Below, piece by piece: positions 1 to 64,000 of a stretch of DNA of 64,000 bases (positions within the stretch are counted from its first letter, which is position 1; every line of letters begins with the position of its first letter). The position numbers were made by a program, and so were the translations under genes. Source of the DNA: Streptomyces europaeiscabiei. GTDB lineage: Bacteria; Actinomycetota; Actinomycetes; Streptomycetales; Streptomycetaceae. The DNA lies in assembly GCF_036346855.1 (NCBI RefSeq), contig NZ_CP107841.1, forward strand, positions 1,612,001 through 1,676,000, in the 5' to 3' direction. Below the pieces are notes generated by a model. The model saw nothing but the letters and a program-made list of their open reading frames with translations. It did no database searches and was not told the origin of the DNA.

Positions 1-30
1 CGCCCCGAGCACGTCCCGAGCACGTCCCGC

Positions 31-660
31 TCAGCTCCGGGCGTCCTTGTCCTCCATGCTCATCAGCGCCTTCACGCCCAGCTCCACCACCTGGATCGGT
101 ACGGCGCCGAAAAGCGCGTACTGGGCCGCGAAGCCCTGGGCGAGCGCGACCATCGTGCGCGCCACGCTGAGGGCGGGGATGTCTGCGCGCATCATCCCCG
201 CGTCCTGATACCCCTCGACGATCTTGATCCATGGCCTGCGGACCTGGGCGAACCCGTTGTCGAGGATCGCGTGCAGCTCGGGATTGCGCAGCGTCTCGGC
301 CCACACCTGGACCATCAGCCTCGGATACAGGGACTCCTCCGCCCCCCCGAGCGACGGCTGCCGGTGCAGGATCCGGCGCAGGACCGCCCCGATCAGCAGG
401 TCCGGCGGTGGCGGCGGGCTCTGCAGCGCGGCCTCCTCGAACGAGTCGCGCACCTCGTCGAGGACCTCCCCGACGATCGCCGCGATCAGCTCCTCCTTGC
501 CGCTGAAGTACCGGTAGACAGCCCCGGCGGAGAGGTCGGCCTCCTTCAGCACGTCCTGCATGGACGTGGCGTGGAACCCGTTACGGGCGAAGCAGCGGGC
601 GGCGGCTTCGAGGATCTGGCGGCGGCGGGCGTCGAGACGTTCCTGGGATACGCGGGGCAT
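31..660 (-). CDS. TetR/AcrR family transcriptional regulator
   Basis: One-component repressor of the TetR type. The N-terminus holds a typical helix-turn-helix (RRRQILEAAARCFARNGFHATS ... AGAVYRYFSGKEEL, roughly residues 12-55), followed by a variable helical ligand and dimer domain. An in-frame upstream start at 696 would place a candidate operator inside the coding region, so I prefer the ATG at 660 (MPRVSQERLD). It is divergent from the membrane protein gene at 826, and two copies of a candidate operator lie between them, so autoregulation and control of the neighbour are likely. The ligand is unknown. Family certain, target inferred. Confidence 0.93.
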   Translation of the reverse strand: MPRVSQERLDARRRQILEAAARCFARNGFHATSMQDVLKEADLSAGAVYRYFSGKEELIAAIVGEVLDEVRDSFEEAALQSPPPPPDLLIGAVLRRILHRQPSLGGAEESLYPRLMVQVWAETLRNPELHAILDNGFAQVRRPWIKIVEGYQDAGMMRADIPALSVARTMVALAQGFAAQYALFGAVPIQVVELGVKALMSMEDKDARS

Positions 661-672
661 GGTCCCAAAAGT

Positions 673-746
673 AAAACGAACGTTCCTTCTTGACAAGCCG
701 CAGCGCCGGGAGCATGGTGATTTAAGAAAAACGAACGCTCCTTCTT
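673..746. promoter_or_regulatory. Two copies of a candidate TetR operator
   Basis: Two 19-bp direct copies, AAAACGAACGTTCCTTCTT at 673-691 and AAAACGAACGCTCCTTCTT at 728-746, differ at one base. The first has a GAACGTTC palindromic core. Start-to-start spacing is 55 bp, about five helical turns. They lie in the gap between the divergent TetR gene and the membrane protein gene, which is the expected place for TetR binding. A TTGACA at 690-695 could be a -35 box for the rightward promoter. Binding is inferred. Confidence 0.7.
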
Positions 747-825
747 TTTAGCGGCCCGCCGCCGCTCACCGTTGCCGAGCGACCGCTGCGGCGACTCCCA
801 CACCAACTCCCCATCAAGGAGAGCC

Positions 826-1911
826 ATGTCCGCCCCGTCCGCTGCACCCACCGCGGCCCAGGCCACCGACACAGGCGCCGGCACCACCCCCGCCACCGCC
901 GTCGGCACATCGGCCCCGGCCCGTCCGGTACCCCCGAATCGCCGTATGGTCGCGGTCGTCATCCTGATCCCGATCATCGCGGCGCTCGCGCTCTGGGCCT
1001 TCGCGTGGCCCAACGCCCGGACCGCCCCCCGCGACCTTCCCCTCGGTGTGGCCGGACCGGCCACCGCCGTCGCCCAGGTCGAGCAGCAGCTGAAGCAGCG
1101 GGAGGGCGCCTTCGAGATCCACCGCTATGCCGACGAGGCGGCCGCCCGGGACGCGATCGAGGACCGGACCGTATACGGCGCGGTGGTCGTCACGCAGGCC
1201 GGACCCAAGCTGCTCACCGCCTCGGCGGCGAGCCCGATGGTCGCCCAGCTGCTGCAGCAGGCCGTGACCCAGCAGGCCGCCGAGGAGGGTGTCCAGGTCG
1301 CGACCTCCGATGTGGTGACCACCTCGCCGAACGACCCGCGGGGCTCGGCCTTCGGTGCGAGCGTGCTGCCGCTGGCCCTCGCAGGCACCGCCTCCGGCGC
1401 CCTGGTCACCCTGCTCGGGCTGCGCCGGGGGCGGGCGGCCGGCGCGCTGGTCGGGGCCGCCGTGCTGGTCGGGGCGGCCGCCACCGCGATCGCGGACAGC
1501 TGGCTGGGCGTGCTCGGCGGGCACTGGTGGGTCGAGGCCGGCGTGCTGAGCCTGGCGACCCTGGCCGTCGGCGCCACCGTGGCCGGACTCGCCGCACTGC
1601 TCGGCAAGGCGGGCATCGGCCTGGGCGCCCTGCTCATCGTGTTCTTCGGCAACCCCTTCGCGGGCGCCTCCACCGCACCTCAGATGCTCCCCGAGCCGGC
1701 GGGCGCACTCGGCCAGCTCCTCCCGCCGGGTGCGGGTGCGTCGCTGCTGCGCTCGGTGTCCTTCTTCGACGGCGCCGCCGCCCTCGCCCCGTCCCTCGTC
1801 CTGACCGCGTGGGCGACCTTCGGCCTGGCGGCCGTCCTGCTGGGCGACCTGCTCAAGCGCCGCCCGAAGCCCACCGAGCCGACCTCCGCCGAACCGGCCC
1901 CGGCGCACTGA
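826..1911 (+). CDS. Integral membrane protein, ABC-2 permease-like / YhgE-Pip-like
   Basis: A 361-residue membrane protein. After a low-complexity Ala/Thr/Pro N-terminus there is one strong membrane helix near residues 40-60 (VVILIPIIAALALWAFAW). A soluble, probably extracytoplasmic segment of about 120 residues follows, then four or more hydrophobic helices in the C-terminal half. This one-helix/soluble/multi-helix plan resembles YhgE/Pip and ABC-2 permease proteins, but no ATPase is adjacent. The start at 826 has a good ribosome site (AAGGAG at 816-821); the longer frame from 772 does not. It diverges from a TetR gene and may be an export function under its control. Exact role unknown. Confidence 0.8.
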   Translation: MSAPSAAPTAAQATDTGAGTTPATAVGTSAPARPVPPNRRMVAVVILIPIIAALALWAFAWPNARTAPRDLPLGVAGPATAVAQVEQQLKQREGAFEIHRYADEAAARDAIEDRTVYGAVVVTQAGPKLLTASAASPMVAQLLQQAVTQQAAEEGVQVATSDVVTTSPNDPRGSAFGASVLPLALAGTASGALVTLLGLRRGRAAGALVGAAVLVGAAATAIADSWLGVLGGHWWVEAGVLSLATLAVGATVAGLAALLGKAGIGLGALLIVFFGNPFAGASTAPQMLPEPAGALGQLLPPGAGASLLRSVSFFDGAAALAPSLVLTAWATFGLAAVLLGDLLKRRPKPTEPTSAEPAPAH

Positions 1912-1949
1912 TCCGCCGCGGGCCGAGCCCGACCACCACCACCCAGAAC

Positions 1950-1987
1950 GGCCGTGCGGCCCGCTGTAGCGGACGGGGCGCACGGCC
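1950..1987 (+). terminator. Intrinsic terminator of the membrane protein gene
   Basis: Perfect 8-bp stem GGCCGTGC / GCACGGCC (1950-1957 with 1980-1987), followed by TTT, about 40 nt after the stop codon at 1911. Confidence 0.65.
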
Positions 1988-2144
1988 TTTGGACTGCTGC
2001 CGGGGCACAACCGCCGCCGCACAAGGGGCCCCGCGCACGGGCCGAATGCGGGCCGAACACGGGCCGAACGCGGATCCGCGAAGGAGCGTGGGACGCCGAA
2101 CGCGTGTTCCGGACCCTGCTCCGCGGACCACGGACCGGCGGCCC

Positions 2145-2423
2145 CTACGAAGCCCCCGACCCCCGATGCTCCGCCGCGATGCCGAACCGCTGCTGTTCCC
2201 TCGGCGAGGGTGCGACCTCACGGACTCGGGAGACGGCACTGATCACCGGCTCGTCCGCGGGTTCCTGGAGGGCTTCGAGCTGCTCCAGGTCGGCGGCGGA
2301 GACCAGGGCGACGAGGGGCTTTCCGTGTCGCGTCACAACGACGCGCTCGCCGCCGTAGACCACGCGGTTGATCAGATCGGCGAGCTCAGCCCTGGCTTGC
2401 GTCACCGGAATCTCGTAGGCCAT
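2145..2423 (-). CDS. Type II antitoxin, Phd/YefM family
   Basis: A 92-residue protein with the Phd/YefM N-terminal DNA-binding fold (MAYEIPVTQARAELADLINRV ... VVVTRHGKPLVALVSAADLEQLEAL). Such proteins repress their own operon and neutralise a RelE/YoeB- or Doc/VapC-type toxin through a disordered tail; here the tail after about residue 55 is charged and probably disordered. No toxin reading frame is evident on either side. Upstream is intergenic sequence and a decayed Tat protein gene; downstream (toward 2100) has no plausible coding frame. It therefore looks orphaned, possibly through loss of the toxin during rearrangements near the IS605 element. Confidence 0.88.
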   Translation of the reverse strand: MAYEIPVTQARAELADLINRVVYGGERVVVTRHGKPLVALVSAADLEQLEALQEPADEPVISAVSRVREVAPSPREQQRFGIAAEHRGSGAS

Positions 2424-2559
2424 GGAGTCCAGCTTAGACCTGGCACCGCGTACCGCCCCGAGCGGAAGATTCCCTTCTGGCCCACGGCGATCACTCCGTT
2501 CGTACGATCACGGTCGACCTCTCGCAGGAGGTGCCCATGACAATCGAACAGGGGAAACG

Positions 2560-2963
2560 ATGTCCGGCCTTTCCAGGCGTTCACTGCTCGGGTACCCGGG
2601 GTCCGCGGCGGCGGGGGCGGCACTCGCGTCGAGCGGCATGGCACACGCGGCCACGGTGGCCAGCGCGGGCGCCGAGAGCAACGCGGCGGCGGTGGACTTC
2701 CCACCCGGCACCGAGTTTCCGGGAGCTCCGGCCTGAGCGTGGAGGAAGAGGACGCCTACCACTCCTTGCAGATCGGCTTCACGGTGGAGATCTCCGGCGT
2801 GAACGGCGACACGCCGCCGGAGGAGAACGTCGTCACGCCCGCCGAGACCGCGAGGCCCTCTCCGAGACCGCGAGACCCTCTTCCGAGATCGCGGCCTCGA
2901 AGGGCCGGCCACCGATCGCCTTCTCGGGGAGACCGGGCCCCCGTGGCCATCAAGTCAACTTGA
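2560..2963 (+). pseudogene. Frameshifted remnant of a Tat-exported small secreted protein
   Basis: The first frame begins MSGLSRRSLLGYPGSAAAGAALASSG, a twin-arginine signal (SRRSLLG), and stops at 2736. Recognisable continuation appears in other frames: VEEEDAYHSLQIGFTVEISGV from about 2736, ALSE ... IAASKGRPPIAF from about 2850, and VAIKST ending at the TGA at 2961-2963. Small internal duplications (repeated GAGACCGCGAG near 2850-2875) seem to cause the shifts. The stop codon coincides with the end of the adjacent IS605 element. From memory, intact relatives are Streptomyces secreted proteins of unknown function. Sequencing indels are a less likely alternative because several shifts are needed. 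Confidence 0.7.
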
Positions 2964-3100
2964 CCCGGCCCTGAAGGACCGGGCTTGGAGGTAGTGCCCA
3001 GCTGGCTGCTGGGGTGGACTCCTCCGTCCAGACACCCCTATGGGGTGGCAGGGACGCGTGACTCACGCCCCGCATTCCACACGCTCTCGCCACGGGTGGC
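2960..3100 (-). ncRNA. Candidate omega (reRNA) guide RNA of TnpB
   Basis: TnpB nucleases use an RNA made from the tnpB 3' end through the element right end, with the guide taken from flanking DNA. Here that region runs leftward from about 3100 and includes the hairpin at 2964-2983. The predicted guide begins just outside the TCAA tip and would read GTTGACTTGATGGCCACGG on the minus strand (2959 downward). Position and guide are inferred from the family, not demonstrated. Confidence 0.45.
2964..2983. repeat. Subterminal hairpin, left tip of the IS605 element
   Basis: Arms CCCGG (2964-2968) and CCGGG (2979-2983) close a stem with an inner CC/GG pair and a bulged A. Hairpins at this position are what the Y1 transposase recognises. 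Immediately outside is an inverted repeat TCAAGT-CA-ACTTGA (2950-2963). Confidence 0.6.
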
Positions 3101-4195
3101 GATGTTGTGGGATGCGTTCCGGTCGGCGTGGGCAACGACCCCGCACCTCCGGCAGATGAAGAGCCCCTGGTCGACACGGTTTCGCTTGTCGACGTGGCCG
3201 CACTCGGCGCACGTCTGCGACGTGTACGCGGGATCGACGAAGACCAGGGGTACCCCGGCCCGCTTGGCCTTGTAGACGATGAAGTCTGCGAGCTGGGCGA
3301 AGGCCCAGGAGTGGAGTGCGACCCGTTGGGGCTTGCGGAGCCGTACCCGGTTGCGGATGCCCTTGAGTTCTTCGAGGGACAGGCCGCGTCCGGTGCGTTC
3401 AGCCTCGGTCACGATCGTCTTGGAGATGATGTGGTTCTGGTTGGCGGCGTGCCGCGCTTCTTTGCGGGCACGGGCCTTGAGCCGCCGCTTGGCGGACTTG
3501 GTGCGCTTCTTCTGGAGCTTGGCGCGCAGGGCAAGCTGTCGCTTGCGGTACCGGTTGAGTCCCCGCCCCGTGGCGAGGTAGCCGGTGGAGGCGGTGGCGA
3601 TGTTCTCGATGCCGAGGTCCACGCCGATGAAGCCGTCCGGCTCGTAACTCTCGGCCTCGGGCACGTCACAGGTGGCGACGAGGTAGAACACGCCGTCGCG
3701 CTGGATCAGGTCGGATTCGCCCTGCCGGTGCGCCTGGAGCGTCTTGAGCGCGTCGGCGGAGCAGGCGAAGCGGATGTTCCTGACTCGGCCGTCCACGGTC
3801 CAGACGGACACGGTCCGCTGGTCGTGCTGCCAGCTCAGACACCGGTCGTCATACGGCTGTGCGGCTTCGGGGCGAAAGGTGACCGGCTTGGACTCAGCCC
3901 TGCGGCGGCGCTTCGAGCCCTCCTTGCCGAGGTTCCCGGCACGGATGTTGGCCTTGAGCGTGGTGTACGAGTCGCGCACCTTCTTGATGACGTGTTGCGC
4001 GGCCTGCGCTCCCAGCCCACGGGTCTTGAGTTCGGCGTAGGTGTGCTTGCGCAGCTCGTACTCACGCGGCACACCGCGCTCGAACGCCACCTGTGACACC
4101 CAGTTCGCGGCATCGTTGACCGTGCGCAGGGTGCGCTCAAGCGCGGATGCCTGCACGGCGTCCGGCATGAGTTTGACCTGCGTCACGATCTTCAC
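3038..4195 (-). CDS. tnpB: RNA-guided endonuclease TnpB (IS605 OrfB)
   Basis: 385 residues, the usual TnpB length. The RuvC catalytic residues are all present: Asp193 in GVDLGIEN, Glu275/276 in LSLEELKGI, and Asp358 in HADRNASHN. A zinc ribbon sits between them (Cys329-x2-Cys332 ... Cys348-x2-Cys351). The basic N-terminal OrfB helix-turn-helix region starts MKIVTQVKLMPDAVQ. TnpB cuts DNA next to the element's target motif under guidance of an RNA from the element end, which helps retain the IS. It is transcribed away from tnpA with a 23-bp gap between starts. Nothing suggests inactivation. Confidence 0.95.
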   Translation of the reverse strand: MKIVTQVKLMPDAVQASALERTLRTVNDAANWVSQVAFERGVPREYELRKHTYAELKTRGLGAQAAQHVIKKVRDSYTTLKANIRAGNLGKEGSKRRRRAESKPVTFRPEAAQPYDDRCLSWQHDQRTVSVWTVDGRVRNIRFACSADALKTLQAHRQGESDLIQRDGVFYLVATCDVPEAESYEPDGFIGVDLGIENIATASTGYLATGRGLNRYRKRQLALRAKLQKKRTKSAKRRLKARARKEARHAANQNHIISKTIVTEAERTGRGLSLEELKGIRNRVRLRKPQRVALHSWAFAQLADFIVYKAKRAGVPLVFVDPAYTSQTCAECGHVDKRNRVDQGLFICRRCGVVAHADRNASHNIATRGESVWNAGRESRVPATP

Positions 4196-4218
4196 GAGAG
4201 TGATCGTAGCATTGATCT

Positions 4219-4647
4219 ATGTCACCACGCTGGGAGCCAAACCCCGATATCCGCAGGGGCCGTAGCGTCGTCTGCACCCTGCATGCGCACTTGGTCTTCA
4301 CCCCCAAGTACCGGCGCGGACCGTTCACCGACGAGATCCTTCGGCGCTGCGAAGAGGTCATGCGCGACGTGTGCACCGACTTCGGCGCGGAGCTGCGGGA
4401 GTTCAACGGCGAACGCGATCACGTCCACCTGCTCGTGCATTACCCGCCCAAGGTCGCCATCTCCCGGCTCGTCGGCTCCCTCAAGGGCGTCTCCGCCCGG
4501 CGCCTGCGGCAGGAGTTCCCCGGCCACATCCGCAAGTACCTGTGGGGTGAGCACTTCTGGTCGCCGTCCTACTTCGCCGCCTCATGCGGGGGCGCCCCGC
4601 TCGCCGTCATCAAGGAGTACATCGAGAACCAGAAACGTCCCGACTGA
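4219..4647 (+). CDS. tnpA: IS200/IS605 family Y1 (HUH) transposase TnpA
   Basis: 142 residues, normal for the family. The HUH metal-binding pair is His68 and His70 (DHVHLLV), and the nucleophilic tyrosine is Tyr134 in VIKEYIENQ. The family excises and inserts single-stranded circles by 5'-phosphotyrosine chemistry, using subterminal hairpins. Its divergent arrangement with tnpB defines the IS605 layout. The start codon at 4219 is used because homology (VVCTLHAHLVFTPKYRR) begins shortly after. It appears full length and probably active. Confidence 0.94.
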   Translation: MSPRWEPNPDIRRGRSVVCTLHAHLVFTPKYRRGPFTDEILRRCEEVMRDVCTDFGAELREFNGERDHVHLLVHYPPKVAISRLVGSLKGVSARRLRQEFPGHIRKYLWGEHFWSPSYFAASCGGAPLAVIKEYIENQKRPD

Positions 4648-4706
4648 GGCCAACAGTGCAGACCCTGCACCCGTGCACGTCAGAGCAGTGTTAAGAAGCG
4701 CTTCCT

Positions 4707-4726
4707 CCCGGGCGTGAACGCCCGGG
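4707..4726. repeat. Subterminal hairpin, right tip of the IS605 element
   Basis: Perfect 8-bp stem CCCGGGCG / CGCCCGGG with a TGAA loop, 60 nt after the tnpA stop. Probably the transposase-recognised hairpin of this end; it could also end tnpA transcripts. Confidence 0.65.
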
Positions 4727-4770
4727 GTTCCGCGCTAGATCATGCTGAACTCGCCCCACCCGCACTCCAC

Positions 4771-4801
4771 GGCACCCCGGACCACCCCGGTCCGGGGTGC
4801 C
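4771..4801. terminator. Strong stem-loop, probable bidirectional terminator
   Basis: Perfect 13-bp stem (GGCACCCCGGACC with its complement, 4771-4783 / 4789-4801) and a 5-nt loop. It lies just outside the IS605 element and upstream of the clpP promoter region. No T-run follows, as is common in high-GC actinomycetes. It probably ended the gene that preceded clpP before the IS arrived. Confidence 0.6.
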
Positions 4802-4840
4802 GTCATCCCTCCCCTCCCCTCCCCATCGCCTCGTACGCCC

Positions 4841-4855
4841 TGTACATTCTGTACA
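4841..4855. promoter_or_regulatory. Inverted repeat TGTAC-N5-GTACA upstream of clpP
   Basis: TGTACATTCTGTACA sits 26 bp upstream of the clpP GTG start, in or just after the promoter. It does not resemble the PopR or ClgR sites I know for Streptomyces clp genes, so a different regulator, perhaps an XRE protein, may act here. Confidence 0.45.
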
Positions 4856-4880
4856 GAAGTCACTCAGAGGAGGCGCGCCC

Positions 4881-5567
4881 GTGCCCGCGAACCGACCGTC
4901 GGCCCGTCAACCGTCGACCCTTCAACCATCAGCCCTTCAACCGTCGGCCCGTCATGTGCTGCCCGAGTTCACCGAGCGCACCAGCGCGGGTCACCGAACG
5001 ATGGATCCGTACTCGAAGCTGCTGGAGGAACGGATCGTGTTCCTCGGGACGCAGATCGACGACACGTCGGCGAACGATGTGATGGCGCAGTTCATGTACC
5101 TCGAGTACCAGTCGCCGGACCGCGACATCGCGCTGTACATCAACTCGCCCGGCGGCTCGTTCAGCGCGATGACGGCGCTCTACGACACCATCCGGTACGT
5201 CACCTGTGACGTGGAGACCATCTGCCTGGGGCAGGCGGGGTCGGCCGCCGCGGTGCTGCTGGCGGCGGGCACACCGGGCAAGCGGTTCATGCTGCCGGGG
5301 GCACGCGTGCTGATCCACCAGCCGACGGTGGCCGACCGGATCGAGGGGCAGGCGAGCGATCTGGTGATCCACGCCGAGGAGTTGACGCGCAACCGCCGGA
5401 AGGTGGAAGAGATGCTGGTCCGGCACACGGGGCAGAGCCCGGAGCGGGTCGGCGCCGACATCGGGCGGGACAAGTTCCTCGACGCCTGGGCGGCGGTGGA
5501 GTACGGCCTGGCCGACCGGGTGATCCAGAGCCGCAAGACCTCGCGCACGCTCCCCGGCGCGAGGTGA
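4881..5567 (+). CDS. clpP: ATP-dependent Clp protease proteolytic subunit (ClpP-like)
   Basis: Serine peptidase of the ClpP fold, which forms a tetradecameric chamber fed by Clp ATPases. The catalytic triad is Ser121 ([14 protein letters not shown]), His146 (ARVLIHQP) and an Asp near 197 ([17 protein letters not shown]). I chose GTG 4881 because GAGGAGG lies 8 nt upstream; ATG 5001 is a shorter alternative. The longer start adds a 40-residue N-terminus with repeats ([16 protein letters not shown]) that would be unusual for ClpP and may be a propeptide. It stands alone, not in the clpP1P2 pair, so it is one of the accessory Streptomyces ClpPs. Confidence 0.9.
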
Positions 5568-5574
5568 GGCGCGG

Positions 5575-5892
5575 ATGCTCCCACCCGAACTGCCGCCGCT
5601 GCCCGCGCTCACACGCGCCGAGGCGGAGCTGGTCGACTGTTATCTGGACGTGGTCGATCTGCTCGGGCGGATCAATCCGGCTCGGCCGGGCGACACATAC
5701 CGCGGACTGCGGGCGGCGCAGGCGCTCGTCGCCAAGGCGACCGCTCTGCGCGAGGCGCTCGAACTGATGCACAGGCGCGGGGAGAGTGAGGTGCACGCCC
5801 CGACACTCGCGCGTGCCCTGCGGGTCCTCGACGGCGAGCGCCGGGCCGGCCGCGTGGCACTGCCGCCGGAACCGGAGGACTCGCCCGCCTGA
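5575..5892 (+). CDS. Conserved small hypothetical protein downstream of clpP
   Basis: A 105-residue, mostly helical, charged protein with no membrane helix or signal. It begins 7 nt after the clpP stop with GAGGTGAGG as ribosome site, so it is almost surely co-transcribed with clpP. I do not recognise a named domain. Position suggests a link to the protease, for example as an adaptor, but this rests on context only. Confidence 0.7.
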   Translation: MLPPELPPLPALTRAEAELVDCYLDVVDLLGRINPARPGDTYRGLRAAQALVAKATALREALELMHRRGESEVHAPTLARALRVLDGERRAGRVALPPEPEDSPA

Positions 5893-6234
5893 ACCGATCC
5901 CGGGTCGCTCGCCGTACTACTGACGGAGTGTCCGGTCCGGCCTTCGAGCCCTCCGGACGGGCTACCGCGATCGACCCATCGGCCCATACGTCGTGAGGAC
6001 CTGTGAAGTTGCGCAACACGCCTGGTACATGGCCGGAACGTCACATTCCCTTGCTGGTGCGGACCTCCTCGACCACTGGGACACACTTACCGAAAACACC
6101 CTGTCCACCCGAACGGGTGAGTGGTGAGTAAGACCACAAATCCCCGGTTCCGTTGGGATTTTCGGACTTCAGTGCGCCAAGATCCCTTCCTGACGACAAG
6201 CCCCCGCCGCAGCGGCGGGGCGATCCGGGTGGAC
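5893..6234. other. Intergenic region with the promoter and start of a long leader
   Basis: About 340 bp with no credible reading frame. The right part (near 6120-6220) leads into the riboswitch and contains a GC-rich inverted repeat CCCCGCCGC / GCGGCGGGG at 6202-6220. Promoter elements could not be assigned confidently. Confidence 0.4.
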
Positions 6235-6430
6235 GCCGAGTCCTGCCGCCGCCCGGATGACCGGTCGACAGAAGTGCATCGGCAGGAGTGGAGGACCCAA
6301 GCACGACGGGTCGCCGGAACGGTCAAGCCATGACCGCGCCGAGCAGCCCTTGGGGTGAAGCCGCGTCAGCGGCCGGGCAACTTCGCCAGCCCGAATCCGA
6401 CAGGTCATCCTTCACAGGCGGCTGACGAAG
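6235..6430 (+). promoter_or_regulatory. ydaO-type cyclic di-AMP riboswitch
   Basis: The leader contains blocks that I recognise from ydaO elements in front of Streptomyces cell-wall hydrolases and rpf genes: GAGGACCCAAGC, CGACGGGTCG, GTCAAGCCATGACCGC, CAGCCCTTGGGGTGAAGCCG, and CCCGAATCCGACAGGTCA. A closing helix may form between TCCTGCCG (6241-6248) and CGGCAGGA (6280-6287). It ends directly before the ribosome site of the NlpC/P60 gene. In this class, high cyclic di-AMP switches the downstream gene off. Ends are approximate. Confidence 0.85.
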
Positions 6431-6438
6431 GGTTGCGC

Positions 6439-6912
6439 ATGTCTGCGCTGAATCGTGTCCCGTCGCTGTTGACCCGGGCCGGTACGGCCTCGGCTCTCAC
6501 CATCGCCGCAGTGAGCGGCAGCATCGTGGTACCGGGCGTCGCATCCGACGCCGAGGCCGCCACCGTGGCGTCGAAGGCACTCAAGGTCGCGGCTTCCAAG
6601 AAGGGCTCCCCTTACAAGTACGGCGCCACGGGCCCGGGCAGGTTCGACTGCTCAGGGCTGACGCTCTACTCGTTCAAGAAGGCGGGCAAGAAGCTGCCCC
6701 GTACTGCTCAGCAGCAGTACAACAAGACGAAGCACATCTCCGCGGGCAACCGCAAACTCGGAGACCTCGTCTTCTTCCACTCGGGATCGAGCGTGTACCA
6801 CGTCGGGATCTACGCAGGGAAGGGAAAGATCTGGCACTCGCCTAAGACGGGTGACGTCGTCCGGCTGCAGAAGCTCTGGACGAAGAGCGTCTGGTACGGC
6901 CGGGTCCGCTGA
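6439..6912 (+). CDS. Secreted NlpC/P60 peptidoglycan endopeptidase
   Basis: A 157-residue wall hydrolase: a signal peptide (hydrophobic stretch SALTIAAVSGSIVVPGVASDAEA, cleavage near AEA) and a single NlpC/P60 domain. The catalytic set is Cys in RFDCSGLT, His in VYHVGIYAG and a third His in IWHSP. It cleaves peptide stems of peptidoglycan outside the membrane. The start at 6439 follows GAAGG; the upstream in-frame ATG at 6355 is inside the riboswitch and is rejected. Control by the cyclic di-AMP riboswitch fits roles in germination or wall remodelling. Confidence 0.93.
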   Translation: MSALNRVPSLLTRAGTASALTIAAVSGSIVVPGVASDAEAATVASKALKVAASKKGSPYKYGATGPGRFDCSGLTLYSFKKAGKKLPRTAQQQYNKTKHISAGNRKLGDLVFFHSGSSVYHVGIYAGKGKIWHSPKTGDVVRLQKLWTKSVWYGRVR

Positions 6913-6920
6913 CTCACCGT

Positions 6921-6950
6921 CGGGGGCGGCGGGGCTCTCCGCCGCCCCCG
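6921..6950 (+). terminator. Terminator of the NlpC/P60 gene
   Basis: Perfect 12-bp stem CGGGGGCGGCGG / CCGCCGCCCCCG with a 6-nt loop, starting 9 nt after the stop codon at 6912. Confidence 0.75.
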
Positions 6951-6987
6951 ACGGGCGTGTCACGGCCGGAGGTGGCTACGTTCGCCT

Positions 6988-7499
6988 GTGGCCGAAGAAC
7001 GCTCCCACCCCGCACATAACGAGACACCCCCCGCGACGCACATGACGAGCCCCCCGTCGAACGCGCCGGCCGCAGTTTCTCCGAGCCGCTCCAGGAGTTG
7101 CGGTCACCCGGAGCGGGGTGCAGATCCTCTTCGCGTTCCTGCTCACGCCGGCCTTCACACCGCGCTTCCCGGCTCCGGACTCCGTACCTTGCGCCACCTA
7201 CGTGGTGACCCTGCCGCCGACGGTCTTCACGGCGACGCCCTTCACCGCCCCGGCCGCCCCTGCGCCGCTCGCTCTTCCGGCAGAACGCCGAGCCCCGTCA
7301 TCGCGCAGGCCTCCTGCCGGCCGACCACCGTCGGCCTGATCGTACTGATGCCTGCCGTCACCGGATCCGTCCTGCTCGTCGTGGACGTGACCCTCGGCCG
7401 GAAGGCCGGGATCACCGCCGGGGCCGGCAGGCTCCTCGCGCGCCTGATCCTGTGGGCCGTGCTCCCGAAGCCGGTGCGACGCCCCTCCGACCTCGACAC
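6988..7499 (+). pseudogene. Frameshifted DUF6328 membrane protein gene
   Basis: Pieces of one DUF6328-like protein occur in order but in different frames: MAEERSH at 6988, GRSFSEPLQELR near 7068, VQILFAFLLTPAFTPRF near 7118, and TTVGLIVLMPAVTGSVLLVVDVTLGR plus LILWAVLP from about 7320. One extra G after the ELR codons would restore the typical ELRVTRSGVQILFAF junction, so at least one shift is a single-base deletion. Intact relatives are small multi-helix membrane proteins of unknown function common in Streptomyces. With at least three shifts the gene is dead unless the assembly is poor here. Confidence 0.75.
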
Positions 7500-7554
7500 C
7501 ACGCCGACCGCGACACCACACCGACGTCGGCACCCGCCCCGGAGGAACGCGCCG

Positions 7555-8013
7555 TCAGGTCTCCTGTGGACCGCCTGCGGTGACCGGCTGTACGGGGGCC
7601 GTCCACGGAAGTTCGATCGCCACCGTCTTGCCGCCCTCCCGGGTGGGTCTGACGCTCAGTCTGCCGCCGAACTCGGCCGTCAGCCAGCGAATGATGACCA
7701 TGCCCCGGCCGTTGTCCTGCTGGACGGCGGCCGGCAGACGTTTCGGAAAGCGTGGATGGCTGTCGGTGACACCGATGCGCAGGTGCTCGTCCCGGTCGAG
7801 CGCGAGGTCCACGGTGAAGGTGGGCGACTGCCCCAGCGTGTGCTGGACGGCGTTGGTGGCGAGTTCGGACACGATCAGGCGCACGGTGTCCGCGATGTCC
7901 GTGTCGCCCGGCAGGCCCCATTCGGCGAGCACACTGGCGACGTAGTTCCGGGCTGCGGACACCGAGGCGGGATCGCTCGGCAGAGTGACGGATGCTTCCA
8001 GGTGATCTGCCAT
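7555..8013 (-). CDS. ATP-binding protein, RsbW/SpoIIAB-like HATPase
   Basis: 152 residues with a GHKL ATPase fold: the N-box helix RLIVSELATNAVQHT and the G-box DNGRGMVIIRWLTAEFGGRLSV. This is the class of small serine-kinase or anti-sigma-like proteins abundant in Streptomyces. The ATG at 8013 (MADHLEASVTLPSDP) has AAGGGA upstream; the frame stays open much farther upstream only by composition. It is divergent from the XRE/DUF397 pair, an arrangement repeated many times in streptomycete genomes. The partner is unknown. Confidence 0.88.
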   Translation of the reverse strand: MADHLEASVTLPSDPASVSAARNYVASVLAEWGLPGDTDIADTVRLIVSELATNAVQHTLGQSPTFTVDLALDRDEHLRIGVTDSHPRFPKRLPAAVQQDNGRGMVIIRWLTAEFGGRLSVRPTREGGKTVAIELPWTAPVQPVTAGGPQET

Positions 8014-8260
8014 GGCGAGGCGTCCCTTTCCCACGGGACCGGTGTCCGACAGGGAGCGGATGGTTCGACTACGGTCCCGGACTGGTGCTTCGCGCCAGAC
8101 TGCCACTACCTGGGCCGTGTCGAGGGGCGATCCACCAAGATGTGCATATATCTGTCGCTCGAAGCGGTGAACCATCCGACGGCCGACCGTATTTGGGTGG
8201 GGTTTTCGTCCATCCTCTGTCGTCACCCCGACTTCGCGCGCCGGGCGGAAGGAGAAACCC

Positions 8261-9121
8261 ATGCAGTACGGTCCGGCGGTGCGCCGCCGCAAGCTCGGTG
8301 CGGAGTTGCGCGTCCTGCGCACCCGTTCCGCGCTCACCAGTATCGAGGCGGCCCTTCGCGTGGGCTGGCACCAGTCCAAGGTGAGCCGGATCGAGACGGG
8401 CGCCAGCGGGGTGAAGCCCGCGGACGTACGCAAGCTGCTCGACGCGTACGGGGTGGACGACACCGAGTTACGGGAGCTGCTCCTGGCGTTGGCGGGCTCC
8501 GAGGACGGCGGCGGGCGGCACAACTGGTGGCACGCGTACCGGGGCGTACTGCCGCCGACGTACCGGGACTTCATCAGCCTGGAGTCGCAGGCCGGGGGGA
8601 TGCGGACGCTGGAGACCTCGGTGGTGCCGGGTCTGCTGCAGATCCCCGAGTACGCGCGGGCGGTGACACGGGCCGCGGTGGAGGGGCTGGAAGACGACAA
8701 ACTGGACGCGCTCGTGGAGGTGCGGCTCGCACGGCAGGAAGTTCTGCGCGGGAAGCCGCCGATGGAGCTGAGCGCCGTGCTCGACGAGAGCGTTCTCCGA
8801 CGTGAGGTGGGCGGTCCCGAGATCATGGCCCGGCAGCTGGTCCGTCTGGTCGAGGCGGCGCGGCTGCCTCAGGTGCGACTGCAGGTACTCCCGTTCACTG
8901 CCGGGGCGCACATCGGCGTCACCGGACCTTTCGTAATTTTCTCATTTCCGAGCACATCCGATCTGGACGTGGTTGTTCTCGACCACTTGACGAGTAGCCT
9001 CTATCTCGAACGGAAAGAAGACCTCAAGGCGTATGTCGAGGCCTTCAACACCCTTCAGATCCACGCCCTTTCGCCCGAGGACTCGTTGGATTACATCGCC
9101 GGGCTAGCCGCCGGCGCGTAA
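8261..9121 (+). CDS. XRE-type helix-turn-helix regulator with DUF5753 domain
   Basis: 286 residues. The N-terminal XRE helix-turn-helix is at about residues 8-62 (LGAELRVLRTRSALTSIEAALRVGWHQSKVSRIETGASG). The C-terminal DUF5753 domain (YRDFISLESQAGGMRTLETSVVPGLLQIPEYAR ...) is typical. Such proteins act with a small DUF397 protein, encoded next with a 9-bp gap. The ribosome site GGAAGGAG lies 7 nt before the ATG. BldB/WhiJ-type sets of this kind influence development and antibiotic production; the specific target is unknown. Confidence 0.93.
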   Translation: MQYGPAVRRRKLGAELRVLRTRSALTSIEAALRVGWHQSKVSRIETGASGVKPADVRKLLDAYGVDDTELRELLLALAGSEDGGGRHNWWHAYRGVLPPTYRDFISLESQAGGMRTLETSVVPGLLQIPEYARAVTRAAVEGLEDDKLDALVEVRLARQEVLRGKPPMELSAVLDESVLRREVGGPEIMARQLVRLVEAARLPQVRLQVLPFTAGAHIGVTGPFVIFSFPSTSDLDVVVLDHLTSSLYLERKEDLKAYVEAFNTLQIHALSPEDSLDYIAGLAAGA

Positions 9122-9130
9122 GGAGGCACC

Positions 9131-9355
9131 ATGTCCGCTCTGCCTCGGAACGTACCCACCAGTACCGAACTGCTCGGAGTGCGATGGCTGCGCAGCAGCC
9201 GCAGTACAGGGATGAACAACTGTGTGGAGACGGCCCGTCCCTGGTCCGGCCGCTGGGCCGGCCTGGTCGCCGTACGCGACTCGAAGAACACGGCGGGGCC
9301 CGCCCTGCTGTTCGACCCCGATGCCTGGGAGGGATTCATCACCACGCTGCGGTGA
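9131..9355 (+). CDS. DUF397 domain protein (WhiJ partner type)
   Basis: 74 residues with the DUF397 hallmarks: WLRSSRSTGMNNCVETA, a central VAVRDSKN, and a terminal FDPDAWEGFITTLR. It is encoded immediately after the XRE/DUF5753 gene with its own AGGAGG ribosome site. DUF397 proteins are thought to bind or antagonise the cognate XRE regulator. Full length for the family. Confidence 0.93.
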   Translation: MSALPRNVPTSTELLGVRWLRSSRSTGMNNCVETARPWSGRWAGLVAVRDSKNTAGPALLFDPDAWEGFITTLR

Positions 9356-9412
9356 CCACCACCGACAGCGTTCGTACTTCCGCTTACGGCGACGCTCGGC
9401 CGGGACGCCGAC

Positions 9413-10543
9413 TCACGGTCGCGTATCGCCGACGATCCGCACGGCTCGGTCGATCTGCCCCTCCGTGAGATCCGCGCGGGCCGTCAACCGCAGCCGCGAG
9501 ACGCCGTCGGGTACCGACGGTGGGCGGAAACAGCCGACGGCGAGACCCGCCGCCCGGCAGTCCGCCGCCCACCGGACCGCCTGATCCGGCGACGGCGCGC
9601 GTACGGACACCACGGCGGCGTCGGGCCGCACCGCTTCATGGCCCGACGCCGTCAGCCGTGTGTGCAGCTCCCTCGCCACCGCGCGAGCCCGCGCGGCCCG
9701 CTCCGGCTCGCGGCGCAGCAGCCGGAGCGCGGCGAGCGCCGCGCCGGTCGAGGACGGGGCGAGGCCCGTGTCGAAGATGAACGTGCGGGCCGCGTTGACC
9801 AGGTGGTCGATGACGTGCGCCGGGCCGAGGACGGCACCGCCCTGGCTGCCCAGCGACTTCGACAGCGTGACCGTCACGACGACGTCCGGGGCGCCCGCGA
9901 GCCCCGCCGCGTGCGGCGCGCCCCGGCCCCCGTCGCCCAGGACACCGAGCCCGTGGGCATCGTCCACGACGAGCCCGGCGCCGTACTCCCGGCAGGCGGC
10001 GGCGAGTCCGGCCAGCGGGGCGGCGTCGCCGTCCACGGAGAAGACCGTGTCGGAGACGGCGATGGCAGGTCCACGGCCGCCCGTGCCGAGCGTCTTGCGG
10101 ACCGCCTCCGGGTCGGCGTGGGCCACCACCTGGGTGGTGCCCCGGGCCAGCCGGCAGCCGTCGATGAGGGAGGCGTGGTTGCCCGCGTCCGAGACGATCA
10201 GGGAGCCGTGCGGCGCGAGCGCGGTCACGGCGGCGAGATTGGCGGCATAGCCGGACGAGAAGACGAGGGCCGCCTCGAAGCCGCAGAAGTCGGCCAGTTC
10301 CCGCTCCAGCTCGCCGTGCAGCTCGGTGGTGCCGGTGACGAGCCGGGATCCGGTGGCCCCGCCGCCCCAGCGGCGCGCGGCCTCGGCGGCGCCCTCGGTG
10401 ATCTCGGGGTGCCGGGCGAGACCGAGGTAGTCGTTGCTCGCCAGGTCGAGGAGCGGCGAGTCGGCGGGACGGGGGCGCAGGGTGCGTACGAGCCCGGCCC
10501 GGCGACGCGCCGACGCCTGCTCGTCGATCCAGCCGAACGCCAT
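9413..10543 (-). CDS. bioF: 8-amino-7-oxononanoate synthase
   Basis: PLP enzyme condensing pimeloyl-ACP/CoA with alanine, the first committed ring-forming step to biotin. 376 residues. Features seen: [17 protein letters not shown] near the N-terminus, [28 protein letters not shown], the cofactor Asp in [12 protein letters not shown], and the PLP lysine in [17 protein letters not shown] 10543 (MAFGWIDEQ) with GGAGG upstream is preferred over a longer frame. It is divergent from bioB-bioA-bioD, so the four genes share one control region. Confidence 0.96.
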
Positions 10544-10737
10544 GGGTCCTCCGGGGTGATGTGGGCAGCCCGCGGCGCCGGGCCGTCGTGGACGGCGCGA
10601 GGGCTTTTGTAGGCAGTGCACAGACACTAACGGCACGACCGGCCGCCCACGATGTGGTGATACCCACACGTCGATCCCACTCTGTTGTCCGAACTCTCCT
10701 TGGCCGGGAGCGGCCTGGTAGGACAGGATCGGCTCTC

Positions 10738-11988
10738 ATGGACCTGCTGAACACGCTGGTGGACAAGGGGCTCCGGCGCGAGCCGCTGAGCCGTGCCGAG
10801 GCGCTCGCCGTTCTCGGCACCTCCGACGACGAGCTGTTGGACGTGGTGGCCGCGGCCGGGAAGGTGCGCCGACACTGGTACGGGCGCCGGGTGAAACTGA
10901 ACTATCTGGTCAACCTCAAGTCCGGCCTCTGCCCCGAGGACTGCTCCTACTGCTCCCAGCGGCTCGGCTCCACGGCCGGCATCCTCAAGTACAGCTGGCT
11001 CAAGCCCGACGAGGCCTCCAAGGCCGCCGCCGCCGGGCTCGCCGGTGGCGCCAAGCGGGTCTGTCTGGTGGCGTCCGGGCGCGGTCCGACCGACCGGGAC
11101 GTGGACCGGGTCTCCGACACCATCAAGACCATCAAGGACCAGAACGAGGGCGTCGAGGTGTGTGCCTGCCTCGGCCTGCTCTCCGACGGCCAGGCCGAAC
11201 GCCTGCGCGAGGCCGGCGCGGACGCCTACAACCACAACCTGAACACGTCCGAGGCGACGTACGGCGAGATCACGACGACGCACACGTACGCCGATCGGGT
11301 GGACACCGTCCAGAAGGCGCACGCGGCGGGCCTGTCGGCCTGTTCGGGCCTGATCGCGGGCATGGGCGAGAGCGACGAGGACCTGGTCGACGTGGTCTTC
11401 TCGCTGCGCGAACTGGACCCCGACTCGGTGCCGGTCAACTTCCTGATCCCGTTCGAGGGCACGCCGCTCGCCAAGGAGTGGAACCTCACCCCGCAGCGCT
11501 GTCTGCGGATCCTGGCGATGGTGCGGTTCGTCTGCCCGGACAGCGAGGTGCGGATCGCGGGCGGCCGCGAGGTCCATCTCCGCACGATGCAGCCGCTCGC
11601 CCTGCACCTGGCCAACTCGATCTTCCTCGGCGACTACCTCACCAGCGAGGGCCAGGCCGGCAAGGCCGACCTGGAGATGATCGCGGACGCCGGCTTCGAG
11701 GTGGAGGGCGCCGATCAGGTGACGCTGCCGGAGCACCGGGCGAACGTCACCGCAGGCGGGGGCTGCGGGTCCCGGGAGAGCGCCGGGTGCGGGTCGCACG
11801 AGGGGGGCGGCTGCGGGTCGCACGAGAGCGCGGGCGCGGGCGCGGGCTGCGGGTCGCACGCGGAGGGTGGTGCCTGCGGTTCCACGGCCGGGGCCCCGGC
11901 CGTGGAGACCTCGGCGGGCGAGGTTCGTTCGGATCTTGTGGCCGTACGCCGTCGGGGCGCCGGAACCGACCTCGCGCCCAATGCCTGA
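10738..11988 (+). CDS. bioB: Biotin synthase with a Cys/Gly-rich C-terminal tail
   Basis: Radical SAM enzyme inserting sulfur into dethiobiotin. The [4Fe-4S] motif [10 protein letters not shown] is near residue 65, with the usual [30 protein letters not shown] and RIAGGRE segments. It has 416 residues against about 350 for E. coli BioB. The extra C-terminal 75 residues contain five CGS motifs, three of them CGSH, in Gly/Ser/Glu-rich sequence, then a linker ending DLAPNA. The tail may bind metal or supply sulfur; this is inference. Its stop overlaps bioA by 8 nt. Confidence 0.95.
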
Positions 11989-13288
11989 GCTGCCCGACCT
12001 GCCCGGCCCGCCCCACCTGGGCGTGCCCGAGCTGCTGGAGCTGGACCGGCGGCATGTGTGGCATCCGTACGGGCCCATGCCGGGCCGGCAGGAACCGCTC
12101 GTCGTGAAGTCGGCGAGCGGGGTCCGGCTGCAGCTCGCGGACGGCTCGGGTGAGCTGGTGGACGGCATGTCGTCCTGGTGGTCGGCCATCCACGGCTACA
12201 ACCACCCGGTGCTCAACGAGGCGGCGCGCGAGCAGCTCGGCCGGATGAGTCATGTCATGTTCGGCGGGCTCACCCATGAGCCCGCTGTGCGGCTGGCGAA
12301 GCACCTTGTCGACATGTCTCCCGAGGGGCTGGAGCATGTGTTCCTGGCCGACTCGGGGTCGGTCTCCGTCGAGGTCGCGGTCAAGATGTGCCTGCAGTAC
12401 TGGCGCTCGCTCGGCCGCCCCGGCAAGCGGCGTCTGCTGACCTGGCGCGGCGGCTATCACGGCGACACCTGGCAGCCGATGTCCGTGTGCGACCCCGAGG
12501 GCGGGATGCACGAGCTGTGGCAGGGCGTCCTGCCCCACCAGGTGTTCGTGGACACGCCGCCGACCGAGTACGAGGAGTCGTACGCGGAGCTGCTGCGCTC
12601 GGCGGTCGAGCGGCACGCCGGCGAACTGGCCGCCGTGATCGTGGAGCCCGTGGTGCAGGGCGCGGGCGGGATGCGGTTCCACTCCCCCGCGTATCTGCGG
12701 GTGCTGCGCGAGGCGTGCGACGCCCATGACGTGCTGCTGGTGTTCGACGAGATCGCGACCGGGTTCGGCCGCACGGGAGCGCTGTTCGCCGCCGACCACG
12801 CGGCGGTGACACCGGACGTGATGTGCGTCGGCAAGGCGCTGACCGGTGGTTATCTGACCATGGCGGCGGCCCTGTGCACCGCCCGGGTGGCCGACGGGAT
12901 CTCACGGGGCGAGGTGCCGGTGCTGGCCCACGGCCCCACCTTCATGGGCAATCCGCTGGCGGCTGCCGTCGCCTGTGCCTCGATCGAACTGCTGCTCGGT
13001 CAGGACTGGCTCGCGGAGGTCAAGCGGATCGAGACGGGGTTGCGGGAAGGTCTGGCGCCGGTGCGCGAGCTGCCGGGGGTGCGGGACGTACGTGTCCTCG
13101 GCGCGATCGGGGTCGTGCAGCTCGACCACACGGTGGACATGCGGGCCGCCACGGCGGCCGCGGTGGGCGAGGGCGTATGGCTGCGGCCGTTCCGTGATCT
13201 CGTCTACACGATGCCGCCGTACGTCACGGGCGACGAGGACGTGGCGCGGATCGCGCGCGCGGTGTGCGCGGCGGCGACGGCGGGATGA
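11981..13288 (+). CDS. bioA: Adenosylmethionine-8-amino-7-oxononanoate aminotransferase
   Basis: PLP transaminase converting KAPA to DAPA with SAM as amino donor. 435 residues. Seen: the N-terminal HVWHPYGPM, substrate-site [35 protein letters not shown], the PLP-contact [15 protein letters not shown], and the catalytic lysine in [16 protein letters not shown] 11981 overlaps the bioB end, and its stop overlaps the next possible start (ATGA at 13285), indicating a translationally coupled bioB-bioA-bioD operon. Confidence 0.96.
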
Positions 13289-13302
13289 CGGAAAGGGATG
13301 AC

Positions 13303-14022
13303 ATGACGGTCCTGGTGATCACGGGGACGGGCACGGAGGTCGGCAAGACGGTCACCACGGCGGCCGTCGCGTCGGTGGCCCTGGCGTCCGGCCGGTCCGT
13401 GGCCGTCCTCAAACCCGCACAGACCGGTGTACGGCCGGACGAGCGCGGCGACGCGGACGAGGTGGCCCGGCTCTCGGGCGCCGTGACCGTCCGCGAACTC
13501 GCCCGCTATCCCGAGCCGTTGGCTCCCGCGACCGCCGCCCGGCGCTCCGGCCTCGCTCCGGTGCACCCCGAGGACGTCGCCGAGGCCGCTGCCAAACTGG
13601 CCGTCGACCACGCCCTGGTGCTGGTCGAGGGCGCGGGCGGTCTCCTCGTCCGCTTCGACGAGGCGGGCGGCACGCTGGCGGACACGGCCCGGCTGCTCGG
13701 CGCGCCGGTGCTCCTGGTCGCCTCCGCCGGGCTGGGCACCCTGAACACGACCGAACTGACGTCCCGCGAACTCGCCGTACGCGAGGTGGAGTTGGCGGGC
13801 GTGGTCATCGGCAGCTGGCCCACGTCCCCCGACCTGGCGTCCCGCTGCAACCTGGCGGACCTGCCGGTCGTGGCGAACGCTCCGCTGCTGGGGGCGGTGC
13901 CTGCGGGGGCGGGGGCGTTGGAGCCCCGCGAGTTCCGGGCGAGGGCCGGGGGTTGGCTGGCGCCGGCGCTGGGCGGGGTGTGGGATGCCGTTTCCTTCAG
14001 TGCCACGGGAGTTGCGCCGTAG
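13303..14022 (+). CDS. bioD: ATP-dependent dethiobiotin synthetase
   Basis: Closes the ureido ring of dethiobiotin with CO2 and ATP. The P-loop is at the start (VLVITGTGTEVGKTVTTAAVA), and VEGAGGLLVRFDE is the second family motif. 239 residues. I chose ATG 13303 because GAAAGGG lies 6 nt upstream; ATG 13285, overlapping the bioA stop, is an alternative adding six residues. Last gene of the operon; it converges on the LuxR-type gene. Confidence 0.95.
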   Translation: MTVLVITGTGTEVGKTVTTAAVASVALASGRSVAVLKPAQTGVRPDERGDADEVARLSGAVTVRELARYPEPLAPATAARRSGLAPVHPEDVAEAAAKLAVDHALVLVEGAGGLLVRFDEAGGTLADTARLLGAPVLLVASAGLGTLNTTELTSRELAVREVELAGVVIGSWPTSPDLASRCNLADLPVVANAPLLGAVPAGAGALEPREFRARAGGWLAPALGGVWDAVSFSATGVAP

Positions 14023-14069
14023 GGGTCCTGTGAGGGGCCCGCCGGGGGTTTCGTCGTGGCCGATCGCCC

Positions 14070-14088
14070 GGTTCCCCGCGCCCCTGAG
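14070..14088. repeat. Dispersed GGTTCCCCGCGCCCCTGAG repeat, copy 1
   Basis: A one-armed copy of a GC-rich intergenic repeat common in Streptomyces. A full hairpin copy is at 43354-43387 and a diverged copy near 51071-51098. It sits between the convergent bioD and regulator genes and may help end transcription. Confidence 0.5.
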
Positions 14089-14104
14089 GGAGCGCGCCCC
14101 GGCC

Positions 14105-16318
14105 TCACGTTTCCGCCTCCCCCAACAGCCGCACCAACTCGATCCTCGACCTGATCCCCAACCGGGAGAACACGCCCCGCAGATGGTGGTCGATCGTGCG
14201 CGGGCTCAGGAGCAACCTCGCGGCGATCTCCCGGTTGGTCGCGCCGTCCGCGGCCATGCGGGCGATCATGAGCTGCTGGGCCGTCAACCGGGTCGCGAGG
14301 TGCTCCGCGGCGGGGGCGGCGGAGGCGCGCTCACCCAGGGCGCGGAGTTCGGCGCGGGCCTGGGCCGCGCAGTGCGGGGAGCCGAAGTGGTCGAAGGCCT
14401 CCAGGGCGCTGTGGAGCCGGTCGCGGGCCTCGGTGCGGTTGCGGAGCCGTCGCAGGGCACTGCCGAAGAGCAGTTCGGTACGGGCGCGTTCGAAGTCACG
14501 GGTGCCGGCGGCGTGCAGGTCGAGGGCCGTGCGGTAGTGCTCGACGGCCTCCTCCCCGGTGGCGAGCAGCGCACGGCAGCGGGCGCTGAGGGCGAGGTCG
14601 TCGGCGCTGCGGACGGTGCGGGCCCAGCGGTCGTAGTCGGCGTGCGCGGCGCGGGCCACCCGGGTGTCGCCGGTGCGGACGGCGGCCTCGACGTAGTGCG
14701 GGGTGGCGATGTGCCGGACGGCCCGGTGTCCGTGCCCGGGGCCGAAGCCGGCGAGCGCGCGGAGGCGTGCGGCCGAGGCGGCGTACCGTCCGGTGCTCAG
14801 GTCGAGGAACGCGAGGGCGAACATGGCGAGCGCGGCGGGCAGTCCGAGGCCGCGTTCCAGGGCGTACGCACGGGCGGACTCGGCGCGCTCGCGGCAGACC
14901 TGCTCGTCGCCGGTGACGGCCGCGAACATCGCGAGGGCTGCCTGGAGATGGCAGGCCCCGTTGTCCTGCCCGGTGGCGTACGCCTGGCGCAGGGCGTCCA
15001 CGGTGGCGGCCTCGGCGGCCTTGGGGCGCCCGGTCCAGAACTCCGCGTAGGCCCGGAACTCCATCGCCTGCGGCACGGTGACCGTCTCTCCCCTGGCCCG
15101 CGCGGAGGCGGCGGCGCGGGCGGTGGCGGTGAAGGCGCGGGTGTGGTCGCCGAGGAGGAGGGCGGCGATCCCGGAGTGGATCAGCTGGGTGGGGTCGCCG
15201 CCGGGACCGCAGCGGCCGGCGGCGGCTTCGAGGACGTCCCGTGCGTCGTCGTAGCGTCCCTCGAACGCGGCGGCGAGTGCGCCGAGGGTGCTGGGCGGCA
15301 GGATGCCGAGGCTGTCGGCGACGGCGGCGGCCTCCCGGCAGCGGCGGAGGTCCCCCGTGTAGATGGCGGCCTCGGTGGCTCGTGCCAACAGATGGGCGGC
15401 CCTGTCCGGGGTGTGGTCGCCGACATGCCGGACGGCGGCGGTGAGCAGGGCGTCGAAGGCCTCGGCCGCGTTTCCCGCGCGCAGGGCGAGGAGGCCACCG
15501 AGGGCGTCGTCGTCGGTGGCGGCGACGAGGCGGCGGGCCCGGTCGCCGTCGCCCGACTGCCACGCCTCCGCAGCCGCCTGGGCCAGTAGGGGCATGCGTT
15601 CGGCCGGTTCGGGGGTGAGCGCGGCGGCGCGTTCGGCGAGGGCGGAGGCGAGGGTGGGGTCGCCGATGGCACGTGCCACCCGTGCCGCCAGGCGGAGTTC
15701 GGCGGTGAGGCGGCGGCTGGGTCCGAGGGCGGCGGCGGCCCGGTGCCAGGACCGGCCTGGTCTCTCGCCCTCACCGCTGAGGACCGCTGCGAGGAGGCGG
15801 TGGGCCTCGCGCCGGTCGGTCATGGACGCGGACTCGTACACGGCGATCCGGGTCCAGGCGTCCCGGAAGACGATGCCCCGGGTGGTGGCGTGCGCGAGGC
15901 CCGCCGCCTCCGCCGTGTCGAGGGGGCGGGTGTCGAGCCGGGCCGCGGTGACGGCACGCGCGTAGGCGTGGGTCGCGACCGGGTACTGGTCGGCGGCGGC
16001 GAGGAGCAGCAGGAAGCGGGTGTCGTCGGGCAGGGCCCGTACGTCCCGCCGGTGGCGTTGCAGCAGGGCGGGGGCCAGCGTCAGGGGCTCGGCGGGGAGC
16101 GGGTCGAGGCCCGTGAGCTGGCGTCGGGTCAGGGCGGCAGCGAGCTCCGCGGCGGCCCGCGGATCGCCGTGGGCGGCGTGCAGCAGGCGTACGCGCACGC
16201 CTTCGGACAGCGTGGGCGCGACGGCCGACGCTGCGTTCGGGCTCGACCACACGTTCATGGGGGGCGGTGGCGAGCGATGCGGAAGTTGTGGGGGGTTCAC
16301 CGGAGTCACCACGCTCAT
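14105..16318 (-). CDS. LuxR-family (LAL-like) regulator lacking the ATPase domain
   Basis: 737 residues. The C-terminus is a LuxR helix-turn-helix (LTAQQLMIARMAADGATNREIAARLLLSPRTIDHHLRGVFSRLGIRSRIEL). The middle is a long alpha-helical TPR-like region. The N-terminus starts at GVRVRLLHAAHGDPRAAAELAAALT, which matches the part of LAL regulators just after the nucleotide-binding domain; no Walker A is present. So it is either a naturally short member or a truncated LAL protein. Start ATG 16318 (GTG 16321 also possible). It is divergent from the secreted lipase at 16428 and may activate it, as LuxR-type LipR does in some streptomycetes. Confidence 0.85.
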   Translation of the reverse strand: MSVVTPVNPPQLPHRSPPPPMNVWSSPNAASAVAPTLSEGVRVRLLHAAHGDPRAAAELAAALTRRQLTGLDPLPAEPLTLAPALLQRHRRDVRALPDDTRFLLLLAAADQYPVATHAYARAVTAARLDTRPLDTAEAAGLAHATTRGIVFRDAWTRIAVYESASMTDRREAHRLLAAVLSGEGERPGRSWHRAAAALGPSRRLTAELRLAARVARAIGDPTLASALAERAAALTPEPAERMPLLAQAAAEAWQSGDGDRARRLVAATDDDALGGLLALRAGNAAEAFDALLTAAVRHVGDHTPDRAAHLLARATEAAIYTGDLRRCREAAAVADSLGILPPSTLGALAAAFEGRYDDARDVLEAAAGRCGPGGDPTQLIHSGIAALLLGDHTRAFTATARAAASARARGETVTVPQAMEFRAYAEFWTGRPKAAEAATVDALRQAYATGQDNGACHLQAALAMFAAVTGDEQVCRERAESARAYALERGLGLPAALAMFALAFLDLSTGRYAASAARLRALAGFGPGHGHRAVRHIATPHYVEAAVRTGDTRVARAAHADYDRWARTVRSADDLALSARCRALLATGEEAVEHYRTALDLHAAGTRDFERARTELLFGSALRRLRNRTEARDRLHSALEAFDHFGSPHCAAQARAELRALGERASAAPAAEHLATRLTAQQLMIARMAADGATNREIAARLLLSPRTIDHHLRGVFSRLGIRSRIELVRLLGEAET

Positions 16319-16427
16319 CACGTTACTTGCGAGTTAACCAACCAGTAAAGACCGGCGATTTCGCCGATGCGGCGCGCGTAGACCCCCCTGACACTCCAGA
16401 CGAACCCCACCCGTTTCAGGAGGCACC

Positions 16428-17114
16428 ATGCAGCGCCGCATGCGCCGTATCGCCACGGCCCTCGCGACCGTGACCACCACGCTCCTTCTGTCGCTCTCCT
16501 TCTCCACGACCTCGGCCCAGGCCGCGACCCACAATCCCGTGGTCTTCGTACACGGTCTGAGCAGTTCGTCCAGCAGCTGGGACGACTGGATCGCGTACTT
16601 CAAGGCCGACGGCTACACGTCCTCCGAGCTGTACTCCTGGTCCTACGACTGGGGTCAGTCCAACACCACGACCGCCGCACAGCTCAAGACCAAGATCCAG
16701 AGCGTGCTCGCCACGACGGGCGCCTCCAAGGTCGACGTGGTCGTCCACTCGATGGGCGCGCTCAGCTCCCGTTACTACCTCAAGAACCTCGGCGGGACGG
16801 CGTACGTGGACGACTTCGTCTCCACGGCCGGTGTGAACCACGGGACGACCGTCGCCGGCTGGTGTCGGTGGCTCTACACGTCCTGTGGCGAGATGTACAC
16901 CGGCAGTTCGTTCCTGACCTCGCTCAACTCGGGTGACGAGACGCCGGGCAGTGTGTCGTACGCCAGCTACTGGTCGAACTGCGACGACGCGCTCACCCCG
17001 GACACCTCGGCGATCCTCAGCGGCGCGACGAACGTCGAGGTCGGCTGTGTCTCGCACAACGACATGAACAACGACGAGGGCATCTACGACCAGGTCCGGG
17101 CCTTCATCGCCTGA
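16428..17114 (+). CDS. Secreted triacylglycerol lipase (alpha/beta hydrolase)
   Basis: 228 residues: a signal peptide ([27 protein letters not shown], cleavage after AQA) and a compact lipase domain. The oxyanion segment is [10 protein letters not shown], the nucleophile elbow is VVHSMGAL, the Asp is probably in the DETPG or CDDAL stretch, and the His is in [10 protein letters not shown]. Size and motifs match the class 2 lipases related to B. subtilis LipA. The ribosome site AGGAGG lies 5 nt before the ATG. It probably acts on extracellular esters. Confidence 0.92.
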
Positions 17115-17317
17115 CCCTCCCGGCGGACGACACCTCGTACACCTCGTACACCCCGTGCCCGTCGCGTGGCCTCCTCCCCAGGGACACGCGGCGGGTGAGC
17201 CGTTTTCCCCGCCCTGGTCCACGAAGGGTGAGCCGGTGCTTCTCCGGGCCGTGACGGGTGAGCCGGTGCTTCCCGGGGGACAATCGCAGTATCTGCCGTC
17301 CTCTTCGGGAGGCCCTC

Positions 17318-18004
17318 ATGGCCCGCGCCCGCGCCACGAAGGACGCCGTGCACCACCCCCTCTTCGCCCGGTTCTACGCGAGACTGAGCGTGTCGGCGGA
17401 GCCGAGGATCGGCCCCCTGCGCGACGAGCTGCTCGCCGGGCTGTCGGGGCGGGTCATCGAGATCGGCGCCGGAAACGGTCTGAACTTCGCGCGCTACCCG
17501 GCCACGGTCGCGGAGGTGGTGGCGATCGAACCGGAGCACTCCCTGCGGCAGTTGGCCCTGGAGTCCGCCCTGCGCGCCGAGATGCCGGTGGACGTGGTGC
17601 CGGGCGCGGCGGAGGCGCTGCCGGTCAAGAGCGAGGCGTTCGACGCGGCCGTCGTGTCACTGGTGCTGTGCAGTGTGCGGGACCTGCGGCGCTCGCTGAG
17701 CGAGGTGCGGCGGGTGCTGCGTCCCGGCGATGAGCTGCGGTTCTTCGAGCACGGCCGGGGCGGCGGACGGGTGATGCGCACCGCCCAGCGGGGGCTGGAC
17801 GCCACGGTGTGGCCGTTGCTGTTCGGCGGCTGCCATGTGTCCCGCGACCCGGTCGGCGCGATCCGGGCCGCCGGGTTCGAGATCGGCACGGTCCGGGAGA
17901 TCCTGGTGCCCGAGCAGGGGCCGCGGCTGCCCAGCTCCTACTGCGTGGTGGGCCGGGCCCGGCGGCCCGGCGTCACAGACTCCACTGGCGCAGCTCCTGG
18001 GTGA
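17318..18004 (+). CDS. Class I SAM-dependent methyltransferase
   Basis: 228 residues. The SAM-binding motif I is VIEIGAGNGLNFARYP, with acidic IEPEHS after beta 2, the UbiE-type AEALPVKSEAFDAAVVSLVLCSV, and the post-motif RVLRPGDELRFFEHG. The start at ATG 17318 follows GGGAGG; the longer frame from 17258 lacks a ribosome site. It resembles the Methyltransf_11 group; the substrate cannot be inferred. Its 3' end overlaps the convergent toxin gene by 32 bp. Confidence 0.9.
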   Translation: MARARATKDAVHHPLFARFYARLSVSAEPRIGPLRDELLAGLSGRVIEIGAGNGLNFARYPATVAEVVAIEPEHSLRQLALESALRAEMPVDVVPGAAEALPVKSEAFDAAVVSLVLCSVRDLRRSLSEVRRVLRPGDELRFFEHGRGGGRVMRTAQRGLDATVWPLLFGGCHVSRDPVGAIRAAGFEIGTVREILVPEQGPRLPSSYCVVGRARRPGVTDSTGAAPG

Positions 18005-18347
18005 TGTCGTGCACGGTGGCCTCGCCGCTCTTGACCAGTCTGGCCAGGTCGCGCACCTGCTCGGCGGAGGTGACGACCTTGACGCCGCTGGCCACGAGAT
18101 AGCCGTAGGCGACGGCGGAGGCGAAGAGGGCGTTGGAGCGCTCCAACGCCGGGACGTGCATGAGGAGTTGCAGGAGGGCGGCGGCTCGGGAGTGCGGGGT
18201 GTCGTAGACGGGGACGTCGAAGATCTCGGCCTCGTGCCTGGCGACGGCCGCGACGAGGGCACCCCAGTCGATGACCTGCGGATCTCCGGGCGTCTTCCGT
18301 TCGGCGACCATCAGCAGCCAGGCGAGGTCGATTCTGAGCTGACTCAA
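17973..18347 (-). CDS. Fic/Doc-like toxin component, degenerate active site
   Basis: 124 residues. It resembles the short Streptomyces proteins annotated as a Fic-family toxin component. The region HVPALERSNALFASAVAYGYLVASG aligns loosely with the Doc motif HxFxDxNKR...NG, but the Asp/Asn-Lys-Arg core is not conserved, so AMPylation or EF-Tu phosphorylation is doubtful. It lies 4 nt downstream of a ribbon-helix-helix antitoxin gene, which supports a toxin-antitoxin operon. Function rests mainly on that context and on memory of the family. Confidence 0.7.
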   Translation of the reverse strand: MSQLRIDLAWLLMVAERKTPGDPQVIDWGALVAAVARHEAEIFDVPVYDTPHSRAAALLQLLMHVPALERSNALFASAVAYGYLVASGVKVVTSAEQVRDLARLVKSGEATVHDITQELRQWSL

Positions 18348-18351
18348 GGGA

Positions 18352-18591
18352 TCAGTGACGTCCCTCGCGCCGGCCTTCTGGCTCGCTGCCGAACTCCTCG
18401 GCGAAGACCGCCTCGTACTGCTTCATGAAGTCGGCGGCGGACTCGACGAAGGTGTGGCCCGCTTCGCCGGTGTCCTGTCGGACCAACTCCTCGATGTACC
18501 GGTTCACACTCATCCCGCGCTCCAGGGCTCGTTCACGGGCGGCCCGGGCCGTGTCCTCGTCCACCCGTACGTTCAACTGGGTCTTGGCCAT
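18352..18591 (-). CDS. Ribbon-helix-helix antitoxin
   Basis: 79 residues. The N-terminal TQLNVRVDEDTARAARERALERGMSVNRYIEELVRQD is a classic MetJ/Arc-type ribbon-helix-helix; the C-terminal half is acidic and probably wraps the toxin. It precedes the Fic-like gene by 4 nt and presumably autorepresses the pair. Confidence 0.88.
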   Translation of the reverse strand: MAKTQLNVRVDEDTARAARERALERGMSVNRYIEELVRQDTGEAGHTFVESAADFMKQYEAVFAEEFGSEPEGRREGRH

Positions 18592-18841
18592 GCTTCGACG
18601 CTAGCGCCGGAGTGCTAGCGGAGGCAAGGGCGCCTTTGCCGCACACCACCCCGGAGGACTCGCCCGACCTCCCCTCGAAAGCCCTGAGGGCCCATCTCCA
18701 TGCCCCTTACATCGATACCGGAAGCCCGACCTGCGAGGGAGACGGCCTCGGACTTCGGGGGGATTCCTGCTGTGCCCTGCATCACACTAGGCTCGGCCGG
18801 GAGCGCCCGGAATTCGAACTGGTTCGAGCCTGGAGGCCGTT

Positions 18842-19729
18842 TTGTCCACTGCTGCCGCTGAACACACCCTCGGCCGCGCGGAAGCCGACGGCATCGCCGC
18901 CCGCGCCCGGGGCCTGACGAAGGCGTACGGCTCGGGCGAGACGACGGTGCTCGCCCTCGACTCGGTCGACGTGGACATCGCGCGCGGCCGCTTCACCGCG
19001 GTCATGGGACCCTCGGGCTCGGGCAAGTCCACACTGATGCACTGCCTGGCGGGGCTCGACACCGTCTCCGCCGGACAGGTGTGGCTCGGGGACACCGAGA
19101 TCACCGGCCTCAAGGACCGGGACCTGACCCGGCTGCGGCGGGACCGGATCGGCTTCATGTTCCAGTCCTTCAACCTGATTCCCACGCTGAACGCGGCCGA
19201 GAACATCACCCTGCCGATGGACATCGCGGGCAAGAAGGCCGACGAGAAGTGGCTGAACCAGGTCATCGACACCCTCGGGCTGCGCGACCGGCTGGGGCAC
19301 CGGCCCTCCCAGCTCTCCGGCGGCCAGCAGCAGCGCGTCGCCTGCGCCCGCGCGCTCGCCTCCCGGCCCGAGCTGATCTTCGCGGACGAGCCGACCGGCA
19401 ACCTCGACTCCCGCGCCGGGCTCGAAGTGCTCGGCTTCCTGCGCGAGGCGGTCGACCGGCTGGGCCAGACGGTCGTCATGGTCACCCACGACCCGGGCGC
19501 GGCCGCCCACTCCGACCTGGTGCTCTACCTCGCCGACGGGCGCATCGTGGACCGCATGGAGCGCCCGACCGCCGAAGCGGTCCTGGAACGCATGCGCCTC
19601 TTCTCCGGGGCCAACCCCCACACCCCCGGGTCCGACACCGGCCGGGCGGCCTTCGACGGCGAGGGCGCCCCCGTCGGTGGGTCCGCAGGCCGGCCCGCCG
19701 ACGAGTCCATCGACCTCGACAAGGACTGA
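18842..19729 (+). CDS. ABC transporter ATP-binding protein, MacB/LolD type
   Basis: 295 residues. Walker A GPSGSGKST, Q-loop FMFQSFNLIPTLNAAENI, signature LSGGQQQRVACARAL and Walker B LIFADEPTGNLDS are all intact. The group works with FtsX/MacB-type permeases, one of which follows 3 nt later. TTG 18842 is used as the start because GGAGG lies 5 nt before it and no ATG fits. A C-terminal extension of about 50 residues is Pro/Gly-rich. Probable exporter or mechanotransmitter; substrate unknown. Confidence 0.94.
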   Translation: MSTAAAEHTLGRAEADGIAARARGLTKAYGSGETTVLALDSVDVDIARGRFTAVMGPSGSGKSTLMHCLAGLDTVSAGQVWLGDTEITGLKDRDLTRLRRDRIGFMFQSFNLIPTLNAAENITLPMDIAGKKADEKWLNQVIDTLGLRDRLGHRPSQLSGGQQQRVACARALASRPELIFADEPTGNLDSRAGLEVLGFLREAVDRLGQTVVMVTHDPGAAAHSDLVLYLADGRIVDRMERPTAEAVLERMRLFSGANPHTPGSDTGRAAFDGEGAPVGGSAGRPADESIDLDKD

Positions 19730-19732
19730 GCC

Positions 19733-22303
19733 GTGCTGAAGGCGACCCTGCGGAGTTTCCTCGCGCACAAGGGCCGGCTGCTGCTCTCGGCGCTGGCGGT
19801 CGTTCTGTCCGTGGCGTTCGTCGCGGGCAGCCTGATCTTCTCGGACACGGTCACCCGTACCTTCGACCGGCTCTTCGCCTCCACCTCGGCGGATGTGACC
19901 GTGGGCCCGAAGGACGACGATCTGACGGGGCAGCTGCCGACCGGGGCCGTCGAGACCGTGCCCGCCTCGCTCGCGCAGCGGATCGCGGGCATCGACGGCG
20001 TCGCGGACGCCCATGTCGACGCGGCCGTCGAGAACGTCACGGTCGTCGACAGCGAGAACGAGTCGGTGGGGCCGACGACCGGCGCTCCCACCGTCGCCAC
20101 CAACTGGTACCTCACCGACCGCAGCCCGGTGAAGCTGACCGGCGGACACGCGCCGGAGGGCCCCGGCCAGGCGCTGCTCGACGCGGACACCGCCAAGAAC
20201 AAGGACGTGCGGATCGGCGACACCCTGACCGTGCTCGCCCGGCCGGGCTCCTTCAAGGTGAAGGTCGTCGGCATCGCCACCTTCACCACCACCAACCCCG
20301 GCGCCGCGCTGGTCTATCTGGACACCCGGGCCGCGCAGAGCGAGCTGCTGGGCGATGCCGACGCCGCCACCACCATCTCCGTGACCGCCGAGCCCGGAGT
20401 GAGCGACGACCGGCTCAAGCGCCGGATCGCCGACGAGCTGGGGCCGACGGCGTACGAGTACCAGACCGCCGACGAGCAGGCCGAGTCGGCCGCGGCCTCG
20501 CTCGGCGGATTCCTCGACGTCATCAAGTACGTGATGCTCGGCTTCGCGGGGATCGCGACGCTCGTCGGCATCTTCCTCATCGTCAACACCTTCTCCATGC
20601 TCATTGCCCAGCGCACCCGTGAACTGGGCCTGTTGCGCGCGCTGGGCGCCGACCGGCGCCAGGTACGGCGGTCGGTGCTGACCGAGGCGGCGCTCCTCGG
20701 CCTGGTCGGGTCGACGCTCGGCCTCGCCGCGGGCATCGGGCTGGCCTTCGGGCTGATCGAGCTCATGGGCGCCTTCGGAATGAACCTGAGGTCGACCGAG
20801 ATGGTGATCGGCGTGGGGACGCCGGTCGCGGCGTACGTCGTCGGGCTCGGCGTCACCTTCGTGGCGGCCTATCTGCCGGCGCGACGGGCGTCGACCGTGT
20901 CACCGATGGCGGCCCTCTCGGACGCCGAGACAGCCGGGGTGGGGCAGCCGCTGAAGGTGCGTGCGGTGGCCGGCGGGATCGTCGGGGCGGCCGGTGCCGC
21001 CGCGCTCCTGGGGTGCGCGGTGTCGTCGGACACCGGTTCCGCCGCCTCCCTGCTCGGTCTCGGCGTGGTCCTCACGCTCGTCGCGACCGTCATCGCGGGA
21101 CCCCTGCTCGTACGGCCGGTGATCCGGGTCCTCGGCGGCGCGTTCCCCGCGCTGTTCGGCTCCGTCGGCCGGATGAGCCAGCGCAACGCCCTGCGCAACC
21201 CGCGCCGGACCGGGGCCACCGCCTCCGCGCTGATGGTGGGGATCGCGCTGGTCGGCGGAATGTCCGTGGCCAGCGCGTCGATGGCCAAGTCCTTCGACGA
21301 CGAGATCGACAAAACGCTGGGCGCCGACTTCGTCATCCAGAACCAGAACTTCATGCCGTTCCCGCAGGAGGTCACCGACAGGGTCCGCGCCACGGACGGC
21401 GCCGGTCTCGTCGTACGGCAGCGGTTCACCCCGGTCGCGGTACGGCTTCCGGACGGCGAGCGGATCGAGACGACCGCCGCGGCCTACGACGCACGGCTCG
21501 ACGAGGTCGCGAACGTCACCTACGCCCGGGGCGACAGCGCCGCCGCGCTCGGGGACGGCGCCATCGCCATGGACGCCGGGTTCGCGCGGGAACACGACGT
21601 GACGGTGGGCAGCACGATCCCGGTGCGGTTCCCGGCCGGGAAGAACACCGAGCTGAAGGTGACCGCGCTGACCGACCAGGACACCGCCGACGGCTTCGGG
21701 GTGCAGGGCGGGCTGTACTTCGGGATGGGCACCATCGAGAAGTACGTGCCCGAGGGGCAGGACTCGGCGCTGTACGTGAACGCCGGGTCCGGCATCGACG
21801 CCGACGAACTCCGCGCGAACCTGGAGCGGACGCTGGACGCGTACCCGCAGGTCCAGGTCCGCGACCAGGCCGACTACAAGGAGCTGATCCGCAACCAGAT
21901 CGCCGTACTCCTCTATCTCGTCTACGCGTTGCTCGGCCTGGCGATCGTCATCGCGGTGCTCGGGGTGGTCAACACCCTCGCCCTGTCGGTGGTCGAGCGC
22001 ACCCGGGAGATCGGGCTGCTGCGCGCGATCGGGCTGGCACGGCGGCAGTTGCGGCGGATGATCCGGCTGGAGTCGGTGGTGATCGCTGTCTTCGGAGCGG
22101 CCCTCGGGCTCGGGCTCGGCCTGGTCTGGGGGGTGTGCGTGCAACAGGTGCTGGCCCTGCAGGGCATGAAGGCGCTGGCGATCCCGTGGGGCACGGTCGT
22201 GGCCGTGGTGATCGGCTCCGCGGTCGTGGGTGTCGTGGCGGCCCTGCTGCCGGCGCTGCGCGCGTCCCGGATGAACGTGCTGGCGGCCATCGCGCACGAG
22301 TGA
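19733..22303 (+). CDS. FtsX-like (MacB) ABC transporter permease
   Basis: 856 residues with two FtsX domains. An N-terminal helix (LLLSALAVVLSVAFVAGSLIFSDTV) is followed by a large extracytoplasmic domain, then three helices (from YVMLGFAGIATLVGIFLIVNTFSMLIAQRTRELGLLRALGA). A second such unit ends with VVNTLALSVVERTREIGLLRAIGLARRQLRRM and a last helix pair. The GTG start at 19733 lies 3 nt after the ATPase stop. Together they form a typical actinobacterial exporter of unknown cargo. Confidence 0.94.
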   Translation: MLKATLRSFLAHKGRLLLSALAVVLSVAFVAGSLIFSDTVTRTFDRLFASTSADVTVGPKDDDLTGQLPTGAVETVPASLAQRIAGIDGVADAHVDAAVENVTVVDSENESVGPTTGAPTVATNWYLTDRSPVKLTGGHAPEGPGQALLDADTAKNKDVRIGDTLTVLARPGSFKVKVVGIATFTTTNPGAALVYLDTRAAQSELLGDADAATTISVTAEPGVSDDRLKRRIADELGPTAYEYQTADEQAESAAASLGGFLDVIKYVMLGFAGIATLVGIFLIVNTFSMLIAQRTRELGLLRALGADRRQVRRSVLTEAALLGLVGSTLGLAAGIGLAFGLIELMGAFGMNLRSTEMVIGVGTPVAAYVVGLGVTFVAAYLPARRASTVSPMAALSDAETAGVGQPLKVRAVAGGIVGAAGAAALLGCAVSSDTGSAASLLGLGVVLTLVATVIAGPLLVRPVIRVLGGAFPALFGSVGRMSQRNALRNPRRTGATASALMVGIALVGGMSVASASMAKSFDDEIDKTLGADFVIQNQNFMPFPQEVTDRVRATDGAGLVVRQRFTPVAVRLPDGERIETTAAAYDARLDEVANVTYARGDSAAALGDGAIAMDAGFAREHDVTVGSTIPVRFPAGKNTELKVTALTDQDTADGFGVQGGLYFGMGTIEKYVPEGQDSALYVNAGSGIDADELRANLERTLDAYPQVQVRDQADYKELIRNQIAVLLYLVYALLGLAIVIAVLGVVNTLALSVVERTREIGLLRAIGLARRQLRRMIRLESVVIAVFGAALGLGLGLVWGVCVQQVLALQGMKALAIPWGTVVAVVIGSAVVGVVAALLPALRASRMNVLAAIAHE

Positions 22304-22640
22304 GAGTGCGCGCGGGTGGTGGTGGCGGACGTGTGAGACTGCGCGGGCGGTGGCGGCGGGAGGTGAGAGTGCACGCGGGAAGACCCCGGCGGGCACGGGA
22401 ATGTGCACGCGGGGCGACGGCGGCAGGCGTGCGAGAGCGCACGCAGGACGACCCCGGCGGGCACGAGAATGTGCACGCGGGGCGACGGCGGCGGGCGTGC
22501 GAGAGGGCACGCAGGGCGACCCCGGCGGGCACGAGAAGCGCACGCAGGACGACCCCGGCAGGCGTGTAAGAGGGCACGCAGGGCGACGGCGGCGGGCACG
22601 GGAATGTGCACGCGGGGCGACGGCGGCGGGCGTGTGCCTG
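22303..22640. repeat. Imperfect tandem repeats of about 34 bp (about 10 units)
   Basis: Units begin GAGAGTGCACGCGGG or GAATGTGCACGCGGGG and end in CCCCGGCGGGCACG or GGCGGCGGGCGTG. The clearest eight run from about 22368 to 22640 with a 34-bp period; two or three diverged, shorter units precede them. Two versions partly alternate. Units are contiguous, so this is not a CRISPR array. The block fills the gap between the FtsX permease and the oxidoreductase gene; reading frames through it look fortuitous. Confidence 0.85.
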
Positions 22641-22715
22641 TGCTGGCGGCATACGCACACCGGTGATGTACTCACCGGCATGTCCGCTCACGTCCCCTTG
22701 AGATGAGGAGAGTTC

Positions 22716-23597
22716 ATGCCGCGCCCGTTCCGCTTCGGAGTCAACTTACTCAGCCCCACGTCGGCCGGGGAGTGGCGCGCGAAGTGCCGCCGCGCCGAAC
22801 AGCTCGGCTACGACGTGATCCTGGTCCCGGACCATCTCGGCATGCCGGCCCCGTTCCCGTCCCTGGTCGCCGCGGCGGAGGCGACGCAGCGGCCGCGGCT
22901 CGGCACGTTCGTGCTGAACGCGGGCTTCTGGAACCCGACACTGCTGGCACGCGAGGTCGCCACCACGGACGCGCTGACCGGCGGGCGTCTGGAACTGGGG
23001 CTCGGCACCGGGTACGTACCGGCCGAGCACGAGAAGGCCGGTCTGCCCTGGGGTTCGCCGGGCGAGCGCGTCGACCATCTGCTGCGCACCGTCGAGGAGT
23101 TGGACCGGCTTCTCGGCTCCGAGGAGCACGAACCACGTCCGGCGCAGCGGCCCCGGGTGCCGCTGCTCATCGGCGCAAACGGCGACCGGATGCTGCGGAT
23201 CACCGCCGAGCACGCGGACATCGCGGCGTTCACGGGAGCGCGGACGGTGGCGGGCGGCAAGCTGGAACCGCTGACCGCCGACGAACTCGACGAAAGGGTG
23301 GGCCGGTACCGGGAGTTCGCCGCCGGGCGCAAGGAACCCGCCGAACTGAACCTGCTGATCCAGATCGTCGAGCTCGCCGAGGACCGCGCCGCCGCCGTGC
23401 GGCCGTGGCTCGGCCACCTCCCGAACCTGAGCGAGGAGCAGGCACTCCAGCTGCCGCTGGTCCTGGTGGGAACCCTGGGGGAGATCGTCGACCAGGTGCT
23501 GGCACAGCGGGAGCGGTACGGATTCTCGTATCTGACCGTCCTGGAGCCGAACATGGAGATCTTCGCGAAGGTCGTCGAGGCGCTGCACGGCAGATGA
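22716..23597 (+). CDS. LLM-class F420-dependent oxidoreductase
   Basis: 293 residues with a luciferase-like TIM barrel: FGVNLLSPTSAGEW, the strand-2 VILVPDHLGMPAPFPSLVAAAEAT, GTFVLNAGFWNPTLLAREVATTDALTGGRLELGLGTGY, and a late RVPLLIGANGDRMLRI. In actinomycetes such proteins generally use coenzyme F420. I recall a TIGRFAM group of this type in Streptomyces, but the substrate is unknown. AGGAGAG precedes the ATG. Confidence 0.92.
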   Translation: MPRPFRFGVNLLSPTSAGEWRAKCRRAEQLGYDVILVPDHLGMPAPFPSLVAAAEATQRPRLGTFVLNAGFWNPTLLAREVATTDALTGGRLELGLGTGYVPAEHEKAGLPWGSPGERVDHLLRTVEELDRLLGSEEHEPRPAQRPRVPLLIGANGDRMLRITAEHADIAAFTGARTVAGGKLEPLTADELDERVGRYREFAAGRKEPAELNLLIQIVELAEDRAAAVRPWLGHLPNLSEEQALQLPLVLVGTLGEIVDQVLAQRERYGFSYLTVLEPNMEIFAKVVEALHGR

Positions 23598-23706
23598 TGC
23601 GGGTGAGCGGGGTCGGTGCGGGTCCGGTCCGGTCCGCCATCGCGCGGTCACTGTCCGGATCCTGGAATTCCAGGTCGCCGTCCGGCCCCCGTGATGGGAT
23701 CGCGCC

Positions 23707-24132
23707 ATGACCGACCTGCGCATACGGGCCGCGACGCCCGACGATCTCGACGCCGTCCTCGCCTTCTGGAAGGTGGCCGCCGAGGGCACCAGCATCAGCG
23801 ACGACCGCGAGGGCGTCGAACGGCTGGTGGCCCGTGACCCCGAGACGCTGATCCTCGCCGAGCTGGACGGCGACCTGGTGGGCACGGTCATCGCCGGCTT
23901 CGACGGCTGGCGGTGCCATCTGTACCGGCTCGCGGTGCACCCCGAGCGGCGGCGGAAGGGCATCGGCTCGGCGCTGCTCACCGCAGCCGAGGAGCGGTTC
24001 GTCCGGCTCGGCGGGCGGCGCGGCGACGCGATGGTGCTCGTACGCAACGAGACGGCCCAGCATGCCTGGCGTGCGGCCGGGTACGCGCCCGAGGAGAAGT
24101 GGCGGCGCTGGGTGAAGCCGCTCGGGGGCTGA
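23707..24132 (+). CDS. GNAT family N-acetyltransferase
   Basis: 141 residues. It has a complete GNAT core: IRAATPDDLDAVLAFWK, LILAELDGDLVGTVIAGFDGW, LYRLAVHPERRRKGIGSALLTAAEERF (acetyl-CoA pyrophosphate loop RRKGIG), and a C-terminal NETAQHAWRAAGYAPEEKWRRWVKPL. The substrate cannot be read from sequence. It sits alone between the oxidoreductase and CNNM genes. Confidence 0.92.
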   Translation: MTDLRIRAATPDDLDAVLAFWKVAAEGTSISDDREGVERLVARDPETLILAELDGDLVGTVIAGFDGWRCHLYRLAVHPERRRKGIGSALLTAAEERFVRLGGRRGDAMVLVRNETAQHAWRAAGYAPEEKWRRWVKPLGG

Positions 24133-24336
24133 GGCCGGGAGAGCACCGAGGCGGCGAGGAGGCACTTTGCCGGTCCTTTACCATGGGTGGACCAGTCAAC
24201 CTCTACGGAAAGGTTGTGAGCGTCCGCCCATGGGCGAGCCTCCCAGTACCCGCCCCGGTGCACCACGTGGCCGAGCCGGTGCACGACATCGCGCGATCCT
24301 CCCGCCCCTGCCCGATCATGGGACGGAGGTGACCCG

Positions 24337-25719
24337 ATGACCGAAGTGCTCCTCCTTCTGGTGGCGGTGCTGCTCTCGCTGATCTGTGGTGCCTTCGTCG
24401 CCGCCGAGTTCTCGCTGACCACGGTCGACCGCGGCCGGCTGGAGCGGGCCGTGGAGCGCGGCGAGCGGGGTGCCGCCGGCGCCCTCAAGGCCGTACGGAA
24501 TCTGACGTTCCAGCTCTCCGGTGCCCAGCTCGGCATCACCGTCACCAACCTGGTGGTCGGCATGCTCGCCGAGCCGTCCATCGCCAAGCTGATCGCGGGC
24601 CCGCTGGAGGCGGTCGGCGTACCGGGTTCCGCGTCGAGTTCGGTGGCGCTGGTGATCGGTACGGCCCTGTCGACCGTCGTTCTGATGGTCGTCGGCGAGC
24701 TGGTGCCCAAGAACTGGGCGATCTCCGCGCCACTGCCGGTGGCGAAGAAGGTGGCGAACCCGCAGCGCTGGTTCAGCGCCGCGTTCCGGCCCTTCATCAC
24801 CCACCTCAACAACACCGCCAACCGTCTCGTACGCCTCTTCGGTATCGAGCCCGCCGAGGAACTGGCCTCCGCGCGCGGCCCCCAGGAGCTGGCGGCCCTC
24901 GCCCGGCACTCGGCCAAGGAGGGCGCCCTGGAGGCGGACACCGCCGAGCTGTTCGTGCGGACGCTGAACCTCGCCGATCTGACCGCGGAGAACGTGATGA
25001 CCCCGCGCGTCCAGGTCATCGCCCTCGACGCGCAGGCGACCTGCGAGGACGTGGCGAACGCGACCCGGGCCACGGGCCTGTCCCGCTTCCCCGTCTACCG
25101 CGGCGGCCTCGACTCGGTCGTCGGCACCGTGCACATCAAGGACGTCCTCGCCGTGCCCGCCGAGCGTCGGCTGCGCACCTCCGTCGCGGAGCTGCTGCGC
25201 GAGCCGCTGCTCGTCCCCGAGTCGCTGACCGTGGACCGGGTGCTGGACCGGCTCTCGGGCAAGCGCACGATGGCCGTCGTCATCGACGAGTACGGCGGAA
25301 CCGCCGGTGTGGTCACCCTGGAGGACATCGTCGAGGAGGTCGTCGGCGAGGTGCGGGACGAGCACGACCCGCACGAGACGCCCGACCTGGCCCCCGTCGG
25401 CACCGACGAGCACGGCCGCGAGCTCTACTCGGCCGACGGCTCGGCCCGCACCGACCAGCTGGCCCGGGTGGGCCTGCGCGCGCCGGACGGACCGTACGAG
25501 ACGCTGGCGGGCCTGGTCGCCACCGAGCTGGGCCGTATTCCGGCCGTCGGGGACACCGTCGAGGTCGTCGGCTGGCGGCTCGACGTGGTGGACGCCGCCG
25601 GGCGCCGGGCCGCACGCGTGCTGCTGCACGCGCCGGTCGCCTCCGACGAGGGGCACGAGGAGTACGAGAAACGCGTGAAGCGCGAGAGGCACGAGAAGCA
25701 CGAGGAGGAGACGCGATGA
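24337..25719 (+). CDS. CNNM/CBS membrane protein with CorC_HlyC domain (hemolysin family)
   Basis: 460 residues. The order is an N-terminal DUF21/CNNM membrane domain of three or four helices (first helix VLLLLVAVLLSLICGAFVAAEFSLTTVDRGRLE), a CBS pair (ENVMTPRVQVIAL ... RFPVYRGGLDSVVGTVHIKDVL), and a CorC_HlyC domain (near PYETLAGLVATELGRIPAVGDTVEV). The family is linked to Mg2+ or Co2+ homeostasis. The last residues are a charged EKRVKRERHEKHEEE tail. It overlaps the next gene by 4 nt (ATGA). A leader of about 200 bp with no clear gene precedes it. Confidence 0.93.
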   Translation: MTEVLLLLVAVLLSLICGAFVAAEFSLTTVDRGRLERAVERGERGAAGALKAVRNLTFQLSGAQLGITVTNLVVGMLAEPSIAKLIAGPLEAVGVPGSASSSVALVIGTALSTVVLMVVGELVPKNWAISAPLPVAKKVANPQRWFSAAFRPFITHLNNTANRLVRLFGIEPAEELASARGPQELAALARHSAKEGALEADTAELFVRTLNLADLTAENVMTPRVQVIALDAQATCEDVANATRATGLSRFPVYRGGLDSVVGTVHIKDVLAVPAERRLRTSVAELLREPLLVPESLTVDRVLDRLSGKRTMAVVIDEYGGTAGVVTLEDIVEEVVGEVRDEHDPHETPDLAPVGTDEHGRELYSADGSARTDQLARVGLRAPDGPYETLAGLVATELGRIPAVGDTVEVVGWRLDVVDAAGRRAARVLLHAPVASDEGHEEYEKRVKRERHEKHEEETR

Positions 25720-26732
25720 CCGCCGTCCAGCTGCTGATCGGTTTCGCGACGCTGGTCGTCAACGCCTTCTTCGTGGGCGCCGAGTTCGCCTTGATCTCCG
25801 TACGCCGCAGCCAGATCGAACCGTACGCCGAGCAGGGCGACCGGCGGGCGCGCAGCGTGCTGTGGGGTCTGCAGCACGTGTCCGCGCTGATGGCGGCCGC
25901 GCAGCTCGGCATCACCCTGTGCACCCTGGTTCTCGGTGTGGTCGCGGAGCCCGCGATCGAACACCTGCTGGAACCGCTGTTCCACGCGATGGGCGTGCCG
26001 GAGGGCGCGGGCCACGTGGTGTCCTTCGTGATCGCCCTGGCACTCGCCACCTACCTCCACATGCTGCTCGGCGAGATGGTGCCGAAGAACATCGCCCTCG
26101 CGGAGCCGGTGCGCAGCGCCCTGCTGCTCGGCCCGCCGCTGGTGACGCTGTCGCGCGCGCTGCGCCCGGTGATCTTCACGATCAACGCCTTCGCCAACGC
26201 CCTGCTGAAGCTGATGCGGATCGAGACGAAGGACGAGGTCACGGCGGCCTTCTCGGACACCGAACTCGCCCGTCTGGTCCGGGACTCCAGCAAGGCCGGA
26301 CTCATCGACGACCGCGCGCAGGAACGGCTGCGCGACGCGCTGGAGCTGGGCCGCCGGCCCGTGCGCGACGTCGTGCTCCCGCTGGAGCGGGTCGTCTACG
26401 CGGGCATGGGTGTCACCCCGGAGGAGCTGGAGAGGCTGTCGGCCGAGTCCGGGTTCTCCCGCTTCCCCGTGGTCGACGAGGGGCGCCGGATCGTGGGCTA
26501 CCTCCATGTGAAGGACGCGCTCGACGCGACGCCGCGCGACGTGCCGTTCTCCGTCCGGGACATGCGGTCCATCGCCCGGGTCAGGGAGACCACACCGCTG
26601 GACGACGTGCTCTCCGCGATGCGGCGCAGCCGGACGCACCTGGCGGCCGTACTGGGCGAGGACGGGCGGCTCGCGGGCATCGTGACCATGGAGGACGTGC
26701 TGCGGGAGCTGTTCGGACAGCCGACCGTGTGA
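25716..26732 (+). CDS. CNNM/CBS membrane protein, short form
   Basis: 338 residues, a paralogue of the preceding protein with the DUF21 membrane domain (LLIGFATLVVNAFFVGAEFALISVRRSQIEPYAEQG) and a CBS pair (RDVVLPLERVVYAGMGVT ... LAAVLGEDGRLAGIVTMEDVLRELFGQ), but no CorC_HlyC domain. Translationally coupled to its longer partner. The pair probably forms a heteromeric ion-handling complex, as adjacent long and short copies are frequent in actinomycetes. Confidence 0.92.
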   Translation: MTAVQLLIGFATLVVNAFFVGAEFALISVRRSQIEPYAEQGDRRARSVLWGLQHVSALMAAAQLGITLCTLVLGVVAEPAIEHLLEPLFHAMGVPEGAGHVVSFVIALALATYLHMLLGEMVPKNIALAEPVRSALLLGPPLVTLSRALRPVIFTINAFANALLKLMRIETKDEVTAAFSDTELARLVRDSSKAGLIDDRAQERLRDALELGRRPVRDVVLPLERVVYAGMGVTPEELERLSAESGFSRFPVVDEGRRIVGYLHVKDALDATPRDVPFSVRDMRSIARVRETTPLDDVLSAMRRSRTHLAAVLGEDGRLAGIVTMEDVLRELFGQPTV

Positions 26733-26842
26733 CCTTCCGGGGCCCCGCCCGAGGTGGAGCGGGCCAGGCGAGGGGGCCGGGGTGACGGACCGGGGAGGCC
26801 GACCGACCACCAGGTATGTGAACGCGTTAGCATCGTTCCGCC

Positions 26843-27682
26843 ATGCAGACGAATCCCACATACTCCAGCCTTGTCACCCTCGGCGACTCCTTCACCGAGG
26901 GCATGTCCGACCTCCTCCCCGACGGTTCGTACCGGGGCTGGGCGGATCTCCTCGCGGGCCGCATGGCCGCGCGGACGCCCGGCTTCCGGTACGCCAACCT
27001 CGCGGTGCGCGGAAAGCTGATCGGACAGATCGTCGCCGAGCAGGTGGAGGCCGCGGCCGCGATGGAGGCGGACGTGATCACGCTGGTCGGCGGCCTGAAC
27101 GACACCCTCCGGCCCAAGTGCGACATGGGCAGGGTGCGCGCTCTCCTGGAAGAGGCCGTGGAGCGCCTCGCCCCCTCCTGCAAACAGCTCGTCCTGATGC
27201 GCAGCCCCGGTCGTCAGGGGCCCGTTCTGGAGCGGTTCCGGCCACGCATGGAGGAACTGTTCCACTGCATCGACGAGCTGGCCGCCCGGCACGGCGCCCT
27301 CGTCGTCGACCTGTACGGCGTTCCCTCGCTGGCCGATCCCCGTACGTGGGACGTGGACCGGCTGCACCTGACACCCGACGGGCACCGCCGGGTCGCCGAA
27401 GCGGTCTGGCAGAGCCTCGGCTACGACGTGGAGGACGCGGAGTGGCGGACGCCGATGCCCGTGACGTCGCCGCCCGGGTGGACCGCCCGGCAGGTGGCCC
27501 ACGCGCGGTTCGCCCGACAGTTCCTGCTGCCGTGGATCGTCCGTCGCCTCACGGGCCGCTCCTCGGGGGACGGCCGGACAGGCGCCCAGTTCAGCGCTGA
27601 GCTGGGCAAAGCCTTCTGGATCACCCCTGTCGACCCCACAGATCCCGGCCCTGTGACGGGCTGGCGACGGGTGGAGCCCTGA
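26843..27682 (+). CDS. SGNH/GDSL hydrolase with 3' end replaced by an insertion
   Basis: 279 residues in the present frame. All SGNH blocks are intact: block I LVTLGDSFTEG, block II Gly in NLAVRGK, block III GGLND, and block V DRLHLTPDGH. Up to about residue 243 (RSSGDG) the protein looks native. The final 36 residues (RTGAQFSAEL...RRVEP) are encoded by inserted DNA, and the native tail MSAKRPELLPYEGPLA is stranded at about 31683-31733. The enzyme is probably still active. It follows the CNNM pair and precedes DUF4326 and purB in the ancestral order. Confidence 0.88.
   Translation: MQTNPTYSSLVTLGDSFTEGMSDLLPDGSYRGWADLLAGRMAARTPGFRYANLAVRGKLIGQIVAEQVEAAAAMEADVITLVGGLNDTLRPKCDMGRVRALLEEAVERLAPSCKQLVLMRSPGRQGPVLERFRPRMEELFHCIDELAARHGALVVDLYGVPSLADPRTWDVDRLHLTPDGHRRVAEAVWQSLGYDVEDAEWRTPMPVTSPPGWTARQVAHARFARQFLLPWIVRRLTGRSSGDGRTGAQFSAELGKAFWITPVDPTDPGPVTGWRRVEP
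27584..27607. repeat. Near-perfect 24-bp palindrome at the left end of the cassette
   Basis: GCCCAGTTCAGC followed directly by GCTGAGCTGGGC, one mismatch over 24 bp. It lies inside the present SGNH reading frame, 10 bp from the insertion joint. Confidence 0.6.
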
Positions 27683-27887
27683 CCCGGAGCCCCGCCCGGC
27701 TGCCATGCGCCGACTTGAACGCGGGGCGTTGGCTTCGACCTGGCACACGAGGGCATCCTCCTCGACCAGGTGCACCCGCTTCGGACCACCCGCTGGGCCG
27801 ACGATGCCGAAGGCGCGGCCTCTCCGGCAGTGCTGCTCGCATCCTGATCACCGCGACGGAGCGGCGGCCGTCCCACGGGAAGCAGTC

Positions 27888-28283
27888 ATGAACGAACGCG
27901 ACGTCCTGCTCAACGAGCTCGTGCAGGGGCTGCGCCCGATGCCAGAGGGCATCGAATGGTTCGACAGCCTCGGCCACGAAGAGCAGTCCGAGGTGCTGTT
28001 GTTCCTGCGCCGTCACTGCGTCCAGGCGCGCGCCGTCACAGAGGATGCACCGGAGAGCATCCGCCGTGCCGAGCTGCGCCCGACGCATACGCCCGCAGTG
28101 CTGATCTCACGAGGCCGGATGGACGAGCAACTGGGAAAGATCGCCGGTCTCACGCCTCTCGACGAACGCCGCAAGGCGTTCAGGCTGCTGATCGCCGTGC
28201 TCACGATTGCCGACGCGCGGCGCCGCGAGCGTTTCTGTTCCGGCGGCTGCAATCACTGGTGGCACGGGCTGTCCGTCGCCTGA
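27888..28283 (+). CDS. DUF5958 family protein
   Basis: 131 residues. It closely matches my memory of DUF5958: start MNERDVLLNELVQGLRPMPEGIEWF, central ESIRRAELRPTHTPAVLI, and C-terminal RRKAFRLLIAVLTIADARRRERFCSGGCNHWWHGLS. Predicted soluble and helical. The family is restricted largely to streptomycetes, often beside mobile or accessory genes, with no known function. ATG 27888 is chosen; an upstream in-frame start lacks support. It lies 132 bp before the radical SAM gene on the same strand. Confidence 0.85.
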   Translation: MNERDVLLNELVQGLRPMPEGIEWFDSLGHEEQSEVLLFLRRHCVQARAVTEDAPESIRRAELRPTHTPAVLISRGRMDEQLGKIAGLTPLDERRKAFRLLIAVLTIADARRRERFCSGGCNHWWHGLSVA

Positions 28284-28415
28284 CAACCCAGCACCGCACT
28301 CCTGAAAGTCAGCGACAGGGCGGGGCGTACGTTGACGACGGATCGGATCAGGACACCGCGTTCCGCCTGCAGTTCGGCCCGTGTCGTCCGGGTCCCGTTC
28401 CTGCATGATGACGAC

Positions 28416-29756
28416 ATGAACCATGGCGACCAGCGCTTCCACGTCATCGTGCTGTCGAACTTCGCGAAGGGCTTCGACAAGTACGCGTTCGCTTACGGTA
28501 AGGCCGGGATTCCGGAGAGTACCTATCCCGACCGGTTCCACCTGCTGACCCGCGCGGAGTTGGGAATCGGCATCGCCAAGGCGCGGGGCCTGCTGGACCG
28601 CCTGGCCATTCCCGGCGACCGGCTGCTGGTGCTGGAAACCACGGTGGACCCCGACAAGTTGGTGCCCAACCTGTCGACCGGTCTCGGTATGGAACTGCAC
28701 GAGGCTCGCATCCGGTTGTCAGCGGTCCACGAGCTCGACCAGGCAGGCGACGAGTTCACTGTGCGCCCGACGACCGTCGAGGATGCGATGGCGGCCTCCC
28801 TGCACCTGCACGGATCGGCACAGCGTCGCTATGCCGACACGCGACCGCGCTCGGTGTCGCTTCTGCCGGTCGCCTCCGCCTGCCAGGCCCGGTGTTCGTT
28901 CTGCTTCTCCTCGGCTTCGATCTCCAGCGACCAGGCGCCGGCCCGGGTCCCGTGGGACGCGGTCGCCCAGTGGCTGGAGCTCGCCCGTGCGGCGGGCGCC
29001 GAGCGTGCGGTGATCACCGGCGGCGGGGAGCCCACGCTCATACCGTTCGAACAGCAGCTGCGACTGGTGTCCGCCTGCTCGGCGGCCTTCCCGAAGGTCG
29101 TCCTGATCACCAACGCGCACACCCTGGCGAAAGGCCTGCACGCTGACCGGGCCGACCGCCTCGCAGCCCTGAGCGCCGCGGGCCTGAGCGTGCTGGCGGT
29201 CTCCCGGCACCATCACGACGACGCCGTCAGCGAGCGGCTGATGATGCTGCGCACACCGGTGAGATCCGTGATCGACACCTGGCGCGTGGAACGTGACCGC
29301 TGGCCGGGGCTGCGGACGAGGCTGATCTGCGTGCTCCAGCACGGCGGCGTCGCCGACGCGGCCGGGGTCGCCGACTACCTTTCGTGGGCCGCGGCTCTCG
29401 GTGTCGAGGAAGTCTGCTTCAAGGAGCTCTACGTATCCACCAGCACCGAGTCGCTCTACTTCGACCGCGCCGCCAACGTGTGGAGCCGAGAGCACCAGGT
29501 GTCGCTGTCCGTCGTCACCCGGTTCGCCGAGCAGCACGGCTTCGAACTGGCGAGCCGCCTGCCCTGGGGGGCACCGGTCTACCACGGCAGTTGGGACGGG
29601 CGGCCGATACGGATCGCCGCTTACACCGAGCCCAGCCTGCTCTGGGAACGCACCAGCGGGATCGCCCGCAGCTGGAACGTCATGGCCGACGGACGCTGCT
29701 ACGCCTCCCTGGAAGACCGGGCCAGCGAGATCGTGCCGGAAGGCGCGGCGGCGTGA
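28416..29756 (+). CDS. Radical SAM protein with a novel N-terminal domain
   Basis: 446 residues. The radical SAM cluster motif is Cys156-x3-Cys160-x2-Cys163 (ACQARCSFC), followed by the SAM-binding GGGEPTL (residues 202-208). The first 140 residues (NFAKGFDKYAFAYGKAG ... LHLHGSAQRRY) match no domain I recognise. Late cysteines in GVEEVCFKEL and ADGRCYASLED hint at a partial twitch-like extension, but there are too few for a full SPASM domain. No precursor peptide gene is visible. ATG 28416 fits best; the frame opens at 28332. The stop overlaps the aminotransferase start (GTGA). Confidence 0.85.
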   Translation: MNHGDQRFHVIVLSNFAKGFDKYAFAYGKAGIPESTYPDRFHLLTRAELGIGIAKARGLLDRLAIPGDRLLVLETTVDPDKLVPNLSTGLGMELHEARIRLSAVHELDQAGDEFTVRPTTVEDAMAASLHLHGSAQRRYADTRPRSVSLLPVASACQARCSFCFSSASISSDQAPARVPWDAVAQWLELARAAGAERAVITGGGEPTLIPFEQQLRLVSACSAAFPKVVLITNAHTLAKGLHADRADRLAALSAAGLSVLAVSRHHHDDAVSERLMMLRTPVRSVIDTWRVERDRWPGLRTRLICVLQHGGVADAAGVADYLSWAAALGVEEVCFKELYVSTSTESLYFDRAANVWSREHQVSLSVVTRFAEQHGFELASRLPWGAPVYHGSWDGRPIRIAAYTEPSLLWERTSGIARSWNVMADGRCYASLEDRASEIVPEGAAA

Positions 29757-30769
29757 GGTTCGAGGAGTTCCAGGAATTCCGGCAGCGCCGGCTCAGTGCT
29801 TCCTCGTCGCTTCTGGACTCCGCCGAGACCAACGTGTACCGGGCGCTCGCTCCGATGCGACCGGCACCGCCGGCCGACATGAGTACGGTGCACCGGTGCG
29901 ATCTCGCCCGTGCCTGGCTGGGGCGCTTCGAGCTGCCGGAAGAGTGGTCCGGCCACGCCATGGTCTGTCGCGGGGTCCGGCACGGGCTCGGTGTGGTGTT
30001 CCACTGGCTGCGCGCCGTGCAGGCGCGGTTGTGGCTGCCCAGTGACGTGTACCCGGTCTACTTCGAGCTGGCCCGCGCTGCGGGCCTGGCGCCCGCGTCC
30101 TACCCGACACTGCCGGCGCCTGCTCTGCCGAGGTCGCCGGCGGACGACCGGCCCGAATACCTGCTGCTCGCCAACCCCAGCAAGCCGCTCGGCCGATACC
30201 TGTCCGATGCCGAGTGCGCCACGGTGATCTCGTGGTTGCGGGAATCACCCCGCCGTCGCCTGCTGATCGACAGCGTCTACGACCTGGGAGCCCCGTTCGC
30301 TGCAGGCACACGGGTACTGCTGGACACCGGTCGTGCGGTCCTACTGCATTCGGTCACCAAGGGATGGCTGTGGCCCCGCACATTCGGCGTGGTCCTGCTG
30401 GGTCCGGCGCACGCCGAATTGGCCGAAGCGTTCCGGGCTGATCCGCCGACGCCGGCACAGCTGAGGCTCGCCGACCGTCTGCTGACCGAGCACAGCGACG
30501 TACCCCGGCAGGTCGTCGACGAACTGGCCGCACGGGCTGAGCGGCTGTTCGAACGGTTGCCGGACGAGGTGCTCGGGGCGATTCCCACGGCGAGCCGGAC
30601 GTGTCCCGGCAACTACTTCTTCCCGGTTGAAATCCCCGCGGAGACGCTCCGGCGTGAGTGCGGCGTGCTCGCCGTGCCGGTCAGCGTGTTCGGGGAGAGC
30701 AGTTGGTCCGGCTCCATCCTGACCAGCCTTGCCGACGCTTTCGGCCCGCCGCCGACGGCGGCGCGATGA
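29753..30769 (+). CDS. PLP-dependent aminotransferase-like protein, fold type I
   Basis: 338 residues, GTG start overlapping the previous stop by 4 nt. Class I/II motifs: NPSKPLG (141-147, the NPxxPxG loop), Asp173 and Tyr176 in LLIDSVYDLG (pyridine N and O3' contacts), and the Schiff-base lysine Lys203 in HSVTKGWLWPR. It is shorter than most class I enzymes and has an unusual N-terminal 130 residues, so the substrate pocket may be remodelled. The nearest general match is the HisC-like group. It likely acts on the product or substrate of the adjacent radical SAM enzyme. Confidence 0.85.
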   Translation: MRFEEFQEFRQRRLSASSSLLDSAETNVYRALAPMRPAPPADMSTVHRCDLARAWLGRFELPEEWSGHAMVCRGVRHGLGVVFHWLRAVQARLWLPSDVYPVYFELARAAGLAPASYPTLPAPALPRSPADDRPEYLLLANPSKPLGRYLSDAECATVISWLRESPRRRLLIDSVYDLGAPFAAGTRVLLDTGRAVLLHSVTKGWLWPRTFGVVLLGPAHAELAEAFRADPPTPAQLRLADRLLTEHSDVPRQVVDELAARAERLFERLPDEVLGAIPTASRTCPGNYFFPVEIPAETLRRECGVLAVPVSVFGESSWSGSILTSLADAFGPPPTAAR

Positions 30770-31575
30770 AGCCCCTGGAGGACCTGGCCGTATACGACGA
30801 TGCGGACTTCTACGATCAGGAGTTCGCCGCGCGCACCCACGACATCCCGTTCTTCCTCGGCCAAGCGGTCCGGGCGGGCGGTCCGGTCCTGGAGGTGGCC
30901 TGCGGAACCGGGCGCATCACCCTGCCGATCGCGCGGGCGGGTGTCGAGATCACCGGGCTCGACATCATGCCCTCGATGCTCGCGCGTGCCCGTCAGCGGG
31001 CCGAGGACGAGCGACTGGCAGTGGAGTGGCTGGAACAGGACTGCCGAGACATCCGCTCCGACAGGCGCTTCGCCCTGGTGTTCTCGGCGACCAACGCGAT
31101 GCAGCACCTGCACGACCTGGATTCCGTGGTCGCCTTCCTCGCCTCGGCGCGAAACGTACTGCGACCGGGCGGGACCCTGATCCTGGACGTGTTCAACCCC
31201 GACATGGCCAAGCTGTGCCGGCTCCCCGAGTCGCCCTACCACCACAAGTCGGTCGCGGACCGGGACGGGGCCAGGCTCGACGTGCGAGCGACGACCGGCT
31301 ACGACGCCGCCGCCCAGGTGCTGCGCTTCACGTTGGACTACCTACGCGACGGCGTGTGCGTACGCACCAAGAAAGTCAGCATGCGCTGCTTCTTTCCCGA
31401 GGAACTCCTGGCGCTCTGCCGGCTGGCCGGTCTCGACGTCGCGCAGCGCTACGGGGACTACGACCAATCCCTGTTCACGAGCACCTCGCCGAAGCAGCTC
31501 CTGTTCTGCCACTCCCGAACCGCCGACGGCCAGATCGGCGATCCGCCGCCGGTACCGGTCAGGCATCCGAGCTGA
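30766..31575 (+). CDS. Class I SAM-dependent methyltransferase of the cassette operon
   Basis: 269 residues. Motif I is VLEVACGTGRITLPIA (41-56), then ITGLDIMPSML and LVFSATNAMQHLHDLD, with RNVLRPGGTLILDVFNPDM as motif III. Its ATG overlaps the aminotransferase stop by 4 nt, so the three enzymes are translationally coupled. A small-molecule methyltransferase is likely; the tail ends in a proline-rich PPPVPVRHPS. Confidence 0.9.
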   Translation: MKPLEDLAVYDDADFYDQEFAARTHDIPFFLGQAVRAGGPVLEVACGTGRITLPIARAGVEITGLDIMPSMLARARQRAEDERLAVEWLEQDCRDIRSDRRFALVFSATNAMQHLHDLDSVVAFLASARNVLRPGGTLILDVFNPDMAKLCRLPESPYHHKSVADRDGARLDVRATTGYDAAAQVLRFTLDYLRDGVCVRTKKVSMRCFFPEELLALCRLAGLDVAQRYGDYDQSLFTSTSPKQLLFCHSRTADGQIGDPPPVPVRHPS

Positions 31576-31650
31576 GCCGGCCCCGCATTCCGGGCAACAT
31601 GCCTGTTCGGAGGCCGCACGAGCGGTGCTTCTCGCTGTCGCCCCCGCGCT

Positions 31651-31675
31651 CCGGACTGGTTGACCACCAGTCCGG
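31651..31675. repeat. Hairpin at the right end of the cassette
   Basis: Perfect 10-bp arms CCGGACTGGT / ACCAGTCCGG around TGACC, ending 2 bp before the right ACGGC. It may be a recombination signal or the terminator of the operon, which ends at 31575. Confidence 0.65.
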
Positions 31676-31677
31676 GT

Positions 31678-31733
31678 ACGGCATGTCCGCGAAGAGACCC
31701 GAGTTGCTGCCGTACGAAGGCCCACTAGCGTAG
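31678..31733 (+). pseudogene. Stranded 3' end of the SGNH hydrolase gene
   Basis: Encodes MSAKRPELLPYEGPLA and a TAG stop. In the frame of the SGNH gene, joined at ACGGC, it gives ...RSSGDG-MSAKRPELLPYEGPLA. There is no ribosome site or promoter of its own. It marks the right border of the cassette. Confidence 0.72.
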
Positions 31734-31758
31734 GGAGCCGCCGAACCGGGAGGCACGT

Positions 31759-32109
31759 GTGACCACGACCGTGATCAACCTCAAGGGCCGCATCCGCGAC
31801 TTCGGCCCCCGGCTGGAGTTCGCCCCCGGCGACCTGGTGTACATCGGCCGCCGCTGGACCATGGGCCACTGGGACCTGCCGCAGCATCCGCTGTTCAACC
31901 CGTTCCAGTACGACACCGAGAAGAAGAAACGCGACGGGACGCGGGCCGAGATCATGGCGAAGTACCGGGAGTATCTGATGGCCGACCCCGAGCTGCTGGC
32001 CCTGGTGCCGGAGCTGCGCGGGAAGACCCTGGCCTGCTGGTGCGCGCCGGAGCCCTGCCACGGGGACATCCTGGCGGAGATCGCCGACGCGTCGGGCTCC
32101 TCTTCGTAG
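31759..32109 (+). CDS. DUF4326 family protein
   Basis: 116 residues, GTG start with GGGAGG upstream. Conserved features are VYIGRRWTMGHWDLPQHPLFNPF, a central RAEIMAKYREYLM, and the terminal ELRGKTLACWCAPEPCHGDILAEIA with a Cys-Trp-Cys and Cys-His pair. Function unknown; the domain is also found in phage proteins. It keeps its usual place before purB. Confidence 0.9.
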   Translation: MTTTVINLKGRIRDFGPRLEFAPGDLVYIGRRWTMGHWDLPQHPLFNPFQYDTEKKKRDGTRAEIMAKYREYLMADPELLALVPELRGKTLACWCAPEPCHGDILAEIADASGSSS

Positions 32110-32150
32110 CTCTCTCGCAGGTCGTCGCAGGCGTTCGCACGTCCTTCGAC

Positions 32151-32180
32151 GGTCCCTTCGTAGGTTCCTCCGAAGGGACC
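32151..32180. promoter_or_regulatory. Stem-loop between DUF4326 and purB
   Basis: Perfect 10-bp arms GGTCCCTTCG / CGAAGGGACC with a 10-nt loop, 42 nt after the DUF4326 stop and 42 nt before the purB GTG. It could be a terminator or a control structure in the purB leader. There is no T-run. Confidence 0.5.
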
Positions 32181-32222
32181 CTCGGCGCTCGCCTGCACGA
32201 ATCGCCAGTAGAATCCGTACAC

Positions 32223-33665
32223 GTGACTTCCGCGCCAGCCAAGCCCCGCATCCCGAACGTCCTCGCCGGACGCTACGCCTCCACCGAGCTCGCCACGCTC
32301 TGGTCGCCCGAGCAGAAGGTGAGGCTCGAGCGGCAGCTCTGGCTGGCCGTGCTGCGGGCCCAGAAGGACCTCGGCATCGAGGTGCCGGACGAGGCGCTCG
32401 CCGACTACGAGCGGGTCCTCGACACCGTTGACCTGGCCTCCATCGCCGAGCGCGAGAAGGTCACGCGGCACGACGTGAAGGCGCGGATCGAGGAGTTCAA
32501 CGACCTCGCCGGGCACGAGCACGTGCACAAGGGCATGACGTCCCGCGACCTCACCGAGAACGTCGAGCAGCTGCAGATCCGGCTCTCGCTGGAGCTGGTC
32601 CGCGATCGTACGGTGGCGGTGCTGGCACGCCTCGGCAGGCTGGCCGGTGAGTACGGCGAGCTGGTCATGGCCGGCCGCTCGCACAACGTGGCCGCGCAGG
32701 CCACCACCCTCGGCAAGCGGTTCGCGACCGCCGCCGACGAGCTGCTCGTGGCGTACGGCCGGGTCGAGGAGCTGCTCGGCCGCTACCCGCTGCGCGGTAT
32801 CAAGGGCCCGGTGGGCACGGCTCAGGACATGCTGGACCTGCTGGGCGGGGACGCCGCCAAGCTGGCGGAGCTGGAGGACCGGATCGCCGGGCACCTCGGC
32901 TTCGCGCAGGCGTTCACCTCGGTCGGCCAGGTCTACCCGCGCTCGCTGGACTACGACGTGGTGACAGCCCTGGTGCAGCTGGCGGCGGCGCCGTCCTCGC
33001 TGGCGAAGACGATCCGGCTGATGGCCGGGCACGAGCTGGTGACCGAGGGCTTCAAGCCGGGTCAGGTCGGTTCGTCCGCCATGCCGCACAAGATGAACAC
33101 CCGCTCCTGCGAGCGCGTCAACGGCCTCATGGTCATCCTGCGCGGCTACGCCTCGATGACCGGCGAGCTGGCCGGCGACCAGTGGAACGAGGGCGACGTG
33201 TCCTGCTCGGTCGTGCGCCGGGTCGCGCTGCCGGACGCCTTCTTCGCGCTGGACGGCCTGCTGGAGACCTTCCTGACCGTCCTCGACGAGTTCGGCGCCT
33301 TCCCTGCCGTCGTCGCCCGTGAGCTGGACCGCTACCTGCCGTTCCTCGCCACGACCAAGGTACTGATGGGCGCGGTGCGCGCGGGCGTGGGCCGTGAGGT
33401 CGCGCACGAGGCCATCAAGGAGAACGCCGTCGCCTCCGCGCTCGCCATGCGCGAGCAGGGTGCCGAGCGCAACGAACTCCTCGACAAGCTCGCCGCCGAC
33501 GACCGCATCCCGCTGGACCGCGCCCAGCTGGACGCGCTGATGGCCGACAAGCTCTCCTTCACGGGCGCGGCGGCCGACCAGGTCGCCGTCGTCGTCGGCC
33601 GTATCGAGGAGATCGCGAAGCAGCGCCCGGAGGCCGCCGGCTACACACCGGGGGCGATCCTCTGA
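32223..33665 (+). CDS. purB: Adenylosuccinate lyase
   Basis: Fumarate-releasing lyase acting twice in purine synthesis (SAICAR and adenylosuccinate). 480 residues, GTG start. Fumarase-superfamily blocks are present: the HEHVHKGMTSRDLTENVEQ region, the signature GSSAMPHKMNTRSCERV, and the catalytic His in GRSHNVAAQATTLGKRF. Its stop overlaps the start of the mismatch glycosylase gene. Core metabolic gene and a good synteny anchor. Confidence 0.97.
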   Translation: MTSAPAKPRIPNVLAGRYASTELATLWSPEQKVRLERQLWLAVLRAQKDLGIEVPDEALADYERVLDTVDLASIAEREKVTRHDVKARIEEFNDLAGHEHVHKGMTSRDLTENVEQLQIRLSLELVRDRTVAVLARLGRLAGEYGELVMAGRSHNVAAQATTLGKRFATAADELLVAYGRVEELLGRYPLRGIKGPVGTAQDMLDLLGGDAAKLAELEDRIAGHLGFAQAFTSVGQVYPRSLDYDVVTALVQLAAAPSSLAKTIRLMAGHELVTEGFKPGQVGSSAMPHKMNTRSCERVNGLMVILRGYASMTGELAGDQWNEGDVSCSVVRRVALPDAFFALDGLLETFLTVLDEFGAFPAVVARELDRYLPFLATTKVLMGAVRAGVGREVAHEAIKENAVASALAMREQGAERNELLDKLAADDRIPLDRAQLDALMADKLSFTGAAADQVAVVVGRIEEIAKQRPEAAGYTPGAIL

Positions 33666-34207
33666 CGCGCTGGACCCAGGCCGAACTGGAGGCCGCCCGC
33701 GACCGGCTGGTGCCGGACGTCACCGCGGACGGCCTCCGGGTCCTCTTCTGCGGCATTAACCCGGGGCTGATGACGGCCGCCTCCGGCCATCACTTCGCCC
33801 GCCCCGGCAACCGCTTCTGGCCCGTCCTGCACCTGGCCGGCTTCACACCCCGCCTCCTCAAGCCGTCCGAGCAGGACGAGCTGCCGTCGTACGGGCTCGG
33901 CATCACGAACGTCGTCGCGCGGGCCACCGCGCGGGCCGACGAGCTGACGGCGCAGGAGTACGTCGAGGGCGGGCGTCTGCTGACCACCAAGGTGGAGGAG
34001 CTCCGGCCGCGCTGGCTCGCGGTGGTCGGCGTGACCGCCTACCGGGCGGCCTTCGGTGACCGCAAGGCCGCCGTCGGACCGCAGGAGCGGACGATCGGGG
34101 TCTCGCGCGTGTGGGTGCTGCCCAATCCCAGCGGGCTGAACGCGCACTGGACGGCGGCGACGATGGCGGAGGAGTTCGGGCGGCTGCGGGTGACGGCGGA
34201 GAACTGA
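33662..34207 (+). CDS. mug: G/U mismatch-specific DNA glycosylase
   Basis: Removes uracil or thymine opposite guanine. Motifs: LFCGINPGL (catalytic Asn), HHFARPGNRFWPVLHLAGFTPR, GLGITNVVARATARADELT, and VWVLPNPSGLNAHW. The usual family N-terminus (TRWTQAELEAARDRLVPDV) is encoded upstream of the first GTG (33710), and the only start nearby is CTG 33662, overlapping the purB stop. So a CTG start with translational coupling is likely; GTG 33710 lacks a ribosome site at normal spacing. Confidence 0.9.
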   Translation: MTRWTQAELEAARDRLVPDVTADGLRVLFCGINPGLMTAASGHHFARPGNRFWPVLHLAGFTPRLLKPSEQDELPSYGLGITNVVARATARADELTAQEYVEGGRLLTTKVEELRPRWLAVVGVTAYRAAFGDRKAAVGPQERTIGVSRVWVLPNPSGLNAHWTAATMAEEFGRLRVTAEN

Positions 34208-34239
34208 CCGGCGGGGCTCGACCCGGCGGGCAGGCCGGG

Positions 34240-34687
34240 CACGGTGGGTCGATCTCCGTGATCAGCGCGATAAGTTGGAACGGCAGTTCCGTGTCCCACT
34301 GGGAGATGCCGAGGGCCACCCAGCGGCGTGGCCGTTCGCCTGCCACAGGTGTACATCGGCCACATGCGAGCCGAGCGGTCCCCGTGCCTCGGGTAGGTCC
34401 TCGCCCTCCTCACAACGGCCGGACACGCTCCACAGGCTGAAGACCTCCGGCGGTCCCCAGCGCTCCGCGAGCCGCGCTCCGACAGCACGTCCCTGTCCGC
34501 CTCGAACTGACCCTCGGGCTCCTCCCGTCGCGTGCCGTCGGCCTCCCAGAAGTCCCCGCTCGTCCCTGACTCGGCGACGTGGTAGCCGGGACCGGCCGGC
34601 CGTGCCGGTGTCCGACCGGCCGTGCGCCGCGGGGAACTCCTGGGAGCGCAGCCGGTCGATCGTGACGAGATGTCGCGCGACGGTCAT
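34240..34687 (-). pseudogene. Frameshifted conserved Streptomyces hypothetical gene
   Basis: Starts MTVARHLVTIDRLRSQEFPAAHGRSD at 34687, then the plausible protein passes through other frames: GTSGDFWEADGTRREEPEGQFEADRD, LAERWGPPEVFSLWSVSGRCEEGEDLPE, SHVADVHLWQANG, and RWVALGISQWDTELPFQLIALITEIDPP near 34240. The ordered pieces resemble one protein of about 145 residues that I recall from streptomycetes. At least two shifts and probably loss of the stop codon; inactive unless these are assembly errors. Confidence 0.65.
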
Positions 34688-34728
34688 GCACCCAGTAGAG
34701 CGCGCACCACTGACAATGTGGCGCGGCG

Positions 34729-35451
34729 TCAGGCGTCCCGCCGCCGCACACTCCACGCACCCGCCGCCAGCGCGGTCGCCGACCACAGCGCCGTCACCGC
34801 CAGGCCGCTCCAAGGGCCGAGCGCGCCGTCGGACGTCTCGTGGAGGATCACCTGGCCCGCCTTGTCAGGCAGGAAGTCCGCGATGCCGCCGGAGACTCCC
34901 CCGACGACGAAGGACACGATGAGCAGGAACGGGATGAGGATGCTCAGGGTGGCCACGCCGCTGCGCAGGAGGGCGGTCAGGCCGGCCGCGAGGAGGGCCA
35001 TCAGAGCGAGGTAGACGCCGCAGCCGACGACGCCGCGCAGGCCCTCGGCAGCCGAGAGTCCACTCGCCCTGTCGCCGAGGACGGTCTTGCCGACGGCGAG
35101 GCTCACGCATCCGGAGAGCAGACCGACGGCCAGGGCCGGTACGCCTGTCGCGACCGCCTTGGCCGTGAACCACCGGCCCCGGCGGGGTACGGCGGCCAGC
35201 GAGAGTCTGAGGGCGCCGCCCTGGAACTCGGACGAGACGGCCGTCGTACCGAAGGCGACGGCCGCGGCCTGACCGAAGTTGACGCCGAAGAACGCGGCGA
35301 AGAGCGGATCGAAGCCGGGGCTGTCGGAGTCGAGTCCGGCGAGCGCGGAGAAGGTGGCGGTCGCGAGGACGACCGCGAGGAGGGCCCACCGCATCGACCG
35401 CAGGGTACGGATCTTGATCCACTCGGAGTGGAGGACGGGTGCGAACGCCAT
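34729..35451 (-). CDS. ABC-2 type transporter permease
   Basis: 240 residues with six predicted membrane helices (for example WALLAVVLATATFSALAGL and GVYLALMALLAAGLTALL). The N-terminal LHSEWIKIRTLRSMRW is characteristic of these actinobacterial permeases. It starts directly after the ATPase stop. It pairs with the ATPase at 35454 to form an exporter, probably for a peptide or antibiotic, and sits beside a divergent two-component system. Confidence 0.92.
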   Translation of the reverse strand: MAFAPVLHSEWIKIRTLRSMRWALLAVVLATATFSALAGLDSDSPGFDPLFAAFFGVNFGQAAAVAFGTTAVSSEFQGGALRLSLAAVPRRGRWFTAKAVATGVPALAVGLLSGCVSLAVGKTVLGDRASGLSAAEGLRGVVGCGVYLALMALLAAGLTALLRSGVATLSILIPFLLIVSFVVGGVSGGIADFLPDKAGQVILHETSDGALGPWSGLAVTALWSATALAAGAWSVRRRDA

Positions 35452-35453
35452 GG

Positions 35454-36401
35454 TCAGGCCTCCTGGGACTGGGCGGGAGTGTCAGCCGCGGAGGAAGCGG
35501 CGGTGAACTCGGCCTCTGCGGCCGTCAGATCGAGGTAGGCCTGCTCCAAGGTGCCCTCCTCGGCGGCGAGTTCGAGGATCGGCAGGCCGACGCCGGAGGC
35601 GATACGGCCGATGTCGTCCACGCGCGCGTCGAACACGGTCCGGCCTCCCTGCTCGCCCTCCGCCGTCCGGTAGCCGTGCCGTGCCAGGAGGTCGGTGAGG
35701 GCGTCGATGTCCGTGGAGCGCACCCGTACGCGGGGCTGCACGCGCGCGTGGATGAACTCCCGCATAGGGGTGTCGGCGAGAAGGCGGCCGCGGCCGAGGA
35801 CGATCAGGTGGTCGGCGAAGGAAGCGGTCTCGTTCATGAGGTGGCTGGAGACCAGGACGGTCCGGCCTTCGCGGGCGAGGCGGCGCAGCAACTCCCGGAT
35901 CCAGATGATCCCTTCGGGATCGAGGCCGTTGGACGGTTCGTCGAGCAGGACGACGGGCGGATCGCCGAGCAGGGCCGTCGCGATGCCGAGGCGCTGGCGC
36001 ATACCCAGGGAGTAGGTCTTCACCCGGCGCCGCGCGACCTTCGCCAGGCCCGTCTCCTCCAGTACCTCGTCCACGCGGGCGGGGGCCACGCGATTGCTCG
36101 CCGCGAGCCCGCGCAGATGATCGCGGGCGGTGCGTGATCCGTGCGCGGCCTGCGCGTCGAGCAGGGCGCCCACATGGCGCAGGGGCTCGTCGAGGCCGAC
36201 GTAGGCACGGCCGCCGACGGTGGCGGTGCCGGAGGTCGGCCGGTCCATGCCGAGGACGAGCCGCATGGTGGTGGACTTCCCGGCGCCGTTGGGGCCGAGG
36301 AAGCCGGTGACTCGGCCGGGCTCCACACGGAAGGTGAGGTGGTCCACCGCGCGGACGGTGCCGTACTCCTTGGTGAGGTCCTGCACGTCGATGCTGGTCA
36401 T
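35454..36401 (-). CDS. ABC transporter ATP-binding protein
   Basis: 315 residues. Walker A GPNGAGKST, signature YSLGMRQRLGIATALLGDP and Walker B VVLLDEPSNGLDPEG are intact, with a C-terminal accessory domain of about 90 residues typical of drug-export ATPases. Operonic with the permease. The promoter region faces the sensor kinase gene and contains a 14-bp inverted repeat. Confidence 0.95.
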   Translation of the reverse strand: MTSIDVQDLTKEYGTVRAVDHLTFRVEPGRVTGFLGPNGAGKSTTMRLVLGMDRPTSGTATVGGRAYVGLDEPLRHVGALLDAQAAHGSRTARDHLRGLAASNRVAPARVDEVLEETGLAKVARRRVKTYSLGMRQRLGIATALLGDPPVVLLDEPSNGLDPEGIIWIRELLRRLAREGRTVLVSSHLMNETASFADHLIVLGRGRLLADTPMREFIHARVQPRVRVRSTDIDALTDLLARHGYRTAEGEQGGRTVFDARVDDIGRIASGVGLPILELAAEEGTLEQAYLDLTAAEAEFTAASSAADTPAQSQEA

Positions 36402-36428
36402 GGGCCCAGCCTGACCGTCGGCGGGATG

Positions 36429-36480
36429 ACGGGCCTCCCCCGTGGGTGGAGAGCTTCTCCCCCGCCCGGGGGAGGCCCGT
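36429..36480. promoter_or_regulatory. 14-bp inverted repeat between the ABC and two-component operons
   Basis: Perfect arms ACGGGCCTCCCCCG (36429-36442) and CGGGGGAGGCCCGT (36467-36480), spaced 24 bp, in the 107-bp gap between divergent starts. Arm centres are about 38 bp apart. A likely operator for the neighbouring response regulator. Confidence 0.6.
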
Positions 36481-36508
36481 TGTCGGTGGCGGCTGGCACG
36501 ATGACCGA

Positions 36509-37666
36509 ATGGCCCGCTTCCTGCGCTCGGTGATCCAGGGGACGACGTACACGCGCCTGCTGCACCTGTGGGTGCCGATGCTGATCGTCAGCCTGTGGAT
36601 GTTCATCATGCCCACGCGCCCGTGGGTGCCGGCGCTGTTCCTGATCCCACTCGGGTTGGTCCCCGCCGTTCGGCTGGGCGAGGGGGTGCAGGCGCGGTTG
36701 CTGTTGACGCCGGGTGAGGAGGAGGGATCGGGGATCTCTGTGGGGCGGGCGGCCACTTGGCGGGACCGGTTCCGCACGGTGCTCTGGCTGGAGGTACGGA
36801 TGGTCCTCGGGACGCTGGCCCTGGCGGCCACCGCCTGGCTGCCCATCCTCGCCCATGACCTGGTCCTCATCGCGTCGGGTCACGAAGCGCAGGACAACCC
36901 GGTGCTTCGCGGTCTTCAGCCGCACTGGGCGTACGCCTTCCTGGCACCCGTCACCCTCGTCGTGGCGTTCGCCGCCGTGGTAGGTCTGGGAGAACTGATC
37001 ACCGTGGTCGCCCGCCGCCTGCTGGGGCCTTCGGCGGCTGAGCGGCTGGCCGCCCTTGAGGAGCGGACCGAGCAACTGCTGGAACGCAGCCGGATCGCCC
37101 GGGAGTTGCACGACTCCATAGGGCACGCTCTGACCGTGGCGGTGGTACAGGCCGGCGCGGCGCGGGCAGCCGGGGATCCGGCGTTCACCGACCGTGCGCT
37201 GGCTGCCATCGAGGACACCGGCCGGGCCGCGCTGGAGGATCTGGAGCGGGTGCTGGGAGTGCTGCGGGAAGCCGACCGGCCCGTTCGGGGCAGGCCCACG
37301 CTGACCGAGGCCGACCGGCTGCTGGAGTCGGCGCGGGACTCCGGCGCGAAGGTGGACGCCGTCTTGTCGGGACCGCTGGAGACGGTACCCGGCCCGGTCT
37401 CCCGCGAGGGCTACCGCATCCTCCAGGAGTCGCTGACCAATGTGCTCCGGCACGCGGGCGACGTCCCGGTCCGGGTGCGGATCGCGGTCGCGGACGGCGG
37501 CCTCGACCTGGAGGTCCGCAATCCGCTGACGGCGCAGATACCGGGTCCCGGCCGGGGCAGCGGGCTGCGTGGCATACGCGAGCGGGCTGCGCTGCTCGGC
37601 GGCCGGGCGTCGACCGGTCCCGACCGGGGTGACTGGCGGGTCCGCGTCGAACTGCCGCTTGGCTGA
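36509..37666 (+). CDS. Sensor histidine kinase, NarL/DesK (HisKA_3) type
   Basis: 385 residues. The N-terminal third has four membrane helices in two pairs (VPMLIVSLWMFIMP, VPALFLIPLGLVPAV, then the stretches around LVLIASGH and APVTLVVAFAAVVGLGEL). The phosphoacceptor His201 is in IARELHDSIGHALTVAVVQ, and the GHKL ATPase has a GSGLRGIRERAALLGG G-box. ATG 36509 (MARFLRSVIQ) is preferred to an earlier in-frame start inside the inverted repeat region. It pairs with the response regulator at 37707. Confidence 0.93.
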   Translation: MARFLRSVIQGTTYTRLLHLWVPMLIVSLWMFIMPTRPWVPALFLIPLGLVPAVRLGEGVQARLLLTPGEEEGSGISVGRAATWRDRFRTVLWLEVRMVLGTLALAATAWLPILAHDLVLIASGHEAQDNPVLRGLQPHWAYAFLAPVTLVVAFAAVVGLGELITVVARRLLGPSAAERLAALEERTEQLLERSRIARELHDSIGHALTVAVVQAGAARAAGDPAFTDRALAAIEDTGRAALEDLERVLGVLREADRPVRGRPTLTEADRLLESARDSGAKVDAVLSGPLETVPGPVSREGYRILQESLTNVLRHAGDVPVRVRIAVADGGLDLEVRNPLTAQIPGPGRGSGLRGIRERAALLGGRASTGPDRGDWRVRVELPLG

Positions 37667-37706
37667 ACAACCGTTCGACCTCAAGGAGCTGATCTACGCT
37701 GGCGGG

Positions 37707-38372
37707 ATGCCCCCGATCACCGTTCTGCTCGTCGACGACGAACCCCTCGTACGCGCCGGTCTACGGGCCGTTCTGGAGGCGCAGCCGGACATCGAGGTCG
37801 TCGGGGAGGCGGCGGACGGTGCCGCGGTCATACCGCTGGTGCGGCAGCTGCGGCCGAGCGTCGTCGCCATGGATGTGCGGATGCCGCTGCTGGACGGCAT
37901 CGAGGCCACACGGGCGGTGCTGCGGACCGTGCCGGAGCCGCCGAAGATCCTCGTGGTGACGACCTTCGAGAACGACGAGTACGTGTACGAGGCGCTGCGC
38001 GCGGGCGCGGACGGCTTCCTGCTGAAGCGGGCCCGGCCGGCCGAGATCGTGCACGCGGTACGGCTGGTCGCCGAGGGCGAGTCACTGCTGTTCCCGGCCT
38101 CGGTACGGCAGTTGGCCGCCGAGTACGGCGACGGGGTGGGCAACCGGGCGGCGCGGGCAGCCATGGAGCGGGCCGCGCTGACCGAGCGCGAGGCGGAGGT
38201 GCTGCGGCTGATGGCCCGGGGCCTGTCGAACGCGGAGATCGCGGCCCGGCTGATCGTCGGCACCGAGACGGTGAAGTCGCACGTCAGCGCCGTACTGGCG
38301 AAGCTCGGGGCGCGGGATCGTACGCAGGCGGTGATCGCGGCGTACGAGTCGGGGTTCGTGGCACCCGGCTGA
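37707..38372 (+). CDS. Response regulator, NarL/FixJ family
   Basis: 221 residues. Receiver domain with acidic pair Asp10/Asp11, phosphoacceptor Asp56 (VVAMDVRMP) and conserved Lys in FLLKRARP; then a LuxR helix-turn-helix (LTEREAEVLRLMARGLSNAEIAARLIVGTETVKSHVSAVLAKLG). It starts 40 nt after the kinase stop and likely regulates the divergent ABC operon. Confidence 0.95.
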   Translation: MPPITVLLVDDEPLVRAGLRAVLEAQPDIEVVGEAADGAAVIPLVRQLRPSVVAMDVRMPLLDGIEATRAVLRTVPEPPKILVVTTFENDEYVYEALRAGADGFLLKRARPAEIVHAVRLVAEGESLLFPASVRQLAAEYGDGVGNRAARAAMERAALTEREAEVLRLMARGLSNAEIAARLIVGTETVKSHVSAVLAKLGARDRTQAVIAAYESGFVAPG

Positions 38373-38493
38373 GCCGGGGCCGGACGCGGGCCAGGGCCGC
38401 CCCGTCGGCAGGTCGGGCGCGGCAGGCACTCGCCCGGGCCCATCCCGGCGAGTACGATCCGGCAAACACGGGCGCGAGCTGGGAGGACGGGCG

Positions 38494-39669
38494 TTGGGGC
38501 GACTGACCGGCGGAGATCCTTCTCTGCTCCGAAGAATCAACTCGGCCGTGGTGCTGCACGCGCTGCGGGCCACGGACCACGCGACGCTCACCGAGATCAC
38601 CACGGTCACCGGGCTGTCGCGGCCCACGGTCGAGGGCGTCGTCGAAGGGCTGGTCGAAGCCGGGCTGGTGGTCGAGCGGGCCGCCGAGGAGGGCGCCGCC
38701 CGGCGGCAGGGGCGCCCGGCACGGCACTACCGCTTCCGGGCCGAGGCGGGCCATCTGCTGGGTCTGGACGTGGGTTCGCACCAGGTGACCGCGCTGCTCG
38801 CGGACCTCGACGGGAGAGTGCTGGGCTCGCTGTCCAGGGACGTCTCCGAGTCGGCGTCGGCGGACGACCGGCTGGAGCGGCTGCGCTCGATCGTCGCCGA
38901 GCTGCTCCGCAGGTCCGGTGTCTCGCGCGCTTCGCTGCGCGCGGTCGGCGTGGGCAGTCCGGGCATCATCGAGGCCGACGGCACCGTACGCCTGTGCTCG
39001 GCCCTGCCGGAGTGGACGGGCCTGAACCTGGGCGAGCGGCTGAGCCGCTCCTTCAAGTGCTCCGTCCTGGTGGAGAACGACGCCAACGCGGCCGCGGTCG
39101 CCGAGCACTGGAAGGGCGCCGCCGCCGAGTCCGACGACGTGGTGTTCGTACTGGCCGGGCTGAGCCCGGGCGCCGGTTCGCTGATCGGCGGACGGCTGCA
39201 CCGGGGGTACGGCGGCGCGGCCGGGGAGATCGGCGCGCTGCACCTGCTGGGCCGTGAGGCCACCCCGGAGGCACTGCTGTCGACCACGGGCGAGCCCCTG
39301 CATCCGCTCGACGAGCAGGCGGTCGCCGAGGTCTTCAAGCACGCGCGCGAGGGCGACGAGCGGGCCCGTGAGGCCGTCGACCGCTTCATACAACGGCTCG
39401 TCCACGACGTGACGGCGCTGGTCCTCGCCCTCGACCCCGAGCTCGTCGTCGTCGGTGGCTGGGCGACCGGCATCGACGACGTACTCGACCCCCTCCGTCA
39501 CGAGCTGGCCCGCTACTGCCTGCGCCCGCCCCGGGTCGCCCTGTCCCGGCTGGGCGAGGCGGCCGTCGCCATGGGCGCGCTCCGGCTGGCCCTGGACCAT
39601 GTCGAGGAACAGCTGTTCGCGGTGGAGGGCACGGTGACGGCGCGACGCCGAGCCGGTTCTCCGGCATGA
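38494..39669 (+). CDS. ROK family transcriptional regulator
   Basis: 391 residues, TTG start with GGGAGG 7 nt upstream. An N-terminal winged helix (LLRRINSAVVLHALRATDHATLTEITTVTGLSRPTVEGVVEGLVEAGLV) precedes a ROK sugar-kinase-like domain (LLGLDVGSHQVTALLADLDG, VGVGSPGIIEADG, VLVENDANAAAVAEHWKG). The usual zinc-binding Cys cluster after GEIG is absent (GAAGEIGALHLLGREATPE), so kinase activity is unlikely. Probably a sugar-responsive repressor. It ends at a strong terminator. Confidence 0.92.
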   Translation: MGRLTGGDPSLLRRINSAVVLHALRATDHATLTEITTVTGLSRPTVEGVVEGLVEAGLVVERAAEEGAARRQGRPARHYRFRAEAGHLLGLDVGSHQVTALLADLDGRVLGSLSRDVSESASADDRLERLRSIVAELLRRSGVSRASLRAVGVGSPGIIEADGTVRLCSALPEWTGLNLGERLSRSFKCSVLVENDANAAAVAEHWKGAAAESDDVVFVLAGLSPGAGSLIGGRLHRGYGGAAGEIGALHLLGREATPEALLSTTGEPLHPLDEQAVAEVFKHAREGDERAREAVDRFIQRLVHDVTALVLALDPELVVVGGWATGIDDVLDPLRHELARYCLRPPRVALSRLGEAAVAMGALRLALDHVEEQLFAVEGTVTARRRAGSPA

Positions 39670-39695
39670 GGGCCGAGCCGACCTGCGGAGACAAG

Positions 39696-39729
39696 AACGC
39701 CGCGCCCCGGATGCCCGGGGCGCGGCGTT
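39696..39729. terminator. Bidirectional terminator between ROK and GntR genes
   Basis: Perfect 15-bp stem (39696-39710 with 39715-39729, AACGCCGCGCCCCGG and its complement) and a 4-nt loop ATGC between convergent genes. Confidence 0.85.
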
Positions 39730-39757
39730 CTGCGGCTCGCAGGGGCTGCCGGCGTCG

Positions 39758-40519
39758 TCAGGACGCGCGGCGCTCCGGGCCGTGGTGGATCTCGACGCCG
39801 CCCGAGTCGCCGAAGGTCAGACGGCAGGTGTCGGCGCGGTAGGTGGCCATGGAGACGGCCGCCGTGCGCCCCTCGGCATAGAAGCGGGTGGTGACGACGA
39901 GGACGGGCGCGCCGGGCAGCCGGTCGAGTTCCTTGGCGTCGTCGGCGCGGGCGGAGCCCAGCTCCACCGACCGGTCCTGCCCCTCCAGCTCCAGGCGCTG
40001 CAGCTCACGCAGCACGGCACGCGCGCGTGCGGCACCGGAGGGCGTGTCTATGGCGGAGAGGGCGGGCACCGAGTCCGCCGGGATGTAGAGCAGCTCGGCG
40101 GCGACGGGCTGACCGTGCGACACACGGGAGCGGCGCACGATGTGCACCTGCTCGCCGTGGACGCTCTCCAGGATGTCGGCGACCGCGGCGGGCGGTGCCG
40201 AGGACGTGCAGTCCACGGCCTGCCAGGTGTCGCCGACGGTGCCCGGCCACGCGTGTCGTTCGGTGCCGACGGCGACGCCCACGCGCGGGGGCGCCACGGT
40301 GGTGCCGACGCCGCGACGGCGCTGCAGCCGGCCCTCCAGTTCGAGCTGCTCCAGCGCTTGGCGCAGGGTCGCTCGGGCCACGCCGAAGCGGGCCGCGAGA
40401 TCACGTTCGTTGGGCAGGATCTCTCCCACCGAGAACTCGGAGTCCAATGCCTCACTGAGCACGGTCTTCAGATGCCAGTACTTCGGTTCCGGCACCGATT
40501 CCAGCTGCTGGGTCCCCAC
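39758..40519 (-). CDS. GntR/HutC family transcriptional regulator
   Basis: 253 residues. The N-terminal winged helix (YWHLKTVLSEALDSEFSVGEILPNERDLAARFGVARATLRQALEQLELEGRLQRRRGVGTTVA) and a C-terminal UTRA effector domain are typical of the HutC/DasR subgroup, which senses sugar phosphates or similar small ligands. A dre-like palindrome lies about 100 bp upstream. Function resembles DasR-type nutrient control, but the ligand is unknown. Confidence 0.93.
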   Translation of the reverse strand: MGTQQLESVPEPKYWHLKTVLSEALDSEFSVGEILPNERDLAARFGVARATLRQALEQLELEGRLQRRRGVGTTVAPPRVGVAVGTERHAWPGTVGDTWQAVDCTSSAPPAAVADILESVHGEQVHIVRRSRVSHGQPVAAELLYIPADSVPALSAIDTPSGAARARAVLRELQRLELEGQDRSVELGSARADDAKELDRLPGAPVLVVTTRFYAEGRTAAVSMATYRADTCRLTFGDSGGVEIHHGPERRAS

Positions 40520-40620
40520 CCTGTCCTCCGCTGCTTCGCCGGTGGTCCGGCGACGTTTTTAGCGCCCTTGTTTATTAAAGGTTGTTGCACTTTCTTGCGA
40601 CCATAGGCCTGCCCCCACCC

Positions 40621-40634
40621 TTGGTCAAGACCAA
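40621..40634. promoter_or_regulatory. DasR-like (dre) operator palindrome
   Basis: TTGGTCAAGACCAA, a perfect 14-bp palindrome matching the GntR/HutC consensus TGGTCTAGACCA except in the central bases. It lies in the AT-richer leader (about 40555-40640) upstream of the GntR gene and beyond the end of the SigJ gene. Likely autoregulatory or a DasR target. Confidence 0.6.
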
Positions 40635-40757
40635 TCATCGAACGCTCGGGCGCCCGACGAGCCGGACGCCCGACAGCGTTCATCGAGCACTTCACGGCCG
40701 TGAAGTGACCAGGGACAGGAACGGGACACGAACGGGGCCGCAGCGGGCACGAACGGA

Positions 40758-41645
40758 CTACTGGTCCACCGTCAGACCGAGCAGCTTCTCCGGGTTGCGC
40801 ACGATGTAGACGCACTGGATACGCCCGTCGGCGACATCGAGTTGGAACACGCTGTCGACCTTGCCGCCGGACAGGAGGACCGCCGCGAAGCCGCCGTTGA
40901 TCTCCATGAAGCGGAACGAGACGTCCTGGACGCCCTTGCCGGCCGCGCCGTGCAGGAACCGTCCCACCCTGTCGGCGGTTTCGAGGACGCGCACCGGGGC
41001 CTTGCCCAGGCCTCCGCCGTCGCCCACGAGACGGACGTCGGGGGCCAGCAGCGACATCAGGCCGTCCAGGTCACCGCCTGCCGCGGCGACGAGGAACCGC
41101 TCGGTCAGCTCACGGCGTTCAACCGGGTCGACCTCGTAGCGCGGGCGCCGCTCGTCGACATGTCTGCGGGCGCGCCCGGCGAGCTGGCGGACGGCGGGCT
41201 CGGCGCGGTCGATCATGGACGCGATCTCGGCGTACGGATAGCCGAAGGCCTCCCGGAGCACGAACACCGCGCGTTCCAGGGGTGAGAGGGATTCCATGAC
41301 GACGAGGACGGCGAGCGAGACGGTGTCGGTGAGGACGGCCCGCTCCGCGGTGTCCGGGACGGTGGCCCCGTAGTCGGTGACGTACGGCTCGGGCAGCCAC
41401 GGACCGGGATACGCCTCGTTGCGCGACTGCACCTGGCGCAGCCGGTCGATCGCGAGCCGGGTGGTGACACGGACCAGGTAGCCGCGAGGTTCGCGCACGT
41501 CGGACCGGTCGGCGCCGGACCAGCGCAGCCAGGCCTCCTGGACCACGTCCTCCGCGTCGGCGACCCGGCCGAGCATGCGGTACGCGACTCCCATGAGGAC
41601 GGGGCGGTGCTCTTCGAAGACGTCGGTCCCGATGTCGGTGGTCAC
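40758..41645 (-). CDS. sigJ: ECF RNA polymerase sigma factor, SigJ-like
   Basis: 295 residues, GTG start. Sigma-70 region 2 (FEEHRPVLMGVAYRMLGRVADAEDVVQEAWLRW), region 4 (LSPLERAVFVLREAFGYPYAEIASMIDRAEPAVRQLAGRARRHV), and a C-terminal SnoaL-like domain of about 110 residues, the SigJ/ECF41 arrangement in which the extension controls activity. No separate anti-sigma gene is needed. Divergent from an alpha/beta hydrolase, a plausible target. Confidence 0.93.
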   Translation of the reverse strand: MTTDIGTDVFEEHRPVLMGVAYRMLGRVADAEDVVQEAWLRWSGADRSDVREPRGYLVRVTTRLAIDRLRQVQSRNEAYPGPWLPEPYVTDYGATVPDTAERAVLTDTVSLAVLVVMESLSPLERAVFVLREAFGYPYAEIASMIDRAEPAVRQLAGRARRHVDERRPRYEVDPVERRELTERFLVAAAGGDLDGLMSLLAPDVRLVGDGGGLGKAPVRVLETADRVGRFLHGAAGKGVQDVSFRFMEINGGFAAVLLSGGKVDSVFQLDVADGRIQCVYIVRNPEKLLGLTVDQ

Positions 41646-41803
41646 CGTTCCATCCCACCCCGAGGGACGCGACCCTGTCCAGGCGATTCCCGGCACGCGC
41701 GGGCTTGTTACCCACAGGGACTACCCGCCGGTAGCAGTTGCTGACAAGCTGTCTATGAACGTCGTGCCTCGGCGCGCCCACCTCCCAGACGAGGAGCTGC
41801 ACC

Positions 41804-42637
41804 ATGTCCGCCGCCACGGTCTCCTTCCAGGTCCCCTCCCCGCTCGGCCCGCGGCCCGTGACGGTCTCCTACACGCGCGAGGGCACCGGCGAGCCGCTGC
41901 TCCTGCTGCACGGCATCGGCCACCACCGTCAGGCCTGGGACCCGGTGACGCACATCCTGGCGGCCGAACGCGAGGTCATCACCGTGGACCTCCCCGGCTT
42001 CGGCGAGTCCCCCGCGCTGCCGGACGGCCTCAGCTACGACCTGCCCACGACGACCGCCGTCTTCGGGGCCTTCTGCGAGGCCCTGGAACTCGACCGCCCG
42101 CACGTGGCGGGCAACTCCCTCGGCGGCCTGCTCGCCCTGGAACTGGGCCGCGAGAAGCTCGTACGCTCCGTCACGGCCCTGTCCCCGGCCGGGTTCTGGA
42201 ACGAGGCCGAGCGACGCTACGCGTTCGGCATCCTGCTCACCATGCGGCACATCTCGCGGCGGATGCCGCTGCCGCTGGTCGAGCGGCTTTCCCGTTCGGC
42301 GGCCGGCCGCACCGCCCTCACGAGCACCATCTACGCCCGTCCGAGCCGCCGTTCACCCGAGGCGGTGGTCGCCGAGACGCTCGCACTGGCAGGGGCCACC
42401 GGGTTCGACGAGACCCTCCGGGCGGGCGGCAGCGTCCTGTTCACCGACGACATCCCCGGCCTTCCGATCACCGTGGCCTGGGGCACACGGGACTGGCTGC
42501 TCGTACGCCGGCAGGGCCTCCGCGCCAAGCGGGTCATCCCCGGCGCCCGCCTGGTGCGGCTGCCCGGCTGCGGCCACTGCCCCATGAACGACGACCCCGC
42601 CCTCGTCGCGCGCGTCATCCTCGACGGGAGCCGCTGA
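41804..42637 (+). CDS. Alpha/beta fold hydrolase
   Basis: 277 residues. Oxyanion loop LLLLHGIGHHRQAWDPV, nucleophile Ser in VAGNSLGGLLALEL, acid Asp in WGTRDWLLV, and His in PGCGHCPMNDDP. No signal peptide. It is divergent from sigJ; ECF41-type sigma factors often control neighbouring oxidoreductase or hydrolase genes. Substrate unknown. Confidence 0.92.
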   Translation: MSAATVSFQVPSPLGPRPVTVSYTREGTGEPLLLLHGIGHHRQAWDPVTHILAAEREVITVDLPGFGESPALPDGLSYDLPTTTAVFGAFCEALELDRPHVAGNSLGGLLALELGREKLVRSVTALSPAGFWNEAERRYAFGILLTMRHISRRMPLPLVERLSRSAAGRTALTSTIYARPSRRSPEAVVAETLALAGATGFDETLRAGGSVLFTDDIPGLPITVAWGTRDWLLVRRQGLRAKRVIPGARLVRLPGCGHCPMNDDPALVARVILDGSR

Positions 42638-42679
42638 CCTGCGGCGGGTCAACGCCCCCGACCCCAGGGCCACTCCGAC

Positions 42680-43244
42680 CCGGGTTGCGGCTCGGCTGGC
42701 TCCTCGTACCGGCGTCTCTGGCGGAGGAGGCCGTCGAGCGCAAACGGACCGTGGATCTGGGGCATCCCGTCGCCTGCGACCGTCCCGGTACGGAAGGAAC
42801 CCCGCATGACCAGTACGTCAGGCTTAGCGGATGAAGTGCCTGACGTACTGGTCATAGCGCCTGACGTACTGGTCATAGGGCATCGACCAGGCGCTCTTCG
42901 CCCGGTTCGTGGAGCGGGGCGACTACGACCGGCAGTTGCGCCGGTGTCAGCGGGCGTATCGGGAGCGGCGTGACGCGCTGGTGTCCGCGCTCGCCGAGCA
43001 CTTTCCCGGGGCGGAGGTGTCCGGGATCGCGGCGGGGCTGCATGTCATCGTCTCGCTGCCCGATCGGTACGGGCCGCTCGACCGGTTCCTGCAGCGGGCG
43101 GCGACTGCGGGGGTCGCCGTGCGGGGGCTGGCTCAGTACGGGCGGGTGCCGGACGAGGGGGTGCGGCTGGTTCTGGGGTACGCGCATCTGTCTCCGGTTC
43201 GGATACGGGAGGGGGTGGGGGTGCTGGCGTCGGCGGTCGGCTGA
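42680..43244 (+). pseudogene. Remnant of a MocR/PdxR-type aminotransferase-domain regulator
   Basis: Only the C-terminal aminotransferase part remains: PGLRLGWLLVPASLAEEAVERKRTVDLG from about 42695, then, after an insertion, GIDQALFARFVERGDYDRQLRRCQRAYRERRDALVSALAEHFPGAEV to the stop at 43244. The N-terminal GntR helix-turn-helix and the PLP lysine region are missing. An insertion of about 118 bp (42767-42884) splits it, and the two halves are in different frames even after the insertion is removed. Clearly nonfunctional. Confidence 0.75.
42767..42884. repeat. Small insertion with three copies of an 18-bp sequence
   Basis: ATGACCAGTACGTCAGGC occurs at 42806-42823 and inverted at 42838-42855 and 42859-42876. 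The first two form an 18-bp hairpin; the last two are a 21-bp tandem repeat with one difference. The insertion is flanked by GGGCATC (42760-42766 and 42878-42884), a possible 7-bp target duplication. It disrupts the MocR remnant. Confidence 0.7.
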
Positions 43245-43353
43245 CCCACGGGTTTCTCGCCCCCGCCGCCCCTACCCGTCCCATCCCCAGGGGCTGCGCG
43301 CCCCCTCGGCCCCCGTCACAGACTCGGGGCTCCGTCCCGGACCCCGTCGCGCG

Positions 43354-43387
43354 GTTCCCCGCGCCCCTGAGAAGGGGCGCGGGGAAC
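43354..43387. repeat. Hairpin copy of the dispersed GTTCCCCGCGCCCC repeat
   Basis: Perfect 14-bp arms GTTCCCCGCGCCCC / GGGGCGCGGGGAAC with loop TGAGAA, in a 322-bp gap with no gene (43245-43566). It may end transcription from upstream. One-armed and diverged copies occur at 14070 and 51071. Confidence 0.75.
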
Positions 43388-43480
43388 TGCGCGGGACGCC
43401 CCCACCCACCCGCGCCCGACAACGCACACCCTCCCGAGATCTCACGCGGCGTCGGTGCTTCCTCCGGCACCCGGTCAGTT

Positions 43481-43502
43481 GTTCACTTGCCGTTTCCGTG
43501 TG
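43481..43502 (+). promoter_or_regulatory. Candidate PHO box (PhoP site) upstream of phoD
   Basis: Two adjacent 11-nt units, GTTCACTTGCC and GTTTCCGTGTG, resemble the direct-repeat units of Streptomyces PHO boxes, about 65 bp before the phosphatase start. The first unit fits well, the second only partly. Phosphate starvation control is plausible. Confidence 0.5.
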
Positions 43503-43566
43503 CGCTGCGGCGCACCAGTAGTTGTGGCTGTGCACATTGGCCGGATCCGTCACTGGAGGCGCATTC

Positions 43567-45162
43567 ATGTCACACCGTCCGCCGAGTTCCCTGCCCGGTC
43601 GCCGCAGCGTGCTGCGCGGCTCGCTCGCCGCGTCGGCGGCGCTGGCGCTGCCCGGTTCCGTCGCGCTCGGTTCGGTGCCGGCGCTCGCCCTGTCGGGGCG
43701 GCCGAAGGCCGGCTGGGGTGTGCAGGCCGGGGACGTGACCGCGCACTCGGGGCTGGTGTGGGTGCGGTCGGACCGTCCGGCGCGGATGATCGTCGAGACG
43801 TCCGCAACCGAGTCGTTCCGCAACCCGCGCAGATGGCACGGTCCGCTGCTCGGCGCCGGCACGGACTTCACCGGTACGACGCGGCTGCGCGGTCTGCCGT
43901 CGGGCGAGCAGATCCACTACCGGGTGCTGCTCGCCGACCCGGACGACCCGCGCCGCACCGGCGAGCCGGTCACCGGCACGTTCCGTACGACGTCGCTGAA
44001 GCGACGCTCCGGGGCGCGGTTCGTCTGGTCGGGCGACCTGGCCGGGCAGGGCTGGGGGATCAACCCCGATCGCGGCGGCTACCGCATCTTCGACGCGATG
44101 GGCGCGTTGGACCCGGACTTCTTCCTGTTCAGCGGTGACACGATCTACGCCGACGGCCCGATCGCAGCGACGGCGGCGCTCCCCGACGGCAGTACCTGGC
44201 GGAACGTCACCACCGAGGAGAAGTCCAAGGTCGCGGAGACGCTCGCCGAGTTCCGGGGCAACTTCCGCTACAACCTGCTGGACGAGAACCTGAAGCGGTT
44301 CAACGCCCAGGTCCCGGCGATCGTGCAGTGGGACGACCACGAGGTCACCAACAACTGGTACCCGGGCGAGATCCTCACCGACGCCCGGTACACCGAGAAG
44401 AGCGTGGACGTGCTGGCGGCACGGGCGCGGCGGGCGTTCAGCGAGTACTTCCCGATCTCCACACTGCGGCCGGGCGCCCGGGAGGGGCGGGTGCACCGCG
44501 TGCTGCGCCACGGCCCCCTGCTGGACGTGTTCGTGCTGGACATGCGGACCTACCGCAACGCCAACTCGCCCGGCACCCGGACCACCGACCCGGTGGGTAT
44601 TCTCGGCGCCGAACAGCTGCAGTGGCTCAAACGGGAGCTGTCGCGGTCGCGCGCGGTGTGGAAGGTGATCGCCTCCGACATGCCGCTCGGTCTGGTCGTG
44701 CCGGACACGGGGGACGGCAAGCCGAACATCGAGGCCGTGGCGCAGGGCGATCCGGGCGCGCCGCTCGGGCGGGAGCTGCAGCTCGCCGAGCTGCTGCGGT
44801 TCGTCAAGCACCGGAAGATCACCGGCACGGTGTGGCTGACGGCCGATGTGCACTACACCTCCGCGCAGCACTACCAGCCGTCGCGGGCCGCCTTCACCGA
44901 CTTCGAGCCGTTCTGGGAGTTCGTCTCCGGCCCGCTCAACGCCGGTGCCTTCCCGGCGAACGCGCTGGACGACACCTTCGGCCCCGAGCGGGTGTTCGTG
45001 AAGGCACCGGCCACGGCGAACGTGTCACCGGCTGGCGGCTACCAGTTCTTCGGCGAGGTCGACATCGACGGCCACAGCGGGGAGCTGACGGTACGGCTGC
45101 GGGAGCAGGACGGGACCGTGCTGTACACGAAGGTGCTCCAGCCGGGTCTCGTCGGTCAGTGA
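43567..45162 (+). CDS. phoD: PhoD-like alkaline phosphatase / phosphodiesterase, Tat exported
   Basis: 531 residues. A Tat signal (PGRRSVLRGSLAASAALALPGSVALG) precedes a PhoD N-terminal beta domain (VQAGDVTAHSGLVWVRSDRP) and the metallophosphatase domain: SGDLAGQGWG, FFLFSGDTIYADGP, IVQWDDHEVTNNWYPGE, KVIASDMPLGL, and TADVHYTSAQHY. The Asp/His metal ligands for the Fe/Ca centre are visible. GGAGG lies 7 nt upstream of ATG 43567. Secreted phosphate scavenger; a candidate PHO box is upstream. Confidence 0.93.
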   Translation: MSHRPPSSLPGRRSVLRGSLAASAALALPGSVALGSVPALALSGRPKAGWGVQAGDVTAHSGLVWVRSDRPARMIVETSATESFRNPRRWHGPLLGAGTDFTGTTRLRGLPSGEQIHYRVLLADPDDPRRTGEPVTGTFRTTSLKRRSGARFVWSGDLAGQGWGINPDRGGYRIFDAMGALDPDFFLFSGDTIYADGPIAATAALPDGSTWRNVTTEEKSKVAETLAEFRGNFRYNLLDENLKRFNAQVPAIVQWDDHEVTNNWYPGEILTDARYTEKSVDVLAARARRAFSEYFPISTLRPGAREGRVHRVLRHGPLLDVFVLDMRTYRNANSPGTRTTDPVGILGAEQLQWLKRELSRSRAVWKVIASDMPLGLVVPDTGDGKPNIEAVAQGDPGAPLGRELQLAELLRFVKHRKITGTVWLTADVHYTSAQHYQPSRAAFTDFEPFWEFVSGPLNAGAFPANALDDTFGPERVFVKAPATANVSPAGGYQFFGEVDIDGHSGELTVRLREQDGTVLYTKVLQPGLVGQ

Positions 45163-45307
45163 CCCGCGGGGCGTGAGCCGATCACGCCCGCCGCAGTCGT
45201 CCCACCGCCCGCCGATCGGCCGTCTCAACAGCTCGTCGGCCCTCGCCTCACGGTCACTTTTTCGCAGGTCAGGGCCGGTTGTCAGTGGTCGCTCCTACGG
45301 TTTTCCC

Positions 45308-46843
45308 ATGACGCGATCCTTCCAGGCCGTGGCCTACACCCGACCCTCCGTGCTGGAGTCCGTGGCGGGCGGACACCGGCTGGGTCTCGAGACCTCGCGG
45401 GGTACGACCCCGACGGGGGTCGAGGACCATCCGCGGTTCTTCACGGGCTTCCTGACCTCTCCTCAGGTGGCCGCCGCGGGGCTGCTGGCGGTGGCCGACG
45501 TGGCCGCGGCACGGTACTTCCAGCAGCAGTCGCGGGCCTCACTGGATCCGGTGGTGACGGGCAACGGGGACCGGCTGCGGTTCGAGTCGTTCTCGGGCTG
45601 CGGCGGGGTCTACGCCCGCCTGGACGTGCTGGACCCGGGCCTCGACGGCGGCGAGGTCGGGCACGGCACGACCAATGTCGACGTCAACAACCCGTTGCGG
45701 GAGGCGCTCTCCCGGGTCGGCGGGGACGATCCGCTCCATCTGCGGGTCGGTCCGCAGGAGTTGGCGGTGACCACACTGGACGGTCCGGTGGTGGAGAAGA
45801 AGGTGCCGCTGCCGGACCGCTGGCTGCGCGGTTTCGCCGAGGCCCAGGTGATCGCGGCCGGGTTCGACCTGCGGGCCGAGCTGCCCGCCGCCGAGGCCGT
45901 GCGGTTCCTGCGGTCACTGCCGCGTGGGGGCGCGCGCGGGGCCTCGCGGGGCGCCCAGTGGGTCGTGCCCGCCGGACGCGCCCTGCGGCCGACCACCCGC
46001 CCCGTCCCGGGCGCGGTGTGTCTGCCGGGCCCGGAACGGCTGGTCGCCCTGCAGCGGGTCCTGCGCCATGCCACGGCTCTGCGCCTCTACGGCCCACCGA
46101 CCGCCGGTGACGCCGCCCTGGCCAGTGCCTGGGAGGTCGTGCTCCCCGGTATGCGGCTCACCCTCACACTGTCCCCGGAGGCCGGGCGGGGCTTCTCCGG
46201 CGAGGGCGGTGTGCTGGAGGCCCTGGCCACCGACGAGGCCGCCGAGGACGCGGAGCTGATCGCGGTCCTGCTCGCCTGGGAGCCGCGCGTCGACGTCGGG
46301 GACCTCGCCGCCGCCTCCGGTCTTCCGGTCGACAGGGTGCGGGTGGCGCTGACCCGGCTGGGCACCTCGGGCCGCGTCGGCTACGACACGGCGGAGGCCG
46401 CGTACTTCCACCGCGAACTCCCCTACGACGCCGACCGCGTCGAGCGCCACAACCCCCGCCTGCGCTCGGCCCGCGCCCTGGTGGCCGCCGGGGCGGTCCG
46501 TCTGGACGGCGGCCTCGGCACGGTCACCGCCGAGGACGGCCACGTCCACCGGGTACGGGACAGCGCGGGCACCCTGAGCTGCTCCTGCCTCTGGTGGGCG
46601 AAGTACCGGGGCGGCCGCGGCCCCTGCAAACACGCTCTGGCGGTGCGCATGGTCCGCCGGGGCGCCACGGCGGAGCCGGGCGGGGGCGAGATCCACGCCG
46701 AACGGGTCGGGACACCGACCGGGCGGCCTGCGGCGCCCGCGCCTGGGCCCTCGGACGGAGCCCGGGCCGGGACGAAGCCGGATGGAACACGGGCCGACGC
46801 CGGACCGGTCGGCGGGGCACGGATCGACGGGGGTGCACGATGA
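45308..46843 (+). CDS. SWIM zinc finger family protein
   Basis: 511 residues, ATG 45308. The SWIM finger is near the C-terminus: CSCLWWAKYRGGRGPCKHALAV (Cys-x-Cys ... Cys-x-His). The N-terminal part is a conserved domain of unknown function, and the last 60 residues are Pro/Gly/Ala-rich. Overlaps the DUF6493 gene by 4 nt. This pair is the front of the actinobacterial counterpart of the E. coli yeh cluster, where SWIM proteins occur with MoxR AAA and von Willebrand proteins. Those partners are missing here. Confidence 0.9.
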   Translation: MTRSFQAVAYTRPSVLESVAGGHRLGLETSRGTTPTGVEDHPRFFTGFLTSPQVAAAGLLAVADVAAARYFQQQSRASLDPVVTGNGDRLRFESFSGCGGVYARLDVLDPGLDGGEVGHGTTNVDVNNPLREALSRVGGDDPLHLRVGPQELAVTTLDGPVVEKKVPLPDRWLRGFAEAQVIAAGFDLRAELPAAEAVRFLRSLPRGGARGASRGAQWVVPAGRALRPTTRPVPGAVCLPGPERLVALQRVLRHATALRLYGPPTAGDAALASAWEVVLPGMRLTLTLSPEAGRGFSGEGGVLEALATDEAAEDAELIAVLLAWEPRVDVGDLAAASGLPVDRVRVALTRLGTSGRVGYDTAEAAYFHRELPYDADRVERHNPRLRSARALVAAGAVRLDGGLGTVTAEDGHVHRVRDSAGTLSCSCLWWAKYRGGRGPCKHALAVRMVRRGATAEPGGGEIHAERVGTPTGRPAAPAPGPSDGARAGTKPDGTRADAGPVGGARIDGGAR

Positions 46844-49566
46844 GTGCCGAGTCACTGATCAGGGCGGTGCGGTCGGGGAACCTGAGTGGCCTGGTCGCGC
46901 TGGTGGACGGTATGACGGATGCCGAACGGCGCGCGTGCATGCCGGAGCTGAGGCAGTTGCGCAAGGAGCTGCGGGCGGAGGACTGGCAGTTCCCGGCTCA
47001 GCGGGCGTATCCCGCGCTGCACGCGGCCGGCGCCGCGTGCCAGACGGGTGCCGCCGCCGTGGCGACCTGGCTCACCGGATCCGATCTGCGCTGGCGGCAG
47101 GCACCGCCTCCGGTCCTGATCGACGTGCTCGGCGACCGCAATCCCGCCTGGCTCGCCGACCTCGTGCACCGGTTGGCCGAGCGCCCGCTCTCCGCCGACG
47201 TCCCGTACGAGCTGATGGCCGGCCTCGTCCGGCTCTCGGGCTGCCCGGTGCCCACGTCCGAGGCCTATGTGCGCGGCTGGATGAACCACATCGACGGGGC
47301 GCGCCCGAGTGGGGGCACGGTCATCGGGAATCTGCGGAAGGACCCGCATCTCGGGGAGCTCGTCACTGCGCTGTTCGAGATCGAGGAGATCGGCGCCCGC
47401 AGCGACTGGCGGTACGGCGACGGCCCGAACAACTGGACGTACGCCCTGACCCGGCTGACCCGGGCAGGTCTCCTGGACCGCAAGGTCATGGTCGACGGGT
47501 GCCTGGCCAGGCTGCTGCGGGGCGGTGGCTCCACAGCGGACAACAAGGTCTTCCTGGGCCTGTTGACCGCGCTCGACCTCACCCGGGACGAGCAGCGCGA
47601 GCGGATCGCGGACTGGACGGCCCTGTGCTCCGACGCTCCCTCCACGGTGGCCGCACACGCCCAGTCCGTCCTCGCGGGCTTCGCCCTGGACGGCGAGCTG
47701 GGGCCGCGACGACTCGCCGAGCTGTCCGGCGCGGTGCTCTTCCGGACCGAGAAGAAGCTCGTCCGGGCCCAGCTCGTCCTGCTGGGCAAGGTGCTCAAGC
47801 AGGATCCGTCCACGTCGCCCGAGCTGCTGCCCGCGGTCGCCCAGGCCTTCGGCCACGAGGACACGGATGTACAGGAAAGGGCGCTGAGGCTGGTGGAGCG
47901 GCACCTCGGCGACCTCGACGCCGGTGGCCTCGACGCCGACGCCGACGCCGACTCCAACTCCAACTCCGGGAACGGCGACGCCGACGCGATCGGCGTGCGG
48001 CGCGAGATCGCCGACGCCGCGTCCCAGTTGAGCCCCGGCCTGCGTTCCCGGGCCGAGCAGCTCCTCGGTGTCGCGGACGCGGGGTCCACCCCCGAGGTGT
48101 ACGAAGAGCTGCTGCCGCCCGTGCCCCTGCCGACGCGGCTCGCTCCCGCGCCGGACACACTGGCCGAACTCACCGAGGAGGTCGGCGCCCTGCTGGCCGC
48201 ACGCGACGAGGGCGCCGTGTTCGAGCGGATACTGGACGGGCTCGTACGACATGCGCATCGCGACCGGCAGGCGCTGGTGGAGGCGCTCGGGACGACGACG
48301 GCGCGCGGCTGGTGGGACGGGATGGGAACGGCGTCCCTCAACCAGCACTTCCGCACCGCACCGCACGGCCTGGCACTCGTCATCGCCACACTCTTCGAGC
48401 GGGTGGACACCGAGACGCTGCGTCCGGTGCGTCACGCGGCGGGCGCGTCGTCCGGCTGTGTGCACGACGGCCTGCTCTGGGCGTTCGACGCCCGGCTGCG
48501 GGAGATCTCGTACCGGATCCGCACCGACCCGCTGCCGTTCCTGCTGTCGACGCCCACCTGGAGCACCGGTTCGCTGGAACCGGCGGAACTGGTGGCGCGG
48601 CTGGACAGCTACCGGCAGTCGGGTGCCCGTCCGGGCGAGGCGGACTTCGCCCAGGCCCGGCTCCGCGTGCGCCGCGACGACACGGCCGCGCTCGTGTCCG
48701 CCGCGGCGGCGGCCCGGGAGCTGGGCACGAGAGAAGGCGAGCGGCTGGCCGAGTGGCTGCTCACCGACGTGCCGTCCCAGCCCGTCGAGCGGAGCCGGAC
48801 GGCCGGGCCCCGGATGCTGGTGGAGTTCGGTGAACTGCCGGAGATGCGGAGCGAGTCGTTCCCGCCGGAGTTCCGTCGGCTGGGCCGCCCGTTGACCGTG
48901 TACGCGGAGCGCTCGTACTGCCCACACTGGAACGACACGAACTGGCGGCACTGGCTGGCGATGGTGCCGAACCGGCCGGAGCTCGTGGCGGGGCGAGTCC
49001 TGCGCGATCTCTCGATGAGCGTCGTCGACGACGGTGCGCAGGCCGGGTTCTCGTTCCTGCCGGCGCTTGCCGAGGCGGAGGGCGAAGCGGGCCCGGCCGT
49101 GGGTCTCTGCGTCGCGTACGGGCTGGGCGCGCGGCGGCCGGAGGACCGGCTCGCCGCCGTGGACGCCCTGCTGGTGCTGGCGGCGCGGGGGCAGTTGGAC
49201 GCGGAGCGGCTGGGCGCCGACCTGGGGAAACTGGCGGTGCTCGGGAGCGTGAAGCCATCACGGCTCGCCGAGGCGATACGGACGGCCGCGGCGACCGGGG
49301 CGTACGGCACCGCCTGGTCGGTGCTGCGGGAGGCACTGCCGCCGCTGCTCGCCGAACTCGCGGGCGAGGGGGCGGCGAAGACGCCGGCCCGTGGCCTCGG
49401 GGAGCTGGTCGCCGTCGCCGCCGAATGCGCGGAGCGATCCGGGGCACGCGGGGAACTGCCGTATCTCGCCGAGGCGGCGGAGCGCCGGGGCTCGTCCCGG
49501 CTGGTGAGCCAGGCCCGTCGGCTGCGTACGGCACTGGAGGAACGGGAGGGGGGTGCGGCGGTCTGA
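46840..49566 (+). CDS. DUF6493 family protein (HEAT-like repeats)
   Basis: 908 residues, coupled to the SWIM gene. The start LIRAVRSGNLSGLVALVDGMTDAERRACMPELRQLRKELR is characteristic of DUF6493. The rest is helical, HEAT/ARM-like, with an unusual insert of Asp-Ala-Asp and Ser-Asn repeats near residue 365 (DADADADSNSNSGN). No catalytic motif recognised. Related to the MolR/YehI type. Probably a scaffold partner of the SWIM protein. Confidence 0.88.
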   Translation: MSAESLIRAVRSGNLSGLVALVDGMTDAERRACMPELRQLRKELRAEDWQFPAQRAYPALHAAGAACQTGAAAVATWLTGSDLRWRQAPPPVLIDVLGDRNPAWLADLVHRLAERPLSADVPYELMAGLVRLSGCPVPTSEAYVRGWMNHIDGARPSGGTVIGNLRKDPHLGELVTALFEIEEIGARSDWRYGDGPNNWTYALTRLTRAGLLDRKVMVDGCLARLLRGGGSTADNKVFLGLLTALDLTRDEQRERIADWTALCSDAPSTVAAHAQSVLAGFALDGELGPRRLAELSGAVLFRTEKKLVRAQLVLLGKVLKQDPSTSPELLPAVAQAFGHEDTDVQERALRLVERHLGDLDAGGLDADADADSNSNSGNGDADAIGVRREIADAASQLSPGLRSRAEQLLGVADAGSTPEVYEELLPPVPLPTRLAPAPDTLAELTEEVGALLAARDEGAVFERILDGLVRHAHRDRQALVEALGTTTARGWWDGMGTASLNQHFRTAPHGLALVIATLFERVDTETLRPVRHAAGASSGCVHDGLLWAFDARLREISYRIRTDPLPFLLSTPTWSTGSLEPAELVARLDSYRQSGARPGEADFAQARLRVRRDDTAALVSAAAAARELGTREGERLAEWLLTDVPSQPVERSRTAGPRMLVEFGELPEMRSESFPPEFRRLGRPLTVYAERSYCPHWNDTNWRHWLAMVPNRPELVAGRVLRDLSMSVVDDGAQAGFSFLPALAEAEGEAGPAVGLCVAYGLGARRPEDRLAAVDALLVLAARGQLDAERLGADLGKLAVLGSVKPSRLAEAIRTAAATGAYGTAWSVLREALPPLLAELAGEGAAKTPARGLGELVAVAAECAERSGARGELPYLAEAAERRGSSRLVSQARRLRTALEEREGGAAV

Positions 49567-49702
49567 CCTCTACGGTCACCGTAGGCATCGGTTCCGACAG
49601 CATCAGTCATACAAAAAGCAACAAAAGGTGCGGAACGATGCTTTTACCGGTCAGTCACAAAGCGTTCGTGATCACGCAACACCATTCGTTCACAGTGGCC
49701 AC

Positions 49703-51031
49703 ATGACTCCAGACATGTCTGATGCGAAGCGGGCGCGGAACAGCCGCCCGATGCACCACCGCCTCCTGTCGGCCACGGCCGAGTTCCGCAGCTGGTGGGA
49801 ACGGCGCCACGGTCACGCGCCGCCGACGAACGATACCGGCGCCCGGCCGCCGCTCTCCGATGGGCAGCAGGCCGGGCCGTCCGAGGCGGTGGCCCCGGTG
49901 GTCACCGGTGCGGCCCTGATGTGGCGGATGCGGACGACGGTCAAGGACGAACCGGGCTCGCTGGCCGTGCTGTGCACGGCGCTGGCGGAGCACAGGGTGG
50001 ACATCCTGAGCCTGCAGACGCATCCGCTGGCCGAGGGCACGGTGGACGATTTCCTGCTCCGGGCGCCCGAGGCGCTGTCGGCGACCGAGATCGGCAGGGC
50101 CGTGTCGGAGGCGGGCGGCACCGGGACCTGGATCGAGCGCGGTGACGCCCATGACCTGGTGGACGCGCCGACCCGGATCCTCGGCCTGGCCACGCGTACG
50201 GCACTGGACGCGGCCGAACTCCCGCTCGCGCTGCGGCAGTTGCTGGGCCGTTGCACCATCCGCTCGCTGCCCGCCACCGCTCCCGGCTCGGGCCGGGCCC
50301 AGGAGAGCGCCCCGGTCGAAGGGGCCCTGGAGGACACGGTGATGCGGCTGCGGGCGCCGGAGGGCGGGGTGATCACGGTGGAGCGGCCGTATCTGCCGTT
50401 CACGCCGACGGAGTTCGCACGGGCGCGTGCGCTGGTGGAACTGGACGCGCGGCTGGGGCCGCGGATCCCGCGCGGCCAGGACGTACTGACGCTGCCCGAG
50501 GGCAACGACATCATGGTGCGGCGCGCCGACGTCGGGGACCTGAGGGCGGCGAAAGCCATGCACGAGCGGTGCTCCGCGCGCACGCTGAGCATGCGGTACC
50601 ACGGACCGGTGGGCGACGCCGACCGGTATCTCAGGCATCTGCTCAGTCCCCGTTTCGGACGGACGCTCGCCGCGCAGACCGCCTCGGGGCGCCTCGTCGG
50701 CCTCGGTCATCTGCTGTGGGACGGCGACGAGACGGAGATCGCGCTGCTCGTCGAGGACGACTGGCAGCGGCGCGGGATCGGCGGTGAGCTGCTCCGCAGG
50801 CTGGTGGACATGGCGGCCGAGACGGGCTGCGAGAACGTGTACGTCGTGACGCAGTCGTCCAACACGGGGATGGTCGCGGCGATGCGGGGGCTGGAGCTGC
50901 CGCTCGACTATCAGATCGAGGAGGGGACGCTGGTGATCACCGCGCGGCTGGACGAGGGGGCGGCCGCTGCGCGTGCGGCGCGGCGTCGTGAACGACCGGT
51001 TGGAATGACGGAGCAACACGGGGGCTTGTGA
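49703..51031 (+). CDS. GNAT acetyltransferase with N-terminal ACT-like domain
   Basis: 442 residues. An ACT-like segment (WRMRTTVKDEPGSLAVLCTALAEHRVDILSLQTHPLAEG, about residues 75-115) precedes a long linker domain and a C-terminal GNAT (MVRRADVGDLRAAKAMHERCSARTLSMRY ... LVEDDWQRRGIGGELLRRLVDMAAETGCENVYV). The fusion suggests amino-acid-responsive protein or metabolite acetylation. In actinomycetes, amino-acid-binding ACT-GNAT proteins acetylate acyl-CoA synthetases. ATG 49703 assumed; ATG 49715 is possible. Confidence 0.9.
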   Translation: MTPDMSDAKRARNSRPMHHRLLSATAEFRSWWERRHGHAPPTNDTGARPPLSDGQQAGPSEAVAPVVTGAALMWRMRTTVKDEPGSLAVLCTALAEHRVDILSLQTHPLAEGTVDDFLLRAPEALSATEIGRAVSEAGGTGTWIERGDAHDLVDAPTRILGLATRTALDAAELPLALRQLLGRCTIRSLPATAPGSGRAQESAPVEGALEDTVMRLRAPEGGVITVERPYLPFTPTEFARARALVELDARLGPRIPRGQDVLTLPEGNDIMVRRADVGDLRAAKAMHERCSARTLSMRYHGPVGDADRYLRHLLSPRFGRTLAAQTASGRLVGLGHLLWDGDETEIALLVEDDWQRRGIGGELLRRLVDMAAETGCENVYVVTQSSNTGMVAAMRGLELPLDYQIEEGTLVITARLDEGAAAARAARRRERPVGMTEQHGGL

Positions 51032-51076
51032 GCCGTTGTCGGGTGCGGGTGCGTGGGGGCTTGGTCGCGCAGTTCC

Positions 51077-51098
51077 CCGCGCCTCCTGAAAGGCGCGG
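51077..51098. terminator. Stem-loop between convergent genes (repeat-derived)
   Basis: CCGCGCCT / AGGCGCGG with loop CCTGAA, within a diverged copy of the dispersed GTTCCCCGCGCC repeat (51071-51098). It separates the GNAT and PLP enzyme genes. Confidence 0.55.
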
Positions 51099-51201
51099 CT
51101 GCGGGGCGGTGGTCACACAGCCCCGCACGCCCGAGCAACTCGGATCAGCCCCGGTGACCGGACCGGCATGAAACCCTGGTGACCTGGATCAGCCCGAGTG
51201 C

Positions 51202-52428
51202 TCAGGCCCGCCTCGTGGACAGCACGGCCCTCTCGTCAGCGGTCCGCTTCCCCATCGCCACCTCGGCCCCCATCCCCAACGCCCCGTCCAGATCCGCCCA
51301 CAGGTCCTCCAAGTCCTCCAGCCCCACCGACATCCGCAGCAGCCGGTCGCTCACACCGGCGCCCCGGCGGTCCTCCTCCTCCACGATGCGGTGGCTGATC
51401 GAGGCCGGGTGCTGAATGAGGGTGTCGACGCTGCCGAGGCTGACGGCCGGGGTGATCAGTCGGACGGCGGCGATGACCTCGTGCGGGTCGCCGTGGACCT
51501 CGAAGGCGATCATGGCACCGCCGATGCGCGGGTAGTGGACGCGGGCGACGCGCGGGTCGGCGGCGAGGCGGCGGACGATTTCCGCGGCGGTCGTGGAGGC
51601 CGCGCGGACGCGTACCGGGAGGGTCGACAGGCCGCGCAGCAGAAGGTAGCCGGCGAGGGGGTGGAGGACGCCGCCGGTGGCGAAGCGGACCTGGCGCAGC
51701 CGCCCGGCGAACTCCTCGTCGCAGGCCACGACGCCGGCCATCACGTCACCATGGCCGCCGAGGTACTTGGTGGCGCTGTGCAGGACGAGCCGGGCGCCCT
51801 GCTCGACCGGGCGTTGCAGGACGGGCGTGGCGAAGGTGTTGTCCGCGAGCAGCGGGACCGAGCCGCAGGCGTGGGCGAGGGCCCGCAGGTCGAGTTCGGC
51901 GAGGGTCGGGTTGGCCGGGGACTCGACCAGGACCAGGCCCGTGTCGGGGCGCAGCGCGTCCGCGACGCCGGCCGGGTCGACCCAGGTGACCTCGGTGCCG
52001 AGCAGCCCGGCGGTGAGGAGATGGTCGCTGCAGCCGTACAGGGGTCGTACCGCGACGACGTGGCGCAGGCCCATCGAGGCGCGGACCAGGAGCACGGCGG
52101 TCAGTGCGGCCATCCCGCTGGCGAAGGCGACCGCGCTCTCGGTGCCTTCGAGGCGGGCGAGGGCGGTCTCGAAGCGGGCGACGGTCGGGTTGCCGAGCCG
52201 TCCGTAGATCGGCGGGCCCTCCGGCTCGGCGCCGTCCGTGGCGAAGGCGTCGATGCGGGCGGCCTCGCCGCGGCTGTCGTACGAGGGGTAGGTGGTCGAC
52301 AGGTCGATCGGCGGGGCGTGCAGGCCCAGGCGCGCGAGGTCGTCGCGGCCGGCGTGCACGGCCTCGGTGGCCAGTGCTCTCGGCGTGGTGCGTGCGTGGT
52401 CGTACGCGTGCGTGCTCGCTGAGTTCAT
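51202..52428 (-). CDS. Cys/Met metabolism PLP enzyme (cystathionine gamma-lyase/synthase type)
   Basis: 408 residues from ATG 52428. Motifs: N-terminal [59 protein letters not shown]-phosphate [14 protein letters not shown], Asp in [15 protein letters not shown], and the Schiff-base lysine in [17 protein letters not shown]. Probably a cystathionine gamma-lyase or methionine gamma-lyase-like enzyme; the exact reaction is not certain. Divergent from an Lrp-type regulator that presumably controls it. The alternative start is ATG 52446. Confidence 0.92.
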
Positions 52429-52488
52429 GGAGATCAGAGTGAACATCGGCCGGGCCCTGGAGATCGGGCGCCGTGTTACGTTCGAACA

Positions 52489-52980
52489 ATGGCCGAATCC
52501 GTCGTACTAGATCCGGTGGATCTCCACCTCCTGCGGCTGTTGCAGAACGACGCCCGGACGACGTACCGGGATCTCGCCGCGCAGGTAGGGGTCGCGCCGT
52601 CGACCTGCCTGGACCGGGTGACGCGGCTGCGCCGCGCGGGCGTGATCCTCGGTCATCAACTGCGGCTGGATCCGGCCAAGCTGGGGCGCGGCCTGGAGGC
52701 GCTGTTGTCGGTGCAGGTCAGGCCGCATCGGCGGGAGTTGGTGGGGCCGTTCGTGGAGCGGATCCGGGCGCTGCCGGAGTCGCGGACCGTCTACCACCTC
52801 ACCGGGCCGGACGACTATCTGGTGCATGTCGCGGTCGCGGACATGGCGGATCTGCAGCGGCTGGTCATCGACGAGTTCACGTCGCGGCGCGAGGTGGCGC
52901 GGGTGGAGACCCGGTTGATCTTCCAGCAGTGGGAGTGCGGCCCACTGCTCCCGCCGGACGTCGAACGGTCCACGCCCTGA
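52489..52980 (+). CDS. Lrp/AsnC family transcriptional regulator
   Basis: 163 residues. A winged helix (VDLHLLRLLQNDARTTYRDLAAQVGVAPSTCLDRVTRLRRAGVILGHQLRLD) is followed by a RAM ligand domain (LSVQVRPHRRELVGPFVERIRALPESRTVYHLTGPDDYLVHVAVADM). It shares a 60-bp divergent promoter region with the PLP enzyme gene, so amino-acid-responsive control of that gene is likely. Confidence 0.94.
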   Translation: MAESVVLDPVDLHLLRLLQNDARTTYRDLAAQVGVAPSTCLDRVTRLRRAGVILGHQLRLDPAKLGRGLEALLSVQVRPHRRELVGPFVERIRALPESRTVYHLTGPDDYLVHVAVADMADLQRLVIDEFTSRREVARVETRLIFQQWECGPLLPPDVERSTP

Positions 52981-53105
52981 GTCTCCGTGCTGCGCCGGCG
53001 ACCTCCCGAAGGTGGATCACGCCGTGAGCGGAATCCGGCCGACGTAAGGCTCAAATGCCCGTTAAGCAGCTGACGCCGCCTCCGCGCCGTACCAAGATTG
53101 TCGGC

Positions 53106-54797
53106 ATGTCTGACACGAAGAGTCCCCTGCCCCGTGCGGTCGCCGACGCCTATGTCGACGATCTCGTCGCCCTCGACCCCGTGACCGGCACGTACCTGGG
53201 TGTGAAGGAGAGTTCCAGCAGGTTGCCGGACACCTCGCCGGCGGGCCAGGAGGCCCGTGCGGAGCTGATTCGCGCGACGCTCGCGCGGCTCGACGAGGCG
53301 GAACAGCAGCCGGGCGCGGACAGTGACGCCGAGCGCCGGTGCGCACGCCTGCTGCGCGAGCGGCTGACGGCGGAGCTGGCCGTGCACGAGGCCGACGAGG
53401 GTCTGCGCGCGGTCGGCAACATGGTCACGCCGCCGCACGAGGTGCGCGAGATCTTCACGATCACGCCGGCCGAGACCGAGGAGGACTGGGCGGCGATCGC
53501 GGAGCGGCTGCGCGCGGTGCCGACGGCGTACGCCGGTTACCGCGAGTCCCTCGCGCTCGGCCTGGAGCGCAAGCTGTACGCGGGCCCGCGCCCGACCGCG
53601 ACCTTCGTCGACCAGCTCACCGAGTGGGCGGACACGGACGGTTCGGGGCGTGGCTGGTTCGAGGACTTCGCCGCCGCGGGCCCCGACTCGCTGCGCGCCG
53701 AACTCGACGAGGCCGCCCGGGCCGCGACCCTGGCCGTGGTTGAGCTGCGCGACTGGATGCGGGACGTGTACGCCCCGGCCGTCGAGGACGCGTCGAACAC
53801 GGTCGGCCGGGAGCGCTACGGCAGGCTGGTCCGCTACTTCACGGGTTCGGACCTGGACCTCGACGAGGCGTACGCGTACGGCTGGGCCGAGTTCCACCGG
53901 CTGCTCGGCGAGATGAGGAAGGAGGCCGCGAAGATCCTGCCCGGCGCCGAAACACCGTGGGTGGCGCTCGCGCACCTGGACGAGCACGGCCGGCACATCG
54001 AGGGCGTCGACGAGGTCCGCGACTGGCTGCAGTCCCTGATGGACGAGGCGATCGAGGCGCTGGACGGCACACACTTCGACCTCGCCGAGCCGGTCCGCAA
54101 GGTCGAGTCGTGCATCGCCCCGCCCGGCGGTGCGGCGGCCCCGTACTACTCGGCCCCGACCGAGGACTTCTCCCGTCCGGGCCGCACCTGGCTGCCGACG
54201 ATGGGCGCGACCCGTTTCCCGGTGTACGACCTGGTCTCGACCTGGTACCACGAGGGCGTCCCCGGCCACCACCTCCAGCTGGCGCAGTGGGTGTACGTCA
54301 AGGACGACCTGTCTCGCTACCAGGCCACCATCGGCGGGGTGAGCGCCAACGCCGAGGGCTGGGCGCTGTACGCGGAGCGGCTGATGGACGAGCTGGGCTT
54401 CCTCAAGGACGCGGAGGAGCGCCTCGGCTACCTGGACGCGCAGATGATGCGTGCGGCCCGGGTCATCGTCGACATCGGCATGCATCTGGAGCTGGAGATC
54501 CCGGCGGACTCCCCCTTCCACCCGGGCGAGCGCTGGACCGTCGAGCTGGCCCAGGAGTTCTTCGGCGCCCACAGCAGCCGCCCCGCGGACTTCGTGGAGA
54601 GCGAGCTGACGCGTTATCTGACGATGCCGGGTCAGGCCATCGGCTACAAGCTCGGCGAACGCGCCTGGCTCCTCGGCCGTGAGAACGCGAAGCGGCGCCA
54701 CGGCGACGCCTTCGACGCCAAGGCCTGGCACATGGCCGCGCTCTCCCAGGGGTCCCTGGGCCTGGACGACCTGGTGGACGAGCTGTCCCAGCTGTGA
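53106..54797 (+). CDS. DUF885 family zinc-peptidase-like protein
   Basis: 563 residues, ATG 53106 (MSDTKSPLPRAVADAYVDDL). The DUF885 signature YHEGVPGHHLQLAQ holds an HExxxxHH-like metal site, with downstream EGWALYAERLMDELG as the third ligand region. Helical, M3-like fold. No signal peptide. Substrate unknown; a cytoplasmic peptidase is likely. Confidence 0.92.
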   Translation: MSDTKSPLPRAVADAYVDDLVALDPVTGTYLGVKESSSRLPDTSPAGQEARAELIRATLARLDEAEQQPGADSDAERRCARLLRERLTAELAVHEADEGLRAVGNMVTPPHEVREIFTITPAETEEDWAAIAERLRAVPTAYAGYRESLALGLERKLYAGPRPTATFVDQLTEWADTDGSGRGWFEDFAAAGPDSLRAELDEAARAATLAVVELRDWMRDVYAPAVEDASNTVGRERYGRLVRYFTGSDLDLDEAYAYGWAEFHRLLGEMRKEAAKILPGAETPWVALAHLDEHGRHIEGVDEVRDWLQSLMDEAIEALDGTHFDLAEPVRKVESCIAPPGGAAAPYYSAPTEDFSRPGRTWLPTMGATRFPVYDLVSTWYHEGVPGHHLQLAQWVYVKDDLSRYQATIGGVSANAEGWALYAERLMDELGFLKDAEERLGYLDAQMMRAARVIVDIGMHLELEIPADSPFHPGERWTVELAQEFFGAHSSRPADFVESELTRYLTMPGQAIGYKLGERAWLLGRENAKRRHGDAFDAKAWHMAALSQGSLGLDDLVDELSQL

Positions 54798-54913
54798 TCC
54801 GGGCCGGCCGGGCCCACCGCGCCCCGCGGTCGGGCCCGGCCGCCGCACCGGTTCGGTCCGTCCCTGTTCGGTCCGTCCCCGTCCAGCCCGCGCCTGTCCA
54901 GCCCGCGCCTGTT

Positions 54914-55072
54914 CGGCCGGTCCCGAAATCGGCCGGTCCCGAAATCGGCCGGTCCCGAAATCGGCCGGTCCCGAAATCGGCCGGTCCCGAAATCGGCCGG
55001 TCCCGAAATCGGCCGGTCCTGAAATCGGCCGGTCCCGAAATCGGCCGGTCCTGAAATCGGCCGGTCCCGAAT
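54914..55072. repeat. Tandem 16-bp repeats, ten copies
   Basis: Unit CGGCCGGTCCCGAAAT. Nine complete units (54914-55057; two carry C-to-T in TCCTGAAAT) and a tenth with one base missing. Short related repeats (GTTCGGTCCGTCCC, GTCCAGCCCGCGCCT) precede it from about 54855. It lies between convergent genes. A fortuitous frame through it yields a periodic PEIGRSRNRPVPKSAG pattern. Confidence 0.9.
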
Positions 55073-55086
55073 CGGTCACCTCAAGT

Positions 55087-55614
55087 TCAGTCCGTCAGAG
55101 ATCGCACCTGGACGAGGCCGAGCCATGTCTCCGGCCCCGTCACGACACGGGCCGCGCGCACCCCGTAGTGGCCGGGGGCCAACTCCACCCGCACATGATC
55201 CGTGTCCCGGAAGGCGTCCCCCGGCCAGGCGGCGTCGAACAGGACGACCGGACCCGGCACCCGCCACCGCATCTCCGGCTCCCAGGCGGCCGCGTCGAGC
55301 GCCGCCGGAACGTCCGCGAGGAGTTCGGCCTCGGAGTCGGCCGCGTACCAGCGTACGAAGGTGCCGTGCTCGGGCAGATACGCGGTGGAGGCGGGTTCGT
55401 GGCCGAGGACCAGGGCGCGGGTGTCGCCGACCGGCAGCAGGCCGACGTATCCGTCGATGTCACAGGCCCGGTCGTAGTCGGACGACGTCTCGTCGCCGTC
55501 GGCGCCCGCCCAGAACGGCAGCACCGCTTCCGGCAGCGCTATGAGCGGTCCGCCGCTCGACTCCACCCACCGCACCACATCGGGAACCACCGCAGTCTCC
55601 GCGTATCCAGCCAT
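55087..55614 (-). CDS. Imm21-like immunity protein
   Basis: 175 residues. It matches my memory of Imm21: WVESSGGPLIALPEAVLPFWAGADGD, DYDRACDIDGYVGLLPVGDTRALVLGHEPASTAYLPEHGTFVRWYAADSEAEL, and a C-terminal segment ending in WLGLVQVRSLTD. Imm21 proteins guard against polymorphic toxins. No toxin gene is next to it, so it may be orphan immunity. Confidence 0.8.
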   Translation of the reverse strand: MAGYAETAVVPDVVRWVESSGGPLIALPEAVLPFWAGADGDETSSDYDRACDIDGYVGLLPVGDTRALVLGHEPASTAYLPEHGTFVRWYAADSEAELLADVPAALDAAAWEPEMRWRVPGPVVLFDAAWPGDAFRDTDHVRVELAPGHYGVRAARVVTGPETWLGLVQVRSLTD

Positions 55615-55701
55615 GCCCAGAAGCTACACGGCGCCCGCGCGAGCGAACTCGTCACCCCTGCACACTTCTTGACAACATGTCAGCAAGCGCGGTCGGCGCC
55701 G

Positions 55702-56184
55702 TCAGCAACCGCAGTCGTCGGCGTCCACCGGCGCGGTCAGCGGGTCCGCCCCGCGTCGTGCCGCGCCCTCCCAGGTCTCGTACGCGAAGCCCTCGCGCGC
55801 CCAGTACTCGAAGCCGCCGAGCATCTCCTTGACCCGGAAGCCGAGTTCGGCGAGGGCGAGGGCAGCGCGGGTGGCGCCGTTGCAGCCGGGGCCCCAGCAG
55901 TAGGTGACGACCGGCACGGACCTGTCGAGGAGCTGCTCGGCCTGCTCGGGGATGAGGGCGGTGGGCAGGTGGACCGCGCCCGGGATGTGGCCCTGGTCCC
56001 AGGACTCGGTGGAGCGGGAGTCGATGACCACGAAGCCGGGGTCGCCGTCGGCGGCGAGGGCGGCGGCCACGTCGGACACGTCGGCGTGGAAGACGAGGCC
56101 GGCGCGGAAGTACGCGGCGGCCTCGGCGGGGGCCGCCGGGGCGACCCGCAGGACGGGGTTGACGGCGGACGTGGTGACACTCAT
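55702..56184 (-). CDS. Rhodanese-like sulfurtransferase
   Basis: 160 residues, ATG 56184. A single rhodanese domain: FVVIDSRSTESWDQGHIPGAVHLP and the active loop VTYCWGPGCNGATRAALALAELGFRVKEMLGGFEYW, with Cys in YCWGPGCNG (a second Cys in the loop is unusual). It ends in DDCGC. Divergent from an Lrp regulator, which probably controls it. Confidence 0.92.
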   Translation of the reverse strand: MSVTTSAVNPVLRVAPAAPAEAAAYFRAGLVFHADVSDVAAALAADGDPGFVVIDSRSTESWDQGHIPGAVHLPTALIPEQAEQLLDRSVPVVTYCWGPGCNGATRAALALAELGFRVKEMLGGFEYWAREGFAYETWEGAARRGADPLTAPVDADDCGC

Positions 56185-56240
56185 GAGCTGGCCTTTCCCT
56201 CGCGGAACTCCTTGTTTCCCTGACCAGAAATCTACGGCGG

Positions 56241-56263
56241 CGCCCCTTCTTCCAGAAGGGGCG
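56241..56263. promoter_or_regulatory. Inverted repeat in the rhodanese-Lrp promoter region
   Basis: CGCCCCTTCT / AGAAGGGGCG with a 3-bp spacer in the 131-bp gap between divergent starts. A likely Lrp-type operator, or a terminator-like hairpin. Confidence 0.6.
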
Positions 56264-56315
56264 TTCCACGGTCCACACCTTGATCGGCCGGGGATTCCCC
56301 TGCTATTCATCGGAC

Positions 56316-56771
56316 ATGACCGCGAATTCCCCGTACATGCCCGACGACACCGACTGGCGCATCCTGGAGGTCCTCCAGCGCGAGGGCCGGGCCAGTTTCG
56401 CCGAGCTGGCCCGCGCCGTGTCGATGTCGGCGAGCGCCGTGACCGAACGGGTGGGGCGGCTGGAGGAGGCCGGCGTGATCCAGGGGTACGCAGCCGTCGT
56501 GGACCCGGAACGGCTGGGCCTGCCGATCCTCGCGTTCGTCCGCCTGCGCTACCCCAACGGGAACTACAAGCCGTTCCACGACCTGGTGGCCGTCACGCCC
56601 GAGATCCTGGAGGCGCATCACGTCACGGGCGACGACTGCTTCGTGATCAAGGTCGCCGCCCGTTCGATGCGTCATCTGGAGGAGGTGTCGGGCAAGATCG
56701 GCACGCTGGGGTCGGTCACGACGAGCGTCGTCTACTCCTCACCGCTCCCCCGACGGCCCCTCGGTCACTGA
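56316..56771 (+). CDS. Lrp/AsnC family transcriptional regulator
   Basis: 151 residues, ATG 56316 (MTANSPYMPDDTDWRILEVLQREGRASFAELARAVSMSASAVTERVGRLEEAGVIQGYAAVVD). A RAM domain follows (LPILAFVRLRYPNGNYKPFHDLVAVTPEILEAHHVTGDDCFVIKVAARSM). Divergent from the rhodanese gene and probably its regulator, perhaps sensing a sulfur amino acid. Confidence 0.93.
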   Translation: MTANSPYMPDDTDWRILEVLQREGRASFAELARAVSMSASAVTERVGRLEEAGVIQGYAAVVDPERLGLPILAFVRLRYPNGNYKPFHDLVAVTPEILEAHHVTGDDCFVIKVAARSMRHLEEVSGKIGTLGSVTTSVVYSSPLPRRPLGH

Positions 56772-56822
56772 CCCTCACCGACCCTCGCTGACCTCACAGC
56801 CCCTCGCAGACATCAGTGACCG

Positions 56823-59813
56823 TCACCGGCCTCGCTGCCGTACGACAGACCCGGTCCGCTCCTTCACGACCTCCAGCTGCGCGTGGACGCGCCGCCGCAG
56901 ATCGGCGACGTGACTGACGATGCCGACGCTGCGGTCGCGTTCCCGGAGCGCGTCGAGGACGTCGAGGACCTCGTCGAGGGTCTGGTCGTCGAGGCTGCCG
57001 AACCCCTCGTCGATGAAGAGGGTGTCGAGACGTACCCCGCCCGCCTCGTCGGTGACGACGTCGGCGAGGCCCAGGGCGAGCGCGAGGGAGGCGAAGAACG
57101 TCTCGCCGCCGGAGAGCGTGGCCGTGTCCCGCTCCCGACCGGTCCAGGCGTCGACGACGTGCAGCCCGAGCCCGCTGCGGCCACGCCCGGCCCGGTCGTC
57201 GGAGTGGACGAGGGTGTAGCGGCCGGAGGACATGCGCTGGAGCCGTACGGTCGCGGCGGCGGCCACCTGTTCCAGGCGGGCGGCGAGGACGTACGCCTCC
57301 AGACGCATCTTGCGCTCGTTGTCGGCGGACGTGCCGGCCGCGAGCCCCGCCATCCGGGCGACCCGGTCGTACTCCTCCCGCAGCGGTGCCAGCCGGCGTA
57401 CGGAGGCGCCGGCCCGCGCGGACAGCCGGTCCAGTTCGGCGCTGCGCCGCTCGGCGGCGTCCCACGCGGAGACGGCGTCCTGGAGTCGCCGGGCGGCGGC
57501 CGTGGCGTCCCGCTCGGCGGTCACGAGGTCGGCGGGCGGCTGCTGGGCGGCGGCCGCCGTCCCGGCCTCGGCGAGCACGGCCCGTACGGCGGCCTCCTCC
57601 GACTGCCGGGCGTCGAGGCGGCGTTGCAGGTCCCGGTGGGCCGCGTCGTCGAGGACGGCGGCGGCAGCGGCCTGCGGGGTGTCGAACCCGGCGCGGAACG
57701 CCGCGTCGGCGAGGCGCGCGTCGGCGTCCTTGAGGCGCTGCGCGGTGTCGTCGGCCGCCCGCACGGCCTCGGCGGTCTCGGTGAGGAGCCCGGCCAGCCG
57801 CTCCAACTGCGCGGCCCGCGCGGCCACGCTCCCGGCGTCACCCCGGGCCTGGGCCAACTCCCCTTCCAGGGATGCTCGTTCCCGCTCCAGCGCATCCCGC
57901 CGGGCGTTGCGGGACCCGGCCCGCACCGCCGCCTCCTGCTGCGCGGCGATCCGCCGGTCGCGCTCCCGTTCGGCGTGCAGCAGGGCTTCCTGCGCGGGAT
58001 GCAGTCCGGAGGCGCCGGCCCGCGCCTGTGCGTACCGCTCCTGCATCTCCGCGACCAGCGCGGCGAGTTGCTCCGTCGGCGCGTCACCGGCCTCGGCGCT
58101 CGCGGCGGCGTACGCCTGCCGTACGACTCCCAGTCGCCGTTCCGCCTCGGCACGCTCCTCGTCGGCCCGCTGGTACACGGCGAGCGCCCGCTCCTCCGTC
58201 TCACGGTCCACGTGCCCGGCGATCTTCCGGGCCGGCTCGGGGTGTTCCGTACCACCGCAGACGGCGCACGGTCGCCCTTCGACGAGTTCGGCGGCCAGCT
58301 CCGCCGCGATGCCCGACAGTCGCTGTTCCTTGAGGTCCAGCCAGTGGGCGCGCGCCTCGACCGCCCGCTCGGCGAGCCGGAGCACCCGTGCCTGGGCGTC
58401 CTCCGTGTCGCGCCCGAGCTGGTCCCGCTGCCGGGCGGCCCCGAGCCGCTTCTCGGCGGGATCCCGCTGCACGGCGAGCTGTTCGGCGCGGGTGGCGTCC
58501 TCCTGTGCGGACTCGATGCGGGACCGCAGCTCCGCCCGGGTCGCCTCCCATTCGACCAGCCAGCCCTCGGCGTCCTGGAGGACGTCCTCGTCGGCCCGCT
58601 CCTCGCCGTCCAGCTCCGTACGCTCGACGACCAGTTCGGCCAGCCGCTGTTCCGCCCGCCGGGCCGACTCCAGCCCACCCAGCTCCTCGGCGGCCTTGCG
58701 GGCGGCGGTCGCGAGCCCGGCGGCACCGGCGTCGGCGTACGTCCGCGGCAGGGCGACGCGCGCGCGTGACTGGGCCGCGCTCGCGCCCCGGTGCTCGCGC
58801 TCGGCCTCGTCCCGCAGTTCCAGCGCGGGAGCCACGGCCTCCGCCTTGCGGGCCCGCTCCATGCGCGCCCGGTCCTCCCGGTGGCTCTCTGCCCGCTCCT
58901 CCAGCAGCGCGGCACGCTCCCGCGCCTCCGCGAACCGCCGTTGCAGCCGCGCCACTTCGCGCACGTCGTCCAGGGTTCGGTCGGCGGCGGCCCGCGCCGA
59001 CTCGGCCGCCGCCCGCGCGCTGTGGGCGATGGCGAGCCGTTCGCGGGCGGTGCTGCGGGCGACCGCGGCCCAGCCCAGGACGGCGCCGGCGAGCCCCGGG
59101 TCACCGGGCGTCGGCTCGGGCAGTTCCGGGACGTCCCCCGCCGCCTGCTGCATCCGGTGGGCGTCGGCGAGCAGTACCGCGTCGCCCTCGCGCACCTGCG
59201 CCTCGGTCGCCCGGCGCCGGTCGGCGAGCCGCTTCTCGACGGCGGCGAAGTGGTGGGTGTCGAAGAGGCGGCCGAGCAGCCTGCCCCGTGCCTCGGCGTC
59301 GGCGCGCAGGAAGCGCGCGAAGTCGCCCTGCGGCAACAGCACGACCTGGCAGAACTGCTCCCGGCTCATCCCCAGGGCCTGGGTGATCTCCTCGCCTATC
59401 TCCTGGTGGGAGCGGCTGAGGTCCTTCCAGGAGCCGGCGACCGCGTCGTACTCGCGCAGCGAGCTCTGCGCCTTCTCGACCGTGGTGCCCGCCCCACGTT
59501 TCTTGGGCCGCTCCCAGGGTGGCTGCCGGGTGATCTCCAGCCGGCGTCCGGCGACGGTGAGTTCGAGGCGGACCTCGGTGCGCGTCGAGGGTGCCGCGTG
59601 GTCGCTGCGCAGGGTCATGCCCTGGCCGCTCTGCCGGGCGCCCGGCACCGAGCCGTACAGCGCGTAGCAGACGGCGTCCAGGACCGAGGTCTTGCCGGCG
59701 CCGGTCGGGCCGTGCAGCAGGAAGAGCCCGGCGGCCGAGAGGTCGTCGAAGTCGACGGACTGCGCGCCGCCGAAGGGCCCGAAGGCCGTGATGTCGAGCC
59801 GGTGCAGTCTCAT
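56823..59813 (-). CDS. sbcC: Exonuclease SbcC (SMC-like ATPase)
   Basis: 996 residues, ATG 59813 with GGGAGGGG upstream. Walker A LLHGPTGAGKTSVLDAVCYAL (about 33-53), long coiled coils rich in Ala/Arg/Glu on both sides of a zinc-hook RPCAVCGGTEHP (near residue 516), then ABC signature LSGGETFFASLALALGLADVV and Walker B LDTLFIDEGFGSLDD. With SbcD it processes hairpins and ends of double-strand breaks. A longer frame to 60491 is a composition artefact across sbcD. Confidence 0.96.
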   Translation of the reverse strand: MRLHRLDITAFGPFGGAQSVDFDDLSAAGLFLLHGPTGAGKTSVLDAVCYALYGSVPGARQSGQGMTLRSDHAAPSTRTEVRLELTVAGRRLEITRQPPWERPKKRGAGTTVEKAQSSLREYDAVAGSWKDLSRSHQEIGEEITQALGMSREQFCQVVLLPQGDFARFLRADAEARGRLLGRLFDTHHFAAVEKRLADRRRATEAQVREGDAVLLADAHRMQQAAGDVPELPEPTPGDPGLAGAVLGWAAVARSTARERLAIAHSARAAAESARAAADRTLDDVREVARLQRRFAEARERAALLEERAESHREDRARMERARKAEAVAPALELRDEAEREHRGASAAQSRARVALPRTYADAGAAGLATAARKAAEELGGLESARRAEQRLAELVVERTELDGEERADEDVLQDAEGWLVEWEATRAELRSRIESAQEDATRAEQLAVQRDPAEKRLGAARQRDQLGRDTEDAQARVLRLAERAVEARAHWLDLKEQRLSGIAAELAAELVEGRPCAVCGGTEHPEPARKIAGHVDRETEERALAVYQRADEERAEAERRLGVVRQAYAAASAEAGDAPTEQLAALVAEMQERYAQARAGASGLHPAQEALLHAERERDRRIAAQQEAAVRAGSRNARRDALERERASLEGELAQARGDAGSVAARAAQLERLAGLLTETAEAVRAADDTAQRLKDADARLADAAFRAGFDTPQAAAAAVLDDAAHRDLQRRLDARQSEEAAVRAVLAEAGTAAAAQQPPADLVTAERDATAAARRLQDAVSAWDAAERRSAELDRLSARAGASVRRLAPLREEYDRVARMAGLAAGTSADNERKMRLEAYVLAARLEQVAAAATVRLQRMSSGRYTLVHSDDRAGRGRSGLGLHVVDAWTGRERDTATLSGGETFFASLALALGLADVVTDEAGGVRLDTLFIDEGFGSLDDQTLDEVLDVLDALRERDRSVGIVSHVADLRRRVHAQLEVVKERTGSVVRQRGR

Positions 59814-59856
59814 CGGGCCCCTCCCGCTGCGGGCAGGCGCGGCCGGTGGGCAGGGG

Positions 59857-61020
59857 TCATCGGGCGACCTCCCGGACCGTCTCGTCGGCCCGTACGGCGT
59901 CGAACGCGTCCCTGAGCACGGTCCGTTCGTGCTCGTCGGGTCCCGTACCGCGGACATGGGCCACGAAGTCCTCGGCGATCTGCTGGTCGTCGCGTCCGGC
60001 GAGGCGCCGGGCGTAGGAGACGTCCGGGTCGCCCGGGGCGCGCTCGGGGTCGAAGACGAGGCTGAGCGTGTGCGGGAAGCGCTCGCACAGCCGGGCCATG
60101 GGTTCGGCGGGCCGGACCGGGTCGGTGAGGGTGGCCTCGACCCACGCCTCCTCGTGCCGGGCGAGCCCCGGGTCGGCGAGCAGATCGTCCATCCGCCCCC
60201 GGATCCGGGCGAGCGGGCGCGGCACGGGACAGTCGATCCGTTCGGCGTCGACCGAGCCGTCGGCGCCGAGGTCCACCAGCCACATGCTCTTGCGGTGGTC
60301 GGTCTCGGAGAAGGAGTACGGCAGCGGGGAGCCGGAGTAGCGGACGCGGTCGGTGAGGGTCTGGCTGCCGTGCAGATGGCCCAGGGCCACGTAGTCGACG
60401 CCGTCGAAGACACCGGCGGGCACGGAGGAGACCCCGCCGACGGAGATGTCCCGCTCGCTGTCGCTGGGCGCGCCGCCGGTGACGAAGGCATGGGCCAGGA
60501 CGACGGAACGGGTGCCCGCCGGGCGGGTGGACAGGTCGGCCCGGACCCGGTCCATGGCCGCGGCGAGCACCGCCTCGTGGCTAGCCTTCTCCACCCCGAA
60601 CTCGTCCTTCACCAGGGCGGGTTCGAGATACGGCAGCCCGTAGAAGGCGATGTCGCCGTGCGTGTCGGCCAGGACCACCGGGGTGCCGGCAGCCGAGGCC
60701 GCCGTCCGCAGATGGATGCCCGCCCGGCCGATGAGGCCCGCGCCGACGCCGAGCCGCCGCGCCGAGTCGTGGTTCCCGGAGATCATCACCGTCGGCACGT
60801 CCAGCTCCGCCAGTCGGTGCAGGGCGTCGTCGAAGAGCTCGACCGCGGCCAGCGCGGGCACCGCACGGTCGTACACGTCCCCCGCCACCACCACCGCGTC
60901 CACGTCGCGCTCCCGCACGGTCGCGACCAGATGACCGATGAACTCGGCCTGCGCGCCGAGCATGTTCACCCGGTGGAACGCCCGACCGAGATGCCAGTCG
61001 GAAGTGTGCAGTATTCTCAT
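59857..61020 (-). CDS. sbcD: Exonuclease SbcD (Mre11-type nuclease)
   Basis: 387 residues. Calcineurin-like phosphoesterase motifs: MRILHTSDWHLGRAFH, VVVAGDVYDRAVP, VMISGNHDSARRLG, SVVLAHAFVTGG, and DYVALGHLHGSQTL. Encoded 43 bp upstream of sbcC on the same strand (one operon). The catalytic subunit of SbcCD. Confidence 0.96.
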   Translation of the reverse strand: MRILHTSDWHLGRAFHRVNMLGAQAEFIGHLVATVRERDVDAVVVAGDVYDRAVPALAAVELFDDALHRLAELDVPTVMISGNHDSARRLGVGAGLIGRAGIHLRTAASAAGTPVVLADTHGDIAFYGLPYLEPALVKDEFGVEKASHEAVLAAAMDRVRADLSTRPAGTRSVVLAHAFVTGGAPSDSERDISVGGVSSVPAGVFDGVDYVALGHLHGSQTLTDRVRYSGSPLPYSFSETDHRKSMWLVDLGADGSVDAERIDCPVPRPLARIRGRMDDLLADPGLARHEEAWVEATLTDPVRPAEPMARLCERFPHTLSLVFDPERAPGDPDVSYARRLAGRDDQQIAEDFVAHVRGTGPDEHERTVLRDAFDAVRADETVREVAR

Positions 61021-61208
61021 GAAATCGCCCTGACCTGCACGTTTGCCCCTACTGCGCCTCTAAAACCAGCACGAACCAGCACGGGGCTCGCCGTCAACGC
61101 TCGCCACGCTAACGCATGTGGCCCCCTGATCCACCACTCGCCTCAGATCACCATGGGAATTGAGAGTCCATTCCCGATGCCGCCGGTTGTCGGCGTACTC
61201 GTCGAAGT

Positions 61209-61271
61209 GGCTCTGGCAAGATTTTCGTAGGTGGAGATCATCTCGGGGTGAGGGTCAGCCGGTCCGCATCA
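61209..61271. repeat. ISL3 left terminal inverted repeat (63 bp)
   Basis: Complement of 62908-62970 with one mismatch (G at 61246, A on the other side). Unusually long and well conserved for an ISL3 end. Confidence 0.88.
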
Positions 61272-61286
61272 CGGGCAGGATCTGGC

Positions 61287-62941
61287 TGTGCACTGTTGAA
61301 CTGTCTTGCCTGTTACCGCACTTGGCGGACGTGCTGGTGGTCTCGGTTGATGTCTCTGAACCGGTGGTGGTCCGGGCCCGGACACAGGCCCGCGCTCCAG
61401 CGCGGTGTACGGGGTGCGGGGCACCGAGTGAGTGGGTCCACAGCCGCTACGAACGCCACCTCGCTGATACGGCTCTGGGCGGCCGACCGGTCCAAATCGA
61501 CTTGAGCATGCGCCGTCTGTATTGCGAGAACGCCGCCTGCCCGAAGGTAACTTTCGCCGAGCAAGTGCCAGGGCTGACCGTCCGCTACCAGCGGCGCACG
61601 CCGCTGCTGCAACAAGTGGTCCAGGCGGTCGGTGTCCTGCTGGCGGGCCGCGGAGGGGCCCGTATGCTGCGCGTCATCCACGTTGCGCTCTCCCGGTGCA
61701 CGGTGCTTTCCCAGTTGATGCGTCTGCCGTTGCCACCGCCGGTCACACCCTGCGTGCTGGGCGTGGACGATTTCGCGCTCTACGGCGACACCTACGGCAC
61801 CCTCCTGGTCGACGCCACCACCCGCCTTCCCCTCACCCTCTGGGAAGGCCGGGACGCCGAACAACTCGGCCGATGGCTGCGCGAGCATCCCGGCGTCCAG
61901 GTCGTCTGCCGCGACGGCTCTCTCACTTACCGGCAGGGCATCACCTCTGGTGCTCCCGACGCCCTCCAGGTCAGCGACCGCTTTCACCTCTGGCAGGGCC
62001 TGTCCCGGCAGATCCAGAAGGTCGCTTCAGCCCACCACGGCTGTCTGCCCGCCGCGCTCCCGGAACCCGCACCCGCACCCGCACCCGCACCCGCACCCGC
62101 ACCCGCACCCGCACCCGCCAGCGAATCGTCAACAGCACCTCCAGCAGAAACTCCTGCGGGCCGACACGCACAGCGGCTGTTCGAGGCCGTGCACGCCCTC
62201 ACTGACACAGGCCGCTCCTACAGCAGTACGTCCCGGGAACTCGGTCTGGACCGCCGCACGGTGCGCAAATACGCCCGTGCCCGCACCTGGCAGGAGGTCA
62301 TGCGCCGCCCTCCCCGCCGCACCACCACCCTGGACCCCTACCGCGACTACCTGCAACAACGCTGGGACGAGGGCGAGCACAGCGCGAAGATCCTTCATTA
62401 GGAGCTTCAGACCAAGGGATACTTGGGCCACTACCAGCGGGTCAAGATGGCCGTCGCACCCCTGCGCCTCGGCCTGCCCCTGGACGCGCCGCGCGAACGG
62501 CCACCCTCCCCGCGTGAGGCCACACGCTGGATCATCACCGCTCCCGAACGGCACACTCCGCACACCACACAGCGCCTGCATCGGCTCCTTGAGCACTGCC
62601 CCGAACTCCAGCGCGCCCACCACCTGGTCCGTCAGTTCGCCGCCATGCTCGATACCCGCGACGCCACCCCGTTGGCGGACTGGCTCGACCAGCTCACCGG
62701 CAGCGGGCTGGCGCCACTCGCCGGCATGGCGAAAGCCCTGCACGAAGACCAGCCCGCGGTCATCAACGGAATCACAACCCGCTACAACTCCGGCGTCAAC
62801 GAAGGCCGTATCACCGACGTGAAACTCCAGAAACGCCTCATGGCTGGACGCGCCGGCGTCCCACTCCTCCGCCACCGCGTCGTACTGATCGCCCACCTTC
62901 GCCGCCATGATGCGGACCGGCTGACCCTCACCTCGAGATGA
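61287..62941 (+). pseudogene. ISL3 transposase with amber stop codon
   Basis: One frame runs to 62941 except for a TAG at 62399-62401 (AKILH-stop-ELQTKGYLGHYQR). A CAG-to-TAG change fits. Features: N-terminal zinc finger CTGCGAPSEWVHSRYER ... CENAACPKVTFAEQ, catalytic Asp in VLGVDDFALYGDTYG, second Asp in VCRDGSLTYRQG, and Glu in NSGVNEGRITDVKLQKRLMAGRAG. An internal (Ala-Pro)n run is encoded by CACCCG-type repeats near 62068-62117. The start is unclear (no ATG near 61287; TTG 61322 or GTG 61331 may be used). Functional only with readthrough. Confidence 0.85.
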
Positions 62942-62970
62942 TCTCCACCTACGAAAATCTTGCCAGAGCC
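62908..62970. repeat. ISL3 right terminal inverted repeat (63 bp)
   Basis: Partner of 61209-61271. It also encodes the last residues of the transposase frame (DRLTLTSR), then a stop at 62939-62941. Confidence 0.88.
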
Positions 62971-63701
62971 GCGTTCACACGTACGGCGACAACGGCCAGG
63001 ACCCGCTGCTGCAGGTCCGCGAGTGCGGCGGGCACCGGCAGCGCAGGCAGCGTCTGAAGCCTTTGGTCGCACAGCCCGGCCTTGCGCCGCCGTCCCGCCG
63101 GGCGCCGGTTGTGGCACCGGGTCAGTTCGGCCACCGGGAGACGGGTGATCAGGCCCCGGGGGTGACCGACGTATCCACGGCCCACCCGCCGCCCGCACCG
63201 GCGGCACACGTCCACCAGCAGCACCCGGTGGACCGGGCAGACCGCCGCTATCCCCAGGCGCCACCACAGCTGCCACACCGGCCGCTCGGCCAGGCACTTC
63301 GGGCAGGCGCGGCTGCCGGTGAACAGAGCCCACTCCCGGTTCGCAAGGGGCGTGAGCGAGGTCTCTGCCGCCAGGTCCAGCCCATCGAAGTCGAGCGCCG
63401 TCCCGCAGTAGCGGGCCAACTGCATCGCGTGCAGGCTCGCCGGGTCCAGCCCGGTGGCCGACACGGCCCCCAGCAGACTGCGCCGCGTCAGCGTGACACC
63501 GAAGAACCGGGGCCACACCACCGAGCCCGGCCGGCACTCCAGCCCGATGGCCTGCGCGGCCTGACCCGGCGAGAGCTCCCAGTCCGCCGCCGCTCTCGTC
63601 AGCCAGGAGGCGAATGACTCACCCGGCTCGGGAACCGGCACCGTGGGCAGTCGCCGCGGCAGCCCGCTGTCCTGCACCCACCCCTCCTGGCCCCCACCCA
63701 T
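62949..63701 (-). CDS. tniQ: TniQ family protein, C-terminus truncated by the ISL3 element
   Basis: About 250 residues from ATG 63701 (MGGGQEGWVQDSGLPRRLPTVPVPEPGESFASWLTRAAADWEL). The TniQ N-terminal region is clear, followed by a zinc-ribbon area: FTGSRACPKCLAERPVWQLWWRLGIAAVCPVHRVLLVDVCRRCGRR. After VAVRVNA the frame enters the IS and stops at 62949, so native C-terminal sequence has been lost. TniQ proteins link Tn7/Tn5053-type transposases to their targets. Divergent from an XRE gene; a 34-bp palindrome covers the start. Confidence 0.82.
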   Translation of the reverse strand: MGGGQEGWVQDSGLPRRLPTVPVPEPGESFASWLTRAAADWELSPGQAAQAIGLECRPGSVVWPRFFGVTLTRRSLLGAVSATGLDPASLHAMQLARYCGTALDFDGLDLAAETSLTPLANREWALFTGSRACPKCLAERPVWQLWWRLGIAAVCPVHRVLLVDVCRRCGRRVGRGYVGHPRGLITRLPVAELTRCHNRRPAGRRRKAGLCDQRLQTLPALPVPAALADLQQRVLAVVAVRVNAALARFS

Positions 63702-63730
63702 GTTTGTAGGAGATCTCCTACAAACATGGG
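63697..63730. promoter_or_regulatory. 34-bp perfect palindrome between tniQ and XRE genes
   Basis: CCCATGTTTGTAGGAGA and its complement TCTCCTACAAACATGGG are joined without spacer. The core is GTAGGAGATCTCCTAC. It overlaps the tniQ start codon (63699-63701) and lies 20 bp before the XRE start. Almost surely an operator for the XRE protein. Confidence 0.8.
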
Positions 63731-63750
63731 ACTGTACTACCGTTCCGTCT

Positions 63751-64000
63751 GTGGTGAACAACGATTCCGATGCGGGCGTCCCGGCCCAGCGGCTGGCCTT
63801 CGGGCGACGTCTTCGGGCTCTGCGTACGCGTGCGGGAATGACCCAGACCGCGACTGCGGCCGCAGCGGGGATGGACCGGTCCTTCTACGCGGAGGTCGAG
63901 GCCTCCGTCCACAGCATCTCCGTCGACCGCATTCCCGCACTGGCCAAAGCCCTGGGTGTGACGCCCGCCGAGCTGTTCCAGGACATGGGCCCGGATCGCC
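63751..64000 (+). CDS. XRE-type helix-turn-helix regulator, partial (runs off the window)
   Basis: GTG 63751 (or 63754) opens a frame with no stop to the end. It has a Cro/CI helix-turn-helix: FGRRLRALRTRAGMTQTATAAAAGMDRSFYAEVEASVHSISVDRIPALAKALGVTPAELFQDMG, followed by the last visible residues PDR. At least 83 residues. The divergent palindrome suggests it regulates itself and tniQ, perhaps as the control gene of a transposon lying to the right. Confidence 0.88.
   Translation, partial: MVNNDSDAGVPAQRLAFGRRLRALRTRAGMTQTATAAAAGMDRSFYAEVEASVHSISVDRIPALAKALGVTPAELFQDMGPDR

Follow-up and report, generated by a model that had tools for sequence, protein, structure and literature searches.

The window, a 64,000-nucleotide stretch of Streptomyces europaeiscabiei DNA, carries an operon of three genes at 28416-31575 on the plus strand, with a 4-nt overlap at each junction. 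RS (28416-29756, ATG start) encodes a radical SAM protein of 446 aa, AT (29753-30769, GTG start) a fold-type-I PLP enzyme of 338 aa, and MT (30766-31575, ATG start) a class I SAM methyltransferase of 269 aa, which is facultative; all three are read from the plus strand. The overlaps are GTGA between RS and AT (29753-29756) and ATGA between AT and MT (30766-30769). An earlier note on this DNA had described three overlapping genes for a radical SAM protein, an aminotransferase and a methyltransferase, and coordinates and domain matches agree with it. Between the window and its relatives, dN/dS is 0.15-0.33 for RS (9 comparisons), 0.23-0.39 for AT (9) and 0.19-0.38 for MT (5). Given these low values and the joint recurrence of the genes in unrelated genomes, the operon is not a chance arrangement. 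A DUF4326 gene (PF14216, 72.2 bits) lies on the same strand at 31759-32109, 183 bp downstream of MT; it is possibly linked to RS-AT-MT and was left out of the module count.

A conserved promoter-like block, TGCATGATGAC, occupies 28402-28412 on the plus strand and ends 3 bases short of the start codon of RS. Of 36 actinomycete loci, 28 have the exact 11-mer immediately before RS, at -14 from the match start in 27 and at -26 in one, and no further plus-strand copy is present in L002-L053 (846,014 bases). The block might serve as the -10 region of a promoter for a leaderless mRNA. It is conservation that suggests this reading, because a scan of 28200-31800 for consensus sigma-70 promoters and terminators found none (expected, 0.2 and 1.0). 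A riboswitch search of eight loci was negative, the sole match being one tRNA, in L043.

RS is a radical SAM protein with a conserved N-terminal domain

The Radical_SAM family (PF04055) matches RS over residues 152-293 with 41.9 bits (cut-off 29.5). The 4Fe-4S cluster motif CQARCSFC (C156-x3-C160-x2-C163; 28881-28904, plus strand) is invariant in alignments A1 and A4, its three cysteines being unchanged in 24/24 aligned rows. By this CX3CX2C motif and the above-cut-off domain match, RS belongs to the radical SAM superfamily. The N-terminal domain (residues 1-143; 28416-28844, plus strand) is conserved over 15 rows, with the motif LSNFARGFDKY...Y.KA.IPEST.PDRF. Residues 1-143 of the window RS matched no Pfam family up to an E value of 5; in 15 relatives this region gave just four scattered matches, the best being FtsK_gamma (E 0.0096, in 2/15). 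Assignment of the domain to a known family was rejected for want of a Pfam match of weight in the 15 rows; its description in the earlier note as unrecognised is thus borne out by Pfam for the window and the 15 relatives.

Profile searches with each protein, which the same note had proposed, placed RS under every NCBIfam cut-off among the matches listed. The best match was viperin (NF038283) with 34.3 bits against a cut-off of 180, followed closely by TrsS (28.9 bits) and MoaA (TIGR02666, 28.2 bits against 284.05). PADLOC returned a pVip match for the window RS (E 7.8e-9) and for the RS of a virus contig described below (E 2.7e-10). A predicted structure of RS (pLDDT 88.5) has fold matches that include GDGT-MAS, viperin, SuiB, MoaA, BlsE and DesII, mostly covering residues 136-446. 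GDGT-MAS, a lipid enzyme, ranks first, and SuiB, a RiPP enzyme, is level with viperin and MoaA; on this model, fold alone leaves the substrate class undecided. The modelled RS core resembles, among others, the nucleotide-acting enzymes viperin and MoaA, but RS scores far under both family cut-offs, other radical SAM enzymes match the fold equally well, and RS adds the conserved 143-residue N-terminal domain and a PLP partner. An auxiliary Fe-S cluster formed by C305/C334/C428 was considered but given up, as C428 is missing from the virus RS.

AT lacks the carboxylate arginine in sequence alignments

The match of AT to Aminotran_1_2 (PF00155) is modest, 33.8 bits, and above the cut-off of 19.7; at 338 aa the protein is the short aminotransferase that had been noted before. 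No listed NCBIfam model reaches its cut-off with AT. The predicted PLP lysine, K203 (30359-30361, plus strand), aligns with the lysine of canonical aminotransferases, and K203, D173 and Y176 are invariant in 23 rows. The PF00155 match together with the PLP lysine, aspartate and tyrosine places AT in the class I/II aminotransferase fold. In aminotransferases an arginine normally anchors the amino-acid carboxylate. At the alpha-carboxylate arginine position near the C-terminus, the sequence alignment shows Leu, Val, Ile or Ala in 23/23 AT rows and Arg in the 4 usable canonical references, which come from the source genome itself. Of 12 such references, 6 passed the filter, and two of these, L123 and L124, were unusable. 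At the positions of Arg266 and Arg386, arginine stands in 0/23 AT rows. With this residue replaced, AT does not appear to be a canonical alpha-amino-acid aminotransferase. A precedent for a PLP enzyme that uses NAD as a building block is SbzP, which joins NAD and SAM in altemicidin biosynthesis (PMC11610977); AT is likened to it by description only, and the available part of that paper mentions no radical SAM partner, unlike AT with RS.

RS and AT form the constant unit

The survey set consisted of the 52 loci outside the window that were found with RS; two of these, L051 and L052, contain the RS end only. AT lies next to RS in 51/52. The sole locus without AT beside RS, L053, has a 59-residue match of 41% identity and is probably no member. 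In a MAG contig (L044), AT and RS are within one uninterrupted frame, a natural fusion unless a MAG sequencing error joined them. In L012, AT has an internal deletion. Related radical SAM genes in L102 and L103 were not counted as members, because their similarity is confined to the RS core and no AT match lies near them. The constant unit is therefore RS and AT, and MT is optional. The earlier expectation that the three genes always co-occur did not hold: MT is intact in 20/52 loci and elsewhere broken, replaced or absent, so an obligatory three-gene set was rejected. Co-occurrence in unrelated loci was found for the RS-AT pair.

Neighbouring ORFs of at least 80 aa were compared across loci. 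No other gene family in the 25 largest groups listed is common to unrelated loci, in keeping with the compact pathway proposed earlier; nor does a wider actinomycete cluster recur across unrelated loci in these groups. No conserved RiPP precursor gene was noticed beside the enzymes among ORFs of this size.

MT has been lost repeatedly

MT matches Methyltransf_25 (PF13649) with 79 bits. Its nearest named relatives are the daptide methyltransferase (NF041820), its best NCBIfam match among those listed, and CcbJ (E 2e-20), an antibiotic N-methyltransferase and its nearest named relative in the PDB. We take the CcbJ and daptide-type relatives of MT to be N-methyltransferases. In comparison with the daptide system, MT is below the family cut-off (97.1 against 175 bits) and no precursor peptide was noticed among the ORFs of at least 80 aa compared. 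A PADLOC match of MT to mad2 (70.6 bits) spans a general methyltransferase stretch.

Outside the 20 loci with intact MT, one (L041) has a divergent methyltransferase in its place (25-26% identity), three (L003, L014, L051) have broken copies or remnants, and 28, L053 included, have no MT match. The damage is an internal deletion in L003 and a frameshift in L051. In L028, a single methyltransferase match of 28% lies about 6 kb off. Remnants were searched for in the 23 MT-less or MT-broken actinomycete loci, with reversed MT, which matched in three loci, as control. The start of MT clearly survives in L006 (first 40 nt, E 8e-14), L011 (first 45 nt, E 4e-11) and L014 (first 86 nt, E 6e-19); a weak 26-nt trace in L005 (E 1.4e-4) is barely better than the best control match (4.8e-4). 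On a quick RS tree with weak support, which omits L051-L053, L101, L104, L125 and L126, MT presence switches at least 11 times when broken copies are counted as absent. The remnants, broken copies and tree changes thus show that MT was lost repeatedly. Purifying selection acts on RS and AT, and four pairs without MT show it too, with dN/dS of 0.16-0.22 for RS and 0.25-0.30 for AT.

The actinomycete module is a mobile cassette

The module is present in actinomycetes, proteobacteria, Polyangium, MAGs labelled Bacteroidota and Verrucomicrobiota, and one giant virus contig. With the source genome included, it is carried by 15/392 genomes of the genus sample, 32/297 of the family sample and 2/296 of the phylum sample. 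In samples around other carriers, the query genome included each time, the counts were 1/274 (class of G923), 3/200 (family of G923), 1/117 (family of G922), 1/120 (family of G925) and 6/115 (order of G928), two of the last six being of a distant type.

Five of 37 actinomycete loci (L002, L003, L004, L008 and L029) are at the genomic site of the window, and for the 32 others similarity to the window at the DNA level does not extend past the cassette. This similarity begins at 28312-28437 (at 29492 in L051, where it is cut by its contig) and stops near the end of AT (30743-30850) or of MT (31510-31671). The actinomycete module is a horizontally mobile cassette with sharp ends, which passes as a unit among soil bacteria. 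RS is more conserved than a neighbouring adenylosuccinate-lyase-like protein, named by eye, in Embleya (L013, 94 against 84% identity), Kitasatospora (L005, 93/82%) and Streptacidiphilus (L021, 91/83%), which fits horizontal transfer, whereas the reverse pattern is seen in L002 (97/99%), L006 (92/96%) and L031 (79/86%). L028 has no clear counterpart of the neighbouring protein (best, 29%). Two Embleya records that bear the cassette are labelled plasmids (3.1 and 5.7 Mb).

NAD and ADP-ribose genes adjoin the module in four proteobacterial genera

In Dyella (L038) and Ralstonia (L039), Pfam matches place a CTP_transf_like+NUDIX gene, named NMNAT-Nudix type in this analysis, and NAMPT directly upstream of RS-AT-MT. 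The order NMNAT-NAMPT-RS was also found by tblastn in two Ralstonia-family genomes, L100, which has AT and MT, and L104, whose contig stops inside RS. An Aquabacterium MAG (L040) has the order NAD synthase, CTP_transf_like+NUDIX, RS-AT-MT, DUF4291, KptA and Macro, with the CTP_transf_like+NUDIX gene overlapping RS by 14 nt. In Andreprevotia (L037) the order is ADP-ribosylglycohydrolase, NrtR-NUDIX, microbial PARG, KptA, phosphatase and RS-AT-MT. A gene for the RNA 2'-phosphotransferase KptA is within 8 kb in L037, L040, L100 and L104. G922 and G923 have two NAPRTase-family matches each, one of them beside RS.

The virus contig (L078/G920; IMG/VR, 465,259 bp) carries RS and AT, which overlap by 4 nt. 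NAD synthase, NAPRTase, NUDIX and CTP_transf_like genes lie some 265 kb from this pair, together with an isochorismatase-family match that is below its cut-off. A search for AT in virus contigs returned the same virus only, and a search of INPHARED phages gave no match. In a Verrucomicrobiota MAG (L043) the module has phage-type neighbours, 5/7 of those scanned matching PHROGs, including HNH and a minor-head-protein stretch. The neighbourhoods of the module in Tenacibaculum, Polyangium, Agitococcus and L044 showed no NAD genes; a Polyangium-order genome (L101) has RS and AT, no MT, and no match to the NAD-gene queries, and the Nitrospirillum neighbourhood has a sub-cut-off NUDIX only. Among actinomycetes the NAD link is just the DUF4326 gene at one site, that of the window; L002, L008 and L029, which are at this site, have the gene next to the cassette as well. 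DUF4326 is proposed, in the part of PMC9503650 available, to process ribose-linked phosphates of ADP-ribose. As far as the accessible parts of PMC9503650 and PMC7824862 describe them, phage NAD synthesis and NAD-ADPr networks share NAMPT/NMNAT-Nudix, NrtR, DUF4326 and ADP-ribose-processing parts with these neighbourhoods; the word 'radical' is absent from the main text of both papers on these NAD conflict systems.

Discussion

RS-AT(-MT) is well supported as a module. Its best explanation, tentatively and at somewhat less than even confidence, is that it oxidises an NAD- or ADP-ribose-type nucleotide by radical chemistry, aminates it and, optionally, N-methylates it. A nucleotide substrate is suggested by the NAD/ADP-ribose neighbours and, more weakly, by the radical SAM fold. 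We infer the substrate, every chemical step, their order and the biological role as follows. RS would cleave SAM at its 4Fe-4S cluster to generate a 5'-deoxyadenosyl radical, and this would abstract hydrogen from a nucleotide-type substrate (NAD, NMN or ADP-ribose), most likely at the ribose and less likely at the pyridine, giving a carbonyl or dehydrated compound. The N-terminal domain of RS probably recognises the substrate. AT, without the usual carboxylate arginine, would aminate the RS-made carbonyl, and MT, where present, would N-methylate the new amine. The general idea of the earlier note, small-molecule radical chemistry followed by transamination and methylation, may still stand; the amino-acid substrate that it favoured is weakened, because AT lacks the carboxylate arginine and the repeated non-actinomycete neighbours are NAD/ADP-ribose genes.

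It is somewhat unlikely that the module is a stand-alone specialised-metabolite pathway that acts on a small molecule with no relation to NAD, such as an amino acid or a sugar, oxidising it by radical chemistry, transaminating it and N-methylating it. The actinomycete cassette is solitary and mobile with its own promoter-like block, its presence in the genus is sporadic, and MT resembles CcbJ, all of which would suit such a pathway; but the 25 largest groups listed include no transporter, carrier or regulator family common to unrelated loci, AT has no amino-acid carboxylate arginine in any of its 23 rows, and the NAD/ADP-ribose neighbours of four genera would be left unexplained. Radical SAM-then-aminotransferase routes are known from aminoglycosides and nucleoside antibiotics (BtrN/BtrS, BlsE/BlsH, DesII). 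They follow a like logic, radical oxidation or elimination and then PLP amination, sometimes with N-methylation, whereas RS-AT(-MT) has two or three genes and no antibiotic cluster conserved around it in the 25 groups listed.

A nucleotide analogue for defence or counter-defence, either a viperin-like anti-phage nucleotide or a viral shield of the NAD pool against host NADases, is improbable. RS remains far under the cut-off of viperin, its best NCBIfam match, TrsS and MoaA score nearly as high, the mad2 match of MT covers a general methyltransferase stretch, and PADLOC on the neighbours covered one, LeoA-like, in L007. No AT requirement is known for viperins. In favour of this reading are viperin as the best NCBIfam match, the pVip matches, the sporadic and mobile occurrence, the carriage on the virus contig and the phage-type neighbours at L043. 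RNA (tRNA) modification, with RS modifying a base that AT and MT decorate, is less probable still. The nearby KptA gene of four loci speaks for it, but KptA is itself an NAD-using enzyme, Pfam recognised no RNA-binding domain and sporadic presence would be unusual for tRNA modification.

Among the papers listed in searches of an open-access library, a scope that leaves out most subscription papers and bioRxiv, none describes RS-AT(-MT) in its title or the start of its abstract. RS represents a radical SAM family outside the NCBIfam models, among the matches listed, with a fixed PLP partner. A fuller form of the nucleotide proposal, rather unlikely as a whole, is that RS-AT(-MT) makes an aminated, sometimes N-methylated NAD/ADP-ribose derivative in bacteria and giant viruses, a modified dinucleotide of a new class, which would shield, tag or signal via the NAD pool when host and virus are in conflict. 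If the module does act on NAD, it would open a new branch of NAD metabolism and offer nucleotide chemistry a new pair of enzymes; should NAD not be the substrate, it is still a minimal self-contained pathway that is easy to express.

Genes flanking the cassette

Directly upstream of the cassette, a DUF5958 gene is present in the window (27888-28283; 145.7 bits). The same gene adjoins the cassette in the actinomycete loci L002 and L004, both of which have the same genomic site as the window. At another cassette locus, L007, a LeoA/LeoBC-like (dynamin-like defence) gene is located downstream of the cassette (L007:11682-13562; weak PADLOC match, 39.4 bits). Elsewhere in the window, a pair of TnpB-like and TnpA-like genes (3038-4647), read by eye, looks like an element of the IS200/IS605 type.

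Distant radical SAM genes and virus contigs

L102 and L103 are loci sampled in the order to which the Polyangium genome belongs, and their radical SAM genes match the radical SAM core of the cassette protein RS at 34-40%. The RS N-terminal domain (residues 1-143) had no match in these distant genes, and the PLP enzyme AT had none near them.

The virus contig that carries RS-AT, L078, also has what appears, by eye, to be a class I lysyl-tRNA synthetase gene (L078:13648-15327). Two more large virus contigs, L080 (216 kb) and L081 (205 kb), each carry a radical SAM gene distinct from RS (L080:7917-8816; L081:7893-8804, with a Radical_SAM match), both at about 30% to the core of the virus RS. An RlmN-like radical SAM gene was additionally read by eye in both. 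Close to the distinct gene, CTP_transf_like+NUDIX, KptA and NAMPT were identified by Pfam in L080, and NMNAT-like and NAMPT-like genes were read by eye in L081.
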